From the NCBI GenBank assembly GCA_028873965.1, contig JAPPMU010000031.1:1-64000 (forward strand): DNA of 64,000 nt. Direction: 5' to 3'. This DNA is from Chloroflexota bacterium (GTDB lineage Bacteria > Chloroflexota > Dehalococcoidia > Lucifugimonadales > UBA3495). A program made the position numbers and the translations under genes. Of this stretch, positions 1 to 64,000 are shown one piece after another. The notes beneath the pieces were generated by a model. The model did no database searches, had not been told where the DNA came from, and was given only the letters and a program-made list of their open reading frames with translations. Every line of letters starts with the position of its first letter. Position 1 is the stretch's first letter.

Positions 1-2
1 GG

Positions 3-38
3 GATGAGAACTACCTGCTCAAAGTCCTCCTCGGATAA
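3..38 (+). CDS. possible 3' end of an upstream gene (partial)
   Basis: Reading from base 3, an open frame gives DENYLLKVLLG followed by TAA at 36-38. It looks like the C-terminus of a protein whose body lies left of the window. Eleven codons are too few to name a family, and a chance open frame is possible. Repeat sequence follows immediately. Confidence 0.25.
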   Translation, partial: DENYLLKVLLG

Positions 39-59
39 GACGCGATTGCCCTGCGGGGA

Positions 60-206
60 ATCGTCAGGATCAGGATTTTCAAGATTTGGGGATTATCAGG
101 ATTGGAACCGCTCCGTGTCGGAGATCCCCCAATCCCGCTAAATCCTAAAATCCCGCAAATCCTGATTCTGACGTTCCCCCACCGCTTGGTTGGTATGCGT
201 GAGACA
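60..206. repeat. dispersed palindromic repeat, GATTTTCAGGATT family, copy 1
   Basis: The stretch before nhaA is a run of imperfect palindromic words (TCAGGATTTTCAAGATTTGG, then ATCCCGCAAATCCTGATTCTGACG). A closely similar copy lies inverted at 20060-20180 and a shorter relative at 1960-2053. It also ends near GGTATGCGTGAG, a word seen at the edge of another repeat family at 23894-23906. No gene is visible in 39-256. Confidence 0.6.
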
Positions 207-256
207 TCGGGAATGATGGTAAAATTGCCGCCGGTCTGTTTAGTTCCCGCCTTTTC

Positions 257-1582
257 GTGACCTCGAAATCCATGCATGCCCAGGTCGCACAACCGACAAA
301 CCCGCTCGTACGGGCGAGGAACTTCATCCAGGAGTTTTCGTTGCCTTTGATCCTTGGCGTGGCGCTGGGGCTGATTGCCGCCAACGTCAACTACCACTGG
401 TACGAGACCGTGGTGGATTTCCATCCGCTGGGCGACCATGCCTACGTGTTCGGGCACGCGCTGACCATCCACTTCGTCATCAACGGCATGTTCATGTGCC
501 TGTTCTTCGGCATCGCGGCCAAGGAGATCACCGAATCCGCTCTCCCGGGTGGGGTGCTCAATCCGCTGCGCCGGGCCATCAACCCACTGGCCGGAACGTT
601 GGGTGGCATTTTCGGTCCCGTCGGCTTGTATTTTTTGCTCACCTGGATCATCTACGGGGGCACCGACGACTTCGCGGCGGTGGCCAACGGCTGGGCCATC
701 CCCACCGCCACCGACATCGCGTTGGCGTGGCTGGTGGCGCGGGTGGTGTTCGGGCCCATGCACCCGGCGGTGAACTTTCTTTTGCTGCTGGCGGTGGCCG
801 ACGATGCCATCGGGCTGGTCATCATCGCCGTTTTCTATCCGGATCCGCACCATCCGGTCGAGCCGATCTGGCTCGCCTTCGTGGTGGGCGGGATGGCCGC
901 CGTGTACGTCCTGCGGCGCTTTCGGGTGCGTTGGTGGCCGGTCTATATCCTGGTTGGAGGCGCGCTTTCCTGGATCGGGCTAGCCAAGGCGGGGGTGGAG
1001 CCAGCACTGGCGCTGGTGCCGATAGTTCCTTTCTTGCCCCATGCGGGACATGGCGAGGTCCAAAGCGATGAAGCGGAACATACCCACGAACCGGGCGGCG
1101 CGCCGCATCCACACGCCACCGACGACGGGCATCACGCTCACAGCGTCCTGGAGCAGTTCGAGCACCAGTTGAAGCTGTTTGTGGACATTGGCCTGTTCTT
1201 CTTCGCGTTCGCCAACGCGGGAGTCCCGTTCACCAGCATCGGGTGGGTCACGATGATGGTGTTGGCATCGCTGATAGTGGGCAAGGCGATCGGCGTGACG
1301 CTGCTATCGTGGCTGGCGTCCCTGGTCGGTTTCCCGCTGCCGCCGGGCATGGGCGTGCGGCACCTGGTGGTGACGGGAGTTACCGCAGGTCTCGGCCTGA
1401 CGGTAGCGCTGTTCGTGGCCGGCAAGGCGTTTCCCGGCGACTCGCCGTTCCAGGATCCGGGCAAGATGGGAGCCGTGTTCAGCATTGGCGCGGCGCCGGT
1501 TGCCTACGTGTTGGGCAAGCTGTTGCACGTGCGCCAGGAAGGCATGAGGCCCCGGGTGATATTACCGTGGCGCCGCGGGTGA
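257..1582 (+). CDS. nhaA: NhaA-family Na+/H+ antiporter
   Basis: This is a polytopic inner-membrane protein of 441 residues that exchanges protons for sodium, in pH and salt homeostasis. The NhaA core is clear: T152-D153 in the motif IPTATDIALA matches the unwound helix IV, and the adjacent D182-D183 in AVADDAIGLV match the essential Asp pair of helix V. Residues 262-295 form a loop rich in histidine and acidic residues (eight or more His), absent from the E. coli protein as known; it may bind metal or tune pH sensing. The start is GTG at 257, with an ATG at 272 (residue 6) as alternative. The gene stands alone, so its regulation is not visible. Confidence 0.93.
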   Translation: MTSKSMHAQVAQPTNPLVRARNFIQEFSLPLILGVALGLIAANVNYHWYETVVDFHPLGDHAYVFGHALTIHFVINGMFMCLFFGIAAKEITESALPGGVLNPLRRAINPLAGTLGGIFGPVGLYFLLTWIIYGGTDDFAAVANGWAIPTATDIALAWLVARVVFGPMHPAVNFLLLLAVADDAIGLVIIAVFYPDPHHPVEPIWLAFVVGGMAAVYVLRRFRVRWWPVYILVGGALSWIGLAKAGVEPALALVPIVPFLPHAGHGEVQSDEAEHTHEPGGAPHPHATDDGHHAHSVLEQFEHQLKLFVDIGLFFFAFANAGVPFTSIGWVTMMVLASLIVGKAIGVTLLSWLASLVGFPLPPGMGVRHLVVTGVTAGLGLTVALFVAGKAFPGDSPFQDPGKMGAVFSIGAAPVAYVLGKLLHVRQEGMRPRVILPWRRG

Positions 1583-1657
1583 CGGCCACCAGGCGAATGC
1601 CGCGACCGCAAGACTGAGAACGGCCGGCCGATTTGACCCTTTCGAGGAGGACTACCG

Positions 1658-1951
1658 ATGGCACTGATCGGAGTACTGACCCACCACTGGGCGAAGGAAG
1701 ACAAGGTGGAGGAGGCGAAAGCGCTCCTGGACCGCAACGGGGAGGCCCAGAGCCACGCGCCCGGCTTCGGGGCTCGTCAAACCTTCATCTCGCTGGCCGA
1801 CCCCACCAAGATATCGACCCTGGTTACCTGGGAGACCAACGAGATCTACGACGCGTGGCGGGCCAGTCCAGAACGCGCCGTTGCCATGGCCGGCGCGGAG
1901 GATCTGTGGTCCCGTCCTCCGGAGTCCGAGCGCTTCGAGATGCAGGACTGA
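1658..1951 (+). CDS. small antibiotic-biosynthesis-monooxygenase-like (ABM fold) protein
   Basis: A 97-residue soluble protein starting at ATG 1658 behind a strong AGGAGG (spacing about 7). The pattern MALIGVLTHHWAKED, then a helix, then QSHAPGFGARQTF and a TLVTWETNEIYDAWRASP helix fits the dimeric alpha-beta ABM/EthD-like barrel (about 95-100 residues). Such proteins act as small oxygenases or as ligand-binding subunits, and no substrate can be inferred. It sits 75 bp behind nhaA and may be cotranscribed. The family call rests on pattern and length alone. Confidence 0.6.
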   Translation: MALIGVLTHHWAKEDKVEEAKALLDRNGEAQSHAPGFGARQTFISLADPTKISTLVTWETNEIYDAWRASPERAVAMAGAEDLWSRPPESERFEMQD

Positions 1952-1959
1952 CGGCGGGG

Positions 1960-2053
1960 ATTTTGTCAGAATCAGGATTACGGGGATTGGAGGATTTTCA
2001 GGATTATGGGTTTCATCCTGAAAATCTCAAAATCCAGCAAATCCTGCTTCAGA
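1960..2053. repeat. dispersed palindromic repeat, GATTTTCAGGATT family, copy 2 (short)
   Basis: Between the ABM-like gene and the convergent DRTGG gene lies GTCAGAATCAGGATTACGGGG, then GGATTTTCAGGATTATGGG and its inverted form CCTGAAAATCTCAAAATCC, ending AATCCTGCTTCAGAC. It is related to the repeats at 60-206 and 20060-20180. The inverted halves could form a hairpin and might end transcription from both sides. It slightly overlaps the 3' end of the next gene. Confidence 0.55.
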
Positions 2054-3038
2054 CAGTTGAAAGTAGCGCGGTCAAATCCACGAGCCCATCCAGCAGGTCG
2101 GCCATGCGCTCGGCCTTGTGCAGGCTGTGGGGCAACACAACGTCGAGGAGACCGCCCACGGCGTCGGCGGTGGCAACGGTGCTTTGATCCACGAGAAGGA
2201 CCGGCACGCGCCGCTTGGTAGCCTCCACGCGGATGTACTCGGTGGGTCGGGAACCGCCGGTGAGGACCAGGCAGCGGGTATCCTGCACCAGCGATGCCAT
2301 CTGGATGTCGGGCCGCTCGGCGCGGGTGATCACCGCTTGGTGGCCGTATCGCCCGAAATATCCGGCGCCGGAGTCCATGATGTTGCCGCCGATGAGGAAC
2401 CGGTCGATCCAAGCGTCGCGGTCCTCCGGTTCCAGTTCCCAGCGTCCGCCCAGGCTGGCTTCCAACTGGTCCAGGCTCAGGGACAGCATGTGGCGGTCCT
2501 CCGGCAGGGCGCCGATTGCCGGCACGCCGGCGGCCGATAGTTCGGACAACAGGGCTTCCGCACGCCGGGTCTGATACCGAGGCGTCTGATTGATTACCAC
2601 GCCGGCCAGACGGAAGCCCAGGGTGGCCACCGCGCCGGAAACGCTCACCGCCGTCGTATCCGGCTCGTAACCGAACACGGTCACCACGCGAGCGGAGAGA
2701 CGCTCCGCCAAGCCGGAGACGATGGGCGAGGCCGCCCCGGAGCTGCTGGCAGAATTGGCAACCTCAACGATGACGTGCTCACTGATGCCCGTCAGCGAAC
2801 GCACCGCGCTGGCCACGACGTCCAGCCCGGCGTCATCCTCTGACGATGTTGTCACGGCGATGCTGCCGCGGAAGTTTTGCGCGAAATACATGGCGTCGGG
2901 GTCCGTGCGTCCGGCCGGCGACAACGGCTTGCACACGGAAACGCGCGCGCCCGACCGGGCGATCAGGGTCGCCAAGCCGGCGGCCACGGACGTTTTGCCG
3001 GCACCGGGCTGATGGGACGCTACGAGAATGACAGACAT
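2049..3038 (-). CDS. P-loop/DRTGG-domain protein (phosphotransacetylase N-terminal-like)
   Basis: A 329-residue cytoplasmic protein. Residues 5-17 (VASHQPGAGKTSV) are a BioD-like Walker A motif, followed by an AAA_26/dethiobiotin-synthetase-like domain to about residue 200. The C-terminal third (about 215-320, with LVLTGGSRPTEYIRVEA) matches the DRTGG domain. The same architecture occurs as the N-terminal regulatory part of long phosphotransacetylases and as free-standing proteins of unknown role. No catalytic Pta domain is present, so it is not itself an acetyltransferase. It is the last gene of a minus-strand run behind the pentapeptide-repeat gene (26-bp gap). Confidence 0.75.
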   Translation of the reverse strand: MSVILVASHQPGAGKTSVAAGLATLIARSGARVSVCKPLSPAGRTDPDAMYFAQNFRGSIAVTTSSEDDAGLDVVASAVRSLTGISEHVIVEVANSASSSGAASPIVSGLAERLSARVVTVFGYEPDTTAVSVSGAVATLGFRLAGVVINQTPRYQTRRAEALLSELSAAGVPAIGALPEDRHMLSLSLDQLEASLGGRWELEPEDRDAWIDRFLIGGNIMDSGAGYFGRYGHQAVITRAERPDIQMASLVQDTRCLVLTGGSRPTEYIRVEATKRRVPVLLVDQSTVATADAVGGLLDVVLPHSLHKAERMADLLDGLVDLTALLSTV

Positions 3039-3064
3039 GGGCCAACCGGGCAGTTCAGCCGCGG

Positions 3065-3766
3065 CTAATAGTCGTCCACCCGGTTCTCGATGAAATTAGG
3101 GTCGAAGCCGGGCGGGAAGTTGGTGGTGTCGTCCCACTTGCTCATGGTCATGTCGCAGCGGTGCAGGCTGGCGCGGTTGAAGTTGGCGCCGCGCATGTCG
3201 GTCATGATCCACATCGAGTCGCGGATTTTGGCGGCGGTGAAGTCCGCGCCGTGCATGATGGCACGGCTGACGTCGGCGCCGTTGAGATTGGCGCCCTGCC
3301 AGTTGGAGTTAGTCAGGTTGGCGGAGCGAAGGTCCACCTCGATGGCGGTGACCTGGCTGCAATCGGCGTCGGTGAGGTTCGTGTTCAGGAACGAAGCCCG
3401 ATTGAGCCGAGACCACTGCAGGATGGCCTCCTGCATGTTGGACTGCTTGAGGTCCGCCCAGAAGAGGTTGACGTTACGCAGAATGGTCATCGCCATCTGT
3501 GCCGACGCCAGGGTCGCGCCGTACAGATCCGACCCGGTGAAATCGGCAGCGCGCAGGTCGCAGCGGGACAGGTTGGTCCGCGTGAGGCGAGAGTCCGCCA
3601 GGGAAGCGCCCCGTAAGTCGGAATCGCGCAGGTCTGCGCCGGCTAGGTCAAGGCCGGACAAATCCGCGGCGCGCAGGTCAAGCTGCACGTCCGGGTTTGC
3701 GGACTTCCACTCGTCGATGGCGCTCTTGCCGGAGCGAACCACTGCTACATGATCTGGATTGGCCAT
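3065..3766 (-). CDS. pentapeptide-repeat protein
   Basis: A 233-residue protein. From about residue 28 to 215 it consists of A(D/N)LXX pentapeptides (for example ADLSGLDLAGADLRDSDLRG), the signature of a right-handed quadrilateral beta-helix. Functions in this fold range from gyrase protection to scaffolding, and nothing here selects one. Its ATG (3766-3764) follows the TAG of the SelW-like gene with no intervening base, so the two are almost certainly cotranscribed and translationally coupled. That coupling is also indirect evidence that the upstream reading frame is translated through its internal UGA. Confidence 0.88.
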   Translation of the reverse strand: MANPDHVAVVRSGKSAIDEWKSANPDVQLDLRAADLSGLDLAGADLRDSDLRGASLADSRLTRTNLSRCDLRAADFTGSDLYGATLASAQMAMTILRNVNLFWADLKQSNMQEAILQWSRLNRASFLNTNLTDADCSQVTAIEVDLRSANLTNSNWQGANLNGADVSRAIMHGADFTAAKIRDSMWIMTDMRGANFNRASLHRCDMTMSKWDDTTNFPPGFDPNFIENRVDDY

Positions 3767-4084
3767 CTAAGCGTTTCTCGCTGCGGCGATCTCGTCCTCG
3801 ACGTCGAAGACGCGCTCCGCGATCACCATCTTGAGTTCATTGACCTTGCTGTAGCCCGGGTACTCGTCGCCCTCTTCATCGAAGCGGTCGAAGATCTTGT
3901 CGCCGTCCAGGTAGATCTCCAAGCGGCCCTTGTCGGCGGGGGTGAGTTTGATCGCGATATCGCCGGCGTTTTGGGAGCGCCAGAATTCGGTCGCCAGCCA
4001 CGTGGCGAGGCCGTGGTAGCCTCAAGGGACGCAATAGACGATGTCCACTTCGACTTTGCCGAACTCGGAACGGGTCATGGTCAT
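3767..4084 (-). CDS. SelW-like (Rdx family) selenoprotein, CxxU, UGA at codon 21
   Basis: Read through one in-frame TGA (4024-4022), this frame encodes 105 residues from ATG 4084 (AGGAG, spacing 8) to TAG 3769-3767. It begins MTMTRSEFGKVEVDIVYC, with Cys18-Val-Pro-Sec21-Gly-Tyr, then a helix (GLATWLATEFWRSQ) and strands around LEIYLDGDKIFDR. This is the thioredoxin-like Rdx fold (SelW/SelT/SelH-like); known bacterial members carry CxxC or CxxU at exactly this place, often CVPCGY. Eighty-four sense codons follow the TGA with family-like sequence and no further stop. A hairpin suited to a bacterial SECIS lies just downstream. Other genes here end in TGA, so UGA is not generally reassigned. The alternative is a Cys-to-stop pseudogene. 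selA, selB, selC and selD are not in the window. Confidence 0.8.
3991..4008 (-). promoter_or_regulatory. candidate bacterial SECIS hairpin
   Basis: On the minus strand, 13 nt after the UGA codon, a perfect 6-bp stem TCGCCA/TGGCGA encloses the 6-nt loop CGTGGC; two further G-C pairs can form across a 2-nt bulge (4011-4012 with 3989-3990). The loop begins 19 nt after the UGA and has G at its second position followed by U. This fits published descriptions of bacterial SECIS elements (loop 16-37 nt from UGA, G in the first two loop bases). The fold was found by eye; no energy was computed. Confidence 0.5.
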
Positions 4085-4190
4085 TCGGGATGCTCCTGTA
4101 ATGCGGTCGTTGAGCAGAGGGATGCGTTTTCGCATTGCACTCTACTCACTAATAGTGGGGTCCTATGGAAAAGGGCTGAATCACTCAGGG

Positions 4191-4547
4191 TCACAAGCTT
4201 TCCAGCATACGGATGAAGTTAGCCATTTCCCCTTTGCCGTGGCGAATTTCGTCGGCGCCGGGAGGCCAGCCGTAGAACCGTGAATGAAACGAGCTTGCCG
4301 CGAGGTAATAAGTGTACAGTACCGGAGGAGCGCCCTCGTCATCAATCAGGCGCAATACCGTTTCCGCCAAGGCGTTGTGGGATTCGTGAAACCAGCCCCG
4401 GCGCTCGGCGATGGCTTTGATGGCATGGGCCGCGGCGCCCCATATCTTGTTGCAAGCCTCCTCCAACTCGCCGCGCTCAACCTCCTCGTCCACCAAATCG
4501 AGGAAATGCCAGCTCCGTTCGGCGTGGTAATCAACGACCGTAGTCAT
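4191..4547 (-). CDS. PaREP1/HEPN-like small protein
   Basis: A 118-residue protein, mostly helical: SWHFLDLVDEEVERGELEEACNK, then IWGAAAHAIKAIAERRGW and an HNAL segment. The tandem helices with a conserved WGAAAHAIKAIAE stretch resemble the PaREP1/PaREP8 family, thought to be HEPN-like. No nucleotidyltransferase partner lies beside it, so a toxin-antitoxin role is not supported. It lies 106 bp upstream of the SelW-like gene on the same strand. The intervening 4085-4190 shows no gene. Confidence 0.6.
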   Translation of the reverse strand: MTTVVDYHAERSWHFLDLVDEEVERGELEEACNKIWGAAAHAIKAIAERRGWFHESHNALAETVLRLIDDEGAPPVLYTYYLAASSFHSRFYGWPPGADEIRHGKGEMANFIRMLESL

Positions 4548-4594
4548 CGTGAACTCTCACCCTCGGCGAAACAATGCGCGACGGATGGGCAGAC

Positions 4595-5017
4595 CTAGCC
4601 GACGCGGGCGCTGGCCTGGCCGACGGCGGTCTTGTCGCCGTTCTGGTTCTCGCAGTAGACGTCAACCGTGACCAGGGTGGTGCCGTCGTCCTGGGGCTCG
4701 CGGCTGTTGACCTGCCCGTGGACGCTGACGGTGTCGCCGTGCTTCACGGGGCGCAGGAACTTGAGGTTGACGTTGCCGGAACGATGGAAGTCGTCGGCGC
4801 CGATGAACTTGCGCATGGCTTCGGTGCAGAAGGCGATGCTCATGCGGCCGGAGGCAATGGCGTAGGTGGTACCGAGGCGCTTCGAGGCCAGTTCGGGGTC
4901 GTTGTGAATGTTGGCCCGGTTGAGGATGCCACAGGCCTCAAACTGGTTGATGACATCCTGGGTGATGTGCTTGGTGACGACGGGGAGAGTTTCGCTGTCT
5001 AGCCTTGGGGATGCCAT
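4595..5017 (-). CDS. MaoC-like dehydratase (hot-dog fold), subunit 2
   Basis: A 140-residue single hot-dog domain. The segment around KRLGTTYAIASGRMSIAFC and the strands NLKFLRPVKHGDTVSVHGQV follow the MaoC/enoyl-CoA hydratase 2 pattern. The overlapping upstream gene encodes another hot-dog protein, so the two probably form a heteromer in which one carries the catalytic Asp/His and the other shapes the acyl tunnel. The likely reaction is hydration or dehydration of an acyl-CoA. It begins inside the 3' end of the upstream gene (19-bp overlap), indicating translational coupling. Confidence 0.8.
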   Translation of the reverse strand: MASPRLDSETLPVVTKHITQDVINQFEACGILNRANIHNDPELASKRLGTTYAIASGRMSIAFCTEAMRKFIGADDFHRSGNVNLKFLRPVKHGDTVSVHGQVNSREPQDDGTTLVTVDVYCENQNGDKTAVGQASARVG

Positions 5018-5424
5018 TTCTTGCCCAACTCCTCGGGTTTCTTGATCTGGTAGGTGCGCATCTTCTCGATGAGCCGGCCGTCTTCGTCGGTGGCCGTGGC
5101 CTCGATGACCAGGTAAGGCTTTTCCCGGCGAACAAACTTGTCGTGGATTCGGCCGGTAACGCTGATCTTCTTTCCGGGGATTGGCGGGTTGAACAGGTCA
5201 ATTTCGTTCCCCGCGTTGATGCTGCCCGTCTGGTCGTCATAAGCCAGCGAGAGGGACGTGGCGTCGTGCTTGACGGCGATGGTGGGGAAAACGGCGTCGG
5301 GGTCGCCCACGGCCCGGCGGTACAGGTCCACCATCTCCTGGGTCAGCACGTACTCGTAGGATCCCAGCTCCTCACCGACCTGAACTTCGTTGTAATCGAA
5401 GAGGGGCAGTTCTTGTTCGGCCAT
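4999..5424 (-). CDS. MaoC-like dehydratase (FAS1-dehydratase N-terminal type), subunit 1
   Basis: A 141-residue hot-dog protein with LFDYNEVQVGEELGSYEYVL and, later, SVTGRIHDKFVRREKPYLVI, typical of the FAS1-like N-terminal dehydratase domain that pairs with MaoC proteins. ATG 5424 is preceded by GGGAGTGTCCC. It overlaps the following MaoC gene. The probable role is a two-gene acyl-CoA hydratase of unknown substrate; neighbouring genes do not define the pathway. The 204-bp space to the divergent TPP-enzyme gene should hold promoters for both directions, but no clear -35/-10 pair was found. Confidence 0.8.
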   Translation of the reverse strand: MAEQELPLFDYNEVQVGEELGSYEYVLTQEMVDLYRRAVGDPDAVFPTIAVKHDATSLSLAYDDQTGSINAGNEIDLFNPPIPGKKISVTGRIHDKFVRREKPYLVIEATATDEDGRLIEKMRTYQIKKPEELGKKWHPQG

Positions 5425-5628
5425 AATGGGACACTCCCAATATCGTTTGCTAGTGCGGCACTAACGATACCGCAGGGCGCAACGGGCGTCAATCGGCGCG
5501 CTCCGCGCGCTCACTTTGCAACGACGCCGACAGCCGTCCGGGAATGGCGTCGCGCGGATTGTTGTAGAATTGGCCGTCAACTAATCCCCGGGCCGCTTCC
5601 ACTTAAGGCGGCCGCAATGGAGGAGCCC

Positions 5629-7299
5629 ATGTCCCAAATGATGACCGGCAAACAGGCGCTGCTGGAGATGCTCAAGGCCGAGGGCGTCGAGTACATATTC
5701 GGCAACCCCGGCACCAGCGAGGGACCGATCATCGACCTGCTGGGCGACTACCCCGAGTTGCGCTACATCCTGACCCTTCAGGAAAGCGTGGCGGTGGGCA
5801 TGGGGGAAGCGTATGCAAGGGCGACCGGCACCGCATCGTTCGTCAGTCTCCACGTGGACAGCGGCCTGGCCAACGGGATCGCCCTGATGCTGGACGCCCT
5901 GAACACCGGCACGCCCATGGTGGTGACGTCCGCCAACTACGACGTGCGCAAGGTGAACGAGACCATGACCGATCTGGCGGAGCTGGTGCGGCCGGTCACC
6001 AAGTGGTCGGTGGAGCTGACCCACGCGGACCAGATCCCCAGCACAATCCGGCGTGCGTTCAACGAGGCCAACAGCCATCCCAAGGGGCCGGTGTACGTGG
6101 GCTTCACCTCCAACGCGCTGGAGGGCATGGCGGAGATGAACATCGAACCGTCGCGGCCGGTGTACGACGCGCCGCGACCCAGCGCCGAGGGCATCGCCCA
6201 GGCCGCCTCCCTGTTGATGGACGCCAGCCGGCCGATGCTGCTGGTGGGCGACCGACTATCCGACGACGGCGCGGTGGACCAGGCGGTGGAACTTGCCGAG
6301 CTCATGGGCCTGCCGGTTTACCAGGCACGCGGTGCCGAGGTGGCCTTTCCCACCACCCACGAGCAATTCCTGGGGGCGTTGTCGCTGCGGGTCAGCGAGC
6401 AGCGGACCGTTTTGCAGGCCGTGGACCTGGTGCTGGCCGTGGGGTCGGATCCCTTTGAGGAGCTTTTCTACTGGGGCGACGTGATCCTGCCGGCCGAGAC
6501 CAAGCTGGTCCACATCGACCCGGACCGGAGCCGCATCGGCCGGTCGGAGCCGACGGACGTTGGCATCGTGGGACACTGCGGGCTGGCGCTGGAAGACCTC
6601 ATTGCGGCCCTGGAGGAACGCCTTTCGCCCGGCAACCGGACGGAAATCGGGCTGCGCAAGCAGGCGGTTGCCGCCGAGCGCCACAGCAACCGGGCCGCGT
6701 TCGAGGAATCGGTGGCCGAGAAGTGGGACCACAGGCCGATGACACCGGCGCGCATGATGGCGGAATTGGCGGCGGCGATCCCCGACAACGCCATCGTGGT
6801 GGACGACTCCATCAGCAACCGGGGAGCGATGCGGCACTATTTCCAGGCCCAACGCCGCGGGGACCTGCGCGGCTACCGGGGCCAGTCCATCGGGGGCGGC
6901 ATGGGCACCACCATGGGAACACAGTGCGCCAACCCCGACCGGCCCGTGTTCGGCATCATCGGCGACGGCAGCGCGATGATGACGATACAAGGGCTGTGGA
7001 CGGCGGCCAATGACAACATCCCGTGCGTTTTCGTCATCTGCAACAACGGGGCGTACCGTGTGCTCAAGGTGAACTTCAACGTGTACCAGCGGGACGTGCT
7101 GGAACTGCCGGAGACCTCCGGCGGACGGCTGCTGTACTCCGACTTCGGAACGCCCTTCGACATGGCCGCCATCGCCAACAGCATGGGCGTGCACGGCGAA
7201 CGCATCACGGACCCGTCGGAGATCAAGCCGGCGGTGGAGCGAGCGGTAGCGTCCGGAAAGCCGGCCCTCCTGGACATGGTGATCGACGGCGCGTTGTAG
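5629..7299 (+). CDS. thiamine-diphosphate-dependent decarboxylase/synthase
   Basis: A 556-residue cytoplasmic enzyme of the acetolactate synthase/benzoylformate decarboxylase superfamily. The N-terminal pyrimidine-binding domain shows VEYIFGNPGTSEG and the conserved Glu region LQESVAVGMGEAYAR. A central DHS-like domain follows. The C-terminal PP domain has IIGDGSAMMTIQ and then FVICNNGAYR, the GDG-x(n)-NN Mg-ThDP motif. ATG 5629 is chosen because GGAGG (5619-5623) lies 5 nt before it; an in-frame ATG at 5617 is possible. No small regulatory subunit lies beside it, so a 2-oxo-acid decarboxylase is likelier than biosynthetic AHAS. The substrate is unknown. Confidence 0.85.
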   Translation: MSQMMTGKQALLEMLKAEGVEYIFGNPGTSEGPIIDLLGDYPELRYILTLQESVAVGMGEAYARATGTASFVSLHVDSGLANGIALMLDALNTGTPMVVTSANYDVRKVNETMTDLAELVRPVTKWSVELTHADQIPSTIRRAFNEANSHPKGPVYVGFTSNALEGMAEMNIEPSRPVYDAPRPSAEGIAQAASLLMDASRPMLLVGDRLSDDGAVDQAVELAELMGLPVYQARGAEVAFPTTHEQFLGALSLRVSEQRTVLQAVDLVLAVGSDPFEELFYWGDVILPAETKLVHIDPDRSRIGRSEPTDVGIVGHCGLALEDLIAALEERLSPGNRTEIGLRKQAVAAERHSNRAAFEESVAEKWDHRPMTPARMMAELAAAIPDNAIVVDDSISNRGAMRHYFQAQRRGDLRGYRGQSIGGGMGTTMGTQCANPDRPVFGIIGDGSAMMTIQGLWTAANDNIPCVFVICNNGAYRVLKVNFNVYQRDVLELPETSGGRLLYSDFGTPFDMAAIANSMGVHGERITDPSEIKPAVERAVASGKPALLDMVIDGAL

Positions 7300-7333
7300 C
7301 CGCGCTTGCTAGGGTGTGTTGGCAAATAAGAAA

Positions 7334-7359
7334 CCGCGCCGTCCCACCAGACGGCGCGG
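7334..7359 (+). terminator. hairpin terminator after the TPP enzyme
   Basis: A perfect 10-bp stem, CCGCGCCGTC (7334-7343) and GACGGCGCGG (7350-7359), encloses CCACCA and is followed by ATCACTACTTTCTT. It lies 35 bp past the stop codon. The trailing T-run is weak but the stem is strong. Confidence 0.65.
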
Positions 7360-7409
7360 ATCACTACTTTCTTCAAATACAGTTTATCATCAAGCGAGGC
7401 TCCCCGACG

Positions 7410-8207
7410 ATGAACGAGAATGAACGACGCGCCTCACCCAAAAATCGTTGGACCCGCTGGTACATGTGGCTCGCCTACGGCGGCATTCTGGGCGTGATGG
7501 CGGTGGTGGTCGTGATCGTGGCGATGCCAGCTGCTCCCAGCCGTGACGACGAATCAGTGTCAAGACACCACAACGTGCCGACGCTGAGCCCCCAAGACGC
7601 GGCTGCGCTAATCCGCCAACACCCCAGCATCAGCGGCCCCGCTGAACTGAACGACCTGCAGTCAATCGCGAACCAGTATGGCATCACGCTCAATGAGGCC
7701 ATCGCGCGTCATGCCTGGCGCGACGACTTCTCGGAGATTGTAACGGCCATCGAGGCCGACGACCCCGACAGCGTCGTTGATGACGGCAAAACCGGGTCGT
7801 CGGCCTGGATCAAGTTTTCAGGTTCCATCCCCGGCAACGCCCGGGATGCCATCGGCAAATTCCAGTCCGAAAACCCTCACGTTACGGTCAGCCTACAAAC
7901 CGGTAAAGACCCGGGGTTCACCAAGCGGGAAGCTGAGGAAGCGGTAATCGGAGCGCATTTCGCGGTCATGGCAGAGGACGGTGTACAGGATAGCGTGACC
8001 TATTACGACAGCGACGCCATTGAAATCGTCGTGACCGTCCAGATGGCGACTCCGCCCTCCGGTGAAAAACTATCCTCACTGGAGAAGGCAGCCGAGCGCG
8101 GCGCCGCCGAGGCCACCAGGCCGGATATTACGGACAGCCTCACCATATCGCTGTCAGTCGTCCATCATGACCTGGGCGGAATCGAGGGCAACCGTGCGCC
8201 CAACTGA
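7410..8207 (+). CDS. membrane-anchored protein of unknown function
   Basis: A 265-residue protein, ATG 7410. The N-terminus is cytoplasmic and charged (MNENERRASPKNRWTR), followed by one strong transmembrane segment at about residues 21-45 (YGGILGVMAVVVVIVAM). The rest (about 46-265) is soluble and hydrophilic and presumably extracytoplasmic, with mixed alpha/beta character and no Cys. I do not recognise the soluble part as an enzyme; it has some flavour of the secreted N-terminal segments of serine-protease precursors, but no catalytic domain follows. The gene stands alone between a terminator and a tRNA-like gene. Confidence 0.7.
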   Translation: MNENERRASPKNRWTRWYMWLAYGGILGVMAVVVVIVAMPAAPSRDDESVSRHHNVPTLSPQDAAALIRQHPSISGPAELNDLQSIANQYGITLNEAIARHAWRDDFSEIVTAIEADDPDSVVDDGKTGSSAWIKFSGSIPGNARDAIGKFQSENPHVTVSLQTGKDPGFTKREAEEAVIGAHFAVMAEDGVQDSVTYYDSDAIEIVVTVQMATPPSGEKLSSLEKAAERGAAEATRPDITDSLTISLSVVHHDLGGIEGNRAPN

Positions 8208-8252
8208 CACGACTTGACACGTTCGGCTGCCTTAGGTTTAGCATGGAGCGGT

Positions 8253-8329
8253 GCCACGGTAGCTCAGTTTGGTAGAGCGATGGCTTGATACCGCGTGTGT
8301 CGCCGGTTTGAGTCCGGCCCGTGCCACCA
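8253..8329 (+). tRNA. degenerate tRNA-Ile(GAT)-like gene
   Basis: The 77-nt sequence has a D-arm (GCTC/GAGC with GG in the loop), a 5-bp T-arm (GCCGG/CCGGC, loop TTTGAGT), a 5-nt variable region and an encoded 3' ACCA. By position the anticodon is GAT with T33 and A37. Oddities: C-C mismatch at 2-71, G-G and C-C mismatches at 30-40 and 31-39 beside the anticodon loop, and T instead of C at position 56. Outside the acceptor, GGT and ACC pair further. It may be a tRNA pseudogene, a divergent tRNA or a tRNA-like element. The rest of 8208-8530 shows no gene. Confidence 0.5.
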
Positions 8330-8530
8330 CGATCCAGCGGCGGTACCAGACGCCAAAAGTAGTGCAAATAGTGTTGGCTCGGGAAAACGCTCTCAGACCC
8401 TTCTTGAAAAGTAGCTTGGAACCCGATTTCCGGGTACTGTGCTCAATTTGTCAACACGCTCTAGCATGGATGAAGCGGATGACCGCCAGCATCTTGTGCG
8501 CACCCACGTAACGATAGGGAGTCGTTTCTC

Positions 8531-9298
8531 ATGCGAACCAACACCACCAAGGCGAAACTGAACGACGGACAGGTAGTTTTCGGGGCCATTATCACCCGCT
8601 ATGCTCCCGACATGGTCGAGATCTTCGGGGCCCTGGGCTACGACTTTGTGATGATCGACTGCGAGCACGGGCCGGCCAACCTGGACCAGGTTGAGCACAT
8701 GGTCCGCGCCGCCGAGTCCTTTGGAATCACCCCCATTGCGCGCATACCGGATCACTCGGACCAGACGATACTGCGGTTCCTGGACCGTGGGTTGCAGGGG
8801 ATCATCGTGCCGCACGTGAACACCGGCGAGCAGGCGGCGGCCATCGCCCGCGCAGCCCGGTACTACCCCGACGGTTACCGCGGCATGGGCGGCGGCCGGG
8901 CGCAGGATTACGGCATCGGCGTGACCCGGGACGAGGCCACGGCGTGGGTCAACTCCCAGGTGCTGGTGATCCCGATGGTCGAGGACGTAGAGGCAGTGGG
9001 CAACCTGGACGACATCCTGGCGGTCTCCGGCGCGGACGTGCTGCACGTCGCCGCGTCGGACCTGGGGCAGAGCATGGGCAACCCGGGCGTTGCCGAGGTG
9101 CGGCGGGTGATGAGCGAGGTGATCCCGAGGGTGCGCGCCGGAGGGAAGAACGTCGGCGTGGGCGGCAACAATCCGGCCGATACCGCCGGCGTGGCCGAGT
9201 TCATCAAGCTGGGAGCGAACTTCGTCACGGTGTCGGGCTGGGGATTGCTCCGCATCGGCGCCGAGAACTTCCTGAAAGACGTGAACGCCGCCCTGTAA
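8531..9298 (+). CDS. HpcH/HpaI-family aldolase
   Basis: A 255-residue class II pyruvate-type aldolase with a modified TIM barrel. Characteristic segments are FVMIDCEHGPANLDQ (metal/phosphate region), GLQGIIVPHVNTGEQA, YRGMGGGRAQDYG and VIPMVEDVEAVGNLDDI (acidic metal ligand). Family members cleave 4-hydroxy-2-oxo acids to pyruvate plus an aldehyde. In SAR202-type genomes they accompany aromatic or lipid catabolism, and the substrate here is unknown. A paralogue lies at 48143-48928. GGGAGTCGTTTCTC precedes ATG 8531. A strong hairpin overlaps the stop codon. Confidence 0.88.
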   Translation: MRTNTTKAKLNDGQVVFGAIITRYAPDMVEIFGALGYDFVMIDCEHGPANLDQVEHMVRAAESFGITPIARIPDHSDQTILRFLDRGLQGIIVPHVNTGEQAAAIARAARYYPDGYRGMGGGRAQDYGIGVTRDEATAWVNSQVLVIPMVEDVEAVGNLDDILAVSGADVLHVAASDLGQSMGNPGVAEVRRVMSEVIPRVRAGGKNVGVGGNNPADTAGVAEFIKLGANFVTVSGWGLLRIGAENFLKDVNAAL

Positions 9299-9348
9299 CG
9301 GGGCGGCGTCATTGCCAGGTGGCGGCGAACCCCGGGAGATCCGGGGTT
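9285..9348. terminator. double hairpin between convergent genes
   Basis: The first stem, ACGCCGCCC (9285-9293) with GGGCGGCGT (9301-9309), spans the aldolase stop codon. The second, AACCCCGG (9328-9335) with CCGGGGTT (9341-9348), is followed by CCTTTCC. They lie between the aldolase and the convergent ATPase gene and probably terminate transcription in one or both directions. Confidence 0.6.
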
Positions 9349-9366
9349 CCTTTCCGTAGTCGTGAG

Positions 9367-10371
9367 TTAGTAGAGGTGACAGGACACCACGTGGCCCGGC
9401 TCCAATTCCGTAACCTGCGGAATGTCCCTGGAGCACTGATCCATGACGAAGGGGCAACGGGGATGGAAGCGACAACCTTCGGGCGGGTTGAGCGGTGACG
9501 GCACCTCGCCGGTGAGGATCATCTCCTCCTGCTCGATGTCCGGGTGCGAGGGCAGCGCGGCGTTCATCAGCGCCTTGGTGTAGGGATGCGACGCGTTGTC
9601 GAACAGTTCCCTGGTGGGGCCGTACTCAACAATCTGGCCCAGGTACATCACCGCGACCCAGTCGCACATGTATCGCACGGTGGCCAGGTGGTGGGCAATG
9701 AGCAGGTAGCTGACGTTGTACTCGTTCTGCAGGTCCATCAGCAGGTTCATAATCTGGGCGCGAATGGACACGTCCAGCGCGGAAACCGGCTCGTCAAGCA
9801 CAATTACTCGGGGCTCCACGGACAGCGCCCTGGCGATGGCCAGCCTCTGGCGTTGCCCACCGCTGAACTCGTGCGGGTACAGGTTGGCGTGGTAGCTGCT
9901 GAGCCCAACGTCGTTCAGGAGCTTGGCGACGCGGTCCTGCATCTCGCGGCGGCTCAGGTTCAGGTTGATGACCATGGGCTCGGCGATCAGGTCGCGGACG
10001 CGCATCCGGGGGTTGAGCGAGCTCCAGGGGTCCTGGAACACCGCCTGAACCGAGCTGCGATACGCGCGCCGCTGCTCGGCGTTGGCGCCATAGATCTCCT
10101 GCCCCTGGTAGCGAATAGTGCCCTCGGTGGGCTCTTCCAATTGCAGGAGCATCTTGGCGGTGGTGCTTTTGCCGCAGCCGGACTCACCCACGATACCCAA
10201 CGTTTCGCCGGCGCGAATCTGGAAGGAAACGCCGTCGACGGCTTTGATCCAGCCGGTGACTTTGGAGATCAGGAGGCCCTTGGTCACCGGGAAGTGTTTC
10301 TTGAGGTCCGAGGCCTCGAGCAACACCTCGTTCGTGGTTTGGGTCACAGGATTTGCTTCCAGGGTGGTCAT
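9367..10371 (-). CDS. peptide-type ABC transporter ATP-binding protein, DppF/OppF type
   Basis: A 334-residue nucleotide-binding subunit. Walker A is GESGCGKST, the signature motif [15 protein letters not shown], and Walker [13 protein letters not shown]. The C-terminal oligopeptide/dipeptide motif with PSPLNPPEGCRFHPRCP carries the conserved Cys pattern of this subfamily. It energises import by the permeases encoded upstream and pairs with the DppD-like subunit, whose gene end overlaps its start by 4 bp. It is the last gene of the operon 19807-9367. Whether the substrate is a peptide, sugar or another solute cannot be read from the ATPase. Confidence 0.92.
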   Translation of the reverse strand: MTTLEANPVTQTTNEVLLEASDLKKHFPVTKGLLISKVTGWIKAVDGVSFQIRAGETLGIVGESGCGKSTTAKMLLQLEEPTEGTIRYQGQEIYGANAEQRRAYRSSVQAVFQDPWSSLNPRMRVRDLIAEPMVINLNLSRREMQDRVAKLLNDVGLSSYHANLYPHEFSGGQRQRLAIARALSVEPRVIVLDEPVSALDVSIRAQIMNLLMDLQNEYNVSYLLIAHHLATVRYMCDWVAVMYLGQIVEYGPTRELFDNASHPYTKALMNAALPSHPDIEQEEMILTGEVPSPLNPPEGCRFHPRCPFVMDQCSRDIPQVTELEPGHVVSCHLY

Positions 10372-11360
10372 TCCAGCCTCCAGCAGGCGGCGTAGTGACT
10401 ATCGGACACGTCGAATTGCGCCGGATAGGTTTCCAGGCATTTGTCCATTACGTATTGGCAGCGGGGCGCGAAGGGACAGCCTGGCGGCAGGTCATGAAGC
10501 GTCGGCGGCTGCCCTTCGATGGAGTACAGGCGATCGACGTCCTCTTCCAGCTTGGGGACCGAGGACAACAGGGCCTCGGTGTAGGGATGCGACGGGTGGT
10601 TGAAAATATCCCGCACGTCGCCCATTTCGACGATCCTGCCGGCGTACATCACGGCCACGCGGTCGCACATCTTGGCCACGATGCCGAAGTCGTGGGTGAT
10701 GAAGATGAGCCCGATGTTCGACGCTTCCTGCAATTCCTTCAGGAGCTTGAGGTACTGCGCCTGGATGGTAACGTCCAGCGAGGTCGTCGGCTCGTCGGCG
10801 ATCAACACGATGGGTTCGCAGGAAATTCCGATGGCCCCGACCACGCGCTGCCGCATGCCCCCACTCATCTGGTGGGGGTAGTCCCGCACCCGGGTCTCGG
10901 CGGCGGGAATGTTCACCTTGCGCAGCACGTCCAGCACCTGCTGCACGACGGTGCGTTTGGGAATGTCCTGGTGGATCTTGATGGCCTCGCCCACCTGGTT
11001 CCCGATGGAAAACACCGGGTTGAGCGAGGTCATGGGGTCCTGGATGATCAGCGCGATCTGGCTGCCGCGAATATCGCTCATCTCCCGGTCGGACAGTTGA
11101 ACGAGGTCCTGGCCCTCCAGGAGGATCTGGCCGTCCACAATGCGGCCCGGCGGCTCCGGGACGAGCCGCATCAAAGACAGCATGGTCACCGACTTGCCGG
11201 AACCGGATTCGCCGACGATGCCCAGGGTCTCCCCGCGCCGCAGGTTGAAGCTGACGCCGTCGACCGCCCTCACGGTACCCCAGCGGGTTTCGAAGTAGGT
11301 CTTCAGTCCCTCAACTTGCAGCACTACTGGGGAGGTGCTTTCGGTTGCGCTAGTAGTCAT
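10368..11360 (-). CDS. peptide-type ABC transporter ATP-binding protein, DppD/OppD type
   Basis: A 330-residue ATPase with Walker A GESGSGKSV, signature MSGGMRQRVVGAI and Walker B IVLIADEPTTSLD, plus the C-terminal oligo/dipeptide domain (LPPGCPFAPRCQYVMDKC). DppD proteins characteristically have MSGGMRQR where DppF proteins have LSGGQRQR, which sets the assignment. It forms a heterodimer with the next gene's product under the DppB/DppC permease pair. A 41-bp gap follows dppC. Confidence 0.92.
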   Translation of the reverse strand: MTTSATESTSPVVLQVEGLKTYFETRWGTVRAVDGVSFNLRRGETLGIVGESGSGKSVTMLSLMRLVPEPPGRIVDGQILLEGQDLVQLSDREMSDIRGSQIALIIQDPMTSLNPVFSIGNQVGEAIKIHQDIPKRTVVQQVLDVLRKVNIPAAETRVRDYPHQMSGGMRQRVVGAIGISCEPIVLIADEPTTSLDVTIQAQYLKLLKELQEASNIGLIFITHDFGIVAKMCDRVAVMYAGRIVEMGDVRDIFNHPSHPYTEALLSSVPKLEEDVDRLYSIEGQPPTLHDLPPGCPFAPRCQYVMDKCLETYPAQFDVSDSHYAACWRLE

Positions 11361-11401
11361 TCTTCAGCCTGCCTGCGTTGGCCAACGTTCGTAGTTGGCG
11401 T

Positions 11402-12304
11402 TCATGTGTTCAGTTGGCGGAGCCTGGGATCCAGCCGGTCGCGGAGCCAGTCACCGAACAGGTTCATTGACAGCACGACGAGCATGATGGCCAGGCCGGG
11501 CATGGTGGAGATCCACCAGGCCACCGCCAGGCGGTCGCGGCCGTCGGACACCATGCTGCCCCAGGCCGGCGTGGGCGGCGGAACTCCGGCGCCCAGGAAG
11601 CTCAGCGTGGACTCCAGCAGGATGACGATGCCGACCTCCAGGGTAGCCAACACGATGAGGGTGTTGATGACTCCCGGGAAGATGTGGATGAACAATATGC
11701 GTGGTGTCGACGCTCCCGCCACCTTGGCCAGCGCGACGAAGTCCATGGTTTTCAGCTGGAGCACCTCGCCGCGCACGTTGCGTGCAAAGCGTGGCCACAC
11801 GGCAATGGCCAGAATAGCGACGATGATGAGGAAGGATTGCCCCAGGGCCAGTACCAGCACCAGAGCCAGCAAAATGGTTGGTATCGCCAGCTTGATGTCC
11901 ACGATTCGCATCAGGAACTCATCCAACCAGCCACCGTACCACCCGGCAATGAGGCCACTGGCCACGCCGATGACCATTCCTACGCCCAGGGTGACGCCCG
12001 CCACGGCGAGCGAGATGCGGGCGCCGAAGATGACCCGACTCAACATGTCGCGGCCCAGGTGATCGGTGCCCAACAGGAACTCGGAGCTTCCTCCCGCTTC
12101 CCATGCCGGCGGCAGGTTACGATCCCGCAGACCGCCCCGTTCGGGGTCGTGGGGTGCGATGAGCGGGGCGAAAACGCCGGTGATCACGAACAACACCAGG
12201 AAGAACATGGGGATCAAGGGCCACCTGCGCAGCCGCCAGATTTTCCTGGCGATTCGGGCGGGCGCCGGCGCCGGTTGTACGACCAGAGTTGCGTCTGCTG
12301 CCAC
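11402..12304 (-). CDS. peptide-type ABC transporter permease, DppC/OppC type
   Basis: A 300-residue inner-membrane permease. An N-terminal transmembrane segment (about 30-50) is followed by a periplasmic loop with LIAPHDPERGG and LLGTDHLGRDMLSRVIFG, both DppC hallmarks, then five further helices. The EAA coupling loop is around VALAKVAGASTPRILFIHIFPG. It pairs with the DppB homologue 14 bp upstream. Confidence 0.92.
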   Translation of the reverse strand: MAADATLVVQPAPAPARIARKIWRLRRWPLIPMFFLVLFVITGVFAPLIAPHDPERGGLRDRNLPPAWEAGGSSEFLLGTDHLGRDMLSRVIFGARISLAVAGVTLGVGMVIGVASGLIAGWYGGWLDEFLMRIVDIKLAIPTILLALVLVLALGQSFLIIVAILAIAVWPRFARNVRGEVLQLKTMDFVALAKVAGASTPRILFIHIFPGVINTLIVLATLEVGIVILLESTLSFLGAGVPPPTPAWGSMVSDGRDRLAVAWWISTMPGLAIMLVVLSMNLFGDWLRDRLDPRLRQLNT

Positions 12305-12318
12305 GATGTCCTCCTCCT

Positions 12319-13254
12319 CTAGGCGTACCGGATCCTGGGATCGATGTATGCATACATGATGTCAACCAGCAGGGCCGCGGTCACGTACATCAACGTGAAC
12401 ACGATCACCACGGCCTGCAGTAGCGGGTAGTCGTTGCCGGCCAGAGCCTGGATCGCCAGCTGTCCCAATCCCGGCCACGCGAACACGGTTTCGACGACCA
12501 GCGACCCTGTGACCAGGCTGCCCAGGGTTATGCCGGCGAAAGTCAGCACGGGAATGAGCGCGTTGCGCAGCGAGTGCTTCCAGATCACGATGTTGTTGGA
12601 GACGCCCTTGGCTCGCGCCAGCTTCACGTATTCTGAGTCCAGCACGTTGAGCATGGCCGACCGCAGCAAACGCAGGTTGGCTGCGGCATAGAACCATCCC
12701 AGCGTCACCGCCGGCAAGATAATACTGGCGATCTCCTGGCGGCCGTACGGCGGCACCAAACTGTCTCCAAACCAATCATTCCAGCGCACCGAGAACAGGA
12801 ACACCAGCATGAGGCCCAGCCAGAACACCGGGGCGGATTGTCCTACCAGGGCGACCACTTTCCCGGACATGTCGAGGAAACTTCCTCGTTTTACCGCCGA
12901 CAGGATGCCCAGGGGCACGCCGACAAATACTGAGAACGCGAAGGCCGCCAGCCCCAGTTGTAGCGTGGCCGGCACCCGTTCCACGATGACCTCCATTGAC
13001 GGCCGACCTTCCTTGATCGATTGGCCGAAGTCACCGCGCAGGGCGCTGCCCAGGAATATGCCGTACTGCTGATAGTACGGTTTGTCCAACCCCAGAGTTT
13101 CCGTGAGCCGGTCCCAGTCTTCCTGGGTGGAATAGTCATCCAGGTACACGTGCCTGGGGTCGCCGGCCGCTCGGCTCATCACGAAGATGATCAGCGACAC
13201 CGCCAGCAGGGTTACCAGGGCCAGCAGGATGCGCCGCAACAGGTATCGCTGCAT
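12319..13254 (-). CDS. peptide-type ABC transporter permease, DppB/OppB type
   Basis: A 311-residue permease. It begins MQRYLLRRILLALVTLLAVS, typical of DppB, with a periplasmic DPRHVYLDDYSTQEDWDRL region. The EAA loop (EYVKLARAKGVSNNIVIWKH) contacts the ATPase, and the conserved VETVFAWPGLGQLAIQAL follows. About six transmembrane helices are visible. It follows the binding-protein and small-membrane-protein genes with a 112-bp gap (13255-13366) that holds no other gene. Confidence 0.92.
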   Translation of the reverse strand: MQRYLLRRILLALVTLLAVSLIIFVMSRAAGDPRHVYLDDYSTQEDWDRLTETLGLDKPYYQQYGIFLGSALRGDFGQSIKEGRPSMEVIVERVPATLQLGLAAFAFSVFVGVPLGILSAVKRGSFLDMSGKVVALVGQSAPVFWLGLMLVFLFSVRWNDWFGDSLVPPYGRQEIASIILPAVTLGWFYAAANLRLLRSAMLNVLDSEYVKLARAKGVSNNIVIWKHSLRNALIPVLTFAGITLGSLVTGSLVVETVFAWPGLGQLAIQALAGNDYPLLQAVVIVFTLMYVTAALLVDIMYAYIDPRIRYA

Positions 13255-13366
13255 GATGTTTCACTACCTCACAAACTGTTTCCCTGCGTGCTGCGGATTA
13301 TCGGTGGTTTTTGACGAACTTTCGCTGATAGTCGCCGGGCGCAGACCAGTCCGCCCGCGGGTCGGA

Positions 13367-13924
13367 TCACGACGAACTGCCGGCGGCCTGAGCGCCGTCA
13401 TTGCCGGAGCCGGTCCCGTTGGAAGGTCCCAGCGTCCCGTCACCGCGCGGCTGGCGCCCGGCGCGAGCGAACCTTCCGAACATGCCTTCGTAGCCGACGT
13501 TGAAGAGCAGCGTAATGATGTTCGGAACCAGCGCCGCTCCCAGGGCGATATAGGTGCGCGGCTTGAACAGGTAGGGGCAGACGCCGACGCATCTGGCCTC
13601 CTCGATGGCGGTTATGTAGCCGCCGATGTGGAAACCGGCCCAAGCTCCGACAAAACTTGCTGCGGACAGAGCAAGGCCCGCTCCCACCAGAATAGGCCAG
13701 GCCGGGATGGAATCAACCCTTAGGCAGGTCAATCCCGCCCCGATGCCGGCGCCTACGCCGGCGCCCACCATGAGCATGATAAGGATTTTGGGCAGGGCCG
13801 CCACGCCGAAGAACACCGCCAACGCAGACGCTACCGCCATCCCGATGGCCGCCAGGACCCCAGCCAAGGGAAATCCCAGGAGGGTTCTCCAGGCTACTGA
13901 TATCCAAGGCTTCTGTGGCCCCAT
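13367..13924 (-). CDS. four-helix membrane protein within the ABC operon
   Basis: A 185-residue protein, ATG 13924 (an in-frame TTG at 13945 would add seven residues). Hydrophobic spans cover about residues 10-35, 38-62 (with GAGVGAGIGAG glycine packing), 72-100 and 115-140, followed by a hydrophilic Gly/Ser/Asn-rich tail. I do not recognise the family. A deleted remnant of a second copy lies between the two upstream binding-protein genes, which shows that this gene and its neighbour were duplicated as a unit. It may be an accessory subunit of the transporter, but nothing proves that. Confidence 0.7.
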   Translation of the reverse strand: MGPQKPWISVAWRTLLGFPLAGVLAAIGMAVASALAVFFGVAALPKILIMLMVGAGVGAGIGAGLTCLRVDSIPAWPILVGAGLALSAASFVGAWAGFHIGGYITAIEEARCVGVCPYLFKPRTYIALGAALVPNIITLLFNVGYEGMFGRFARAGRQPRGDGTLGPSNGTGSGNDGAQAAGSSS

Positions 13925-13959
13925 GCTGACGTTACCTGCCCACAATCCTTCCGTTCCGA

Positions 13960-15849
13960 CTAGGTCTGCGGACGCGGGCGGATGTACTCGTACCCATTGA
14001 TGTTGCGGAGGTCACGGTAGCGTACGCCCTCGATCCAGGGTTGGATGTTGGGGCCCACCGGCCACAGGCTGTCGAAATTATACAGCCCCACGCCGGTGAT
14101 GGCATTCTCGAACATGAACGTCGCGATCTCGATGGCAAGCTCGCGCCGCGCCTCCGAATCTACCTCGGCCATGTGCTGGGAAACCTTCTCGTCCAGCCAT
14201 GGGTGCTCGACGCCGCGATTCCAGACGGCCTGGTGGTGCAACTTCGACAGCATTCCCGAGAAGCCCTGGCCGGGCTCCAGGCGGATGCCGCCGGCGTGAC
14301 AGGTGGAACCCTGGTAGTTGCGGGCGATCAGGCTGGGCCGCAGGGTCGTGTAAGGCAGGTTCTGGAACTTGACGTCCACTCCGATGTCGCCCCACATGGA
14401 GGCGATGGCCTCACAGGCCTCCACTTCCACCGGCGCGCCTCGCAGCGACGGGGTCAGCGTGATGCTGAAACCGTCCGGATAACCGGCCTCCGCGATCAAC
14501 TGCTTGGCCTTCTCCGGGTCGTACTCCCAGCGGAGTTCCTGCGGCAGCCAGCTTTCTTCGTATTGGCCGAAGTCCCAGAGGACGGCGGGGGATCCATAGC
14601 CGTGCAGCAGCGTATCAACGATCCCCTGCCGGTCAATGGCGATGGACAGTGCGGTGCGAACCTTGGCCGCGTTCTTCCACGCTTCGGAATTGATGTCGGG
14701 ATCGGCCGACACCCAGGGCAGGTCCGGATCGTAGCCGGGCTGCTGGTCTTCCGTGCCGATACCCACGTAGTATTGGCCGTAGAAGGTCAGCGCCGCTTCG
14801 CCGCCGCCGGGAACGCGCATGATCTCAGCGCCATCGACGCTCTCAACCTCGGACAGGGAGTCGAAGGCCAGCAGGGTCGTATCCAGGTTTCCGGTCTTGA
14901 AACCGGCCACGCGGGACGATTCTTCGGGAATTTCCTGGAAGATCAACTCGGCGAAGTGGGGCGTTTTCCGCCAGTGGTTTTCCACGGCTTCCATGCGCCA
15001 GAACTCGCCGGTTCGGTAGTCCGCCAGGTCCCAGGGGCCGGTGCCGGCGATCTGGTCGTTGGCTTCTTCCACACCGAGCTCTTCGGTCTGCTTCTTGCTG
15101 ACGATCCAGGTTCCTCCGCCGCCGGCGCTGGTCAGGATTTCGTTGACCGGGACCTCGGACCACGGCGCGCCGGTATTGACCTCCACGGTGTAATCGTCGA
15201 CGGCTGTGGCGTGCCCTTCCGGGTTTTCCCAGATGCCGCGCATGTTGGACGCCCGGGGATGCTTGGAGCCCTCGGCTCCGAATTGCCGCATAGCCCAGAT
15301 CACGTCCTCAGCGGTCATCTCGCCGTAGCCCTTGTGGAACTGGACGCCCTCGTTGAGATTGAAAGTCCAGGTTGACCCGTCTGCGGAGACCGACCATTCC
15401 TTGGCCAGCATGCCCACCGGCTTCAGTTCGCTGGACACCGTCAGCAGAGACTCCCCGATGGGAGCGGTCTGCAAGACGAAAATCTGGGGGTTTCCGGTCA
15501 GAGCGGGGTGGCCCATGAAGGGTCCGAGTTCCTTCTGACCAACTATCAACCTGCCGACCGGCTTGTCGTCCACCATCACTGCGGCGGCTTCAGGCGTGGA
15601 CGTCGGCGCGGTGACCGCAGCCGCAACCGGAACCTCGGTGGCTGCCGGTGCGGATGATCGGGAGTCGGAAGCCATCGCTTGCGTCGCCGCCGGAGCGGCC
15701 GGGGCCGCGCTCTGGCCGGCGGTGGTCTGGCCCGTAGCCGGAGCGGGGGTCTCTGCGGCGCCGCCGCAGGCGGCCACCAGGGCCAGCATCAGGGACAACG
15801 CGCACAGACCGGCGATGGCGGTCAGGGGCTTTCCTGGAAATCGCAGCAT
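13960..15849 (-). CDS. extracellular solute-binding lipoprotein, family 5 (third copy)
   Basis: A 629-residue SBP_bac_5 protein. ATG 15849 is chosen for its GAGG ribosome site and because it starts the signal peptide; the lipobox LVAAC puts the lipidated Cys at residue 28. A low-complexity Ala/Pro/Thr linker (about 30-95) leads to the type C binding lobes, with WTFNLNEGVQFHKGYGEMT and RTALSIAIDRQGIVDTLLHG as hallmarks. It delivers ligand to the DppBC-like permease downstream. It is very similar throughout to the next gene upstream (16011-17903), so the pair is a recent tandem duplication. Confidence 0.92.
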   Translation of the reverse strand: MLRFPGKPLTAIAGLCALSLMLALVAACGGAAETPAPATGQTTAGQSAAPAAPAATQAMASDSRSSAPAATEVPVAAAVTAPTSTPEAAAVMVDDKPVGRLIVGQKELGPFMGHPALTGNPQIFVLQTAPIGESLLTVSSELKPVGMLAKEWSVSADGSTWTFNLNEGVQFHKGYGEMTAEDVIWAMRQFGAEGSKHPRASNMRGIWENPEGHATAVDDYTVEVNTGAPWSEVPVNEILTSAGGGGTWIVSKKQTEELGVEEANDQIAGTGPWDLADYRTGEFWRMEAVENHWRKTPHFAELIFQEIPEESSRVAGFKTGNLDTTLLAFDSLSEVESVDGAEIMRVPGGGEAALTFYGQYYVGIGTEDQQPGYDPDLPWVSADPDINSEAWKNAAKVRTALSIAIDRQGIVDTLLHGYGSPAVLWDFGQYEESWLPQELRWEYDPEKAKQLIAEAGYPDGFSITLTPSLRGAPVEVEACEAIASMWGDIGVDVKFQNLPYTTLRPSLIARNYQGSTCHAGGIRLEPGQGFSGMLSKLHHQAVWNRGVEHPWLDEKVSQHMAEVDSEARRELAIEIATFMFENAITGVGLYNFDSLWPVGPNIQPWIEGVRYRDLRNINGYEYIRPRPQT

Positions 15850-15924
15850 ATTTACCTCATCGTTGTGTGGTCGGGTGTCGATTTTGTGAAGAGATTTTAC
15901 CACCGGTCCTTGATGGACTAGTAG

Positions 15925-15999
15925 CCGTTGAGATGTTCGGAACCAGCGTCGCTCCCGGAGCAATAGTGGCCCCATACTGGCGCCACCTGCCCAAAATCC
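15925..15999 (-). pseudogene. remnant of a duplicated small membrane-protein gene
   Basis: Read on the minus strand, 15999-15966 matches the start region of the intact gene at about 13952-13919 (GGGCAGGT...ATGGGGCCAC). It then jumps directly to sequence matching 13550-13515 (GGGAGCG...GGTTCCGAACATC), giving residues like ATLVPNIST against AALVPNIIT in the intact protein. About 365 bp between these points are missing. The remnant lies exactly where a second copy is expected after a tandem duplication of binding protein plus membrane protein. Confidence 0.75.
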
Positions 16000-16010
16000 A
16001 GCCGTTCCGA

Positions 16011-17903
16011 CTAGGTCTCCGGACGGGGGCGGATGTACTCGTACCCGTTGATGTTGCGGAGGTCACGATAGCGCACGCCCTCGGACCAAGGCTGGATCCT
16101 GGGACCAACCGGCCAGATCACGTCGAAGTTGTACAGCCCGATATTCGTAATGGCGTTTTCGAACATGAACGTGGTGATCTCGAGGGCCAACGCTCGGCGC
16201 GCCTCGTTGTTGATCTCGCCCTTGTGCAGAGCGATCTTTTCGTCAAGCCAGGGGTGGTCTGCGCCGCTGGACCAGACCGCTTGGTGGACCAGTTTGGAGC
16301 CCTTGTCGGTAAATCCCACGCCCGGTTCCAGGCGAATGCCAGCGGCGTGGCAGGTAGCGCCCTGGTACGTTCGTCCCACGATCGTGGGGCGAAGCGTGCC
16401 GTAGGGGACCTTTTGGAAATTCACGTCCACGCCGATGTCGGTCCACATGGAAGCGATAGCCTCACAAGCTTCCACTTCAACGGGCGCACCGCGCAGGGAC
16501 GGCGTGAGCGTAATGTCGAATCCATCAGGGTATCCGGCTTCTGCCAGAAGCTGTTTGGCCTGCTCGGGGTTGAATTCCCAACGCATTTCCGGGGGCAACC
16601 AGGTATCTTCGTACTGCCCGTACTCCCACATGACGGCCGGGCTGCCGTATCCCCGCAGCAAGGTGTCAACGATACCCTGGCGGTCGATGGCGATGGACAA
16701 TGCCCGGCGAACTTTTGCCGCGTTGGCCCATTCCTCTGAGTCGACATCCGCGCTGGCGGAAATCCAGGGCAGCTCCGGATCAAAGCCGGGCAACTGGTCG
16801 TCCGTGCCGGCGCCCACGTGGTATTGACCATAGATGTTGAGCGCCGATTCTCCCCCACCGGGCAGGCGCATCAATTCCGCGCCTTCCACGCTGAGCAGAG
16901 CATCCAGGGAGTCGAAAGCGCTGACGGTGGTATCCAGGTTTCCGGTCTGGAATCCGGCGATCCGGGAAGATTCTTCAGGGATTTCCCGGAAGTACATTTC
17001 GGCAAAATGCGGAGTCTTGCGCCAGTGGTCCTCCACGGCTTCCATGCGCCAGAAGGAACCGGTGCTGAATTCCACCAGGTCCCAGGAGCCGGTGGCCGCG
17101 ATCTGGTTGTTTGCCACTTCCGCCCCCAGTTCATCAGTCTGTTTTTTGCTGATGATCCAGGAACCGGCGCCGCCCGCGCTGGTGGAAAATTCCATGACGG
17201 CGACCGGCGACCAAGGCGTTCCAGCGTCGACTTCCACGGTGTAGTCGTCGATGGCGGTGGCGTGACCATCTTCGCTGTCCCAAACCCTGCGGATGTTGGA
17301 CGCCCGAGCGTGCTTGGAGCCCTCGGCTCCAAATTGCCGCATGCCCCAGATCACGTCCCCGGCGGTCATTTCGCCGTAACCCTTGTGGAACTGAACGCCT
17401 TTGTTCAGATGGAAAGTCCAGATCGAACCGTCTTCGGAAATTTCCCAGCTTTTGGCCAGCATCGGGACGGTTTCCAGGTCGCTGCTGACGGTCAGGAGCG
17501 ATTCGCCGATGGGAGCGGTTTGCAGGACAAAGATCTGCGGGTTACCCGTCAGGGCGGGATGGCCCATGAAGGGCCCGAGTTCCTTCTGTCCGACATTCAA
17601 GGTGCCAACGGGCTTGTCGTCAACCATCACCTCGGCGACTTGCGGAGTGGCCGTGGGCGCCGTGACGGCGGCCGCAACTGGCACTTCCGTAGCTGCCGGG
17701 GCGGATGATCGGGATTCGGCCACCGGAGCCTCCGTTGCTGCCGGCGCGGCCGGAGCCGCGCTCTGGCCGGCCGTGGTCTGACCGGCAGCGGCCTGACCGG
17801 TGGCGGGGGCGGGGGTTTCCGCCGCGCCGCCGCAGGCAACTGCCAGGGATAACGCGCAGAGACCAACGACGGCGATCAACGACTTTCCGGGAAATGGCAG
17901 CAT
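16011..17903 (-). CDS. extracellular solute-binding lipoprotein, family 5 (second copy)
   Basis: A 630-residue SBP_bac_5 lipoprotein. The signal peptide MLPFPGKSLIAVVGLCALS ends in lipobox LAVAC (Cys24), followed by a Pro/Ala-rich linker and the family 5 domain (KGVQFHKGYGEMTAGD, RRALSIAIDRQGIVDTLLRG). It is close to the downstream paralogue over its whole length, including identical C-terminal segments around YRDLRNINGYEYIRPRP. Differences cluster in surface segments, so the copies may differ in ligand preference. It is part of the minus-strand transporter operon. Confidence 0.92.
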   Translation of the reverse strand: MLPFPGKSLIAVVGLCALSLAVACGGAAETPAPATGQAAAGQTTAGQSAAPAAPAATEAPVAESRSSAPAATEVPVAAAVTAPTATPQVAEVMVDDKPVGTLNVGQKELGPFMGHPALTGNPQIFVLQTAPIGESLLTVSSDLETVPMLAKSWEISEDGSIWTFHLNKGVQFHKGYGEMTAGDVIWGMRQFGAEGSKHARASNIRRVWDSEDGHATAIDDYTVEVDAGTPWSPVAVMEFSTSAGGAGSWIISKKQTDELGAEVANNQIAATGSWDLVEFSTGSFWRMEAVEDHWRKTPHFAEMYFREIPEESSRIAGFQTGNLDTTVSAFDSLDALLSVEGAELMRLPGGGESALNIYGQYHVGAGTDDQLPGFDPELPWISASADVDSEEWANAAKVRRALSIAIDRQGIVDTLLRGYGSPAVMWEYGQYEDTWLPPEMRWEFNPEQAKQLLAEAGYPDGFDITLTPSLRGAPVEVEACEAIASMWTDIGVDVNFQKVPYGTLRPTIVGRTYQGATCHAAGIRLEPGVGFTDKGSKLVHQAVWSSGADHPWLDEKIALHKGEINNEARRALALEITTFMFENAITNIGLYNFDVIWPVGPRIQPWSEGVRYRDLRNINGYEYIRPRPET

Positions 17904-17953
17904 ATTTGCCTCATCGTCTTGTGATCGGGCGGCGATTTTGTGGGTAGTTTTTA

Positions 17954-19807
17954 CTACCGGTGCTTGATGTACTCATAACCGTTGATCTGGCGGACGTCGC
18001 TGCGGCGGACGTGCTCGCCCCACGGCTGGATGCGTGGCCCCACCGGCCAGATGGCGTCGATGTTGTAGTAAGTCAGGTCGGTCAGGGCGTGGTCGAACAG
18101 GAACTGCCCGAGTTCGCGCTCCATCTGCTCGCGCGCGTCGGGGTCCACTTCGCCCATGGCGCGGCGCATCAGGTCATCGGACCATTGGTGCTCCAGCCCG
18201 CGGTTGAAGGGGTTTTCGGTCAGGTAGCTGCCGAAGCCATTCGCGGGAGTGGGCAGCGGGCCGCCGGCGTGGCAGGTCGCGCCCTGGTAGGTCCGGCCCA
18301 CCAGCGTGGGGCGCAGGGTGCCGTAGGGGATGCGCTGGAAGTCCACGTCCAGGCCGATGTCGTTCCACATCTGCGAGATGGCTTCGCAGCTTTCCACTTC
18401 CTGGGGCGCGCCGCGGAGGGCCGGCGTCAGGGTGATGCTGAACCCATCCGGGTATCCGGCCTCTTCCAGCAGCTGCATGGCGCGTTCGGGGCTGTACTCC
18501 CAGTCCCGGCCGTCCAGGTAGTGCTCGAAGCCGCTGTACGAGTGGATGGGCGTGTCGGTGTTCCCGTGGCCGGACAGGATTTCGTCAACCAGGGCCTGGC
18601 GGTCAATGGCGGTCATCAGGGCCAGGCGCACCTTGCGGGCCCGGTCCCATTCCGGCGAGGTTATGTCGTCGGTAGGTGACACCCACGGGTTTTCGGGATC
18701 GTAGCCGGGCCGGGTTTCGATGCCCTCGACCGGGTACCAGTTTCCGTAAATCCGCAGGCTCTGCACGATGGCGTTGGGAACCTTCATCAGTTCGGCGCCT
18801 TCCACCTCCAGCACGCTGGGGATGGAGTCGTAGCCCATGAGGAAGGTATCCAGGGCGCCGGTCTTGAACCCGGCGACGCGGGATGACTCTTCGGGGATTT
18901 CCCACATGACGAACTGGTCGAAGGCAGGGGTGTGACGCCAGTGGTCGCGGACCGCCTGCATCTTCCAAAACTCGCCGGTGCGGTGGTCAATGATTTCCCA
19001 CGGACCGGTGGCGGCCATATTGGCGCTGGCCTCTTCGACGCCCAGCTCCTCGGTCTGCTTCTTGCTGGCGATGAAGGTGGAGGCGCCGCCGGGAGTCATG
19101 TGCCAGCGCTGGGCGATCACGTGGACCAGCGGTTCGCCGGTGTGAACCTGCACGGTGTAGTCGTCGATGATCATCGAGCCGTCGCGGTCCTCCCAGAACG
19201 TTGCCAATTGGCCAGCGCGGGGGTGCTTGCTCAGACCCCACTGCTGCATCGACCAGACGACGTCTTCTGCCGTCATCTCGCCGTAGCCCTTGTGGAACTG
19301 GACGCCCTTGTTCAGATGGAAGGTCCAGACGAGGAAGTCGTCGGAGATCTCCCAGGATTCCGCCAGCAGGCCAAGCACATCGCGGTTGGCGTCCTCCTGC
19401 AACAGTCCTTCGCCGATGGGCGCGGTGCCGTGGACGAAGATCTGCGGGTTGCCCAGGGTGCTGGGGTGCAGGAAGAAGGGCCCCATTTCCTTCAGGCCGG
19501 TGCTCAGGATGCCCGTGGGCTCTGCCATCATCATGGAGTCGCCCGAACCGGCGGCCTGGGGCACGGCGGTGGGCGCGGCCTGGGCCGCCTGGCCAGCCGG
19601 TGCCTGTGTCGGCGCGGCCGGCGCGGCGGCCTGCTGGCTGCCGGAGGCCGGTTGCTGCGGCGCTGCCTGCTGTGCGGCGGCGGCGGTGGGTTGTGCCGCG
19701 GGAGCCTGGGACTCTTCAGCGGTGCCGCACGCGACAATGGGGATCAGTGCCAAACCCCCAATGACAAGGACAAGCAAACTCTTGCGGCTGATTCCGAACC
19801 AACTCAT
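17954..19807 (-). CDS. extracellular solute-binding lipoprotein, family 5 (first copy)
   Basis: A 617-residue SBP_bac_5 lipoprotein and first gene of the operon. ATG 19807 is preferred because GGAGG lies 7 nt before it; an ATG at 19834 would add nine residues before a normal signal peptide. Lipobox IVAC gives Cys27, followed by a Gln/Ala/Pro-rich linker (about 30-95). The binding domain shares KGVQFHKGYGEMTAEDVVW and IDRQALVDEILSGHGN with the two downstream paralogues but is more diverged. The three lipoproteins probably compete for one permease. Confidence 0.92.
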   Translation of the reverse strand: MSWFGISRKSLLVLVIGGLALIPIVACGTAEESQAPAAQPTAAAAQQAAPQQPASGSQQAAAPAAPTQAPAGQAAQAAPTAVPQAAGSGDSMMMAEPTGILSTGLKEMGPFFLHPSTLGNPQIFVHGTAPIGEGLLQEDANRDVLGLLAESWEISDDFLVWTFHLNKGVQFHKGYGEMTAEDVVWSMQQWGLSKHPRAGQLATFWEDRDGSMIIDDYTVQVHTGEPLVHVIAQRWHMTPGGASTFIASKKQTEELGVEEASANMAATGPWEIIDHRTGEFWKMQAVRDHWRHTPAFDQFVMWEIPEESSRVAGFKTGALDTFLMGYDSIPSVLEVEGAELMKVPNAIVQSLRIYGNWYPVEGIETRPGYDPENPWVSPTDDITSPEWDRARKVRLALMTAIDRQALVDEILSGHGNTDTPIHSYSGFEHYLDGRDWEYSPERAMQLLEEAGYPDGFSITLTPALRGAPQEVESCEAISQMWNDIGLDVDFQRIPYGTLRPTLVGRTYQGATCHAGGPLPTPANGFGSYLTENPFNRGLEHQWSDDLMRRAMGEVDPDAREQMERELGQFLFDHALTDLTYYNIDAIWPVGPRIQPWGEHVRRSDVRQINGYEYIKHR

Positions 19808-20059
19808 CAAACTACCTCCGGTTGGAGTTTCCATTGTGAAGAAACCGTAGGAAAACGGGCTCCAGGAGCCCGCCGCTATAAGGCTGGGATGTGGTGAATT
19901 TGTACGCTCTAGGTCTCGAAAATCGGGATTATGAACGCCGTCGCAGTCTATCGGACGGAATTTGCAATGTCAATATATCGCATACTAATTATCGCTACGT
20001 TCTATTATCTTGAAACGTGATGAAGTTGGCGCATCAAAGTCGCGGCAGGGGGGAGAAAG

Positions 20060-20180
20060 TCAGCAGCGGGGTTTGCGGGATTTTATGATTGGTCAGGATT
20101 GGGAGATCTCCATCACCGAAGGGTCTCGGTCCCGATAACCCCCAAATCTTGAAAACCCTGACGCTGACGACTTCCCGTTG
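20060..20180. repeat. dispersed palindromic repeat, GATTTTCAGGATT family, copy 3
   Basis: The reverse complement of this stretch aligns almost end to end with 60-180: GTCAGGGTTTTCAAGATTTGG, a central segment with GGAGATCTCCCAATCC, and AAAATCCCGCAAACCC. The same order of blocks at two loci about 20 kb apart in opposite orientation marks a mobile or dispersed palindromic element of about 120 bp. Confidence 0.65.
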
Positions 20181-20307
20181 CAAACTGGGTACGGGTGAGC
20201 GCCTTCACCCCTATTGCGCGAACCCCGGCAGCGTGATACCATATCTGCAACAGCGATAATATGTATTTGATATTGGAATGTGCAGCGTTTCATAAATAAG
20301 GCAAAAG

Positions 20308-20325
20308 GGCTGCGGCTACGCAGCC
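20308..20325 (+). promoter_or_regulatory. 5'-leader hairpin directly before the uspA ribosome site
   Basis: GGCTGCG (20308-20314) and CGCAGCC (20319-20325) form a perfect 7-bp stem with a GCTA loop, followed at once by AAAAAGGAGG. The position suggests an effect on leader stability or ribosome access. It could also be an attenuator stem; no T-run follows, which argues against termination. Confidence 0.4.
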
Positions 20326-20342
20326 AAAAAGGAGGTAACGCC

Positions 20343-21353
20343 ATGACACTGTGCAACAACATAATCGTTCCCCTGGACGGGTCCAAATTGTCGGCCCAGG
20401 CGCTCCCCGCAGCCCGTTTGATGGCCAACGCGACGCGCGCGCCCATCACGCTGGTACGGTCTTTTGAGCGGACGCCGTACTGGCACGTCGACGCCGACCG
20501 CGGACGCTTCAGCGCCGCCATGGCCGCCGGCGAGCACGACCGCACCGTGGCCGATCTGGCGAGCATCAGGCGACGCATGGAGCACTGGGGCGTGGAGACC
20601 CCGATCTTCGTCGAGGCCCACGAGGAGCCGGCCCACCAGGCCATCATCAGCATGGCCAACCGCGACCCCAGCGCAATGGTGGTCATGTCAACCCACGGCC
20701 GCGGCGGTTTCTCCCGTATGCTGACCGGCAGCGTGACGGCCAGAGTGGTGAACGCGGTCCGGAACCCGACGCTGATCGTGCGCTGCAACAAAGGCGACTG
20801 CCCGGTGGTGCCGCAGTTCTTCGAGAACATCATCGTCCCGCTGGACGGGACCGGGTTTGCCGAGCACGCCCTGGACTACGCCGGCGAGTTGGCCACAACC
20901 TTCGGCACGCGGATCACCCTGTTCCGCTCCACGCCGGGCGCGGACTATTTCCGCACCCATTCCGACTGGGGACACTCCGGCGGGACGGCATACTCGTTCA
21001 GCGAGCCCGAAGAGATGGCCCGGAATCTGGCCCACACCTCGGAAGAATACCTGTGGAAAAAGGCGGATGGGCTGCGCGCCCGGTTCCCCCTGTTCGACGT
21101 CGACGTGGTGAACTCCCGGGAAAATCCCCAGAACGGCATCGTCGATCTGGCCAACCGGCTGGACAACGGGCTGGTGGTAATGGCGACCCGGGGCCGTCGC
21201 GCCGTGGGCCGGGCTCTGCTCGGCAGCGTGGGCGACCACGTGGTGCGGCATTCCAACACGCCTACGCTCCTGGTGCGGGGCCCGCTGCACGCCGCGGAGG
21301 GGTCATTCGCCGGCCACCAGCACGACCGGCATCGCGAGTTGGCTGCGGTGTAA
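20343..21353 (+). CDS. tandem universal stress protein (two UspA domains)
   Basis: A 336-residue cytoplasmic protein made of two USP domains. Domain 1 (about 4-145) begins CNNIIVPLDGSKLSAQALPA and ends near MLTGSVTARVVNAVRNPTL. Domain 2 (about 160-320) begins FENIIVPLDGTGFAEHALDYA and ends ALLGSVGDHVVRHSNTPTLL. G-2x-G-9x-G(S/T)-type nucleotide-binding loops are present in both, so ATP binding is likely. Such proteins help survival under starvation or oxidative stress. ATG 20343 follows a near-perfect AGGAGGT ribosome site, and a strong terminator follows the gene, so it is monocistronic. Confidence 0.92.
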   Translation: MTLCNNIIVPLDGSKLSAQALPAARLMANATRAPITLVRSFERTPYWHVDADRGRFSAAMAAGEHDRTVADLASIRRRMEHWGVETPIFVEAHEEPAHQAIISMANRDPSAMVVMSTHGRGGFSRMLTGSVTARVVNAVRNPTLIVRCNKGDCPVVPQFFENIIVPLDGTGFAEHALDYAGELATTFGTRITLFRSTPGADYFRTHSDWGHSGGTAYSFSEPEEMARNLAHTSEEYLWKKADGLRARFPLFDVDVVNSRENPQNGIVDLANRLDNGLVVMATRGRRAVGRALLGSVGDHVVRHSNTPTLLVRGPLHAAEGSFAGHQHDRHRELAAV

Positions 21354-21409
21354 CCTACGCACCGCCGGTGCGCGCGTGGCGCCGGCCATACTCTGGCGCC
21401 AATCGCGAT

Positions 21410-21433
21410 GGGGCGGGCCAATTGGCCCGCCCC
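21410..21433 (+). terminator. terminator after uspA
   Basis: The 10-bp perfect stem GGGGCGGGCC/GGCCCGCCCC with loop AATT is followed by CCTCGTTTGTC. It lies 56 bp past the uspA stop and just before a 173-bp repeat element. Confidence 0.7.
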
Positions 21434-21440
21434 CCTCGTT

Positions 21441-21613
21441 TGTCATAGGACTTACGCAGTTGGGAGACTTTACACCCGTCATTCCCGCGAAAGCGGGAAT
21501 CCAGTGGCCGAAATCGTTAACAGTGTTCCAGATTCGTTCACTGTGAAGCCTATGGATTCCTGCTTGCGCAGGAATGACGGGTTTGTAATTTCAAGTGCGT
21601 AACTCCTATGTCA
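21441..21613. mobile_element. 173-bp MITE-like element, copy A
   Basis: The ends are inverted repeats: TGTCATAGGACTTACGCA (21441-21458) and, reverse-complemented, TGACATAGGAGTTACGCA (21596-21613), 16 of 18 matching. Inside are two hairpins of the common ATTCCCGCGAAAGCGGGAAT type, facing each other (21475-21500 and 21556-21581). The copy at 23617-23789 has exactly the same length and layout. There is no coding capacity, so movement would need a transposase elsewhere. Confidence 0.65.
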
Positions 21614-21650
21614 CTGCGCCCGGTATGGCGGGCACTGCTGGATCAGTCGT

Positions 21651-22784
21651 CTACCACTTCTGGATCACCGGCAGGACTTCCTTGCCGAACAGGCCGATGT
21701 TCTTCATGGTGGCCTCGTGGCCCATGCGGGACTCCTGCCCGTAGAACACCAGGTGTTCCATGCCCAGCCGCTTGTGGATGTGTTCCAGCTTCTCCAGCAC
21801 GGTGTCGGGCGTGCCGCACACGATGTGGTAGTTCTCCTTCAGTTCCTCGAAGGTCTGCACGTTGAGGGGCTTGAGGCCGGTGCGCCGGGCGGCGATGGCG
21901 GCGCTTGCCGCCGAGCGATACCCGACGGGCGCCATGTACTCGCGAGGGCCGCGCAGGGTGGGGCCCATACGCCAGATGAAGTGCTTTGCCTGCTCGTCGG
22001 CCTCCTCCTGGGTATCGCCCACGTAGCAGCACAGCAGGTAGCCGAAGTTGTCGGGCACGGCCTCGCGTCCGGCCGCGTTGGCGGCCTGGGTGTACATGCC
22101 GAACAGTTCCTCGGTGACGTCCAGGTCGGTCAGGAACGCCACGTAGGTGTACCCGTGCTCTCCGGACCACTGCGCGGTCTCCGGGGACGACGTGCCGGGC
22201 ACCCAGATGGGCGGATGGGGCTGCTGGATGGGAACCATCCAGGGGTTGACCACGCGGAAGTTGTAGTGCTTGCCCTCCCAGCGGAAGGGGCCCGGCGTTG
22301 TCCACGTCTTGATCACCAGGTCGTGGCACTCTTCAAACCGCTCGCGGTTGGCCACCGGATTGTTGTTGGTGGATACCGTCTCCACGCCCGTGCCCCGCAC
22401 GAAGCCGGAGATCAGCCGCCCGCCCGAGATCACGTCGATCATCGCCAGCTCTTCCGCCAGCCGTATCGGGTTGTCGTGGATGGGCAGGATGTTGCCCAGC
22501 AGCAGGATTTTTGCCTGGTGGGTGATGCGGGCCAGCACCGCCGCCGACAGGTTGGTGGCGGCGTTCATGCACGACGGCGTGTTGTGATGCTCGTTGAGCA
22601 TGATGCCGTCGAAGCCCAGCTCGTCGGCGTAAACGCACTCGTCGAAGTAGCGCTTGAAGAGGCCGTTGGCCGTATTGGGGTTGAACCACGTGTTGGGGAA
22701 GGTCAGGCGCAGCGACGGGTACTTGTCGCCCTCTTCATCTGGGTACTCGTGGTAGGGAAACTCGGAAAAGTAGTAGCTCTTCAC
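21651..22784 (-). CDS. LLM-class flavin-dependent oxidoreductase
   Basis: A 377-residue luciferase-like monooxygenase with a TIM barrel that uses reduced flavin supplied by a partner. Hallmarks are GFDGIMLNEHHNTPSCMNAA (the LLM Glu-His-His), ILLLGNILPIHDNPIRLAEE, GRLISGFVRGTG and the F420/FMN-binding-like C-terminal HIHKRLGMEHLVFYG. The start is GTG 22784 behind CGGAGG (spacing about 9); an ATG at 22829 is possible but would place a hydrophobic stretch before the first strand. It is one of three LLM enzymes here. The substrate is unknown; the family oxidises alkanes, nitriloacetate, sulfonates and related compounds. Confidence 0.9.
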   Translation of the reverse strand: MKSYYFSEFPYHEYPDEEGDKYPSLRLTFPNTWFNPNTANGLFKRYFDECVYADELGFDGIMLNEHHNTPSCMNAATNLSAAVLARITHQAKILLLGNILPIHDNPIRLAEELAMIDVISGGRLISGFVRGTGVETVSTNNNPVANRERFEECHDLVIKTWTTPGPFRWEGKHYNFRVVNPWMVPIQQPHPPIWVPGTSSPETAQWSGEHGYTYVAFLTDLDVTEELFGMYTQAANAAGREAVPDNFGYLLCCYVGDTQEEADEQAKHFIWRMGPTLRGPREYMAPVGYRSAASAAIAARRTGLKPLNVQTFEELKENYHIVCGTPDTVLEKLEHIHKRLGMEHLVFYGQESRMGHEATMKNIGLFGKEVLPVIQKW

Positions 22785-22877
22785 GGGACGGTGGCCTCCG
22801 CTGGTTAATGCTATGAAACCGGCGGCCATGATAGCACAGCCCCCGTGCTATCATATCGGTACGGATCGGGAAGAACG

Positions 22878-23528
22878 ATGGACACCATCAACAACATCGA
22901 AGACTTGGTTCGGATTCTCGATGAGAACCCGGAGTGGCTCGAGGCCGTGCGGACCCGATTGCTGACCCGGGAACTGCTGGAGTTGCCTCAAGTGGTGGCT
23001 GGTCTGACTCAGCGCGTGGAGGACCTGGCCCAGCGCATGGACCAACTGGCTCAGCGCGTGGACCAACTGGTTCAACGGCAAGACAGGATGCAAGATGATC
23101 TGGGCTGGCTGAAAGGCCGCATCATCTACGAGATTGCGCGCGACGACGCCGCGCTGATCGCGGACGACATGGGCTTTGTACTTGAGCGAACCCTGGTTCG
23201 GCTGGACTTGAGGCGGCTGACGGAAGGACAGGACCTATCCGACCTTCCCCGGGGGGAGGTGCAAAGTTTCCACCGGGCCGACTTGGTAATGCAAGTTGCC
23301 GATAACGCCGGCAACTCACATTACATCGCCGTAGAAGCGTCCTTCACCGTGAATGGCCGGGATTCCCACCGTGCCCTGCGCAACGCTGAGCTGCTGACCC
23401 GATTCACTGGCCTGCCGTCGGTAGCGGCGGTTGCCGGCGTTCGGTACGATCGGAGACTGAGAGACCAGATCGGATCTGATCAACTGTACTGGTACGAGAT
23501 CCCGTCGGAGGATCCGGAAGCGGAGTAG
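22878..23528 (+). CDS. coiled-coil protein with PD-(D/E)XK-like C-terminal domain
   Basis: A 216-residue protein. Residues about 40-75 are a coiled coil built from near-identical heptads (QRVEDLA, QRMDQLA, QRVDQLV) encoded by 21-nt direct repeats (23010-23080). The C-terminal half has HRADLVMQV, then YIAVEASFTVNGRDSHRALRNA and GLPSVAAVAGV. The D...E-A-S pattern between two strands resembles the PD-(D/E)XK-like fold of predicted nucleases with N-terminal coiled coils (DUF3782-like). A paralogue lies at 41174-41791. The role is unknown, and activity is uncertain because a Ser stands where Lys is usual. ATG 22878; the gene is divergent from the LLM gene. Confidence 0.7.
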   Translation: MDTINNIEDLVRILDENPEWLEAVRTRLLTRELLELPQVVAGLTQRVEDLAQRMDQLAQRVDQLVQRQDRMQDDLGWLKGRIIYEIARDDAALIADDMGFVLERTLVRLDLRRLTEGQDLSDLPRGEVQSFHRADLVMQVADNAGNSHYIAVEASFTVNGRDSHRALRNAELLTRFTGLPSVAAVAGVRYDRRLRDQIGSDQLYWYEIPSEDPEAE

Positions 23529-23616
23529 CCGACCCTCTCCGGATCCGAGTGACGCCGGCAGGCCCGGCCGTGGCAGACGGATTCTCGTGTTCGCGCGTAC
23601 CCAGTTTGACCTGAAC

Positions 23617-23789
23617 TGTCATACGAGTTACGCACTTGAATTCACCAACCCGTCATTCCGGCTTTCGCCGGAATCCAGGGACTTGGTGGTAAATCAATTT
23701 CGACCAAAGTTAACGATGTCGGTTATTGGGTTCCCGCTTTTGCGGGAACGACGGCGCATAATCTGCCCAACTGCGTAACTCCTGTGTCA
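23617..23789. mobile_element. 173-bp MITE-like element, copy B
   Basis: The ends are TGTCATACGAGTTACGCA (23617-23634) and, reverse-complemented, TGACACAGGAGTTACGCA (23772-23789). The two internal hairpins match those of the copy at 21441-21613, as does the total length of 173 bp. The internal spacer differs and copy B is inverted relative to A in part of its flank words. No target-site duplication was established. Confidence 0.65.
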
Positions 23790-23906
23790 TTGCGACTCCG
23801 CACTTGATGCGGGGGTGGCAATCTCGTTGCTGGAGAGGCTATTCTTCGGTTAACGAGATCGCCACGTCGCTACGCTTCTCGCGATGACAAACCGGGTATG
23901 CGTGAG
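23784..23906. repeat. CATTGCGA/GGCAATCTCG dispersed repeat, copy 1
   Basis: It contains GTCATTGCGACTCCGC, GGTGGCAATCTCGTTGC and then the inverted CGAGATCGCCACGTCGC, TTCTCGCGATGACAAACC, ending GGGTATGCGTGAG (23894-23906). The copy at 57295-57429 has the same blocks and is bounded on both sides by that end word. Confidence 0.55.
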
Positions 23907-23933
23907 GATGCTCGTGGGGTTGCACCCCCAACG

Positions 23934-24935
23934 CTACAGCCGGTAGGCCCGAACCGCCGTCCCCTGGAACATCGCCGCCTTTTCTGCGGCTGAGTAGGCC
24001 GCGGTTACCCGTTTGAAGGCGTTCCAAGCCGTGGTGTAGGAATAGGAAGCCTTGTCCACCGGGAAGTTGCTCTCGAACATGCAGCGTTCCGGTCCAAATT
24101 GCTCAATGCAGTAGTCCAGCCAGGGCCGGATGGTTTCGGCCAGTTCATCTGAGTACGGCGGCGCTTCCCGCCGGTGCCAGTCGTAGCCGCTGATCACGTT
24201 GCCGAACCCGCCCAGCTTGACCACCACGTTTTCGTGGGCCGCCACCGCCGCAATGCCCTGCTGCCAGTCGGCGAACACCTCGTCCCGCCGGCCGGCGTAG
24301 GGGCCGACGCCCAACGGCCGGCCGATGTGGTTCAGGATGATCACGGCGTTCGGAAACGCCCCGGCCAGCTCGGCCAACTCAGGAAGTTGCGGATGGAACA
24401 CCAGGGCATCGAAGCTCAGGCCCATCCGCTGGAGCCGGTCGAACCCGGCGCGTAAGCCGACATCGGCCAGCATTCCGGGTGTGGTGGAACGTCCCAACGA
24501 TACTTCGGGGCTGGCGTCCCACGAGCACGAGAACCGAATCCCGCGGAACCGGTTGTTGCTGGCGGCCAGATGCGCTTCCAGCACCGGCGCCACCGCATCG
24601 CCCAGCATCAAGTCGGCGTTGGACACTATGCCAGCGGCAACTTCCGTCGGCCCGTATTGCCCGCTGGCGCTCTGGGCGGCCAGTCCCTGCACGAACTCGG
24701 TCTCTCCGATCGCCCGCATCTCCTCGGGACCCTTCGCCCGGTACATGGAGTGGCACTCGATGAAAACCGTCTGGGCGATGCTGTGGCCACCGCCCAGGTC
24801 CTCGGTCAGTTGGTCCAGCAGGTAGCGGTCGCCCTCGCGGTCCCAGAAGTGATGGTGCGGATCGCAGATGGGCAGCGCGGGATCGATGGCCTCTTCGGAT
24901 ACCTGGCTGAGCCAGGCCTCCCGTTGAGTGGACAT
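23934..24935 (-). CDS. amidohydrolase-2 family metal-dependent hydrolase
   Basis: A 333-residue TIM-barrel hydrolase of the 2-pyrone-4,6-dicarboxylate lactonase/amidohydrolase-2 group. The N-terminal ICDPHHHFWDREGDRYLL holds the HxH metal motif. LNHIGRPLGVGPYAG supplies the strand-5 His, and CMFESNFPVDKASYSYTTAW the late acidic motif. Likely reactions are lactone hydrolysis or decarboxylation in catabolism of ring-cleavage products. It lies 12 bp downstream of a CMD-family gene on the same strand, consistent with an aromatic-catabolism operon, though the substrate is not established. Confidence 0.87.
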   Translation of the reverse strand: MSTQREAWLSQVSEEAIDPALPICDPHHHFWDREGDRYLLDQLTEDLGGGHSIAQTVFIECHSMYRAKGPEEMRAIGETEFVQGLAAQSASGQYGPTEVAAGIVSNADLMLGDAVAPVLEAHLAASNNRFRGIRFSCSWDASPEVSLGRSTTPGMLADVGLRAGFDRLQRMGLSFDALVFHPQLPELAELAGAFPNAVIILNHIGRPLGVGPYAGRRDEVFADWQQGIAAVAAHENVVVKLGGFGNVISGYDWHRREAPPYSDELAETIRPWLDYCIEQFGPERCMFESNFPVDKASYSYTTAWNAFKRVTAAYSAAEKAAMFQGTAVRAYRL

Positions 24936-24947
24936 GTCGACCCCTCC

Positions 24948-25505
24948 TTAGACGGGAAGTGGCTTCTCGGTGATGTTGGCCGGCAGCTCCACGCCGAAGG
25001 CGTTGACGTTGAAGGCCAGCATGGAGTAACAACCCATCAATGTGGTGAGCTCGGCGGCGCCGTTCCTGCCAAAATGCTGCATCACCGCGTCGAAGGCGTC
25101 CTGGCTGACCCTCCGCGTGCGGAAGAACTGCCGGCCGTACTCGACCACCGCCGCCTCGTCGGCCGCCGGGTTGGGCAGCTCCTGCCGGTCCCGCAGGGCA
25201 TCGACGATCTCATCGCGCAGGCCGGCGGCGCGGGCCGGCGGCGCGTGGGCGTTCCAGATGAACTGGCAGTCGTTTTCCCGCGCCGCCACCAGCATTGCCA
25301 GCTCGCGTATCCGCGGCGACAGCGACGTGTCGGTACGCAGGTACAGGGCGAGACCCAGCGCGCGCTGCGCCACCTCCGGCGCGTTGAGCATCACCGATCC
25401 CGGCCCGGTGGCGGGCACCTCGCCCCGGTCGGCGACGAAGGCATCGAAAGCGTTGCGCTCATTCTCGGGTACCGATTCTCGGGTTACGGTTGGAGTACGG
25501 GCCAT
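24948..25505 (-). CDS. carboxymuconolactone decarboxylase (CMD/AhpD-like) family protein
   Basis: A 185-residue all-helical protein, ATG 25505 behind AGGGAGGACACC. The core SPRIRELAMLVAARENDCQFIWNAH matches the CMD family. The pair of redox cysteines (CxxC) of AhpD is missing: one Cys lies in NDCQF and no second Cys follows at +3, so peroxidase activity is unlikely and a decarboxylase-like or unknown role more likely. It is cotranscribed with the downstream amidohydrolase. Confidence 0.85.
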   Translation of the reverse strand: MARTPTVTRESVPENERNAFDAFVADRGEVPATGPGSVMLNAPEVAQRALGLALYLRTDTSLSPRIRELAMLVAARENDCQFIWNAHAPPARAAGLRDEIVDALRDRQELPNPAADEAAVVEYGRQFFRTRRVSQDAFDAVMQHFGRNGAAELTTLMGCYSMLAFNVNAFGVELPANITEKPLPV

Positions 25506-25568
25506 GGTGTCCTCCCTGTCTGTCTTTCTCGATGGTTCGGGCACAGTCTAACACCGTTTGCCGGAGCG

Positions 25569-25964
25569 TCATGGCGCAAAACTCGAACGCGCCTGGGCTC
25601 CCCAGCAGCCGTTGTTGTCGGTCATGATCCACAGCGACCGGTACGTGGCGATGGCCCCGCCCGACGCATCTCGCCGCGTGAACTGGATCAGGACGTGCAC
25701 CTTACGCGCTGAGCTGTGGATGACCTCGGTCGAGTCCAGGGTCGTGTGATGCCAGTCCGGGCTAGCCCGCGCGTAGAAGTCACGCAGGTAGGTTGCCTCC
25801 AGATCTGCGCGGTCATGCCAGATGGCCACGCCCTCGCCGGAGATGCGCACGTGCGGTAAATGCAGGAGGTCGTAGAGCGCGGCATCGTCCCGAGCGTTCA
25901 GCGTCGCCATGAACTTTTCGATGGCCTCAACCGCAGCGGTCGATGCTTCGTCAATTGCGTTCAT
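25569..25964 (-). CDS. SnoaL-like/DUF4440 protein
   Basis: A 131-residue cone-shaped alpha+beta (NTF2-like) protein: AAVEAIEKFMATLNARDDAAL, then LHLPHVRISGEGVAIW and later VHVLIQFTRRDASG and YRSLWIMTDNNGCWGAQARS. NTF2-like proteins serve as isomerases, hydrolases or ligand sensors. It lies 63 bp upstream of the CMD gene on the same strand and may belong to the same operon. The catalytic residues of known members cannot be assigned. Confidence 0.75.
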   Translation of the reverse strand: MNAIDEASTAAVEAIEKFMATLNARDDAALYDLLHLPHVRISGEGVAIWHDRADLEATYLRDFYARASPDWHHTTLDSTEVIHSSARKVHVLIQFTRRDASGGAIATYRSLWIMTDNNGCWGAQARSSFAP

Positions 25965-26288
25965 ATCGTTTCCTTTGGTCTGATGAGGTGGTCGTAGCGA
26001 GGCCGGGCTGTGGTGGAAGTTGTTGCAGTTTAGAGTCAGCAGAGCCCCTTGAGGGAGGCACGTCGTTCCTGCGAAAGCAGGAACCCAGAAAGCCTATGCA
26101 TTGGCTATCCTGAGCGCCGCAAGGATTTCATGGATACCGGCTTTCTCCGGTATGACGGTTTGGGACTGAGCATGTCTCCGCAAGTCTAAACAGTTACCGG
26201 ACCTTCCCGCAGATTGTCGGCCCGTAGCGAATGTTGTACCATCGTTTGGCTTCAAATTCCCAATAGCCGGCACCCGGAGGATAGCTTT
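25965..26288. other. 324-bp intergenic region between divergent genes, with a palindromic repeat
   Basis: No gene is visible. 26065-26155 carries the paired-hairpin repeat (CGTCGTTCCTGCGAAAGCAGG, then TGGATACCGGCTTTCTCCGG and TATGACGG), without the 18-bp inverted ends of the 173-bp element. The remainder presumably holds promoters for both flanking genes. Confidence 0.5.
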
Positions 26289-27464
26289 ATGGCCAGCACC
26301 GCACAACGTGAACGCGACATCGCCATCGTGGGCGTCGCCGAATCGGACGAGATGGGCAACGTTCCCAGCAAGTCCTCCCTCCAGCACCACGCCGAAGCGG
26401 CCTACAACGCGCTGGACGATGCTGGCCTCTCCATGTCCGACGTGAACGGGCTGATGACCGCCGGCTTCAGCACCCTGGCCACCGCAGAGTACTTCGGCGT
26501 CCAGCCGTCTTTTACTGACAACACCTCCGTCGGCGGCTCGTCATTCGTAATCCACGTCGCCCACGCTGCTGCCGCCATCCGCGCCGGCTACTGCGACACG
26601 GTGCTGATCACCCACGGCCAGGCAGGCCGCTCTACCCGCGCGCCGGTTCCGCCGGACCGCAACCTCCCGGTGGCGCAGTACGAGACGCCCTACGGCATGA
26701 TCGGGCAGCCCATCAACTACGCCATGGCCTGCACCCGCTACATGCACGAGTACGGCGAGGACCGCACCCGCCAGGCGCTGGCCGAGATCGCTGTATCCAC
26801 CCGCAAGTGGGCCAACCTGAACCCAATGGCCTACATGAAGGATTCGCCGATGTCCTTCGACGACTACCACAACTCCCGTTGGGTGGCCTGGCCATTCCAC
26901 CTGTTCGATTGCTGCTTGGTGACCGACTCCGGCGCGGCGATCATCGTGACCACCGCCGAGAAGGCCGCCAACTGCAAGAAGCAGCCGGTGTGGGTCCTGG
27001 GCGCCGCCGAGGGCCACGACCACAACCTCATCAGCTTCATGCCCAACCACACCTCGACGTGGGCCCGCGAGACCGGGCCGCTGTCGCTGGAGCGCGCCGG
27101 CCTGACCCACGACGACATCGACCACACGATGATCTACGACTCCTTCACCTACACCACCCTGGTGACCATCGAGAGTCTCGGCTTCTGCGGCCCCGGTGAG
27201 GGTCCGGATTTCGTGGCCAACCAGCGCACGGCTCCGGGCGGCGACTTCGCCCTCAACACCAACGGCGGCGGCCTCTCCTACTCTCACCCCGGTATGTACG
27301 GCAGCTTCCTGTTGGTGGAATCCGTGCGCCAACTGCGTGGCGAGTGCGGCGACCGTCAGGTTCACCGCAAGGGTTCGTCGGACCAGCCGGCAGCAACCAG
27401 CATGGTCAACGGCACCGGCGGCTCCCTGTCCTCAACCGGAACGGTGGTGCTGGCGACCGGCTAG
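26289..27464 (+). CDS. SCP2-type thiolase homologue without the nucleophilic Cys
   Basis: A 391-residue thiolase-fold protein, ATG 26289 behind CCCGGAGG. DIAIVGVAESDEMG opens the fold, and the C-terminal NTNGGGLSYSHPGMYG keeps the catalytic His of thiolases. Where acetylating thiolases have Cys, the segment reads DNTSVGGSSFVIHVAHAAA (Val81), so it cannot form the usual acyl-enzyme. Such Cys-less homologues are common next to OB-fold (DUF35) partners and may act as retro-aldolases or scaffolds; no DUF35 gene is adjacent here. The last 27 bp are repeated at 27841-27867 as part of a tandem duplication. Confidence 0.85.
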   Translation: MASTAQRERDIAIVGVAESDEMGNVPSKSSLQHHAEAAYNALDDAGLSMSDVNGLMTAGFSTLATAEYFGVQPSFTDNTSVGGSSFVIHVAHAAAAIRAGYCDTVLITHGQAGRSTRAPVPPDRNLPVAQYETPYGMIGQPINYAMACTRYMHEYGEDRTRQALAEIAVSTRKWANLNPMAYMKDSPMSFDDYHNSRWVAWPFHLFDCCLVTDSGAAIIVTTAEKAANCKKQPVWVLGAAEGHDHNLISFMPNHTSTWARETGPLSLERAGLTHDDIDHTMIYDSFTYTTLVTIESLGFCGPGEGPDFVANQRTAPGGDFALNTNGGGLSYSHPGMYGSFLLVESVRQLRGECGDRQVHRKGSSDQPAATSMVNGTGGSLSSTGTVVLATG

Positions 27465-27487
27465 CCGCCCACCACCCCCATGCTACA

Positions 27488-27841
27488 ATGGAGTTCGTCA
27501 AGCGGGTAGCCCGGAACTACTGGGTTGCCTACTACCTGGTGTACGTTGCCGGCGTAGCTTTTGGTCTGTGGCGGTATTGGCCGCGTTTGCTGAGAGATGA
27601 CGGCATACTGTGGTTGGCCGCCATTTTTGCCGTTTCAGCAGGCATCGCCCTGCTGGCGGCGATCTTCCTGGAGGTGTTCGGACGCATGGTGCTGCTGATA
27701 CCGGCCGCTATCAAGAAAATCAAAGAGCAAGAGCGCAAACGCGTTGCCGACGCCTTGGCCAAAGCCGGCGTCCGCTCGGCCGATTCGGGTAAGGCGCTGA
27801 CTCCGGAGGAAATCCGGAACATTTTGCAGGGCGAACCATAG
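27488..27841 (+). CDS. small two-helix membrane protein (copy 1)
   Basis: A 117-residue protein, ATG 27488 (GGAG lies only after the start, so the ribosome site is weak). There are two transmembrane segments, about residues 11-30 (YWVAYYLVYVAGVAFGLW) and 40-68 (ILWLAAIFAVSAGIALLAAIF), then a basic amphipathic helix (AAIKKIKEQERKRVADAL) and a tail ending LTPEEIRNILQGEP. The function is unknown. A frameshifted paralogue follows directly. Confidence 0.7.
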   Translation: MEFVKRVARNYWVAYYLVYVAGVAFGLWRYWPRLLRDDGILWLAAIFAVSAGIALLAAIFLEVFGRMVLLIPAAIKKIKEQERKRVADALAKAGVRSADSGKALTPEEIRNILQGEP

Positions 27842-27890
27842 GAACGGTGGTGCTGGCGACAGGCTAGCCGTCCACCCCCTCCGTGCTAGA

Positions 27891-28267
27891 ATGGAGTCCG
27901 TCAAGCGAGTATTCAGGAATTACTGGCTGGTCTATTACGTCGTCTACGTCGGCGGCGTGGCGCTGGGACTGGGACGTTACTGGCCGCAGTTGACTGCCCA
28001 TGACGCATACTCTGGTTGGCGGCGATATTCGGCGTGTCTGCCGGCTCCGCGCTGCTGGTCGCAATCTTTCTGGAGGTAATGGGTCGTATGGTGCTGCTGA
28101 TCCCCGCCGCGTGGAAAAAGATCAAAGACCAAGGGATCAAGGAAGGCCGCGCTGAAGGCCGCGCCGAGGAACGCCAACGCATTCTCGACGCAGTGGAGCA
28201 ACTTGGAGATCAAGTGCCTCCTGAAATCCTCGACATCTTGCGCGGCGAATCCGACCGGCGCGGCTGA
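27891..28267 (+). pseudogene. small two-helix membrane protein (copy 2, frameshifted)
   Basis: The first half (MESVKRVFRNYWLVYYVVYVGG...) reads in the frame of ATG 27891, but near 28005 the alignment with copy 1 loses one G (GACGGCATACT becomes GACGCATACT). The rest (AAIFGVSAGSALLVAIFLEV through PPEILDILRGESDRRG) continues in the next frame to 28267. The second frame has its own ATG at 28016, so an N-terminally shortened product is conceivable. A sequencing error is the other explanation. It also gained EGRAEGRAEE repeats in the basic helix. Confidence 0.75.
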
Positions 28268-28336
28268 TGCCTGCCGCGCTTGGCTCAAAGAACCCATCTA
28301 TGGAAGACCAAGGATAACGCTCACTCGATAGGCTTT

Positions 28337-29428
28337 ATGGACATCGTAATCATCGGCCTCCCCCAATCGGGCAAAACCACACTCTTCAACGCGCTCACCC
28401 TGGGCAAGTCCGACGCCAGCGGCGCATCGGGCAGCCCCACCGAAATGCACATCGGCACGGTCAAGGTGCCCGACTCGCGTCTCGACCACCTGGGCGACAT
28501 CTACCATCCCCGCAAGATCGTTCCCGCTGAGATCCGCTACACCGATCTGCCCGGGCCGGAGGGCATGGCCCGATCCCAGGGGATCAGCGGCAGGTATCGG
28601 AACATCCTCCAGTCCGCCACCGCCTTCCTGGTCGTGGTGCGCGCCTTTCACAACGACTCGGTGCCCCATCCCACCGACGAGGTGGACCCTGCCCGCGACC
28701 TCGAAGCCATGCTCGGCGAGCTGACCTTTGCCGACCTGGAGGTGCTGGAGCGAGCTTCGACGCGCCTCGCCGACCAGGTGAACAAAACCAAACCCGCCGA
28801 GAGGCCGATGGTGGTCCGTCAGAAGGAGACCGTGGACAAGGCCCGAGCCGGCCTGGAGAACGGCGTGCCGGTGCGGCTCCAGACTTTCAGCGATTCGGAA
28901 CGTTCCATCCTGGTCAACTACCAACTGCTCACGGACAAGAACGTGATCGCCGTTTTCAACACGGACGAGGGCGCCGACCACATGTCAATCTCCGGCCTGG
29001 ATATCGATCCTGCGCTCACCGCCGGCGTGGGCCAGGTGAGCATCAGCGCACGGGTAGAGGCCGAGCTGAGCACAATGGATCCCGAAGAGGCCGAGGAGTT
29101 CCGCTCGGACTTCGGCTTGGGCGAATCGGCCACGTCGCAGGTGATCCGCGCCAGTTACGACACGCTTGGCCTCGTGTCCTTCCTGACCGTGGGCGACGAC
29201 GAAGTTCGCGCCTGGAGTGTTCCCGGCGGCATGCCGGCGGTCAACGCGGCCGGCGTCATCCATACCGACTTTACCCGCGGGTTCATCCGGGCGGAGGTCA
29301 TCGCCTACGATGACTATCGTGCCTGCGGCGGCATGGTCCAGGGGCGCAAGGAAGGACTGCTCCGCTCCGAAGGCAAGACCTATCCGGTGAAGGACGGGGA
29401 CATCATCAACTTCCTGGTCAACGTGTAG
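28337..29428 (+). CDS. YchF/OLA1-like P-loop GTPase/ATPase with C-terminal TGS-like domain
   Basis: A 363-residue cytoplasmic protein, ATG 28337. The P-loop is GLPQSGKTTLFNAL, G3 is DLPGPEGM (switch II DxxG), and FNTDEGAD stands at G4 (YchF uses a relaxed NxxE motif). A long helical insertion lies at about 130-180. The C-terminus FIRAEVIAYDDYRACGG ... PVKDGDIINFLVNV matches the YchF TGS/DUF933 domain. Canonical YchF binds ribosomes and prefers ATP; this sequence is shorter and divergent, so a second, specialised YchF-like protein is possible. The GNAT gene starts 5 bp after its stop, so the two are probably cotranscribed. Confidence 0.82.
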   Translation: MDIVIIGLPQSGKTTLFNALTLGKSDASGASGSPTEMHIGTVKVPDSRLDHLGDIYHPRKIVPAEIRYTDLPGPEGMARSQGISGRYRNILQSATAFLVVVRAFHNDSVPHPTDEVDPARDLEAMLGELTFADLEVLERASTRLADQVNKTKPAERPMVVRQKETVDKARAGLENGVPVRLQTFSDSERSILVNYQLLTDKNVIAVFNTDEGADHMSISGLDIDPALTAGVGQVSISARVEAELSTMDPEEAEEFRSDFGLGESATSQVIRASYDTLGLVSFLTVGDDEVRAWSVPGGMPAVNAAGVIHTDFTRGFIRAEVIAYDDYRACGGMVQGRKEGLLRSEGKTYPVKDGDIINFLVNV

Positions 29429-29433
29429 GCGTC

Positions 29434-29940
29434 ATGCTGATCGTTCGCCAATTCCGCGCTGAAGACGCCGAGGCTGTCCGCGACTTGTTCGCGCACGCCC
29501 AGGACGACGTCGCTGAGAGCTACAGTCACACCGCGGCCGACCGCGAGGGGTTCCACGAATACATCGACGGCGCCCTCAACCACGATCTGGCTCACGTCGA
29601 GCAGAGTTACCTGCAACGACCGCGCAGCAACTTCTGGATTGCCGAACTGGATGGGCAGACGGTGGGTTGCATCGGCGCCTACCGACGGGACGACGAAGAG
29701 GCGGAGATAAGACGCCTGGCGGTGGACCGGTCCGCGCGCCGGCAGGGTGTCGCTTCCAGGTTGCTGGATCAGGCGGAGGAGTTCTGCCGCGACGCCGGCT
29801 ACGCCCGCGCCATCGTCTGGACCGCCAACCACATGACCGCCGCCATCGCCTTCCTCCAGCATCGCGGCTACCACGAACTGGAAGACCACGCCTTCCCGCA
29901 CACCAGCCTGACGCTGTTTCTGTATGGGCTGGAGCTGTAG
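29434..29940 (+). CDS. GNAT-family N-acetyltransferase
   Basis: A 168-residue acetyltransferase. Motif A is EIRRLAVDRSARRQGVASRL (the R/Q-x-x-G-x-A pyrophosphate loop), followed by a helix and AIVWTANHMTAAIAFLQHRG, the usual motif B region. The acetyl-CoA donor is implied, but the acceptor is unknown. It starts 5 bp after the YchF-like stop. Confidence 0.87.
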   Translation: MLIVRQFRAEDAEAVRDLFAHAQDDVAESYSHTAADREGFHEYIDGALNHDLAHVEQSYLQRPRSNFWIAELDGQTVGCIGAYRRDDEEAEIRRLAVDRSARRQGVASRLLDQAEEFCRDAGYARAIVWTANHMTAAIAFLQHRGYHELEDHAFPHTSLTLFLYGLEL

Positions 29941-30003
29941 GCAGCGCGTTTGCGCTCGCCGGCGGCGGTTTTAGTAATATTGGATGGTAAGGAGGTGGCG
30001 ACG

Positions 30004-31389
30004 ATGCATATTACTGGGATGAAGATCGAGGGGATACCGCCGTTCACGGATAAGGTTGAGTTCGAGTTCGACAAGCGTGTGAACGTGTTTATTGGACCGA
30101 ATGCGGTTGGAAAGACCGCCGCACTACTTGGTCTGTCACAAATTCCGTCAGGCCCGCCGTATGGGATTATAAATTATGTTGGTGAAGTCGGCTGGCAGGA
30201 GCTTTCAGTAAGCCCGGATTGGCCGATGGTATCTGAGGAACAGTCAAACCACGAGGATGACCAACACCCTGCACCGAAATGGGATGAAGCTCCTTTCGTC
30301 TATGTTGGGGCAACACGGCTCAATTTACCCGAACAAGCGGATTTGTTCGGCGATATAGGTGAAATTGTCCCGGTAGATCCGCGAATTGTACGCCAATTTA
30401 TTTTTGAGCCCGTGGTTGCCACCGGCAGCGGCGGAAGGACCAACACATTCGACGCGAGCGTAGTTGAATCAGCCATAGGCGGTTGGGCTTGGCAACCGTC
30501 TGACACCGTAGGCGAATCTGACTCCGATCCGGCTTTCGCAATGAGGCAAGAGTATTTCAGAAAGCAACAATTTGATACCGCTATCGAACTGGGATTGCGA
30601 TGTGCGCACAGTATCTGCAACGAGATAATCACGAGTAACAGGCCGCGCAACTTTGTAAAACCAGGGGAGGGCGATATGATAAGCAATCTCAGGGCTACTA
30701 CACCTGAGATTCAACGCGGTATGGGTATTATGACGGTCGATAATGCTATATGGAGCAACCCTGATCCGCTATACGCTGGCAATCTGAGTGCAGGTTCACA
30801 GGGAACACTAATGTGGGTATGGCTTTTGGCGCTAAAGATGGTTCATCATTATGGCTACCGGACTGATTGGGATCAGCGGCCGGCCATCCTCCTCATCGAC
30901 GAAATCGAAAACCACCTGCATCCCACCTGGCAGCGGCGCGTAATCCCTGCGTTGCTGGATCATTTCCCCGGGTTGCAGATTTTCGCCACCACCCACTCGC
31001 CCTTCGTGGTGGCTGGGTTGAAAAAGGGACAAGTGCATCTATTGAAACGGGATGAGAACGGCGTCGTCACCGCCAGCGCTAACACCGAGAATATCGAGGG
31101 CTGGACGGCTGATGAGATTTTGCGGGTCTATATGGGCGTGGACGAACCCACCGATGAGTTAACTGCTCAAGCTGCGCGGGAGCTGCGTCGGTTGCGGGCT
31201 CAACCCCCAGTGATGGACGAGTGGGAGGAGGAAGAGCGGCAAGCGGAAATACGGCGGCTCCGCCAAATCGTTGACCGTGCCGAGCTGTCGGGGCCGCGGG
31301 CAGCGGAGGACGCGCGGTTCCTCGCCGATCTCAGATCCATATTGCACCGTTACAGTCAGTCGCAAAACTTGAACCAGGAGAACGGCTGA
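30004..31389 (+). CDS. Septu-like AAA ATPase (PtuA-like), module 1
   Basis: A 461-residue ABC/SMC-type AAA ATPase; ATG 30004 follows a strong AAGGAGGTGG. Walker A is GPNAVGKT (31-38), Walker B AILLIDEIENHLHP (about 293-306), and the H-switch TTHSPFVVAG. The next gene encodes an HNH nuclease 1 bp away, the gene order of Septu (ptuA-ptuB) anti-phage systems, in which the ATPase senses or gates the nuclease. The N-terminal two thirds are AT-richer than the rest, whereas about 30880-31140 is nearly identical at DNA level to the second ATPase (36454-37788), suggesting a chimera or gene conversion. An OLD-like ATPase is the alternative. Confidence 0.82.
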   Translation: MHITGMKIEGIPPFTDKVEFEFDKRVNVFIGPNAVGKTAALLGLSQIPSGPPYGIINYVGEVGWQELSVSPDWPMVSEEQSNHEDDQHPAPKWDEAPFVYVGATRLNLPEQADLFGDIGEIVPVDPRIVRQFIFEPVVATGSGGRTNTFDASVVESAIGGWAWQPSDTVGESDSDPAFAMRQEYFRKQQFDTAIELGLRCAHSICNEIITSNRPRNFVKPGEGDMISNLRATTPEIQRGMGIMTVDNAIWSNPDPLYAGNLSAGSQGTLMWVWLLALKMVHHYGYRTDWDQRPAILLIDEIENHLHPTWQRRVIPALLDHFPGLQIFATTHSPFVVAGLKKGQVHLLKRDENGVVTASANTENIEGWTADEILRVYMGVDEPTDELTAQAARELRRLRAQPPVMDEWEEEERQAEIRRLRQIVDRAELSGPRAAEDARFLADLRSILHRYSQSQNLNQENG

Positions 31390-31390
31390 C

Positions 31391-32128
31391 ATGCACACGG
31401 TGGAACGGCCCGGAAACGAACCCCAAGAACTTGCGAGACTACGACAGAACAGAACCGACGATTTCGGTTCGTTGAACCATTCTTTGGATCGCGTCTTTGG
31501 TGGTGTTTGCGCCTACTGTGAGCGTGAACCTTTGTGGAGGGCGCCGGAAGACGGCTTGGGTGCGCAAGATTCCGACTTGACCGACGAAGAAGGAGTGCTT
31601 TTCACTTGCGACCATTTTCGACCGAGACACCTGTTCCCCGATCTAATCTACGACTGGAACAACTTGGTTTACGCTTGTCAGGCATGTAACGGTGTAAAAG
31701 GTGGGCAATGGCCCGGCGACGCCGACGAAGCGGACTCGTACATCGACCCGTGTGCGGAACCATCAAGCGGAGTTGATCCGAACGCTGTTTTTCAGTACCG
31801 ATTAGACACCGGAGAGATTGAGGTACGTGCCGGCGTAACAGGGGTTACCAGAGCAAACGCGCAGCAGACCATAGACGATCTGGCCCTGAATTGCTTCACG
31901 ACCCAGCGCGAAGCAATTTTGCGTGATGTCAAGGTGCGCCGGGTCCATCTACCGACGTATCGCCACCAACGTGCCAAGCGTGTTGCGGAAACCCTGGACA
32001 ATGTTGCTGCGATAACGCCGCATCTGTTGCCCGTGATGGTGTCCAGCGTCGTATCTCCCCGTGCCCGATTCTCCTCCATCTGCCGACAGCAGGTGGAGCA
32101 GACCGGATACGGGCGTTATCTGATTTGA
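31391..32128 (+). CDS. HNH endonuclease, PtuB-like, module 1
   Basis: A 245-residue predicted nuclease. Cys pairs GVCAYCERE and ACQACNGVKG flank the HNH core FTCDHFRPR (His) and DWNNLVYAC (Asn), the arrangement of zinc-supported TIGR02646/PtuB-type HNH proteins. It probably cuts nucleic acid when released or activated by the ATPase during phage infection. The start is 1 bp after the ATPase stop, so the genes are coupled. A paralogue is encoded at 35726-36451. An acidic insertion of about 20 residues between the first Cys pair and the His is not present in the paralogue. Confidence 0.82.
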   Translation: MHTVERPGNEPQELARLRQNRTDDFGSLNHSLDRVFGGVCAYCEREPLWRAPEDGLGAQDSDLTDEEGVLFTCDHFRPRHLFPDLIYDWNNLVYACQACNGVKGGQWPGDADEADSYIDPCAEPSSGVDPNAVFQYRLDTGEIEVRAGVTGVTRANAQQTIDDLALNCFTTQREAILRDVKVRRVHLPTYRHQRAKRVAETLDNVAAITPHLLPVMVSSVVSPRARFSSICRQQVEQTGYGRYLI

Positions 32129-32192
32129 TCTATCAAATAATCCGCCACGTCATTCCTCGCATTTTCTTACTGCGGCTGCCGGGGTGCTCACC

Positions 32193-33221
32193 ATGTCGTT
32201 AACTTCACATATCGAGGACAAAAACAGCCCGATACGGGATTTCTTAGATACAAAGTTCCCCAACACACGCCCCGTGGTTCGGGAGTGCAACAAATTGCTG
32301 CGCGATGCTGAAACCATCGTGCCAGCCGATGAAATAGCTACGGGACACTATGGTACGTTGGGCACTGCCATCGATTACCGGCTGCGCTATTGTTTCGCGG
32401 TAACCCCCTACCGGGAACTTGCCGCATGGAAGGGCGCAGTACGGGTGAGCGGCGAGCCGATCCCATGGACCATCGTGGTGTCTGATGAGGAGTGGGTGAG
32501 ACTCGACAATCTGATCCGATGGGAAGATCTGGGTATCCCGTTGTCGCTTCCGAAGATCGCGATTGAAGGCTTTTTCCAGGACCTTGATAAAGTGATCTCC
32601 AAGTTGCAACCAGCTGGGCGCAAGTTGAACTGTGATGACGAGCAACTGTTGAACCGCTATTGCATCGTACTGGCGCTTTTTGAGCAATGCTTTCGCAGAA
32701 TGCCAAGCCCGACCTGGCCGTTGTTCCAAGCAAATGTGCAGTCCGCGAACGATCTTCTCAAGCTGTCGCCAGCTCAATGGATAGACGATCTTTGTGCCAT
32801 GTCAGAGGCGTTCTACGACTATTTCAAGGACGGATTGAAGCGACAGGCCATCTTGAATCCGAACTTTGATGGCAGTGTCCTCATTGGCGGTGCGGATGCG
32901 GACATAATTCTGGAAATGTTCAGTGGCAGTTGGTGTCTTGTTGACTTCAAGACGACAGTTAATGCTCGCATTGAGGGGAGGTGGTTGCATCAGCTCCTAG
33001 GGTATTGCCTGTTGGATTTCAGCAACCGGTATCGGATTGAACGGGTAGGGTTTTATTTGCCACGCCAAGCCCGTTTCATCGGTTGGGATCTAGCAGACCT
33101 GGTAAAGCGGCTTGGGGCAGAACAGCACCTTCCCTTGGCGAAACTGCGGTCTGAATTTTGTGAAATCGTTGAATCTTTGCCGAGTGTTTCTACGGCTATC
33201 CAATCGGCCGCGCAAAGCTGA
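32193..33221 (+). CDS. PD-(D/E)XK-like nuclease associated with Septu-like module 1
   Basis: A 342-residue protein. ATG 32193 is preferred; GTG 32184 would add three residues. The C-terminal part has IGGADADIIL (Asp235/237), then CLVDFKTT (Asp251-Phe-Lys253) and HQLLGYCLLD (Gln267): the D...(D/E)XK...Q order of a PD-(D/E)XK nuclease core. The first 200 residues are helical and unrecognised. It follows the HNH gene by 64 bp on the same strand and has the same accessory-like composition, so it may be a third component of the defence module. Its 3' end overlaps the convergent VOC gene by 26 bp. Confidence 0.7.
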   Translation: MSLTSHIEDKNSPIRDFLDTKFPNTRPVVRECNKLLRDAETIVPADEIATGHYGTLGTAIDYRLRYCFAVTPYRELAAWKGAVRVSGEPIPWTIVVSDEEWVRLDNLIRWEDLGIPLSLPKIAIEGFFQDLDKVISKLQPAGRKLNCDDEQLLNRYCIVLALFEQCFRRMPSPTWPLFQANVQSANDLLKLSPAQWIDDLCAMSEAFYDYFKDGLKRQAILNPNFDGSVLIGGADADIILEMFSGSWCLVDFKTTVNARIEGRWLHQLLGYCLLDFSNRYRIERVGFYLPRQARFIGWDLADLVKRLGAEQHLPLAKLRSEFCEIVESLPSVSTAIQSAAQS

Positions 33222-33552
33222 TCTCGTGCCCGTCCGGGTCGGTGATGTGGTAGTAGCGTTCCCGCCAGGGCGCGTCGGCCGGTTCGCCGTCGGGGGTGTA
33301 GCCCGCGGCTACCATGCGTCGGTGGTGGGCGTCCACGTCGTCCACGTACAGGATGCAGCGGCCCCACCAGCGCACGTCGGCGTCGGTTGACAGGATCAGG
33401 TTCAGATAGCCGTCGCCGACGCTGAGCGAGGTAAACGACGCCTCCGGCCCGCCGTACAGGATGGGTATGCCCGCCCCCTCGTGGTAAAAGGCCACCGCCC
33501 GGGCCATGTCGCGCACCGCCAGCGTGATCGCGCTGATGCTCTGAACCGTCAT
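33196..33552 (-). CDS. VOC-family (glyoxalase/bleomycin-resistance-like) protein
   Basis: A 118-residue paired beta-alpha-beta-beta-beta protein. It opens SISAITLAVRDMARAVAFYH, with the second module at RCILYVDDVDAHHRRM and YYHITDPDGHEISFARP, where the late Glu metal ligand is kept. VOC proteins are metal-dependent isomerases, dioxygenases or binding proteins, and nothing indicates which. It is convergent with the PD-(D/E)XK gene and divergent from larE. Confidence 0.88.
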   Translation of the reverse strand: MTVQSISAITLAVRDMARAVAFYHEGAGIPILYGGPEASFTSLSVGDGYLNLILSTDADVRWWGRCILYVDDVDAHHRRMVAAGYTPDGEPADAPWRERYYHITDPDGHEISFARPIG

Positions 33553-33629
33553 ATTAAGTCCCCCGGCGGTGTGTCCTGCCCGTTGTAGTAGAATGATCCA
33601 AAACCGGATCCGCGAAGTCGAAAGGGATT

Positions 33630-34487
33630 ATGTCAAAAATTGACCACCACCGCACAGATGGCCCTCCCGACTGCCTACCCCGGCTGGAAACAATCCTGCG
33701 GGAGATGGAATCGGTCATCGTTGCCTACTCCGGCGGCGTCGACAGCGCACTGCTGGCCGTGGCCGCCCATCGCGCGCTGGGAGAGCGAGCGCTGGCCGTC
33801 ACCGCCATCTCTCCGGCCCTGGCCGCGCGAGACCTGGGCGATGCGGAGATGGTGGCAGCGGAGTTTGGGCTCAACCACCGGGTGATACATACCGACGAAT
33901 TGGAGCGGGAAGGCTACGTCGCCAACTCGCCCCAGCGCTGCTATTTCTGCAAGACCGAGCTGTACGACCAACTCGCCGCCCTGGCCGCCGTTGAAGGCTA
34001 CGACTGGATCTGCAACGGCGCCAACACCGACGATCTCGGTGATTACAGGCCCGGCATGACCGCCGCCGCCGAGCACAATATCCGCAGTCCCATGGTAGAA
34101 GCGGAGATGGACAAGGCGCAGGTGCGCGCCGCCGCCCTTTGGCTGGGAGTGCCGTTGTGGGACAAGCCGGCCCAGCCCTGCCTCTCGTCGCGCATACCCT
34201 ACGGTACGCCGGTCACCGTGGAGTCATTGCGGCGCATCGAGGCGGCCGAGGACATGCTGCGCGATCTGGGCCTGCGCGAGGTGCGGGCGCGCCATCACGA
34301 CAAGCTGTGCCGCATCGAGGTGGGCGCGGACGAAATGGAACTGGCCTTTGCCCACCGCGACGAGATCACCCGCCAGCTGAAGGCCCTGGGTTACCTCTGG
34401 GTCTCGCTGGACCTCAGCGGCCTGCGCTCCGGCAGCCTGAACGACGTGCTCCTGAAAGTCCCCTCTACCTCGATGGGAGAGGGTTAG
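33630..34487 (+). CDS. larE: LarE, ATP-dependent sacrificial sulfur transferase
   Basis: A 285-residue PP-loop enzyme of nickel-pincer nucleotide cofactor synthesis. It adenylylates the P2CMN intermediate and donates sulfur from its own cysteine. The PP-loop is YSGGVDSALL (34-39) and the sacrificial Cys is in PAQPCLSSRIPYG (Cys184, matching Cys176 of the Lactobacillus enzyme). C104 and C107 (PQRCYFCK) are additional, so a cluster-type LarE with recycled sulfur could be considered. The last residues (VPSTSMGEG) come from a GGGAGAGGGTTAGGG repeat at the 3' end. A TAGAAT box at 33587-33592 is a weak -10 candidate. larC follows by 19 bp. Confidence 0.92.
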   Translation: MSKIDHHRTDGPPDCLPRLETILREMESVIVAYSGGVDSALLAVAAHRALGERALAVTAISPALAARDLGDAEMVAAEFGLNHRVIHTDELEREGYVANSPQRCYFCKTELYDQLAALAAVEGYDWICNGANTDDLGDYRPGMTAAAEHNIRSPMVEAEMDKAQVRAAALWLGVPLWDKPAQPCLSSRIPYGTPVTVESLRRIEAAEDMLRDLGLREVRARHHDKLCRIEVGADEMELAFAHRDEITRQLKALGYLWVSLDLSGLRSGSLNDVLLKVPSTSMGEG

Positions 34488-34506
34488 GGTTAGGGTGGAC
34501 CCGCCA

Positions 34507-35781
34507 ATGAAAGCCGCGTTCATCCAGTCCGTCGGCGGCGCCAGCGGCGACATGCTGCTGGGAGCGCTGCTGGATGCGGGGTTGTCTCCAGACGCGATCA
34601 GGGAGACCATCGACGCGCTGGGCATCGACGGCATCGACATCGATACCTCCGCCGAGACCCGCTGCGAGGTTCGCGGCACCCGCGTCCTGGTGGACGTGTC
34701 CGCCGCGCCGCGGTACAGCCCGGCGCAAATGCTGGACACGGTGGCCGACGCCGGTGGATTGTCGGAGCGGACGCGCGAACGGGCAACCGCAGTCCTGAAG
34801 GCGCTGTTCGCCGCCGAGGCACGGGTCCACGGGGGCGAGCCGGACCAGATCCACCTGCACGAGCTGGGCACCGCCGATACGCTGGTGGACGTGGTCGGGG
34901 TGGTCCACGGATTGGAACAACTTGGCGTCGGGCGCGTTTACGCGTCGCCGCTGGTGCTGGGCGAGCCCACGGGCCCACGCCGTCCCGGCGGATACAGCAA
35001 CCCGGCGCCGGCCACCCTGGAGATCATCGCGGCCGCCGGCGCGCCCGTGGCGCCGGAGCGGCAGTTCCACGCCGGAGTTGGCGAGCTGACCACTCCCACC
35101 GGGGCGGCGCTGATAACCACCCTGGCCGACGAGTTCCGCCAGCCGTCGATGACCATCGATCGCATCGGCGTCGGCGCCGGCGGCAAGGATCCGGCTGCCT
35201 TCCCCAACGTCCTGCGCCTGTGGTTGGGAGAAATTGTCCCTTCCCGTCATTCCCGCGAAAGCGGGAATCCACAGTCTGACGATGACGCCGCCCAACCCTT
35301 CGCCCGCTGGCAGGACAACGTGGTGCTGCTGGAAACCAACCTCGACAACGCCACCGGCGAGCAGCTGGGTTTCGCCATGGAGCGGCTCTTCGAGGCCGGC
35401 GCTTTCGACGTCTGGCACACCCCGATCCAGATGAAGAAGAACCGCCCCGGCGTCCTGCTGTCGGCGCTGGGCCCGGCGCATTTGGAGAGCCGCTTGGCGG
35501 AGGTGTTCCTGCGGGACACGCCGACGCTGGGGGTGCGCGTCCGCCCGGTGGGTCGCTACGTGGCCGACCGGGACATCGTAATGGTGGAAACGGAGTACGG
35601 CCCGATGCGCCTGAAGCGCAAGTGGCTGGCCGGCGAGGTGGTCAGCGCGGCCCCGGAGTACGAGGACGTGGCAGCGGCGGCGGCGGCGCAGACCAACAGC
35701 ATTTCCTGGCAAACCGTCGCCGAGTCTATCCTAAAAACTCCCTCAGCAGGGGAAACCTTTCCTTCGCATAGGCGAGGATAA
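34507..35781 (+). CDS. larC: LarC, nickel insertion protein for the pincer cofactor
   Basis: A 424-residue CTP-dependent nickel-inserting enzyme. SVGGASGDMLLGALLDAGL opens the family, HLHELGTADTLVDVVGV holds the His-rich nickel site, and WHTPIQMKKNRPGVLLSAL the C-terminal domain. ATG 34507 is chosen over GTG 34495. Unlike Lactobacillus, where larC1/larC2 need a programmed frameshift, this is one frame. Residues 246-256 (SRHSRESGNPQ) are the translation of a common intergenic hairpin repeat inserted in frame at the linker between the two halves. The final about 18 codons overlap the convergent HNH gene, so the tail has probably been replaced. larA and larB are not in the window. Confidence 0.9.
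   Translation: MKAAFIQSVGGASGDMLLGALLDAGLSPDAIRETIDALGIDGIDIDTSAETRCEVRGTRVLVDVSAAPRYSPAQMLDTVADAGGLSERTRERATAVLKALFAAEARVHGGEPDQIHLHELGTADTLVDVVGVVHGLEQLGVGRVYASPLVLGEPTGPRRPGGYSNPAPATLEIIAAAGAPVAPERQFHAGVGELTTPTGAALITTLADEFRQPSMTIDRIGVGAGGKDPAAFPNVLRLWLGEIVPSRHSRESGNPQSDDDAAQPFARWQDNVVLLETNLDNATGEQLGFAMERLFEAGAFDVWHTPIQMKKNRPGVLLSALGPAHLESRLAEVFLRDTPTLGVRVRPVGRYVADRDIVMVETEYGPMRLKRKWLAGEVVSAAPEYEDVAAAAAAQTNSISWQTVAESILKTPSAGETFPSHRRG
35242..35274 (+). repeat. hairpin repeat inserted inside larC
   Basis: TCCCGTCATTCCCGCGAAAG plus CGGGAATCCACAG is the same word found in intergenic copies at 21475, 54574 and elsewhere. The 33-nt length is divisible by three and the frame is kept. It is a half element with one hairpin only. 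Confidence 0.8.
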
Positions 35782-36451
35782 ACCCGGAAAACGGCTGATT
35801 AGGCCGCGCATGTTCACGCAATACCGCAATCGTCAAATCTATGTCCTCCATCAGATTTCCCAGCCTGCTGATGATGAAGTCCAACCGTTCCCTGCGTAGA
35901 TAAGGCACTCGGTCTCCTACTGTCTCATAATCCGAGTTCAAATCCAAATCCGAAATTGTCCTGACTGCCATTGACCATTCGGGGCTCGGTAACCCGTCCG
36001 CGGCAGCTATTTGGCCGCTGTCGAAATGATAAGCGAAAAACTCTTCGGCGGGCCGTTGCCCCGGAGTAGCGTTGGGATCCACATAGGTGGAGACAGCGCT
36101 ATACCTGTTGATGACCGACAATCGACGGTTGGTGGCATCAGCCGGTTCCGGCCACAGGTTGCCCTTCGTGTCATTGCATCGTTGGCAGGCGTACATCAGG
36201 TTGAGCCACGTCAACCACTCATCGGGAAACTTGCTGCGCGGTCGAAAATGTTCAATCGTTCCCCTGTTTTCGCCGTCAACGATGTCTTCCGCGCACCAGT
36301 TTTCGCAATAGGCGCAGCACTGGGCAAAATCCACCCGTAACTCCTCCCGGATGTGCCGCCGTTCATCACCGTCCAGATCATCCCACTGAGAACGCGCTGT
36401 TCGCAGTTCAGCCAGAAAGTCCGATTCCGGCGCACGCTCAACCGAGTGCAT
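35726..36451 (-). CDS. HNH endonuclease, PtuB-like, module 2
   Basis: A 241-residue paralogue of the HNH protein at 31391-32128; both begin MHxVERxP. The core is CCAYCENWCAED, then GTIEHFRPRSKFPDEW and WLNLMYACQRCNDTKGNLW. ATG 36451 is used; an in-frame TTG at 36457 overlaps the ATPase stop. It follows the ATPase without a gap. Its 3' end overlaps larC by 56 bp tail-to-tail. The C-terminal half (after about residue 130) differs strongly from module 1, as expected if it sets target or partner specificity. Confidence 0.82.
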   Translation of the reverse strand: MHSVERAPESDFLAELRTARSQWDDLDGDERRHIREELRVDFAQCCAYCENWCAEDIVDGENRGTIEHFRPRSKFPDEWLTWLNLMYACQRCNDTKGNLWPEPADATNRRLSVINRYSAVSTYVDPNATPGQRPAEEFFAYHFDSGQIAAADGLPSPEWSMAVRTISDLDLNSDYETVGDRVPYLRRERLDFIISRLGNLMEDIDLTIAVLREHARPNQPFSGFILAYAKERFPLLREFLG

Positions 36452-36453
36452 CT

Positions 36454-37788
36454 TCAACCGCTATCCTGGCCCAGATCACGAGATTGCCGGTATTTCTCCA
36501 AGGCTTCGTTGAACTGTTGCTCGAACAACTCCCGTCGCGCCGCCATCGGGCCCCCGGCCAGCAAATCCCGGTCCACCAGTCGCCGCAGTTCCTGCATCCG
36601 CGTCTGACGCGCAGCCTCGGCATCCTCCGTATCGCGCGGCCCCTCACTTCGCAACTGCCGAAGCTCCCGTGCCGCCGCCGCCGTAGCCTCGTCCGTAGGG
36701 TCATCCACCCCCATCATCGTGCGCAAAATCTCGTCCGCCGTCCAGCCCACGATGTCCTCGGTGTTGGTGCTGGCGGTGACGACCCCGTTGGCATCCCGAT
36801 TCAGCAGGTGGACCTGCCCCGCCTTCAGGCCAGCCACCACAAAGGGCGAGTGAGTAGTGGCGAAAATCTGCAAGCCGGGGAAATGCTCCAGCAACGCGGG
36901 AATGACACGCCGCTGCCAGGTGGGATGCAGGTGGTTTTCGATTTCGTCGATGAGGAGGATGGCGGGTTGGTTTTGCCAGCCATATTTGAAATCGTAGTGG
37001 TACAGCATTTGAAGCGCCAGATAACGGATCCACAGCAAGGGTCCCTGCGTACCGGAACTTAGGTTGTGTAAAGGCAATTTGGATCCATCGGTATGACGAG
37101 GATCACTTGTTGCGACAGCCATCCCGAACCTAATCTTGGCAGGCAACGCAAATAGGCCGGTTCGACCATCGCTTGCCGCGATCTCTAGATTTTGGGGACC
37201 AGTTCCGTTGATGATTTCGCGGCAGATGGATCGAGCACAATAAAAACTTATCTCCATCGCGCGATTTAGATTTTCCATGGCCTCTGGGGTGCCTAGGGAT
37301 TCCGCCTTTTCAAGCAACTTGTTAGTGGCCCACTCAACGATATCGCCCGTGAACTGATTCGTTGCAGGCCAATTCTGAAACATCTGATTGAGCGTACCGG
37401 CATCCGCCGCTTCGGGTGGCGGATACTCAGGGTCGTTCCCTCCGAGATCGACTAATGGCAACGGCAGTCGGGTAGCGGAGATAACGGTGAACGGCAGAGA
37501 ACACCATTTTGGAACCCGCTCGCCGACCTCGACAGACGCGTCTACCCCGGGCACGGTCGGCCAGCCGTCACTGGCCCACATGGCAATGTAAGAGTCCGCT
37601 TCGGTGAACCCACCCGGCGGATAAGAACGTGAACCCTCATGACCCGTCATCTCATGCAAAAATCGCAAGAGAGTGCTTTTCCCTGTCCCATTCGGCCCGA
37701 TGAATACGTTCACTCGGCAATCGAAGTGGAGTACCACTTCATCAGTAAACGGCCAAATCTCTTGGATAGCAACGCCTGTGATGTGCAT
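36454..37788 (-). CDS. Septu-like AAA ATPase (PtuA-like), module 2
   Basis: A 444-residue ATPase; ATG 37788 is preferred over GTG 37794 by analogy with module 1 (both begin MHITGxxI). Walker A is GPNGTGKS (31-38), Walker B AILLIDEIENHLHP, then TTHSPFVVAGLK. From Walker B onward it is almost the same as module 1, including long runs of identical nucleotides, whereas residues about 40-270 share little. Order and spacing (ATPase then HNH) repeat module 1. With the HNH protein it is a predicted anti-phage Septu-like system. Confidence 0.83.
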   Translation of the reverse strand: MHITGVAIQEIWPFTDEVVLHFDCRVNVFIGPNGTGKSTLLRFLHEMTGHEGSRSYPPGGFTEADSYIAMWASDGWPTVPGVDASVEVGERVPKWCSLPFTVISATRLPLPLVDLGGNDPEYPPPEAADAGTLNQMFQNWPATNQFTGDIVEWATNKLLEKAESLGTPEAMENLNRAMEISFYCARSICREIINGTGPQNLEIAASDGRTGLFALPAKIRFGMAVATSDPRHTDGSKLPLHNLSSGTQGPLLWIRYLALQMLYHYDFKYGWQNQPAILLIDEIENHLHPTWQRRVIPALLEHFPGLQIFATTHSPFVVAGLKAGQVHLLNRDANGVVTASTNTEDIVGWTADEILRTMMGVDDPTDEATAAAARELRQLRSEGPRDTEDAEAARQTRMQELRRLVDRDLLAGGPMAARRELFEQQFNEALEKYRQSRDLGQDSG

Positions 37789-37847
37789 CGTCACCGCCTC
37801 TGCCTGTGCCCTTGCTCATCCATTCTATCCGAACGTCATAAAGCGGT

Positions 37848-38987
37848 TCAATAATCCAGCCACAACCTTCCCCACTCTGTCTTCAGCGCCTTGCGCACCC
37901 GGCCCTTGCCTATCGTATTCAGCCAGTAGCCGTTGTGGTAGAGGTTGCTGGCGGTGTAGGCCCAGGCGGCGATGGGGGAGCGGAGCAGGGCGTTCTCCAG
38001 GGGCTTGAGGGGGCCCCAGTAGATCATCTTCTGGCCCCGGCTGGCAAAGGTGTTCTCGTTGTCGGCGAAGTTCCAGTTGACGCGGCTAATGTCCGGCTCG
38101 TCGCCCACCACCTCGATGTCGCGCAGGTCGCCGACGCCTAGGCCGCGCTCGTGGGCCAGCCGGATGAATCGCAGAGACAGCGGGTCGAAGCCCATCATCG
38201 ACGCGACCACCGCGTCCACGGCCACCTGGTCAGCTCCGGCCACGATGCGGTTCTTGATGTGCCACCGCATCGCCCGTGGACCCGGCCCGTCGCCGGCGAA
38301 GGTGCCGTCGGTGACGGCGAAGATGCCCGGGTGTATTTCCTGCTGGATCGCCAGCAGGTCCACCAGCGTCTCGTGGATCACCGAGTGGGTCCAGTGCCGC
38401 TTGCGATGCAGCAGGCCGCCGAAGGCGTTCTTCATCGCGCCGGTCATAGTGGTGAAGACGTGGGTCTTCATCGTCGGCAGATGCACGATGTTCTTGCCGG
38501 CGAATATCTCCGGTATCTCGATGCCTTCAGGATAAATGTCGTCCAACACCAGCATCTCCGCCTTGGGCTCGTAGCGGACCCACGGCTCCGGCGGCGTGTC
38601 CAGGTGATGCGTGCGCAGGCTGTACTTGTCCTGCACCGGCTTGTGCTTGTTGTTGACCTCGCCCTCGAAGGAGTCGACAACCACCGTCCCGTTGTGGGCA
38701 GCGATGAGATCCTGATGTCCCATGTTGTGCAGCCCGCGGATCACGCCCTCCAGCTGCCACGGCGTCGTCGAGCATCCCGGATACCAGTGCTGCCAGGAGA
38801 TGTTGATCTTCAGCAGCGTCTCCCGTTCCGGCGACAGGACCGACTCCGCACCGGCCAGCCGCATCGCCCGCTCCACGTCGGCCAGCACCGTCTCCGGCGT
38901 CGTTGCCACCACGGACACCACCGGCGTTCCCGTTCTTCGAGATCCCGCCGTTTGCGCGACCGTTCCCAACTGTTCAACTGTGGTCAT
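37848..38987 (-). CDS. DUF362-domain protein
   Basis: A 379-residue protein, ATG 38987 (TTG 38990 also in frame). The central LKINISWQHWYPGCSTTPWQLEGVI region and the segment IVHLPTMKTHVFTTMTGAMKN fit the DUF362 family (proteins often, but not here, fused to ferredoxin domains). No CxxCxxC cluster is present, so it does not carry its own Fe-S centre. Biochemical function is unknown. It starts 60 bp upstream of the Septu-like module 2 ATPase on the same strand. Confidence 0.8.
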   Translation of the reverse strand: MTTVEQLGTVAQTAGSRRTGTPVVSVVATTPETVLADVERAMRLAGAESVLSPERETLLKINISWQHWYPGCSTTPWQLEGVIRGLHNMGHQDLIAAHNGTVVVDSFEGEVNNKHKPVQDKYSLRTHHLDTPPEPWVRYEPKAEMLVLDDIYPEGIEIPEIFAGKNIVHLPTMKTHVFTTMTGAMKNAFGGLLHRKRHWTHSVIHETLVDLLAIQQEIHPGIFAVTDGTFAGDGPGPRAMRWHIKNRIVAGADQVAVDAVVASMMGFDPLSLRFIRLAHERGLGVGDLRDIEVVGDEPDISRVNWNFADNENTFASRGQKMIYWGPLKPLENALLRSPIAAWAYTASNLYHNGYWLNTIGKGRVRKALKTEWGRLWLDY

Positions 38988-39012
38988 CAATCATCACCTT
39001 TCCGGTTTATGG

Positions 39013-39077
39013 CATGGATGGACAGGATAGATAAGATGATTTGCGTTTATTGATCCCGTTTATCCTGTATATCCATG
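39013..39077. terminator. imperfect hairpin after the LLM gene
   Basis: CATGGATGGACAGGATA (39013-39029) faces TATCCTGTATATCCATG (39061-39077), pairing at 15 of 17 positions with a 31-nt middle. It lies 6 bp past the LLM stop (read on the minus strand) and before DUF362. The ACAGGATA/TATCCTGT word is also a common dispersed repeat, so it may be a repeat that serves as terminator. Confidence 0.5.
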
Positions 39078-39082
39078 CTAAC

Positions 39083-40204
39083 TTACTTGTTGCGAAAGTG
39101 AGGTATGACGTATTCGCCGAAGAGCCGTATGGAGTTCATCACCTCTTCGTGGGTGGCATGACCGGCCTGGAAGATGGGCATGATCTCGTCGACACCCATG
39201 GCTTCAAACTCCTCGATCACCCGGATGCAGGCGTCGGGGTCGCCCACGCAGTATCCGCCGCCGGCCAATAGCTCCTCCGGCGTCGGCGGTCTCTGCTGCT
39301 GCGGGTCCTCGGATGGCCGGGATGGGCCACCCCCGCGCACCACGCCGCCCTGCACGTAGAAGCGGTACTCTTCCGGCACCGCGTCGTGGTCCACGCCGGC
39401 CCACTCCAGCACGAACCGCTGTCGGCTCTGCTCCAGGTACCAGGCTGCCACCTCCGCCCCTTTTTGCCGGGCTTTGGCGTCGTCCTCGTCGCAGAACCCG
39501 ATTGTGGATGCGACCACCTGGCGGTTGGTGAACCGGCCGACGGGGTTGGCGTTTTCGATGGCCTCGTAGTAGGCGTTCACCAGCCCGCGGGTTTTGTCGG
39601 TTCCGCCCAGGGTGTTCACCAGGCAACCTACCCCCAGCTGGCCGGCCAGGCGGAAGGTGTCCTCCTGGGTGCAGGCCATCCACAGGGGCGGATGAGGTTG
39701 CTGCAATGGCTTGGGGATCACTTCTCGGGGTGGGATCTGCCAATTCTCGCCGTCGTGGCTGAACACCTCGTCGCACCACATGCGGGGCAGGCACTCCAGC
39801 GTCTCGACCATCATGCTCTGGGTCTGCGCCACGTCGGTTCCGAAGGGCGTGAGTTGGTAGGGGCCCTTGGTGCGGCCGACGCCCACATCGACGCGGCCGT
39901 CGCTCAGGATGTCCAGCGTCGATGCCCGGGCCGCCACGTGCAGCGGATGATGCACCGGCGCCAGCACCACGCCGAATCCCAAGCGCATCTTCTTGGTGTG
40001 CTGGGCCATGACCGCCAGCGTCACCTCCGGCGCCGACGAGTGGGCGAACTCGGTCAGGAAGTGGTGCTCCACCAGCCAAACCCGCTCAAATCCCATCTCC
40101 TCCGCGTACTGCACCTGCTTCACCGCGTTCCACAGCGTGTCGTACTCCGTGGTGTCCGTCCACGGACGCGGCATCTGCAACTCATAGAACATCCCGAATT
40201 TCAT
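39083..40204 (-). CDS. LLM-class flavin-dependent oxidoreductase
   Basis: A 373-residue luciferase-like enzyme, ATG 40204 behind CAGGAGTATCGGGT. MKFGMFYELQMPRPW opens the barrel. GFERVWLVEHHFLTEFAHSSAP has the Glu-His-His motif, RLGFGVVLAPVHHPLHVAAR strand 3, and GRVDVGVGRTKGPYQLTPFG the flavin phosphate region. It is a probable monooxygenase requiring FMNH2 or F420H2. It lies 64 bp downstream of an SDR gene on the same strand, with part of a dispersed repeat between them. Confidence 0.9.
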   Translation of the reverse strand: MKFGMFYELQMPRPWTDTTEYDTLWNAVKQVQYAEEMGFERVWLVEHHFLTEFAHSSAPEVTLAVMAQHTKKMRLGFGVVLAPVHHPLHVAARASTLDILSDGRVDVGVGRTKGPYQLTPFGTDVAQTQSMMVETLECLPRMWCDEVFSHDGENWQIPPREVIPKPLQQPHPPLWMACTQEDTFRLAGQLGVGCLVNTLGGTDKTRGLVNAYYEAIENANPVGRFTNRQVVASTIGFCDEDDAKARQKGAEVAAWYLEQSRQRFVLEWAGVDHDAVPEEYRFYVQGGVVRGGGPSRPSEDPQQQRPPTPEELLAGGGYCVGDPDACIRVIEEFEAMGVDEIMPIFQAGHATHEEVMNSIRLFGEYVIPHFRNK

Positions 40205-40222
40205 ACCCGATACTCCTGCCCA

Positions 40223-40262
40223 TCTGGTCATTGCGAGCGCAGCGTGGCAATCTCGCGTGCCA
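40223..40262. repeat. CATTGCGA/GGCAATCTCG dispersed repeat, half copy
   Basis: GTCATTGCGAGCGCAGCGTGGCAATCTCGCG is one half of the repeat seen in full at 57295-57429, here between an SDR gene and the LLM gene. Confidence 0.55.
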
Positions 40263-40268
40263 ACAATT

Positions 40269-41051
40269 CTACAACGCCGTCCATCCGCCATCGACGACCA
40301 GCAGGTGTCCGGTGGTAGCGCCGGCCGAATCGCTGGCCAGGTAGATCGCCGCTCCCACCAGTTCCTCCGGGTCCATGCGCCGACCCAGGGGCATTTTGAT
40401 GGCCAGTTCGGCGCGAACCTCGTCGGCGTCACGGTCGTCCGCTTCCAACAGGCCGGGGGTGGTGGTCGGCCCGGGGCCGATGGCGTTCACGGTGATGCCA
40501 TGCTGCGCCCATTCCAGTGCCAGCACGCGGGTCAGGTTCGCCAGCCCGCCTTTGCTGGCGCAGTAGGCGGCGCGGTTCACCGCCCCCACCAGCGCCATCT
40601 GCGAAGCGATGTTGATGATCCGGCCGAACCCGTTGGGGATCATTAGGCGCGCGGCGGCCTGGGAGCAGAAGAACGCGCCCTTCAGGTTGGTGTCCATCAC
40701 CGCGTCCCAGTCTTCCTCGGTGACCTCCAGGGCAGGAGCGCGGCGGCGGATGCCGGCGTTGTTGACCAGGATGTCCAGCCCGCCGAGATCGTCCGCCATG
40801 CGCCGTATGGTCGGCCTGATTTCGGGAACGTCCTGCACGTCCAGGTCGCCGGCCAGCCCAATCTGCCCTTCGTTGCGGATTCGCATCACCACGTCCGACA
40901 GACCTTCCCACGACTCGTCGGATGCCATGTCGGTTACGGCGACGTCGGCGCCGGCCTGGGCTAGTCCGACGGCCAGTGTCGCCCCGATCCCTCGGGCGGC
41001 GCCGGTCACCAGCGCCTTTCGTCCCGTCAAGTCCAATCCTGCGAAGGGCAT
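40269..41051 (-). CDS. short-chain dehydrogenase/reductase (SDR)
   Basis: A 260-residue classical SDR, ATG 41051 behind AGGAGAATGGT. The cofactor site is VTGAARGIGATLAVGL (TGxxxGIG), with NNAG at LVNNAGIRR and the active site Ser in IASQMALVG followed by YCASK. The residue after beta-2 (TDMAS) is Asp, favouring NAD(H). The substrate is unknown. It is probably cotranscribed with the downstream LLM oxidoreductase. Confidence 0.9.
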   Translation of the reverse strand: MPFAGLDLTGRKALVTGAARGIGATLAVGLAQAGADVAVTDMASDESWEGLSDVVMRIRNEGQIGLAGDLDVQDVPEIRPTIRRMADDLGGLDILVNNAGIRRRAPALEVTEEDWDAVMDTNLKGAFFCSQAAARLMIPNGFGRIINIASQMALVGAVNRAAYCASKGGLANLTRVLALEWAQHGITVNAIGPGPTTTPGLLEADDRDADEVRAELAIKMPLGRRMDPEELVGAAIYLASDSAGATTGHLLVVDGGWTAL

Positions 41052-41173
41052 ACCATTCTCCTGTGTGCCGCGATGCGCCCGATGAAACGCTCGCGAGTGT
41101 CCCGGCATTATAGCGGCGGAGGCAATTTGCTATACTGCTTGTGCGGGGTATCCCCTCTCCATTAGGTGTCCAC

Positions 41174-41791
41174 ATGGTAACGCCAGAATCCAACGAACCG
41201 GATCTCGAAAACCGGGCCGCAGATGGTCCGGGTGAAGAGCTTGCCAACCGTCAGATTGTTGACGCCTTGCAGGAACTGAGCCGTCAACCGACTGAGCGGT
41301 GCCAGCAGCCGGCTCAAATAAACCGGGAGTTTGTTGAGCGTACTAACAAGATGGACACCCACCGCGCCTTTCTTTGGGGAGAGTACGCCCTGGATATGGC
41401 GCAGCGCAACGCCAGTCTGATTGCCGACGACATGGGCTATCAGATGATCCTGCAATTGCCGCGGGAGCAGTTGATCGGCTTTTCCAACATGGCGCGGGGA
41501 GTTGGCAAGCCGGAGGGCGACGTGAAGAGCTTCCGAGAAGCAGATATAGTTTTGCTGGCGCGTGACGACAGCGGCCACCCCGCGTACATCGCAGTCGAGG
41601 CATCGTACACCGTATCCGGCAGAGATATCAGACGGGCCAAGCGGAATGCTGAATACCTTCAGGAGCTCACCGGGCTGCCGGCTAAGGGTGTGGTAGCCGG
41701 CGTTGAAATAGCGCCGGGGCGCGAGCAGAATGCCATAACCGATGGAGTGCACTGCTACCACATCTCGGTCCGAGATTTGGAGCCGGATTGA
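41174..41791 (+). CDS. helical/PD-(D/E)XK-like protein, paralogue of 22878-23528
   Basis: A 205-residue protein, ATG 41174. The N-terminal 70 residues are helical and Gln/Arg-rich but lack the clean heptads of the paralogue. The shared C-terminal core reads ASLIADDMGY, then DVKSFREADIVLLARDDSG, YIAVEASYTVSGRDIRRAKR and TGLPAKGVVAGV. The acidic residues (Asp in ADIVLL, Glu in VEAS) could form a nuclease-like site. TGCTATACT at 41129-41137 is a possible -10. No partner gene is adjacent. The 162 bp after it (41792-41953) hold nothing recognisable. Confidence 0.68.
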   Translation: MVTPESNEPDLENRAADGPGEELANRQIVDALQELSRQPTERCQQPAQINREFVERTNKMDTHRAFLWGEYALDMAQRNASLIADDMGYQMILQLPREQLIGFSNMARGVGKPEGDVKSFREADIVLLARDDSGHPAYIAVEASYTVSGRDIRRAKRNAEYLQELTGLPAKGVVAGVEIAPGREQNAITDGVHCYHISVRDLEPD

Positions 41792-41953
41792 CGGCTGCAC
41801 GGTTGCGACGCAGATCAGGAGCTGATCCAGCCCTTCCGCTCGTGCTGGTCCAGAAAAGGAACCGCGTGAGTGGCTGCTGTTCAGCGAAGGGTGTGGCTGG
41901 ACCGTGCTACCGTAGCGCCGCATAACTTTGCCCGCGAATGAGCAGGTAAGGGG

Positions 41954-42517
41954 TTGTTTCTGACTGCCTCGCCAAAGTCGATCATCGCGTTTGCTGCCAT
42001 TGCGATGGCAGCGTGGATTCTCGGTTTCGGACTTGCCGATTGGCAAGCAAGAGCGGCGGAGGCCAACGGCGCGTCCACCATCATCATGGACCGCACCCAG
42101 GGCTCTTACCGCATGGTGGTGGGCATTATCCCCGCGCGGCCGGTGATCCCCCAAACTCACTTGGCTATCCAGGTCTTCGACGTTTCCGACCCTCGCCCGC
42201 TGCGCGATACTGAGGTTCGCATGACGGTGGTCACCTCCGGCCCGCCCGGCTCGACCGCATTCGGACCCCACCAGGTGCTCAATGAGCAGACGCTGCGCTA
42301 TTTTGAGGTTGACGTCCCCTTCGCAACCACCGGACCCTGGGACGTGTCTGTAACGGTGGCGTCGGCACAGGGAGAGGAGACCTTCGTGCTGCCCCTCGAC
42401 GTGGGCGAACCCGGCGCCAGCATCCAGTGGATCTGGATCACTGCGGTGTTGGCCGTGATCATCGCGGTTGGAGCCTGGACGTGGCTCACCCTGCGCCGGC
42501 GCGCGTCCTCTGCCTGA
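41954..42517 (+). CDS. YtkA-like membrane-anchored beta-sandwich protein
   Basis: A 187-residue protein, TTG 41954 behind AAGGGG (no early ATG). A signal/anchor segment lies at about 9-32, a beta-sandwich with MVVGIIPARPVIPQTHLAIQ and FEVDVPFATTGPWDVSVTV at about 45-150, and a C-terminal transmembrane helix at about 157-178 followed by RRRA. The fold resembles YtkA-like and copper-chaperone-type extracytoplasmic domains. Its stop overlaps the start of the next gene (TGATG), so the two membrane proteins are translationally coupled and probably work together. Confidence 0.68.
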   Translation: MFLTASPKSIIAFAAIAMAAWILGFGLADWQARAAEANGASTIIMDRTQGSYRMVVGIIPARPVIPQTHLAIQVFDVSDPRPLRDTEVRMTVVTSGPPGSTAFGPHQVLNEQTLRYFEVDVPFATTGPWDVSVTVASAQGEETFVLPLDVGEPGASIQWIWITAVLAVIIAVGAWTWLTLRRRASSA

Positions 42518-44088
42518 TGGACCGCTGCCTGATGGACCGCCGCAGCGCTCATATCCTGCTCATCGTGAGTGCGGCCGCTTTGGTCGCGGTGCTCGCCGCG
42601 GCTTTCCCATTGGCCGCCAACGCCCACGGGTTCGGTGAGCGATACGACCTGCCCCTGCCGCTGTCCCTGTTCGTGATCGCCGGGGCGGCGGCGGTGGTAC
42701 TGTCCTTCGTAGTTGCCGCGGTGTTCCTGCGCGCCGGAACCGCCCACGCCGGCTATCCCCGTTACAACCTGCTGCGGTTGGCTCCGGTGCGCTGGCTGGC
42801 CTCGCCACCAATCACCTCCACGCTGAAAACCCTGTCGGTCGCGCTCACTGCCTACGTGATCGTGGGCGCGCTGATCGGCAGCGAACGGGCCGCACTGAAT
42901 CCGGCCCCGGCGGCGATCTACGTCGCTTTCTGGGTCGGACTGAGCTTCTTCACCGCGCTGTTCGGCAACCTCTGGGCGCTGGTCAACCCGTGGAAAGCGA
43001 CCTGGGGGTTCCTGGAGCGGGCGTTCGAGACGGTATCCGGCGGAGGCCGGCTGAGCCTGCACCGCCGTTATCCCGCTCGGATCGGGCCGTGGCCGGCCGT
43101 CCTGGTGTTCGTCGGGTTCGCCATCCTGGAAACGGTGGCCGCCGATGCCGCCGGGCCGCGAGCATTGGGCTGGATCCTCGTTCTCTACAGCCTGTACAAC
43201 TTCGTTGGCATGTATGTGTATGGCCGCGAGGTTTGGTTGCGCAATGCCGAGGGGTTCACCGTGGTTTACGGCTTCATGTCCCGTTTCTCCGTGACCGAGG
43301 TGCGATCACCAACGTCCAGATGCCGGCGATGCTCCAGCAACGGCCGCTGTTCCGCCGGTGAAACCGACTGTGTCGACTGCTATGAGTGCTACGCCGCCGC
43401 TTCACCACCGCAGCGCCAGTTCAACCTGCGGCCGCCCTGCGTGGGTCTCAATCGCCTCGGAGTGGTGACCCTGACCGTCGTTTTCCACGTGATCCTGCTG
43501 CTGTCCACGGTGTCGTTCGACGGCCTGTCGGCGACGCCCGAGTGGTTGGTGTTCACCGGCCAGTTTCTGCTCCAGTTCCCGCTCTACGGCGGCTACGTCG
43601 CCAACCTGATCGGAGCGCTGGGGCTGCCGGTGGTATTCGGCCTGCTGTTTGCCCTGACCTGCGCCGCCATGGCCGCGCTTTCGGGCCAGGCCGAGCCCGA
43701 CACCGGCCAACTGCTGCGGCGATTCACGTTCTCGCTGCTTCCGATAGCGCTGGCCTACCACTTCGCCCACTTCCTGGGGTTCCTGCTCATCAACGGCCAG
43801 CGGTTCATCGTGCTGGCGTCCGACCCCTTCGGCTGGGGCTGGGACCTCTTCGGCACTGCGGACGCCATCATCAACATCGGCATCCTGTCGCCCGTTTTCA
43901 TCTGGTATTTCTCGATCCTGGCCATCGTGGTCGGCCACATTGCCGGCGTGTACCTGGCCCACGTGCAGGCGACGCGAACCTACCCGACCCGGCGCGGCGC
44001 GCTGCTCAGCCAGGCGCCCATGCTGGTCCTGATGGTGTGCTACACTTGCGCGAGTTTGTGGATAATTTCGCGCCCCATCTCCGAATGA
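42517..44088 (+). CDS. polytopic membrane protein with a Cys-rich loop
   Basis: A 523-residue protein with about twelve hydrophobic segments. After an N-terminal signal-like helix it reads AHGFGERYDLPLPLSLFV, a conserved opening found in actinobacterial and Chloroflexota membrane proteins, some labelled fenitrothion hydrolase (FedB-like); that label is not evidence for activity here. Residues about 265-293 form a hydrophilic loop with eight Cys (CRRCSSNGRC, DCVDCYEC), likely to bind metal or an Fe-S cluster. Together with the YtkA-like partner, a role in copper or redox handling at the membrane is conceivable but unproven. Confidence 0.72.
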   Translation: MDRCLMDRRSAHILLIVSAAALVAVLAAAFPLAANAHGFGERYDLPLPLSLFVIAGAAAVVLSFVVAAVFLRAGTAHAGYPRYNLLRLAPVRWLASPPITSTLKTLSVALTAYVIVGALIGSERAALNPAPAAIYVAFWVGLSFFTALFGNLWALVNPWKATWGFLERAFETVSGGGRLSLHRRYPARIGPWPAVLVFVGFAILETVAADAAGPRALGWILVLYSLYNFVGMYVYGREVWLRNAEGFTVVYGFMSRFSVTEVRSPTSRCRRCSSNGRCSAGETDCVDCYECYAAASPPQRQFNLRPPCVGLNRLGVVTLTVVFHVILLLSTVSFDGLSATPEWLVFTGQFLLQFPLYGGYVANLIGALGLPVVFGLLFALTCAAMAALSGQAEPDTGQLLRRFTFSLLPIALAYHFAHFLGFLLINGQRFIVLASDPFGWGWDLFGTADAIINIGILSPVFIWYFSILAIVVGHIAGVYLAHVQATRTYPTRRGALLSQAPMLVLMVCYTCASLWIISRPISE

Positions 44089-44115
44089 GGGCGCCGCATC
44101 ATGGAGGAATCAACG

Positions 44116-44931
44116 GTGCCTGAACGCAGCCCGCGACTGGAAGGAAAGGTGGCAATCGTGACGGGCGCCGGCTCCAGCGGGCCCGGCGTCGGCAATGGCC
44201 GCGCCACCGCTACGCTGTTCGCCCGGGAGGGCGCGAAAGTCCTGCTGGTCGACATCACTGAAGAACGGGCCGCGGAGACCATGGAGATGATCCAGGCCGA
44301 GGGCGGCGTGGCGTCCACCGTGCAGGCGGACGTGACCAAAGCCGCCGACTGCGAGCGCATGGTGGAGACCTGCATCGAGCGCTACGGGCGGCTGGACATC
44401 CTGGACAACAACGTGGGCATCTCCCGCCGCGGTACGGTGGTGGAGGTCTCCGAAGAGGATTGGGACCATATCATGGCAGTGAACGTGAAGACCATCGTCA
44501 TGGCCAGCAAGTTCGCCATCCCGCGTATGATGGAGGTTGGCGGCGGGTCCATCATCAACATCTCTTCCATCGCCGGACTGCGCGCCCACAGCAGCACTCC
44601 GTACACCGCGTCCAAGGCGGCGGTGATCGGCCTGACCATTTCAATGGCCGCCGACCACGGTCCTGACGGCATTCGCACCAACTGCATCGCCCCCGGCCTG
44701 GTTTACACGCCCATGGTCGCGCCCCGCATGGACGACGACCTCCGCCAGATCCGCAGCTCTTCGGCCCCCCTGCGTACCGAGGGCACTGCCTGGGACATCG
44801 GCAACGCGGCCCTCTTCCTGGCCAGCGACGAGGCCCGCTGGATCAACGGCGTGGTGCTGCCCGTGGACGCCGGCCTGGTAGCAACTTCCCCGGTCACGTA
44901 CCAGACCTTGGCGCAGCAGGTGCGCGTGTAG
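44116..44931 (+). CDS. short-chain dehydrogenase/reductase (SDR)
   Basis: A 271-residue SDR with IVTGAGSSGPGVGNGRATA (a TGxxxGxG variant with a longer glycine loop), Asp after beta-2 (LLVDITEE, NAD-preferring), NNVG instead of NNAG, ISSIAGL and the active-site YTASK. GTG 44116 is preferred because GGAGG (44103-44107) sits 8 nt before it; an ATG at 44101 would add five residues and itself has no ribosome site. The substrate is unknown. It lies 27 bp after the polytopic membrane gene. Confidence 0.88.
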   Translation: MPERSPRLEGKVAIVTGAGSSGPGVGNGRATATLFAREGAKVLLVDITEERAAETMEMIQAEGGVASTVQADVTKAADCERMVETCIERYGRLDILDNNVGISRRGTVVEVSEEDWDHIMAVNVKTIVMASKFAIPRMMEVGGGSIINISSIAGLRAHSSTPYTASKAAVIGLTISMAADHGPDGIRTNCIAPGLVYTPMVAPRMDDDLRQIRSSSAPLRTEGTAWDIGNAALFLASDEARWINGVVLPVDAGLVATSPVTYQTLAQQVRV

Positions 44932-44963
44932 TCTGGTATAGTGAAATCCACGGAGAAATTACC

Positions 44964-45242
44964 ATGGCTGCGCCGGAAACGAGAAGCGAACAGTCCTCTG
45001 AGGAGATTGACGTTTTCAACCGACTCAGCGCTCTGTTTCTATTGGGCGCTTGCGTAGGTTTTGCAATTTCCATCGCTGGATTCGCGGCCGGCGCATTTTA
45101 CGTGATATTGACCGGCAGCTGCGTTACTTTGGCGATGACGTTGCTGTGGGTAGCCTCTGGAATGCTCCCGCTGGCGCGAACCATTCGCGGTTGGTCAATG
45201 GCTCGGCGCGCATCTAAGGAACATCACGGTTCTGCAAAGTAA
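44964..45242 (+). CDS. small two-helix membrane protein
   Basis: A 92-residue protein, ATG 44964 behind GGAG. Transmembrane segments lie at about residues 20-45 (LSALFLLGACVGFAISIAGF) and 48-70, then a basic tail (RGWSMARRASKEHHG). TGGTATAGT (44934-44942) looks like an extended -10 just after the SDR stop, suggesting its own transcript. The function is unknown. Its 3' end overlaps the convergent neighbour by 29 bp. Confidence 0.6.
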   Translation: MAAPETRSEQSSEEIDVFNRLSALFLLGACVGFAISIAGFAAGAFYVILTGSCVTLAMTLLWVASGMLPLARTIRGWSMARRASKEHHGSAK

Positions 45243-45486
45243 GGAACAGCGACCATGCCGCAACAAACAGCGCTACGATGGCGGCCGCGCACATTGTAGC
45301 CAGTTTAATGTACCGTGCCGGTTGCCGCAAAAAGGGATCGTCCCCGGTTGCGAAAGAGACCGTCACGAGCAGGGTGAACAGCAGAATTTCTACCGCAAAC
45401 TCAGTGGCAATTAGCCGTCTCGCCGGCAGCGGAACGTGACCGAACAGAGACGGCAAAGCTCGCAAGACGTTGAGCAGTTCCTCCAC
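45214..45486 (-). CDS. small membrane protein
   Basis: A 90-residue protein, GTG 45486. Two hydrophobic segments, about residues 28-46 (EFAVEILLFTLLVTVSFA) and 62-85 (LATMCAAAIVALFVAAWSLF), indicate an integral membrane protein. No family is recognised and no clear ribosome site is seen. It is convergent with the previous gene and 23 bp downstream of the FKBP gene. Confidence 0.5.
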   Translation of the reverse strand: MEELLNVLRALPSLFGHVPLPARRLIATEFAVEILLFTLLVTVSFATGDDPFLRQPARYIKLATMCAAAIVALFVAAWSLFLTLQNRDVP

Positions 45487-45509
45487 GGGGCCGAGGACCG
45501 CCAGTTGCC

Positions 45510-45941
45510 TTAGCCCTCGATCGACACCAGCGTCAGGTCAAACGTCAAGTCCTTGCCGGCCAACGGGTGGTTGGCGTCTAGAGTGACCGCTTCTTCGGTG
45601 ACCACCATGATGGTGAAGTTGACCACCTGGCCGCTCTGTTGTTGACCCTGCACGCTGGTTCCGACTTCCAGCGGCATGTCAGGAGGGAACTCCCCGCGCG
45701 GCACCCGCATCACCCCGTCGGCGTGATGCTCACCGTAAGCATCAGCGCACGGGATCCGGACTGTCTTGGTATCCCCGACGGCCATTCCGAGGACACCACT
45801 CTCGAAACCCGGTATCACCTGGCCGCCTCCGATGGTGAAGGCCATGGGTGTGCCGCCTTCCGATGAGTCGAACACTTCGCCATCGTCCAGGCGGCCCGTG
45901 TAATGAACCCTGACTCTGTTGCCCGTTTGTGCTGTGGTCAA
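45510..45941 (-). CDS. FKBP-type peptidyl-prolyl isomerase (SlyD-like)
   Basis: A 143-residue protein. TTG 45941 is preferred since GGAGG lies 5 nt before it; GTG 45953 would add MEAK-type residues. VRVHYTGRLDDGEVFDSSEG, VIPGFESGVLGMAVGDTKTV and ANHPLAGKDLTFDLTLVSI give the FKBP fold with an inserted flap of the SlyD type. The His-rich metal tail of E. coli SlyD is absent. It acts as a folding catalyst/chaperone in the cytoplasm. Confidence 0.9.
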   Translation of the reverse strand: MTTAQTGNRVRVHYTGRLDDGEVFDSSEGGTPMAFTIGGGQVIPGFESGVLGMAVGDTKTVRIPCADAYGEHHADGVMRVPRGEFPPDMPLEVGTSVQGQQQSGQVVNFTIMVVTEEAVTLDANHPLAGKDLTFDLTLVSIEG

Positions 45942-46076
45942 TTTGGCCTCCACGCCATTGCTGGATGCGCCACTGTAACACGAGCGTCAAGGCGGCTCCG
46001 ATTGTGATAAGGTTACGGCACTTCCAGGCGCACGCCTGAAACGATGCAACCCAGCGAAACGGGTTCGGGAGGAGCC

Positions 46077-47168
46077 ATGAAGTACGGACTGTTCATGATG
46101 CCGTCGCATCCGCCGGAACGGAACATCTACGACGCCCACCAGTGGGACCTGGATTATCTGGCCCTGTGTGACGAGCTGGGCTTTGACGAAGCCTGGATCG
46201 GCGAGCACTTCACCTCGCCCTGGGAGCCCATTCCGGCTCCCGACCTGCTGATCGCCCAGGCCCTGATGCGGACTAAGAACATCAAGCTGGGCTCCGGCGC
46301 GCACCTGCTCCCCTTCCATCATCCCGCCGAACTCGCCCACCGCGTTGCCTACCTGGATCACATCTCCCAGGGCCGGTTCCTGTTCGGCGTCGGCGCCAGC
46401 GGCCTGCCCAGCGACTGGGCGCTATTCGACGTCGACGGCAACAACGGCGAGCACCGGGACATGACCCGGGAGTCTCTGGACATCATCCTGAAGATCTGGC
46501 AGAACGACGGGCCATTCGAGTACAAGGGCAAGTACTGGAACGTCAGCATTCCCGAGCCGATGTACGGCACCCTGGAGTTCTTCCTGCGGCCCTACCAGCA
46601 GCCTCATCCGCCCATCGGCGTGGCCTCGGTGAGCTACAAGTCTCCCACGCTGATGATCGCCGGAGAGCGCGGCTTCATTCCCATGAGCCTGGCCCTCAAC
46701 GCCGACTACTGCCGCAGCCACTGGGAGGCCATCGAGGAAGGCGCCCAGCGCACCGGCCGCACTCCCTCCCGCGCCGACTGGCGTCTGGTTCGTGACGTCT
46801 ACGTGGCCGACACCGACGAGGAGGCCCGCGACCTGGCGCTCAACGGCATGTTGGGGCGCGTCTGGCACGACTACCTGCTGCCGCTGTTCCGAGAGTTCGA
46901 CCTGATGAAGGTCTTTAAACACGACGACGAGGTGCCGGACGAAGCCGTCAACATCGAGTACATGGCCGAGCACCTGTGGCTGATTGGCTCGCCGGACACC
47001 GTCGCCGAGAAGATCAACCGGCTGTACGGCGACGTGGGCGGGTTCGGCGGCCTGCTGATGCTGGTGTACGACCAGTCGGAGAACAACGCGGCCTGGGACC
47101 ATTCTACCCGCCTGCTGGCCCACAAGGTCATGCCCCAGGTGTCCCACCTCACCGGCGCGCCGGCGTAG
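46077..47168 (+). CDS. LLM-class flavin-dependent oxidoreductase
   Basis: A 363-residue luciferase-like enzyme, ATG 46077 with GGGAGGAGCC. Hallmarks are MKYGLFMMPSHPPERN, GFDEAWIGEHFTSPWEP (Glu-His), LGSGAHLLPFHHPAELAHR, GRFLFGVGASGLPSDW and PHPPIGVASVSYKSPT. It resembles the flavin monooxygenases related to limonene/alkane monooxygenases; the substrate is unknown. It stands alone and is followed by a toxin-antitoxin-like pair. Confidence 0.9.
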   Translation: MKYGLFMMPSHPPERNIYDAHQWDLDYLALCDELGFDEAWIGEHFTSPWEPIPAPDLLIAQALMRTKNIKLGSGAHLLPFHHPAELAHRVAYLDHISQGRFLFGVGASGLPSDWALFDVDGNNGEHRDMTRESLDIILKIWQNDGPFEYKGKYWNVSIPEPMYGTLEFFLRPYQQPHPPIGVASVSYKSPTLMIAGERGFIPMSLALNADYCRSHWEAIEEGAQRTGRTPSRADWRLVRDVYVADTDEEARDLALNGMLGRVWHDYLLPLFREFDLMKVFKHDDEVPDEAVNIEYMAEHLWLIGSPDTVAEKINRLYGDVGGFGGLLMLVYDQSENNAAWDHSTRLLAHKVMPQVSHLTGAPA

Positions 47169-47184
47169 GGGGTGTCTGCCAAGC

Positions 47185-47526
47185 GTGGTTGCAAACGAGG
47201 AAAGTTACGGAGCAGACGAGGATGCAGCGTTACGTTCCGCGTTCGCAGAAATACCGAAGACGCTGCGTCATGGGGAAACTCTCGTCGAGCGGCATGGAGA
47301 CGTTCTCCCCGAGTGGGTAATGCGAATCATTGCGGATCCCTTTGATCGCTACACGGAAATCAAGAGGAACCAGTTGATGACCATCCTCATAGGCCGTGTG
47401 CCACAATGCCGTCGCTGGATCAAGGTGGTTTTCATAGGCACACCCGAAACTGGCCAATTTCATACTGCTTACCGAGACCGTCGATTGGATCGACATTACG
47501 GAGGCCCACCATGGCCCACGAGGTAA
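47185..47526 (+). CDS. BECR-fold RNase toxin-like protein
   Basis: A 113-residue protein, GTG 47185; the start is uncertain as there is no nearby ATG and no strong ribosome site. The C-terminal part, WVMRIIADPFDRYTEIKRNQ, TILIGRVPQCRRWIKVVF, TAYRDRRLDRHYGG, has the order of strands and the Arg/Tyr/His-rich end seen in Barnase-EndoU-ColicinE5/D-RelE-like nucleases (W-x-x-V...TAY-x-x-R). It overlaps the next gene (DUF2283) by 16 bp, the typical layout of a toxin gene before its partner. The family assignment is by pattern only. Confidence 0.55.
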   Translation: MVANEESYGADEDAALRSAFAEIPKTLRHGETLVERHGDVLPEWVMRIIADPFDRYTEIKRNQLMTILIGRVPQCRRWIKVVFIGTPETGQFHTAYRDRRLDRHYGGPPWPTR

Positions 47527-48089
47527 AACGCACGGAGTTCGGATCACCGTCGAGGGTAACTGTGGTTTACGTTGCCGAAACTCAGACGTTGTACATCGAA
47601 AACGGTCGGTTGCGGGAAGACGCAGAAGAAATGGCGGACGGTGTTCTGGTCTATTACGACAAGCATGATGAAGCGTCGGCCGTCGCGCTTTGCATTGAGC
47701 CTGCTGATATCGTGCTCAAGCCCTTCGTGGACGCCGTACTTGTCAAGCACGGCGTGAAACCCAAACGTCCGACGGCAACGAACCAGAATAGTGACAAAAC
47801 ATGTCATAACCAATGCGTGCGCTATCAAGCGCCCCCGGCGCAGGTAGAATACGACCCGAAGGGGCAAATTCTGCGGATCGAGAACGGACAGTTCAGCGAG
47901 GTCGGTGAGGAAATCGCGGAAGACGTCATCGTGCACTACGACAAAGACGACGACCATGCTCCAGCCTCCGTAGTGGCCATTCGCATTGACCGCGCCGAGC
48001 AGGTGCTCAAGCCCTTCGTCGATGCCATCTTGGCCAAGTACGGCGTGAAGACTGAACATCCGTTGGTAGCCAACGAGACTGAAGACTAA
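47511..48089 (+). CDS. double DUF2283 protein (antitoxin-like)
   Basis: A 192-residue protein, ATG 47511 behind GGAGGCCCACC. Two DUF2283-like units are visible: unit 1 (about 15-85) with VVYVAETQTLYIEN, VLVYYDKHDEASAVALCIE and KPFVDAVLVKHGVK; unit 2 (about 105-185) with VEYDPKGQILRIEN, VIVHYDKDDDHAPASVVAI and KPFVDAILAKYGVK. DUF2283 proteins are usually single-domain, about 65-90 residues, and often next to small toxin-like nucleases. The internal duplication is unusual; one unit may have lost or changed partner binding. Confidence 0.68.
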   Translation: MAHEVKRTEFGSPSRVTVVYVAETQTLYIENGRLREDAEEMADGVLVYYDKHDEASAVALCIEPADIVLKPFVDAVLVKHGVKPKRPTATNQNSDKTCHNQCVRYQAPPAQVEYDPKGQILRIENGQFSEVGEEIAEDVIVHYDKDDDHAPASVVAIRIDRAEQVLKPFVDAILAKYGVKTEHPLVANETED

Positions 48090-48142
48090 CGCCGGCCACA
48101 CGCAGTTTCACGCTTTCATCTCGCTCAAGGAGACTTGCCCAC

Positions 48143-48928
48143 ATGCAGGAAAACCGAGTAAGACGCGCATTGCGGGAAAACCGCCTCGCCCTGGGCACCT
48201 ACGTGACCTTCGCCGACCCCCAGGTCGTCGAGATTATCGGGCTGGCCGGGTTCGACGCGGCCTTCATCGACATGGAACACACCACCTTCGACCTCGGGCT
48301 CGTGGGCCAGATGATCATGGCGGCGGATCTGGCAGGGGTAACCTCCATGATCCGCATTCCCGGTAACGACGAGAACCTGATCCTGCGGTTGCTGGATGCC
48401 GGCGCCCAGGGGATCATCATCCCCCACATCGCCGGCCTGGAAGGCGCCAAGCGCGCCGTGGACGCCGTCCGTTACGCGCCCATGGGTCATCGTGGCGGCG
48501 CCGGCGGAACTCGCGCCGCCCGGTTCGGCACGGTCGGCTGGGACGAGCATACCCGCACCTCCAATGAGAACATCATTCTGTCGGTGATGACCGAGGACGA
48601 GCGCGGTATCAGCGAGATCGGCCAGATTGCCGCGCTTCCCGGCATTGACCTGGTGTCCATCGGCCCCACCGACTTCTCCGAATACATGGGCATTCGCGAT
48701 CCGCAAAGCCCGGTCATCCGCGCCCGCCTGGAGGAACTGGCGGCGGAAGTCAAGGCGGCCGGCGGAGCCAAGCTGTCCATGCCCATGAACCATCCCGCGT
48801 TCCCCCTGTCGGCATCAGAGCTACAGGCAATGGGCGTGGGCTACACCCACGTTGCGCCTCCTCCCACGGCGGTGCTTCTCCGGTCGCTGCAGCAGCGGAT
48901 CACCGACATCCGTGCCGAGCTGGGCTGA
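48143..48928 (+). CDS. HpcH/HpaI-family aldolase
   Basis: A 261-residue class II aldolase homologous to the gene at 8531-9298. Key segments are FDAAFIDMEHTTFDLGL, AGAQGIIIPHIAGLEGAK, HRGGAGGTRAARFG, SVMTEDERGISEIGQIAALPGIDLV (acidic ligand) and SIGPTDFSEYMG. ATG 48143 follows CAAGGAGACTTGCCC. It probably cleaves a 4-hydroxy-2-oxo acid, substrate unknown. A DUF192 lipoprotein gene follows by 47 bp. Confidence 0.88.
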   Translation: MQENRVRRALRENRLALGTYVTFADPQVVEIIGLAGFDAAFIDMEHTTFDLGLVGQMIMAADLAGVTSMIRIPGNDENLILRLLDAGAQGIIIPHIAGLEGAKRAVDAVRYAPMGHRGGAGGTRAARFGTVGWDEHTRTSNENIILSVMTEDERGISEIGQIAALPGIDLVSIGPTDFSEYMGIRDPQSPVIRARLEELAAEVKAAGGAKLSMPMNHPAFPLSASELQAMGVGYTHVAPPPTAVLLRSLQQRITDIRAELG

Positions 48929-48975
48929 TCCAATCATACGTGTGGCGACACCTTGGGAACCCGGCTCTCCGGGCT

Positions 48976-49599
48976 ATGGTCCGCTGGACGGTGGGTGTGG
49001 TTCTGGTTGTCATTGCGTTGGGCTGCGCGGCAGATCCCCCGCCCACTCCAACGCCGGCTCCCACCGTGATCCCCATATCTCCCACCCCGACGGCTGCGAC
49101 GCCCCCAACGTCGACTCCGCTACCGTCTCCCACGCTGGCGCCAACGTCAACCGTCATCCCCACCGATACACCGGTACCCACCGCGACTCCTCTGCCGGAC
49201 GCGCCGCTGGTGTTCATCGGCGACGCCATTTATATCGTGGACCTGGCGGTTACCGGCGAGGAAGTCGTCCGCGGCCTGTCAGGTCGCCCATCGATGGACG
49301 CCGACCGCGCCATGCTGTTCGTTTACGAAGCGGACGCTCCACGCACGTTCTGGATGCCAGACATGCACTTTCCGCTGGACATGGTTTGGATCCGGTCCGA
49401 CTGCACGGTGGACGGCGTCACCGCCGACGTGCCGAACCCGCCCGTGGACACCCCGCGCGATCAATTGCCGCGCTACCCCTCCAGCGGCCCGGTGCGTTTC
49501 ATCCTGGAAATCAACGCCGGCCAGGCTGACGCTCACGGAATCGTCCCCGGCGATCCGGTGCGGTTCGCCGGTCAAATCGAAGGCCGGTGGGGTTGCTGA
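48976..49599 (+). CDS. DUF192 lipoprotein with Pro/Thr linker
   Basis: A 207-residue predicted lipoprotein. ATG 48976 starts a signal peptide (MVRWTVGVVLVVIALGC) with lipobox ALGC; GTG 48940 is less likely. A Pro/Thr/Ser-rich spacer of about 55 residues then leads to the DUF192 domain: VTGEEVVRGLSGRPSMDADR, FWMPDMHFPLDMVWI and ILEINAGQADAHGIVPGDPV. DUF192 is a small beta fold of unknown function. The long Thr/Pro stalk resembles linkers that span a thick cell envelope. Confidence 0.82.
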   Translation: MVRWTVGVVLVVIALGCAADPPPTPTPAPTVIPISPTPTAATPPTSTPLPSPTLAPTSTVIPTDTPVPTATPLPDAPLVFIGDAIYIVDLAVTGEEVVRGLSGRPSMDADRAMLFVYEADAPRTFWMPDMHFPLDMVWIRSDCTVDGVTADVPNPPVDTPRDQLPRYPSSGPVRFILEINAGQADAHGIVPGDPVRFAGQIEGRWGC

Positions 49600-49637
49600 C
49601 CACTCGCTCCAAATCTCGACCAAAGGAACTCGACACA

Positions 49638-50618
49638 ATGCAGGTAATAGTCTCCGGCTCTCTCGCCATCGATCGCATCATGACCTACAACGGGCGCTTC
49701 GGCGATCATATCGTACCCGAGCGGGTTCACCAGATCAATCTGAGCTTCGCGGTGGCCGGCTTCAAAGCGTATTTCGGCGGAACTGCCGGGAACATCGCCT
49801 ATTCGCTGGCCATGCTCGGCCAGGAACCTCGCATCGCCGCCGCCATCGGTTCCGATTACCGCGATTACTTCACGTGGTTTGCCGATAACGGCATTTCAAC
49901 CGACGACATCCGCATCGTCGATGAGGAAGCGACCGCATCAGCGTTCATCTTCACCGACCTGGCGGACAACCAGATAACTGCGTTCAATCCCGGCGCTATG
50001 AAACATGCGGCCGGCTTCGACTTCGGCTCGGTCAATCCGGCGGACACCATCAACATCGTCGGCCCTGGCAATTACACCGACATGGCCGACTTCGCCGCCG
50101 ATAGTTACGCCGCCGGCATCTACACGATATTCGACCCGGGCCAATCGCTCCCATCGTGGGACGCCGACGGGCTCACCGCCTGCATCGCCAACTCCCACCT
50201 GCTGATCGCCAACGACTACGAAATGGCCCTCATCTCGGAAAAGACCGGGCGCGACGATGCCGGATTGCTGGAACTTACCGGTGTCCTCGTCACCACGCTG
50301 GGCGAGCAGGGAGTCCGCGTCAGCATCCCCGAGGGGCAAGTGATCGTCCCGCCTGTAAGCACCGACAACGTAGTTGATCCCACCGGAGCCGGCGACGCCT
50401 TCCGCGGCGGTTTGATCCTGGGCCTGATCCACCCGGTGATTGCCGCCCACGCCAACGAGGGGGGCAGCTTCGGGTCTATCACGCTGCGTCAGCTGGAGCG
50501 CGCCGCCCAGATCGGCGCCGCCTGCGCCCACTTCGCCATCCAGCAGCCCGGCACCCAGGAATACCGCTACACCAGGGAAGAGCTGGACGCCGTGCTGGAA
50601 CGGGCCTACGGAAGCTAG
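49638..50618 (+). CDS. PfkB-family carbohydrate/nucleoside kinase
   Basis: A 326-residue ribokinase-like enzyme, ATG 49638 behind AAAGGAACTCG. The N-terminal glycine motif is YFGGTAGNIAYSLAMLGQEP. The C-terminal DNVVDPTGAGDAFRGGLILG contains the anion hole and catalytic Asp (DPTGAGDAF). It phosphorylates a sugar, adenosine or related alcohol with ATP. Adenosine kinase-like homologues carry similar sequences, but the substrate cannot be fixed. Confidence 0.9.
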   Translation: MQVIVSGSLAIDRIMTYNGRFGDHIVPERVHQINLSFAVAGFKAYFGGTAGNIAYSLAMLGQEPRIAAAIGSDYRDYFTWFADNGISTDDIRIVDEEATASAFIFTDLADNQITAFNPGAMKHAAGFDFGSVNPADTINIVGPGNYTDMADFAADSYAAGIYTIFDPGQSLPSWDADGLTACIANSHLLIANDYEMALISEKTGRDDAGLLELTGVLVTTLGEQGVRVSIPEGQVIVPPVSTDNVVDPTGAGDAFRGGLILGLIHPVIAAHANEGGSFGSITLRQLERAAQIGAACAHFAIQQPGTQEYRYTREELDAVLERAYGS

Positions 50619-50635
50619 AACCTGTTATCGTTTCC

Positions 50636-50733
50636 CGTCATTCCGGCGAAAGCCGGAATCCAGAGAGTACACAGGAAGGCCAATGTCCTTGTTGCAATGG
50701 CTTTCCTGCTTTCGCCGGAACGACGGTGTGACT
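50636..50733. repeat. paired-hairpin dispersed repeat (ATTCCGGCGAAAGCCGGAAT type)
   Basis: CCCGTCATTCCGGCGAAAGC and its inverted partner TTTCCTGCTTTCGCCGGAACG flank a 40-bp spacer between the PfkB gene and the convergent SDR gene. It is the same family as the inner part of the 173-bp elements but lacks their ends. Confidence 0.65.
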
Positions 50734-50788
50734 TTCAAAATGTCAACACGGCCTGGCCTGTCGCGCCGGCAATTTTAGGTTCGCTGCG

Positions 50789-51556
50789 CTACACGATATA
50801 CCGCCCGCCCACCACGTTCATGCGGTCGCCGGTGATGTAGGACGACTCGTCGCTGGCGTAGAACAGGCAGGCGTTGGCAATGTCCTTCACCGTGCCCTGG
50901 CGACCCAGCGGTATTTCCTTCAGGTGTTCGTTCGAGCCGCGGGCCACGTCCTGGAACTCCGGATACCACTCCGGGTGGGCGCGGGCGGTGTCGGTGGAGC
51001 CGGGGTTCACCAGGTTGGCGCGCACGCCATATTGGGCGCACTCGGCCGCAACCGCGCGGATCAGCCCCAGCAGTCCGGTCTTCGCCGTGGTGACAATGGC
51101 CGTGTCCGGCCGGCCGGTGATGGCCGACTGCCCGCCCAGTCCGATGATGCTCCCGGAACGCTGTTCGATCATGCCCGGCAGAACGGCGTGGATCAGGTAG
51201 AACGCGGAGTGCAGGTTGGTCGCCATGACGCTCTGCCACTCTTCCACCGTCACCTCCAGGATGGGTTTGTGGGGGCGCACCGCCACGTTGCTCACCAGCA
51301 CGTCCACGGTTCCCAGGGCATCAATGCCTTCGGCGACCATGTCGGCCACGCGGTCGGGGTCCGCCACGTCGCCGATGACCGTATGGGTCTGGACGCCGAG
51401 CTCCCGGCATTCCGCCGCTACCGCCTCCAGTTCCTCGGCCGACTGCCGGGTGTTCAGGATCAGGTTGGCGCCCTCGCGGGCGAAGGTGCGGGCGATTTCG
51501 GCGCCGATGTTGCGGCTGGCGCCGGTGATCATTGCTGTCTTGTTTTCCAAACGCAT
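50789..51556 (-). CDS. SDR-family protein lacking the catalytic Tyr
   Basis: A 255-residue SDR-fold protein, ATG 51556 with GAGGATAGCA. The cofactor motif MITGASRNIGAEIART and the C-terminal YITGDRMNVVGG are intact. At the active site, where YxxxK is expected, the sequence reads IVTTAKTG (Val155...Lys159), and the preceding GLGGQSA places no Ser at the normal spacing. It is therefore probably not a standard carbonyl reductase. The alternatives are a non-enzymatic NAD-binding protein or a different chemistry. Confidence 0.82.
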   Translation of the reverse strand: MRLENKTAMITGASRNIGAEIARTFAREGANLILNTRQSAEELEAVAAECRELGVQTHTVIGDVADPDRVADMVAEGIDALGTVDVLVSNVAVRPHKPILEVTVEEWQSVMATNLHSAFYLIHAVLPGMIEQRSGSIIGLGGQSAITGRPDTAIVTTAKTGLLGLIRAVAAECAQYGVRANLVNPGSTDTARAHPEWYPEFQDVARGSNEHLKEIPLGRQGTVKDIANACLFYASDESSYITGDRMNVVGGRYIV

Positions 51557-51573
51557 TGCTATCCTCATCTTGG

Positions 51574-51786
51574 CTATTTGTTCCGTCGCCCCTGTCGCAA
51601 CGACAGTCTAATCAGAGATATTCCCGCGCCGCCAATTGTGATAAGCGACGCTATTACGTAGAGAATATCAGTAGGATCCAGTAGAAGGCGCAGGGCGATT
51701 ACTGCCAGCAGCGTCACCGTCAATGCTCCGATTACCAGGGCGCAAGTCAGCAATATCGCTTTGGCAGCTAATGAATAAATGCCCAC
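51574..51786 (-). CDS. small membrane protein (two helices)
   Basis: A 70-residue protein, GTG 51786, with helices at about residues 7-31 (AKAILLTCALVIGALTVTLL) and 38-60 (ILYVIASLITIGGAGISLI) and a basic C-terminus (RLSLRQGRRNK). It starts 3 bp after the stop of the next small membrane gene, so the pair is probably one transcript. The function is unknown. Confidence 0.5.
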   Translation of the reverse strand: MGIYSLAAKAILLTCALVIGALTVTLLAVIALRLLLDPTDILYVIASLITIGGAGISLIRLSLRQGRRNK

Positions 51787-51789
51787 TGA

Positions 51790-51984
51790 TCAGCGGCCGA
51801 AATCCGTGGTCAGTATCAGGACTATACCTGACACTGCGCCGGAAATCCCAGCCAAACCGGCGATGGAACCGCCCACGACTGAAGTCACGGGCTGGACGCT
51901 TGGCACGACAAACTCCCCAGCCAGTACCGCCAGCATACCGATGAAAAACACGACCATCGACAACAAGAAGATCCGGTCCCACAT
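51790..51984 (-). CDS. small membrane protein (two helices)
   Basis: A 64-residue protein, ATG 51984 behind AAGGACGCC. MWDRIFLLSMVVFFIGMLAV forms the first helix, a short VVPSVQPVTS turn follows, and a Gly-rich second helix ends ILTTDFGR. Coupled to the following 70-residue protein. No homologue is recognised. Confidence 0.55.
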   Translation of the reverse strand: MWDRIFLLSMVVFFIGMLAVLAGEFVVPSVQPVTSVVGGSIAGLAGISGAVSGIVLILTTDFGR

Positions 51985-52029
51985 GGCGTCCTTCTCTCCG
52001 ACACAAGATGCAGCTAACGATATGGTATC

Positions 52030-52061
52030 AAAAACCCGGGACGGCGAGCACCATCCCGGGT
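52030..52061 (-). terminator. rho-independent terminator after the second dppF-type gene
   Basis: Read on the minus strand, ACCCGGGA (52061-52054) pairs with TCCCGGGT (52041-52034) around a 12-nt loop and is followed by TTTT and GATACC. It lies about 27 bp past the ATPase stop. Stem, loop and T-run all fit an intrinsic terminator. Confidence 0.8.
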
Positions 52062-52087
52062 GAATGTCGCAGAGATTTCGGAAGTGC

Positions 52088-53128
52088 TCAGTAAGGCCCG
52101 TACCCCGGCACGTTGATGCAGGCCGCGATGTGGTCGGGCAGCACCTCCCGAGCCTCGGGATTCACGCGCGAACAGTCGTCCGTAGCGATGGGACAGCGCG
52201 GGTGGAACACGCAACCGCTGGGCGGGTTCAGCGGGCTGGGAACCTCGCCCGAGAGGATGATCCGTTCCCGCTGGGCGTCCAGCACCGGGTCGGGGATCGG
52301 CACCGCCGACAGCAGCGCGCGGGTGTACGGATGCTGCGGGTTCTCGTAGATGGCGTTGCGGTCCGCGACCTCGACGATCTTTCCCAGGTACATCACGGCG
52401 ACGCGGTCGCTGATGTGGCGCACCACCGAGAGGTCGTGGGCGATGAACAGGTACGTCAGGTCGTACCGCTCCTGCAGGTCCTCCAGCAGGTTGATGATCT
52501 GCGCCTGGATGGACACGTCCAACGCCGAAACCGGCTCGTCGCAGACAATGAAGTCCGGGTCGACGCTGAGCGCGCGGGCGACCCCGATACGCTGGCGCTG
52601 TCCGCCGCTGAACTCGTGCGGGAACCGGTCGGCCATGTAGGGATTCAAGCCCACGTTGTTGAGCAGCTCAGCGACCCGCTCGCGGTACTCCCGCTTGTTG
52701 TTGACCAGCCCGTGCACCGCCAACGGCTCGCCGATGATGTTGCCGGCGGTCATCCTCGGGTTGAGCGAGCTGTAGGGGTCCTGGAAGATGATCTGCATCT
52801 GCCGGCGCATCGCCCGCATCTGGCCGGTTTTGGCCTGTGCAATGTCAACGCCGTTGAACCAGATCTGTCCGTCGGTGGGGCGGTAGAGACGCAGAATGCA
52901 GCGACCGGTCGTGGTCTTGCCGCAGCCCGACTCTCCAACCATTCCCAGGGTCTCGCCGCGACGCACGGTGAAATTCACGCCGTCGATGGCTTTGATGTAG
53001 GCAACCGCCCGTTGGAACAGGATGCCCGAGGTCACCGGAAAGTGCATCTTGAGGTCGCGGACGTCCAGCAGCAGGTTTTCTGCCGCCGGCGTCGTGGCGG
53101 CGGTTTGGGGCATCTCAGCAGTCGTCAT
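52088..53128 (-). CDS. peptide-type ABC transporter ATP-binding protein, DppF type (system 2)
   Basis: A 346-residue ATPase: Walker [10 protein letters not shown], signature [15 protein letters not shown], Walker [14 protein letters not shown]-terminal oligopeptide motif [17 protein letters not shown]. Its partner DppD-type gene is 67 bp upstream on the same strand. The matching binding protein and permeases are most likely those on the plus strand at 57734-62251, since no other permease genes lack ATPases here. Confidence 0.92.
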
Positions 53129-53195
53129 CGTGAAACTCCCTTTTCAGGACCGTCATTTCCACTTGATGCGGAACTACGCAGGTCGGAACGGCGTC

Positions 53196-54239
53196 CTAGC
53201 CGGTTCCCATGGCGTAGCTCAGTGCCTGCACGCCCAGGATTTCCGAACGCCAGCAGGCCGAAACGTGGGGCTCCTCGGAATTGTTGCTCTCCACCGGCAT
53301 CAGCGGCGGCGCCTCCGTGACGCACTTGTCGATGGCAAAGCGGCAGCGCGCGCGGAAGGAACATCCCTGGGGCAGGTTGACCAGGTCCGGCGGCTGGCCT
53401 TCGATGGGCACCAACTTGGCCGCCTGGCCCTCTTCGTCAGTCAGTCGCTGGTCCAGCCGTGGCACCGAGTCCAACAACCCGACCGTGTAGGGATGGCGTG
53501 GGTTGGTGTAGATCTCGAACGCCGAACCGCGTTCGATGATCTTGCCGGCGTACATGACGTTCACCCGGTCGGCGTAGCGGGCCACGACTCCCAGGTTGTG
53601 CGTGATGATGATGAGCGCCACGCCCAGGTCCTGGGTGAGGGACTTCATCAACTCCAGGATCTGGGCCTGAATGGTCACGTCCAGAGCCGTGGTCGGCTCG
53701 TCGGCGATGATGAGCTGCGGGTTGCAGCTCAGCGCCATTGCGATCATGACGCGCTGGCGCATGCCTCCGCTGAACTGGTGCGGGTACTGGCGGATGCGGC
53801 GCTCCGGGTCGGGGATCCCCACCCTGGCCAGCAGGTCCACCGCGTCCTTGCGCGCCTCGTCACGGCTCTTGCCCAGGTGCAGCTGGATGGTCTCGGTCAA
53901 CTGCCGGTCCAGCGTCAGCACCGGGTTCAGGGAGGTCATGGGCTCCTGGAAAACCATGGCCATCTTGGCCCCGCGTATGCGGCGCATGTCGTCCATGTCA
54001 ACCTGGAGGATGTCCTCGCCGTCGAACAGGACTTCGCCGCCCACGGTTTTACCCGGCGGGTCCGGTATGAGGCGCATGAGGGAAAGCGCGCTCACGCTCT
54101 TTCCGCAACCGCTTTCGCCGACCAGCCCGAGGGTTTCGCCGGGCATCACCTCATAGGAGACATCGTCAACGGCTTTGACGATGCCTTCGTAGGTGAAAAA
54201 GTACGTTTGCAGGTTCTTGACTTCAAGCAGAGGGTCCAC
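53196..54239 (-). CDS. peptide-type ABC transporter ATP-binding protein, DppD type (system 2)
   Basis: A 347-residue ATPase, GTG 54239 behind AAGGAG (spacing 7). Walker A GESGCGKSV, signature FSGGMRQRVMIAMAL, Walker B LIIADEPTTALD, and the C-terminal LPQGCSFRARCRFAIDKC motif. It forms the heterodimeric ATPase with the next gene. About 3.5 kb and two CoA-transferase genes separate it from the divergent binding-protein/permease operon. Confidence 0.92.
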   Translation of the reverse strand: MDPLLEVKNLQTYFFTYEGIVKAVDDVSYEVMPGETLGLVGESGCGKSVSALSLMRLIPDPPGKTVGGEVLFDGEDILQVDMDDMRRIRGAKMAMVFQEPMTSLNPVLTLDRQLTETIQLHLGKSRDEARKDAVDLLARVGIPDPERRIRQYPHQFSGGMRQRVMIAMALSCNPQLIIADEPTTALDVTIQAQILELMKSLTQDLGVALIIITHNLGVVARYADRVNVMYAGKIIERGSAFEIYTNPRHPYTVGLLDSVPRLDQRLTDEEGQAAKLVPIEGQPPDLVNLPQGCSFRARCRFAIDKCVTEAPPLMPVESNNSEEPHVSACWRSEILGVQALSYAMGTG

Positions 54240-54412
54240 TGCAACGCTCCTTATCCGGTGGTGATTGGCTTCGCGGCCAATCTCGTGAATGTCTCAATAC
54301 GGACTCTGGACATCTTTCCCATTCTTCGGCCAGTCTATTGTCCCATGACTTTTTGTTGAGCCAAATTACCATAGGCTGCATACTGCTGCAAGCAGAACAC
54401 CAACCGACCAGG

Positions 54413-54536
54413 GCTTGTGCAAAGTCCTTGTTCATCCGCTCATGGTGAGCCTGTCGAACCGTCCACCGATGGCAAGGGGCATCCTTCGACAAGCTCAGGA
54501 TGAGCGGAAAAAGCGATAAAGCGACTTTGCACAGGC
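54413..54536. mobile_element. 124-bp nested inverted-repeat element
   Basis: The outer arms GCTTGTGCAAAGTC (54413-54426) and GACTTTGCACAGGC (54523-54536) match at 13 of 14 positions when inverted. Inner arms pair CCGCTCATGGTGAGCCTGTC with the inverse of GACAAGCTCAGGATGAGCGG. The inner words are a very common bacterial dispersed repeat (TTCGACAAGCTCAGGATGA). The whole could fold into one long hairpin. It has no coding capacity. Confidence 0.55.
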
Positions 54537-54573
54537 ACTGCAAACCCCCGCCGGCCTTTCGGCTCTCCCTTTT

Positions 54574-54657
54574 CCGTCATTCCGGCGAAAGCCGGAATCC
54601 AGAATTCTCTATTGCAAAGACCCTCTGGGTTCCCGCTTTCGCGGGAACGACGGGTGG
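54574..54657. repeat. paired-hairpin dispersed repeat
   Basis: CCGTCATTCCGGCGAAAGCC then, after a 30-bp spacer, GGGTTCCCGCTTTCGCGGG and AACGACGGG. Same family as 50636-50733 and the cores of the 173-bp elements. Confidence 0.65.
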
Positions 54658-54727
54658 GCTTTGGAAAGTCCCTGGAACCGACGGCCTTGCCGCAAGCCGT
54701 TTCGCGCCGCTGCCCCGGTCGGGCGTG

Positions 54728-56026
54728 TCAGTACACAACCTGCTGCGCAACCAGTTCGTCAACACGCCTCCCGTCCATACCTAATAGTTGCTGCAGCACG
54801 TAGTCGTTGTGCTGGCCCAGCAGCGGGGCCGGCGCGCGCACCGAGCCGGGGGCGCCGCTGAACCGCCAGGGCACCCCGTAAACCATCTCGGCGCCGACGT
54901 GGGGGTGGTCGATTTCCACGTAGGTCTCCCGGGCGTTCAGGTGCGGGTCGGCGAACTGATCAGCGATGTTCATCACCGGCATCGCCGCCACTCCCACCGC
55001 CTGCAACCTTTCCACTACCTGTTGCGGGCTCAAGTTGCGCGTCCACGCCGCGACGAACTCGTCCAGATCACGCCGGTTCGTCCATCGGGACAGTTTATCG
55101 GCGAACCTGGCATCGCCGGCCAGGCCGGAGCATCCGGCGCCATCGCGGTCGATGACGCCGGCCAACGCCTGCCATTCCTCCTCGGTGCCAACGGCGATGG
55201 CAACCCAGGCGTCCTCGCCGGCGCAGGGGTAATTGTTGTGCGGCGCGAAGTCAGGGTCGTCGTTGCCGGGTGGAACCGGAATCCGGCCCGTCATCTGGTA
55301 CCCCAGCATGGGCACTCCCAGCAACGCGGCCGTACCCTCCAGGTGGGCGGCTTCCACGTACTGCCCCTGGCCCGTGCGGTTGCGGTGCCGCAGGGCTGCG
55401 GCCACTCCCAGGGCGGCGCACAGGGCGGCCACCGTATCGCTCCACGCCGCTTGCAGTTCGCCCACCAGCGGTTCCCCTTCTTCCGGAGCGTAACCCACCA
55501 GGCTCATCATGCCCGACATCGCCTGGATGATGGGCGCGTAGGCCACCATGTCCCGCAACGGGCCGGTGTCGCCGAAGGCCGGCATGGAGGCCACGATGAT
55601 GTCGGGTTTGACGGCGCGGAGGCTGGCGTAGTCCATGCCCAGCCTTTCCAGTACTCCCGGCGAGAAGTTCGCCAGCACGACGTCGCTGACCGAGGACAGC
55701 CGTTGCAGGATACTCCGGCCCGTTTCGGTGCGCAGGTTCAGCGTCACGCTGAGCTTGTTCCGGTTGAGCCCGTGAAACACCGGCTGCAATTCGGGCCAGA
55801 GGCCGCGGTCTCCGCCGGTCAGATCTTCGCCTTGATTTTCAATGGGTATCATGGGCCGACCCAATCGCATCCCGTCCATGCGCGCCCGGCTCTCCACCTT
55901 GATCACCTCCGCGCCCATGTCCGCCAGCAGGTGTCCCGCCATCGGCCCGGCCCAGGCCGAGCCCAGGTCCACGACGCGGACGTTGCGCAGAGGCGGTCGA
56001 GGCATCGCACTACCGGAAACCATCAT
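54728..56026 (-). CDS. CaiB/BaiF-family CoA transferase (type III), Asp-less
   Basis: A 432-residue protein of the family III CoA-transferase fold (interlocked dimers). RVVDLGSAWAGPMAGHLLADMGAEVIKVE opens it, with ANFSPGVLERLGMDYASL following. At the position of the catalytic Asp (GYD in formyl-CoA transferase) it reads VAYAPIIQAMSG (Ala164), so the usual aspartyl-CoA intermediate cannot form at that residue. The start codon overlaps the stop of the upstream CoA-transferase gene, suggesting a heteromer in which the other chain supplies the Asp. The substrate is unknown. Confidence 0.85.
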   Translation of the reverse strand: MMVSGSAMPRPPLRNVRVVDLGSAWAGPMAGHLLADMGAEVIKVESRARMDGMRLGRPMIPIENQGEDLTGGDRGLWPELQPVFHGLNRNKLSVTLNLRTETGRSILQRLSSVSDVVLANFSPGVLERLGMDYASLRAVKPDIIVASMPAFGDTGPLRDMVAYAPIIQAMSGMMSLVGYAPEEGEPLVGELQAAWSDTVAALCAALGVAAALRHRNRTGQGQYVEAAHLEGTAALLGVPMLGYQMTGRIPVPPGNDDPDFAPHNNYPCAGEDAWVAIAVGTEEEWQALAGVIDRDGAGCSGLAGDARFADKLSRWTNRRDLDEFVAAWTRNLSPQQVVERLQAVGVAAMPVMNIADQFADPHLNARETYVEIDHPHVGAEMVYGVPWRFSGAPGSVRAPAPLLGQHNDYVLQQLLGMDGRRVDELVAQQVVY

Positions 56027-57246
56027 CCGCCTAACACATCCGCGTTGTGCTGTCCCAGCAGCGGAGCGGGTCGAACGATGCGGCAGGGCGATCCGTGCAG
56101 CCGCATCGGAGCGCCGGGGTAGCGGAAGCCGCCGACCTCGGGGTGTTCAGACTCGACGAACCAGTCCCGCTGGTGAAGATGGGGCATTTCCAGCGCCTCG
56201 TCCATGGTGAGAACCGGGGCGCACGGGATGCGGTTTTCCAGGCACAGTTGCAGGATCTCCGCCTTGTCGTGCTCCATGAACCAGGGCGCGATCAGGTTTT
56301 CGGCTTCCTCCGGGTATTGGTCGCTCATGGCGCGGCGGTCCCGATAGCGCGGATTTTCCGTCCAGTCCGGGTCGCCCAGCAGGTGCAGGAAACGCTGGTA
56401 CTGTTCCATCTGCGGGGCGTCGATACACACGTAGCCGTCCCGGCAGGGGAGCACGCAGTTGGGAAACAGACCCAGGCGCATCCGGTTGCCGGAGCGCGAG
56501 CCGGCGATCCCGCGGTAGATGAAGGTGGGCAGGTGATAACCGGTGAGCAGCGTGCTGATCACACCCGAATCGGAAACGTCGATGTACTGGCCGCCGGCGT
56601 TCTCTTCATCGCCGGCCAGATTCGACTCCCGGGCCAGCAGAGCGACAATAGCAGAGTAGGCTCCGCCGAGGCCGGCCAGGTATCCCGCCTGGCGGTCCGG
56701 CGTGGTCAGCGGCTCGCGGTGCGGGTGCCCCGTGCCGAAGCTCATCCCGCTCAGCGCGTTCACCTGAAGGTCGTAGCCGGCGTACTCCCGGTAGTCGCCG
56801 GTGCGGCCGTAGGGAGAGAGCGACACGGCGATCAGGCGGGGGTGCCTGACCCTCAGCTGCTCTGCGGTTATGCCGGCGGTTGCCAGCGTGGAGTAGGGCT
56901 GGTTCTCGACAAATATGTCCGCGCTTGCCAGCAGGCTGTGGAGCCGTTCCACGCCGTCCGGTTCGTCGGTGTCGAGGGCAACTCCCCGCTTGCCCAGGTT
57001 GGCGAACAGGAACAACCCGCTGCGCTCGTGATGCGGCTGTCCGCCGGGAAATGGTCCGGCGCGCCGCGCCGCGTCCCCGTCCGGTGGCTCTACCTTAACG
57101 ACATCCGCGCCCAACTCCGCCAGCACCTTGGCGCAAAACGGCGCCGACACCATCTCCCCCCACTCGACGACCCGAACGCCGTCCAGCGGCGCGGGCGATG
57201 GATTGCGGGCCGGAAGTGACGGGCCTGTTTCTGATGGGAATGACAT
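56023..57246 (-). CDS. CaiB/BaiF-family CoA transferase (type III)
   Basis: A 407-residue type III CoA transferase, ATG 57246. VRVVEWGEMVSAPFCAKVLAELGADVVKVE opens the fold, and EYAGYDLQVNALSGMSFGTG keeps the catalytic Asp (D159). It transfers CoA between carboxylates, carnitine or related acids. It overlaps the next gene by 4 bp (ATGA), indicating coupled synthesis. The gene pair is divergent from the binding-protein operon beginning at 57734. Confidence 0.88.
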   Translation of the reverse strand: MSFPSETGPSLPARNPSPAPLDGVRVVEWGEMVSAPFCAKVLAELGADVVKVEPPDGDAARRAGPFPGGQPHHERSGLFLFANLGKRGVALDTDEPDGVERLHSLLASADIFVENQPYSTLATAGITAEQLRVRHPRLIAVSLSPYGRTGDYREYAGYDLQVNALSGMSFGTGHPHREPLTTPDRQAGYLAGLGGAYSAIVALLARESNLAGDEENAGGQYIDVSDSGVISTLLTGYHLPTFIYRGIAGSRSGNRMRLGLFPNCVLPCRDGYVCIDAPQMEQYQRFLHLLGDPDWTENPRYRDRRAMSDQYPEEAENLIAPWFMEHDKAEILQLCLENRIPCAPVLTMDEALEMPHLHQRDWFVESEHPEVGGFRYPGAPMRLHGSPCRIVRPAPLLGQHNADVLGG

Positions 57247-57294
57247 GACCGGGATATACCACCAACGTGCGATCGCTGCACCAAACGGATAGTC

Positions 57295-57429
57295 CTCACG
57301 CATACCCGTTTGTCATCGCGAGGAGCGCAGCGACGTGGCGATCTCGTTGCCTGAGCGACGCTCTCTCCAGCGACGAGATTGCCACGCTTCGCTCGCAATG
57401 ACAGGTTGCGCGAAGTGGGTACGCGTGAG
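57295..57429. mobile_element. 135-bp repeat element with CTCACGC(A/G)TACCC ends
   Basis: The left end CTCACGCATACCC (57295-57307) and the inverse right end CTCACGCGTACCC (57417-57429) match at 12 of 13 positions. Between them are inverted halves GTCATCGCGAGGAGCGCAGC and GCTTCGCTCGCAATGACAG, with GGCGATCTCGTTGC and CGACGAGATTGCCACG inside. Partial copies are at 23784-23906 and 40223-40262. Confidence 0.6.
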
Positions 57430-57639
57430 ACGGATAGTCGCGCGGGAGTATATGGTTGCAAATCCGGGCGCGCAACGGCAATCCGAAAAGACATCAACCG
57501 ACGTAAAACAACGCAACTCAACCGGAGGCTCTTCCACGTCCGCAAAGCGTTGTCGGTGTGACGATATCGCTCTGCTGGCGATCCATTGACGACGACAAGC
57601 AAACCCACGGGCATTGATACGGGTATTTTGCGCCCCGCA

Positions 57640-57689
57640 CAATATCACGATATTGAATATTTGACATCAGTTATTGCCGATGCTAATGT
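57640..57689 (+). promoter_or_regulatory. promoter and operator-like palindrome for the binding-protein operon
   Basis: A perfect inverted repeat CAATATC-AC-GATATTG (57640-57655) lies 5 bp before a consensus -35 TTGACA (57661-57666); after 17 bp comes TAATGT (57684-57689) as a moderate -10. The ATG is 44 bp further on behind CGGAGG. The palindrome is well placed to bind an activator or repressor; none is encoded nearby. Confidence 0.55.
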
Positions 57690-57733
57690 TTGGCGGCACA
57701 CGGGAATCCGCTGACTGAAACGGAGGTATCCGC

Positions 57734-59554
57734 ATGGCAGTTCGCAGTATCCGAAACGCATTGCGCATCGCCACAATCCCCCTGCTGATTGTATTCCTGT
57801 CCGCGATTGTCGCCTGTGGAGGCACGGCTCCGGAGCCGGCCCCCGCTCCCGCCGCCACCGATGCACCGGCGGCGCCGGCTCAAGCGGCCGCCACCACCGC
57901 TCCCGAACCCACTGCCATGCCGGCCATGGCCGACGAGGACACCTACCTCCACATGGCCGTGACCCCGCTGCCCCAGGACACCTTCTTCCCTTGGCTGGCC
58001 ACCAGCAGCGGCCACCTCGTCTTCCGCCCCATGTGGGAGAACCCGACCACCATCTCCCCCGAGACCGGCGTCTCCACCATCCTGCCCCAACTGGCGCGAG
58101 AGTGGGACGTCAGCCCGGACGCTTCAGAGTACACCTTCTACCTCCAGGAAGGCGTCGAGATGCACCACGGCTGGGGCGAGTTCACCGTCAAGGACCTGAT
58201 CTTCACCATTGACCAGCAGATGTCCGACCCGCTGGCTGGGTGCAAAGGCCCCCTGAAGAAGTTCATGGGGTACGACTCCATGACGGAGATGATCGACGCC
58301 GGCAAGGCAGAGGTCATCGACGACTACACCCTGAAGATGTCGCTGGCCCAGCCCCAGGTTGACGTCGCCGACTGGTGGTTCAACATCCTGGTCGTCCCCT
58401 GCGCCGCGGTGCGCAGCTCCGCCCAGCACGCGGAAGAAGGCGACGCCATGTTCGAGAACGGCCCGGCCGGAACCGGCGGCTTCCAGTTCGTCAATCGCGA
58501 GCTCAAGGAGTACACCGAGTACGAGGCCGTGCCCTACGACCACTGGCGCGTCAACCCCGAGTTCAAGCGAATGCGCATCAGCACTACGCCCGAGGACCTG
58601 ACCCGCCTGGCCATGCTGCTTACCGGCGAGGCCAACATGGTGGACATCCCCAAGGTCCTGCACCAGCAGGCTCTTGACGAAGGCATGGAAGTGTTCGAGA
58701 GCCCGCTGCCCTCCGTGGGGCTGACCATCATGCCCTTCGGACAGTATGAGCTCAGCCAGGTCAACTGGAACCCGGACACCGAGCCCTGGACGGCTCCCGG
58801 CGAGACCGGCCGCCTGGTCCGCGAGGCCCTGAACCGGGCCATCGACCGCGAGCAGATCATCAACGAGCTGTTCAAGGGCCGCGGCGAGCCCATGTACAAC
58901 ACCATCTTCCACGACACGCTGGAGGGTTGGAACCCTCGCTGGGCCGAGGAATTTGACGAGAAGTACGGCTACGACCTGGAAAAGGCGAAGGCGCTCCTGG
59001 ACGAGGCCGGCTTCCCCGGAGACAACGGCCAGAACCGCTTCTCCATGGAAGTCTGGCAATCGAGCCTGCCCGGCCTGCCGGAGACCATCGAGGTGGCGCA
59101 GACCGTTGCCCAGTCCTTCCAGGACATCGGCATCGACACCAAGCTGGTGGAAGTGGAGTTCGCCCGCGCGCTGGACGCCTTCCGCGATCAGCACGACGCC
59201 CACTTCATCCTCCCGGTGCGCCAGACCATCCGGCAGATCAATGCCAACGCCCGCATCTACTACTACACCGGCGAGACCAACCCGGAAACCGGCCTGCCCG
59301 GCGGAGGCGTGGCCTACGTCGAGCACCAGATTTACGACGACAACTACGAGGCCCTGCTGAAAGAGACCGACCCGGCCGAGCGCCACCGGCTGGCCCAGGA
59401 GATGGGCGACCACATCTACGACAACTACCGCACCATTCCCATCGTCAACATCCGCGCCACGCTGGTGGTGAACCCGGATGAAGTGGCCGAGTACAAGTTC
59501 GGCAGCCTCACCGGCGTCTTCGGGCACCTGGAGTATGCCAAGGCGGCGCGATAG
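57734..59554 (+). CDS. extracellular solute-binding lipoprotein, family 5 (system 2)
   Basis: A 606-residue SBP_bac_5 lipoprotein, ATG 57734 behind ACGGAGG. The signal peptide ends in lipobox AIVAC (Cys28), then an Ala/Pro linker to about residue 70. Family segments include YTFYLQEGVEMHHGWGEFTV, REALNRAIDREQIINELFKG and KYGYDLEKAKALLDEAGFPG. It is distinct from the three lipoproteins of system 1 (HHGWGE versus HKGYGE). It feeds the permeases at 60162-62251. Confidence 0.92.
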   Translation: MAVRSIRNALRIATIPLLIVFLSAIVACGGTAPEPAPAPAATDAPAAPAQAAATTAPEPTAMPAMADEDTYLHMAVTPLPQDTFFPWLATSSGHLVFRPMWENPTTISPETGVSTILPQLAREWDVSPDASEYTFYLQEGVEMHHGWGEFTVKDLIFTIDQQMSDPLAGCKGPLKKFMGYDSMTEMIDAGKAEVIDDYTLKMSLAQPQVDVADWWFNILVVPCAAVRSSAQHAEEGDAMFENGPAGTGGFQFVNRELKEYTEYEAVPYDHWRVNPEFKRMRISTTPEDLTRLAMLLTGEANMVDIPKVLHQQALDEGMEVFESPLPSVGLTIMPFGQYELSQVNWNPDTEPWTAPGETGRLVREALNRAIDREQIINELFKGRGEPMYNTIFHDTLEGWNPRWAEEFDEKYGYDLEKAKALLDEAGFPGDNGQNRFSMEVWQSSLPGLPETIEVAQTVAQSFQDIGIDTKLVEVEFARALDAFRDQHDAHFILPVRQTIRQINANARIYYYTGETNPETGLPGGGVAYVEHQIYDDNYEALLKETDPAERHRLAQEMGDHIYDNYRTIPIVNIRATLVVNPDEVAEYKFGSLTGVFGHLEYAKAAR

Positions 59555-59574
59555 TAAGAGAAAGAGGCCGCATT

Positions 59575-59772
59575 ATGGAATTCAAGCACACGCCCGAACA
59601 TCTGCGACCATTTGTCAAACCGGAACATTTGGCTGAAGTGGAGGCGCACTTCGCCGCCACTCGTGAGGTACGCCAGCGTCTCGAGGCAGCTTTAGCCAAA
59701 AAACCGGAATGGCTGACCGAGGTTGAAGCGGCCGCCGCCAAAAGCAACGAGAGGTCCATTCCGCAGGACTGA
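59575..59772 (+). CDS. small hypothetical protein within the transporter operon
   Basis: A 65-residue protein, ATG 59575 with AGAGG 8 nt upstream and 20 bp after the binding-protein stop. It is charged and mostly helical (HLAEVEAHFAATREVRQRLEAALAKK), with no membrane segment or Cys. No family is recognised. Position and ribosome site favour expression; it may be an accessory or antitoxin-like small protein. Confidence 0.5.
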   Translation: MEFKHTPEHLRPFVKPEHLAEVEAHFAATREVRQRLEAALAKKPEWLTEVEAAAAKSNERSIPQD

Positions 59773-59780
59773 GCGCAGTT

Positions 59781-59975
59781 ATGCCTCCAGACCGTTACCG
59801 GGAGCAATTCTGGACCTACCATCGCGTGATAAGCGAATACGTCGGATTATGCCGCAGCGAACTGTTTGCTTTGGGACTGGACGGTTACGCCGGAGAGTTG
59901 ACAGAGATACTGGGCTGCATTGACGTCAATGACTACCGACTGGCGGTGGTGAAACTGACGGACTTCCTCAACTAA
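59781..59975 (+). CDS. small hypothetical protein within the transporter operon
   Basis: A 64-residue protein, ATG 59781, 8 bp after the previous stop. It is acidic and helical (YREQFWTYHRVISEYVGLCR, then LTEILGCIDVNDYRLAVVK), with two Cys. No recognised family, and no good ribosome site, so coupling to the upstream small gene would be required. Confidence 0.45.
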   Translation: MPPDRYREQFWTYHRVISEYVGLCRSELFALGLDGYAGELTEILGCIDVNDYRLAVVKLTDFLN

Positions 59976-59981
59976 CCTAAT

Positions 59982-60104
59982 ATGCGACGAGTTTTCGGCG
60001 AGTCGGAGAATACGCGGGTTTCTGCTACGCCGATGCAACTGGCATTGGCCCGCCTCATCGACTTGCGAGAATTCGTTGACACTTTCGGATTGCCACAATC
60101 CTGA
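59982..60104 (+). CDS. very short open frame (40 aa) within the transporter operon
   Basis: ATG 59982 to TGA 60102-60104 encodes 40 residues (MRRVFGESENTRVSATPMQL, then ALARLIDLREFVDTFGLPQS). It lies 6 bp after the second small gene. Codon choice is reasonable but there is no ribosome site, so this may be a decayed tail rather than a gene. Confidence 0.3.
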   Translation: MRRVFGESENTRVSATPMQLALARLIDLREFVDTFGLPQS

Positions 60105-60161
60105 ACGAGCATCCAGCGGAAATCACAGACTTTCACCAAGCGATACAGCAAGGAGACTGCG

Positions 60162-61085
60162 ATGCAGCGGTTCATAATCTTCCGCGTGGGGCAGGCGATC
60201 ATCGCCGTGCTCCTGGTGAGCATTATCGTGTTCATGCTCTCCAACATCACCGGCGACCCCACCTCGGTGATGCTGCCCATGGGCGAAGCCACCCCCGAGG
60301 ACATCGCCGCCCTCAAGGAGAAGTGGGGCCTGGACAAGCCTCTGCACATGCGTTACCTGGTCTTCCTGGGCAACGCCGTTCGGGGCGACTTCGGCGAGTC
60401 CTACGCCTTCGGCGGGCAGACCGCCATGGGCATGGTGATGGACCGCTTCCCCGCCACGCTCCAGCTGGGCGGCCTGGCCATGGTGATCGCCGTGGTCCTG
60501 GGGGTGCCGCTGGGAGTGATCACGGCGGCGCGCAAGGACGGCTGGCTGGACTACCAGGGCAAGGCGGTGGCCTTCCTGGGACAGTCGGTGCCGAGCTTCT
60601 GGCTGGGCATCATGCTGTTGTGGCTGTTTGCAGTGCAATTGGGCTGGCTGCCGTCATCCGGCAAGGGCGGGCTTTCCCACATGATCATGCCGGCGTTCAC
60701 CCTGGGCTTCTTCCAGGTGGCGGCCCTGCTGCGCTTGATCCGTTCCTCGATGCTGGACGTGCTGGACACCGAGTTCGTCAAGCTGGCGCGCATCAAGGGC
60801 GTGCCGGAATGGAAGGTCATTTGGAAGCACTGCCTGCGCAACGCCTTCATCGCGCCGCTGACCTACTTTGCCATCATCATCGGCGGCCTGTTCACGGGCA
60901 CCGTGATTGTGGAGACGGTGTTCTCGTGGCCGGGCGTGGGTCAGTTGGCAGTGGGCGCCGTGCGCGGGCGCGACTTCCAGGTGCTGCAGGCGGTGGTGAT
61001 TATCGGATCGTCCATCTACATCTTCGCGAACTTGATTGTGGATATACTCTACGCGTACCTGGATCCCCGGATCCGCTACACGTAG
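60162..61085 (+). CDS. peptide-type ABC transporter permease, DppB type (system 2)
   Basis: A 307-residue permease, ATG 60162 behind AAGGAG. MQRFIIFRVGQAIIAVLLVS opens it; FVKLARIKGVPEWKVIWKHCLRNA is the EAA coupling loop; VETVFSWPGVGQLAVGAV is conserved near the end. About six transmembrane helices. It forms the translocation pathway with the next gene's product. Confidence 0.92.
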   Translation: MQRFIIFRVGQAIIAVLLVSIIVFMLSNITGDPTSVMLPMGEATPEDIAALKEKWGLDKPLHMRYLVFLGNAVRGDFGESYAFGGQTAMGMVMDRFPATLQLGGLAMVIAVVLGVPLGVITAARKDGWLDYQGKAVAFLGQSVPSFWLGIMLLWLFAVQLGWLPSSGKGGLSHMIMPAFTLGFFQVAALLRLIRSSMLDVLDTEFVKLARIKGVPEWKVIWKHCLRNAFIAPLTYFAIIIGGLFTGTVIVETVFSWPGVGQLAVGAVRGRDFQVLQAVVIIGSSIYIFANLIVDILYAYLDPRIRYT

Positions 61086-61153
61086 GCGAGCGCGTGCGGA
61101 AGCAAGCCGCATTGGAATCGACAAAGACAATGGCCAACGGTGGAGAATGAGAC

Positions 61154-62251
61154 ATGGCTATCACCACGGCGCCGGCTCCGGCCAGTCCCGTCTCGGAAGC
61201 AGCAGTACGCCCTGGCGCCCTCGCCAGGATCCGCCACTGGATCACGGAAATTCGCCGGCTGCCCCTGTTCCCGGTCACGATGCTGCTGGTGTTCCTGCTC
61301 ATACCGGCAGTCTTCGCTGAGCTGATCGCTCCCCACAATCCGAGGCGCGGGGACCTGGACGACCGGCTGGTCCCGCCGGCCTGGTCCGGCGACGTAGTGT
61401 CCTATCGGACGGTGGTGGAACGGGTGAACCGCGACAACCGCCAGAACGAGATCAAGCTCGGCGACGCGGAGCGCACCGTCCGCATCGGCGACGCCTCCGT
61501 GGTTGGCAAGGCCGAGGGCGAGGCTCCGGTACTGGGTGACCAGATAATGATCGTGGTCAAACCCGGAGGACAGGGCAAGTACCTGTTAGGCACCGACAAG
61601 AACGGCATGGACATATTCAGCCGCATTGTTCACGGCGCCCGTCTGGCGCTGGTGGTATCGATGATGGCGATCTTCGTGTCGGGGCTGATCGGCACCGTGT
61701 TGGGCATCCTGGCCGGCTATTATGGGGGCTGGGTGGACACCGTGGTGATGCGGCTGGTGGATATGTCTCTATCCATCTCGCTGATCCTGGTGGCGCTGGT
61801 TCTCGCGGCGACCCTGGGGCCACGCATCGAAAACGTGCTCATCGTGGTGTGCCTGTTCCTCTGGTCGCGCTACGCCCGGCTGATTCGCGGTGAGACCCTG
61901 GCCCTCAAGACCCAGGACTTTATCGCCCGGGCGAGGGTGGCCGGCTCGTCGGAGATCAGGATCATGCTGCGCCACATCTTCCCGAACCTGGTGAACACCA
62001 TCATCGTGCTGGCCACCCTGCAGTTGGGGTTCGTGATCCTGCTGGAAGCCGGCCTCAGCTTCCTGGGGGCCGGCATCCCGCGACCCAACCCGGCGTGGGG
62101 CGTCATGGTGGCCGATGGACGCGAGCTGATCATCGACTCCTGGTGGGTCTCCTTCTTCCCCGGCCTGGCGATCCTGTTCACCGTGCTGTCCGTCAACCTG
62201 CTGGGCGACTGGCTGCGCGACCGGCTGGACCCCAAGCAGCGCAATGTGTAA
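61154..62251 (+). CDS. peptide-type ABC transporter permease, DppC type (system 2), enlarged loop
   Basis: A 365-residue permease, ATG 61154. It has [21 protein letters not shown] and [21 protein letters not shown] as DppC hallmarks, and [20 protein letters not shown] as EAA loop. Between these first two motifs lies an insertion of about 60 residues (about 80-140; [20 protein letters not shown], hydrophilic) absent from the 300-residue homologue at 11402-12304. It is predicted extracytoplasmic and may contact the binding protein. A 68-bp gap follows dppB. Confidence 0.92.
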
Positions 62252-62279
62252 CGACGCCAGCCAATTTTGAGGCTAGAAT

Positions 62280-62307
62280 GTAGGGGCGAATAATCATTCG
62301 CCCCTAC
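62280..62307 (+). terminator. perfect palindrome after the permease gene (repeat or terminator)
   Basis: GTAGGGGCGAAT (62280-62291) and ATTCGCCCCTAC (62296-62307) form a perfect 12-bp stem with loop AATC. The same word is a widespread bacterial dispersed repeat. No T-run follows, so it is as likely a repeat as a terminator. Confidence 0.55.
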
Positions 62308-62323
62308 CAGTGTATTAACCAAC

Positions 62324-63670
62324 ATGCAAGAACAGGAACACCAGGCGGAGTTTCCCGATTGGGTTGAACGCAGCCAGCGCACCGCCCGGCGTCGCTACCG
62401 GATGCGCCTGCTCAAGCCGGCGGTCACGGCCGGGGCGCTGCTGCTGGTGGCCATATTGGGATGGATCTTCTGGTTCAGCCTGCCCAATCCCGCGCGCTGG
62501 TTTGTGGGAAGCCCGTCGGCTGCCGCGTCTTCCGCGTCCAACGCCGGACGCTGGTCGATGCTGGGTTACGGGACCAGCCTGAACGGGTACATCCCGGAGG
62601 TGGAGCGGCAACCCGCCGGTCGCCTCATCTGGTCCCAGGACCTGGGACCCTACACCCGCTCTGCGCCGCTGATAGCGGACGGCAGGGTGTTCGTTGGCGG
62701 ACACTTCCAGGTATCGGCTTTCGATGCCGGCACGGGTGAGCGGCTGTGGTCGGTGGAAACGCCCGGTCCCATGGATCATGCCACCACCGTCGCCAACAAC
62801 GACCTGGTGTTCGTGGGCCTGACCAACCACCGGATGCTCGCGCTGGATCAGGACACCGGCGAACAAGCGTGGGATTTCAAGGCGCACTTGCCCATTTCGG
62901 CATCAGCTTTGGTGCACAACGGCGTCGCCTACGTGACTTCCGCGGGCAACATACTTTACGGCGTGGATGCCCAGACCGGCGAGCAACTCTGGAAGCACAA
63001 GCTCAAGGGCAACGTGAAGACCACCCCGAGCCTGCGGGGCGACCGGCTTTACGTGGCGGACGACGAGGGCAACCTGTACTTCATTGATGCCGACGACGGC
63101 CGCCGCCGGTTCCGTTTTCTGACCGCCGGCTCGGCTGAAGGGCCTCCGGTGGTAACGGCGAACACGGTGTACTTCCCGTCCGGAGGCACGCTGTACGCCA
63201 TCAATACCGGCGTCAAGGGGATGCCGGGGCTCTACTGGATCAAGCGAGCCTGGTTCCAGATGTGGATCTGGCAGGTGCCGGGCGTGCCGGCGCCCCCGGC
63301 CCAGCGCGGCGAGCGATGGCGGTTCGCGCCGGAGGAGCGGCATACGCAGGGGATTGTATCGTCGCCCGCCGTTGCCGACGGCGTGTATTACGTCGGCGAC
63401 AGTGACGGGTTGTTCTACGCCCGGGACGGCATCACGGACGACGAGTTGTGGAGATTCCAGGCGGACGGCGGAGTCGTCAGTTCCCCGATCATACTGGGAG
63501 ACCGGATCTACTTCGGCGCGCGGGACGGCCTGGTGTACTGCCTGAACCGGGCAGACGGCTCTGTGATGTGGAAACTGGACGTCGGCGGGCCCATAGAATT
63601 GCCGCCGGCCTACGCCGGCGGCAAGTTGTACGTGCGAACCACCGACGGGCTGCTGCACGCGGTGGAGTGA
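62324..63670 (+). CDS. membrane-anchored PQQ-like beta-propeller protein (BamB/PQQ_2 type)
   Basis: A 448-residue protein, ATG 62324. A cytoplasmic basic N-terminus precedes one transmembrane segment (about 32-52, AVTAGALLLVAILGWIFWF). The rest is a series of PQQ-type repeats with the pattern G-x(2)-V-(F/Y)-V-G...D-x-x-T-G-E-x-(L/A)-W, for example FDAGTGERLWS, LDQDTGEQAWD, VDAQTGEQLWK and LNRADGSVMWK. It is probably an extracytoplasmic scaffold; no dehydrogenase catalytic residues are evident. It is preceded by a palindrome that may separate it from the transporter operon. Confidence 0.87.
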   Translation: MQEQEHQAEFPDWVERSQRTARRRYRMRLLKPAVTAGALLLVAILGWIFWFSLPNPARWFVGSPSAAASSASNAGRWSMLGYGTSLNGYIPEVERQPAGRLIWSQDLGPYTRSAPLIADGRVFVGGHFQVSAFDAGTGERLWSVETPGPMDHATTVANNDLVFVGLTNHRMLALDQDTGEQAWDFKAHLPISASALVHNGVAYVTSAGNILYGVDAQTGEQLWKHKLKGNVKTTPSLRGDRLYVADDEGNLYFIDADDGRRRFRFLTAGSAEGPPVVTANTVYFPSGGTLYAINTGVKGMPGLYWIKRAWFQMWIWQVPGVPAPPAQRGERWRFAPEERHTQGIVSSPAVADGVYYVGDSDGLFYARDGITDDELWRFQADGGVVSSPIILGDRIYFGARDGLVYCLNRADGSVMWKLDVGGPIELPPAYAGGKLYVRTTDGLLHAVE

Positions 63671-63682
63671 CCCACTCGGAAA

Positions 63683-64000
63683 TTACCAGCCGAGTATATC
63701 CCGGATAAGGCAACGGAAGTCTGGCAGCACGGCACCGCCGTCCAATTCGTCGTCCTCAGTGTAGACGAGGGACGGGCCTTCCGATGTATGGACGGCGACG
63801 GTGCGGGCTGACGGATACACGGCCCACACCAGACGAACCCCGTGGCTCAACCACATCGCCACTTTATCCGCGATTTCCCGGGGGCGGTCGTTGGGCGAGA
63901 CCACCTCGACCACGAGATCCGGAACTACTTCATAGAAGCCGCGGACTTTCACGTCCAGAGGCAGTGTCTCCGCCGAAAAGTAAGCGACATCTGGCTCCCG
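63683..64000 (-). CDS. Uma2-family PD-(D/E)XK endonuclease-like protein (5' truncated)
   Basis: The frame is open to the window edge, so the N-terminus lies beyond 64000. Visible segments are REPDVAYFSAETLPL, PDLVVEVVSPNDRPREIADKVAMWL, VRLVWAVYPSARTVAVH and AVLPDFRCLIRDILGW. The motif PDLVVEVVSPND followed by K (E...D...K) is the Uma2/DUF820 nuclease-like core. These proteins occur in many copies in Chloroflexota and Cyanobacteria, and their function is unproven. It is convergent with the beta-propeller gene. Confidence 0.87.
   Translation of the reverse strand, partial: REPDVAYFSAETLPLDVKVRGFYEVVPDLVVEVVSPNDRPREIADKVAMWLSHGVRLVWAVYPSARTVAVHTSEGPSLVYTEDDELDGGAVLPDFRCLIRDILGW

Follow-up and report, generated by a model that had tools for sequence, protein, structure and literature searches.

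The question raised by this locus is whether an in-frame UGA at codon 21 of a short open frame ends translation or is read as selenocysteine. The frame lies in a stretch of 64,000 nucleotides (hereafter the window), contig C53 of a 3.88-Mb metagenome bin that is 97% complete with 7% contamination. An earlier note, made from the letters alone, had described a frame with a ribosome site, an ATG, Cys-Val-Pro-UGA-Gly-Tyr at codons 18-23, 84 further sense codons and a TAG abutting the ATG of the next gene, and had proposed that the UGA encodes selenocysteine. All of these elements are found as described, on the minus strand (Table 1), and most of the 14 genus loci likewise have a purine-rich site ahead of the ATG. 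The frame is not a chance one, given that its translation matches the family profiles described below and that orthologues with the same UGA occur in all 14 genus genomes.

Table 1. Features of the window at and around the SelW-like gene, with candidate functions where these are predicted.
Feature	Position	Strand	Remarks
SelW-like (Rdx family) CDS, putative selenoprotein	3767..4084	minus	105 codons, UGA codon 21, stop TAG
ATG start codon of SelW-like gene	4084-4082	minus	
Shine-Dalgarno site AGGAG	4097..4093	minus	8 nt 5' of the ATG
Cys18-Val19-Pro20	4033-4025	minus	
In-frame UGA, codon 21	4024-4022	minus	CVPU motif, followed by Gly22-Tyr23
SECIS-like hairpin with 2-bp lower stem	3989..4012	minus	UCGCCA (CGUGGC) UGGCGA at 3991-4008, loop in brackets
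Stop codon TAG of SelW-like gene	3769-3767	minus	Abuts the next ATG at 3766-3764
Pentapeptide-repeat protein gene	3065..3766	minus	ATG directly after the TAG of the SelW-like gene
AAA_26/CbiA-type gene	3038..2049	minus	Nucleotide-binding and DRTGG domains; next after the pentapeptide-repeat gene
PaREP1-family gene	4547..4191	minus	5' of the SelW-like gene; weak HEPN match below the HEPN cut-off
tRNA-Ile (GAT)	8253-8329	plus	Rfam tRNA score 41 bits, lowest of the genome's 48 tRNA matches

With the UGA treated as a residue, the translation matches Pfam Rdx (PF10262) with an E value of 2.5e-11 and a score of 44 bits (cut-off 22.6), and narrowly passes NCBIfam TIGR02174 (CXXU_selWTH; 34.9 bits, cut-off 34.2). 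These profiles assign it to the Rdx (SelW/SelT/SelH) family, bearing out what the earlier note had read from the look of the sequence. The C18-V-P-U21 motif comes immediately after a predicted strand (residues 13-16). The top PDB sequence matches are the SelW-related bacterial proteins 2p0g, 2fa8 and 2obk, and in both of the alignments shown among these matches Cys occupies the Sec position; alignment with CxxC homologues, proposed earlier as a check, accordingly sets the UGA on their redox position. A structure model built from nine sequences is of modest confidence (pLDDT 65). In a Foldseek search with this model the top rows, all of them weak (E > 0.04), belong for the most part to SelW-related chains and include 2p0g, 2fa8 and 2obk, which also match by sequence, together with mouse SelW (2npb), which is matched by fold only. 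VIA-align with the same model ranks ribosome hibernation factors and CsgE above the SelW structures; at Z < 8 and mostly 4-15% identity, we reject these as relatives and take them to reflect only a common arrangement. Because the model is modest, the Foldseek rows are weak and VIA-align does not single out SelW, it is from sequence that we infer a thioredoxin-like SelW fold for the 105-residue protein.

The close relatives of this genome are metagenome bins named as SAR202 cluster, Dehalococcoidia or Chloroflexi/Chloroflexota, and the host lineage is SAR202, marine and in part sponge-derived. The earlier note had suggested looking across the genome for selA, selB, selC (anticodon UCA) and selD, and all four are present. 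Profile searches place selA on contig C54 (542 bits) and selB on C48 (357 bits), selD lies on C10 (L092; 378 bits), and the tRNA-Sec gene (selC) is on C27, scoring 66.4 bits and reported by ARAGORN as tRNA-SeC with anticodon tca (UCA). The selD gene has one in-frame TGA, in the motif SHCAGUAAK, and its product is likely a selenoprotein itself. At L009 1132-1597, the tRNA-Sec gene is located directly 3' of a thioredoxin gene. Among 147 related genomes, 123 have a tRNA-Sec above the family cut-off; these include 13 genus members out of 14, only the fragmented bin G004 being absent. Since the tRNA-Sec and the UGA patterns run through the genus, contamination explains them poorly and is unlikely to be the cause of the Sec signals in this bin.

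Of the same 147 genomes, 116 gave matches in a protein search. All 14 orthologues from the genus, that of the window's genome included, have exactly one internal TGA apiece, and the UGA stands at the same codon in nearly all of the order relatives listed. Where loci were fully read, this codon is TGA in 49, a number that includes a few duplicate views of this genome's loci and its two closest paralogues, and TGC in three. The three TGC loci belong to order-level relatives with a CxxC motif, and Cys is the only substitution at codon 21 among the loci read. Extra TAA or TAG counts in some distant rows fit an alignment that overruns the end of the gene, as read for L061.

Just 3' of the UGA is a hairpin (6-bp stem plus the 2-bp lower stem, -10.1 kcal/mol) whose 6-nt apical loop lies 19 nt past the UGA and has a G at position 2, followed by U. 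It agrees on every point with the bSECIS model as restated in PMC13188914, namely a loop of 3-9 nt, a stem of 4-16 bp, a G at loop position 1 or 2, a distance of 16-37 nt from the UGA and an MFE <= -7.5 kcal/mol. In a set of 36 distinct sequences with Sec, the stem forms 224 pairs out of a possible 252. Resampling synonymous codons 2000 times with the protein held fixed gives a mean of 186 (s.d. 4) and never more than 199. The covariation score is 0.160 versus 0.086 when shuffled, above all 500 shuffles. Kinship among the sequences inflates figures of this sort. One stem position varies as C-G, U-G, U-A, A-U and G-C, a series of compensatory changes, and no other position of this size in the gene pairs as well. 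The outermost of the seven counted pairs is lost in half of the sequences, the window's included; in the three Cys homologues, 5, 3 and 3 of the seven positions are paired. When the 59 nt from the UGA onward are folded in isolation, the MFE structure favors other pairings, at an energy that is not unusual (z -1.0), and because this folding energy gives no support, the case for a SECIS rests on comparison. The comparative support for the hairpin as a putative bacterial SECIS element is good. Because termination is a known competitor of Sec insertion, the codon could be decoded in a mixed way, with some Cys or Trp besides Sec, or could mostly terminate, and the complete protein would then appear only under a plentiful selenium supply. 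Against this, the hairpin, which is conserved, and the restriction of the substitutions read to Cys point to selection for Sec, and we regard such mixed decoding as very unlikely.

Selection on the frame bears on whether the part beyond the UGA is translated at all. Within the genus, Nei-Gojobori dN/dS (pairwise means) is 0.039 over 16 codons 5' of the UGA and 0.067 over 45 codons 3' of it; in comparisons with the family's other genera, the values are 0.12 before and 0.18 after, with some saturated pairs excluded. Such values indicate strong purifying selection on both sides, and from the low ratio 3' of the UGA it follows that the downstream part is translated. The stray stops that the earlier note thought relatives of a pseudogene might show are absent, the frame being open and constrained 3' of the UGA. 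A nonsense mutation in the redox codon of a CxxC Rdx gene, which would leave the single in-frame stop and otherwise intact frame of a young pseudogene and which had already been thought the less likely course, is made exceedingly improbable by the identical UGA in 14 of 14 genus genomes and across the order, by the downstream constraint and by the presence of Sec machinery in the genome.

In-frame UGA is found in several other genes of this genome. All three of its Rdx genes carry CxxU, each with an in-frame TGA; the two paralogues are on C11 (L091, CVPU) and C12 (L089, CWDU). Six of 11 AhpC/TSA-family matches (L120, L121, L122, L123, L124 and L125) have one in-frame TGA, the motifs being TSGU, WUPHC, WUPYC, CUVNC, a deiodinase-like TUPPF and WUPEC, and from their sequences these six are likely further selenoproteins. 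Together with selD, this brings the candidate selenoprotein genes to at least 10 as sampled from a few families. The PrdB/GrdB family yielded a single partial match, in which there is no internal stop. As a control, none of 21 CMD/AhpD matches contains an internal stop, and in-frame UGA is therefore not scattered everywhere. The in-frame UGAs of several genes might suggest a genome-wide reassignment of UGA to one of the ordinary amino acids, of the kind seen in codes 4 and 25, but this is rejected as next to impossible because close relatives end this very gene with UGA (TGATGG, overlapping the next ATG, in genus members L038, L039, L040, L042 and L043), and TGA also ends 7 of the 28 window ORFs chosen by coding signal, the in-frame UGAs read occur at redox motifs and the CMD family has none. 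These organisms tell two kinds of UGA apart.

The reading that we prefer, with a probability of about 97%, is that the locus would encode a functional small Rdx/SelW-like oxidoreductase with a CVPU motif, the UGA being read as selenocysteine as first proposed; it is a reading from sequence, supported by the Sec machinery, the placement of the UGA at the redox position, the constraint and the SECIS-like hairpin. Following established bacterial Sec decoding, the ribosome would pause at the UGA, SelB with Sec-tRNA(UCA) would bind the hairpin just 3' of it, and selenocysteine would be inserted at codon 21 to give the 105-residue protein rather than a 20-residue stub. By family resemblance, Cys and Sec would form a redox couple, most likely cycling between the reduced thiol/selenol and a selenenylsulfide. 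As to the physiological role, our best guess is redox work on thiols or peroxides.

In all family-level orthologous loci that were checked, the gene next after the Rdx gene is the pentapeptide-repeat gene, with about 48-57% identity outside the genus. In most members of the genus the two genes abut or overlap. Beside three order-level loci (L106-L108) the pentapeptide-repeat gene was not found. The arrangement suggests that the two genes would be co-expressed, and a functional link between the SelW-like selenoprotein and the pentapeptide-repeat protein is likely. A search for literature joining SelW, pentapeptide repeat, selenoprotein and bacteria found none. Elsewhere in the neighborhood, the PaREP1-family gene was not found beside the selenoprotein gene in several genus members, and the AAA_26/CbiA-DRTGG gene has a match close to the orthologue in almost every genus locus and in some of the loci from the rest of the family.

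SelW-like proteins are the most abundant selenoprotein family in the Sargasso Sea and GOS data (PMC1088965, PMC2398784), the latter holding 427 SelW-like sequences and 56 Cys homologues (PMC2398784). The present gene is like these in its small Rdx-type product, its CxxU motif and its predicted bacterial SECIS 3' of the UGA (PMC1088965, PMC2398784). Unlike them, it is assigned to a lineage by name (SAR202/Dehalococcoidia), in a genome with three Rdx paralogues, and has a conserved pentapeptide-repeat neighbor. It also resembles the SelW-like selenoproteins of sequenced bacteria, where the Sec form is dominant in Sec-decoding organisms and Cys homologues are few (PMC1794560). A 2006 survey counted only three selenoproteins, in three families, for the phylum Chloroflexi (PMC1794560), as against the 10 or more candidates in this one genome. 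The selenoprotein-rich groups of a 2022 review are Deltaproteobacteria, Clostridia and Synergistetes (PMC9312934), and selA and selB have been noted in many bins of sponge symbionts from various phyla (PMC5649159). We found no papers on SAR202 selenoproteins in a search whose coverage left out most subscription journals. The SelW-like gene thus adds a new member to a known, abundant marine family, its interest lying mostly in the lineage assignment and the conserved neighbor, and selenium use in SAR202 is wider than we found reported.

We offer as speculation, and as a combination that would more probably fail than hold, that SAR202 is selenoprotein-rich, that the SelW-like and pentapeptide-repeat proteins form a conserved redox module in which the selenoprotein acts on or through its partner, and that SAR202 could be the source of part of the marine SelW-like sequences. 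Standard gene callers break or miss genes of this kind, so SAR202 annotations are probably without this protein. The SelW-like genes and the wider set of candidates in a SAR202-type genome connect some of the marine selenoproteome with organisms and suggest a demand for selenium in this lineage, and the pentapeptide-repeat neighbor provides a concrete candidate partner for the SelW-like family.
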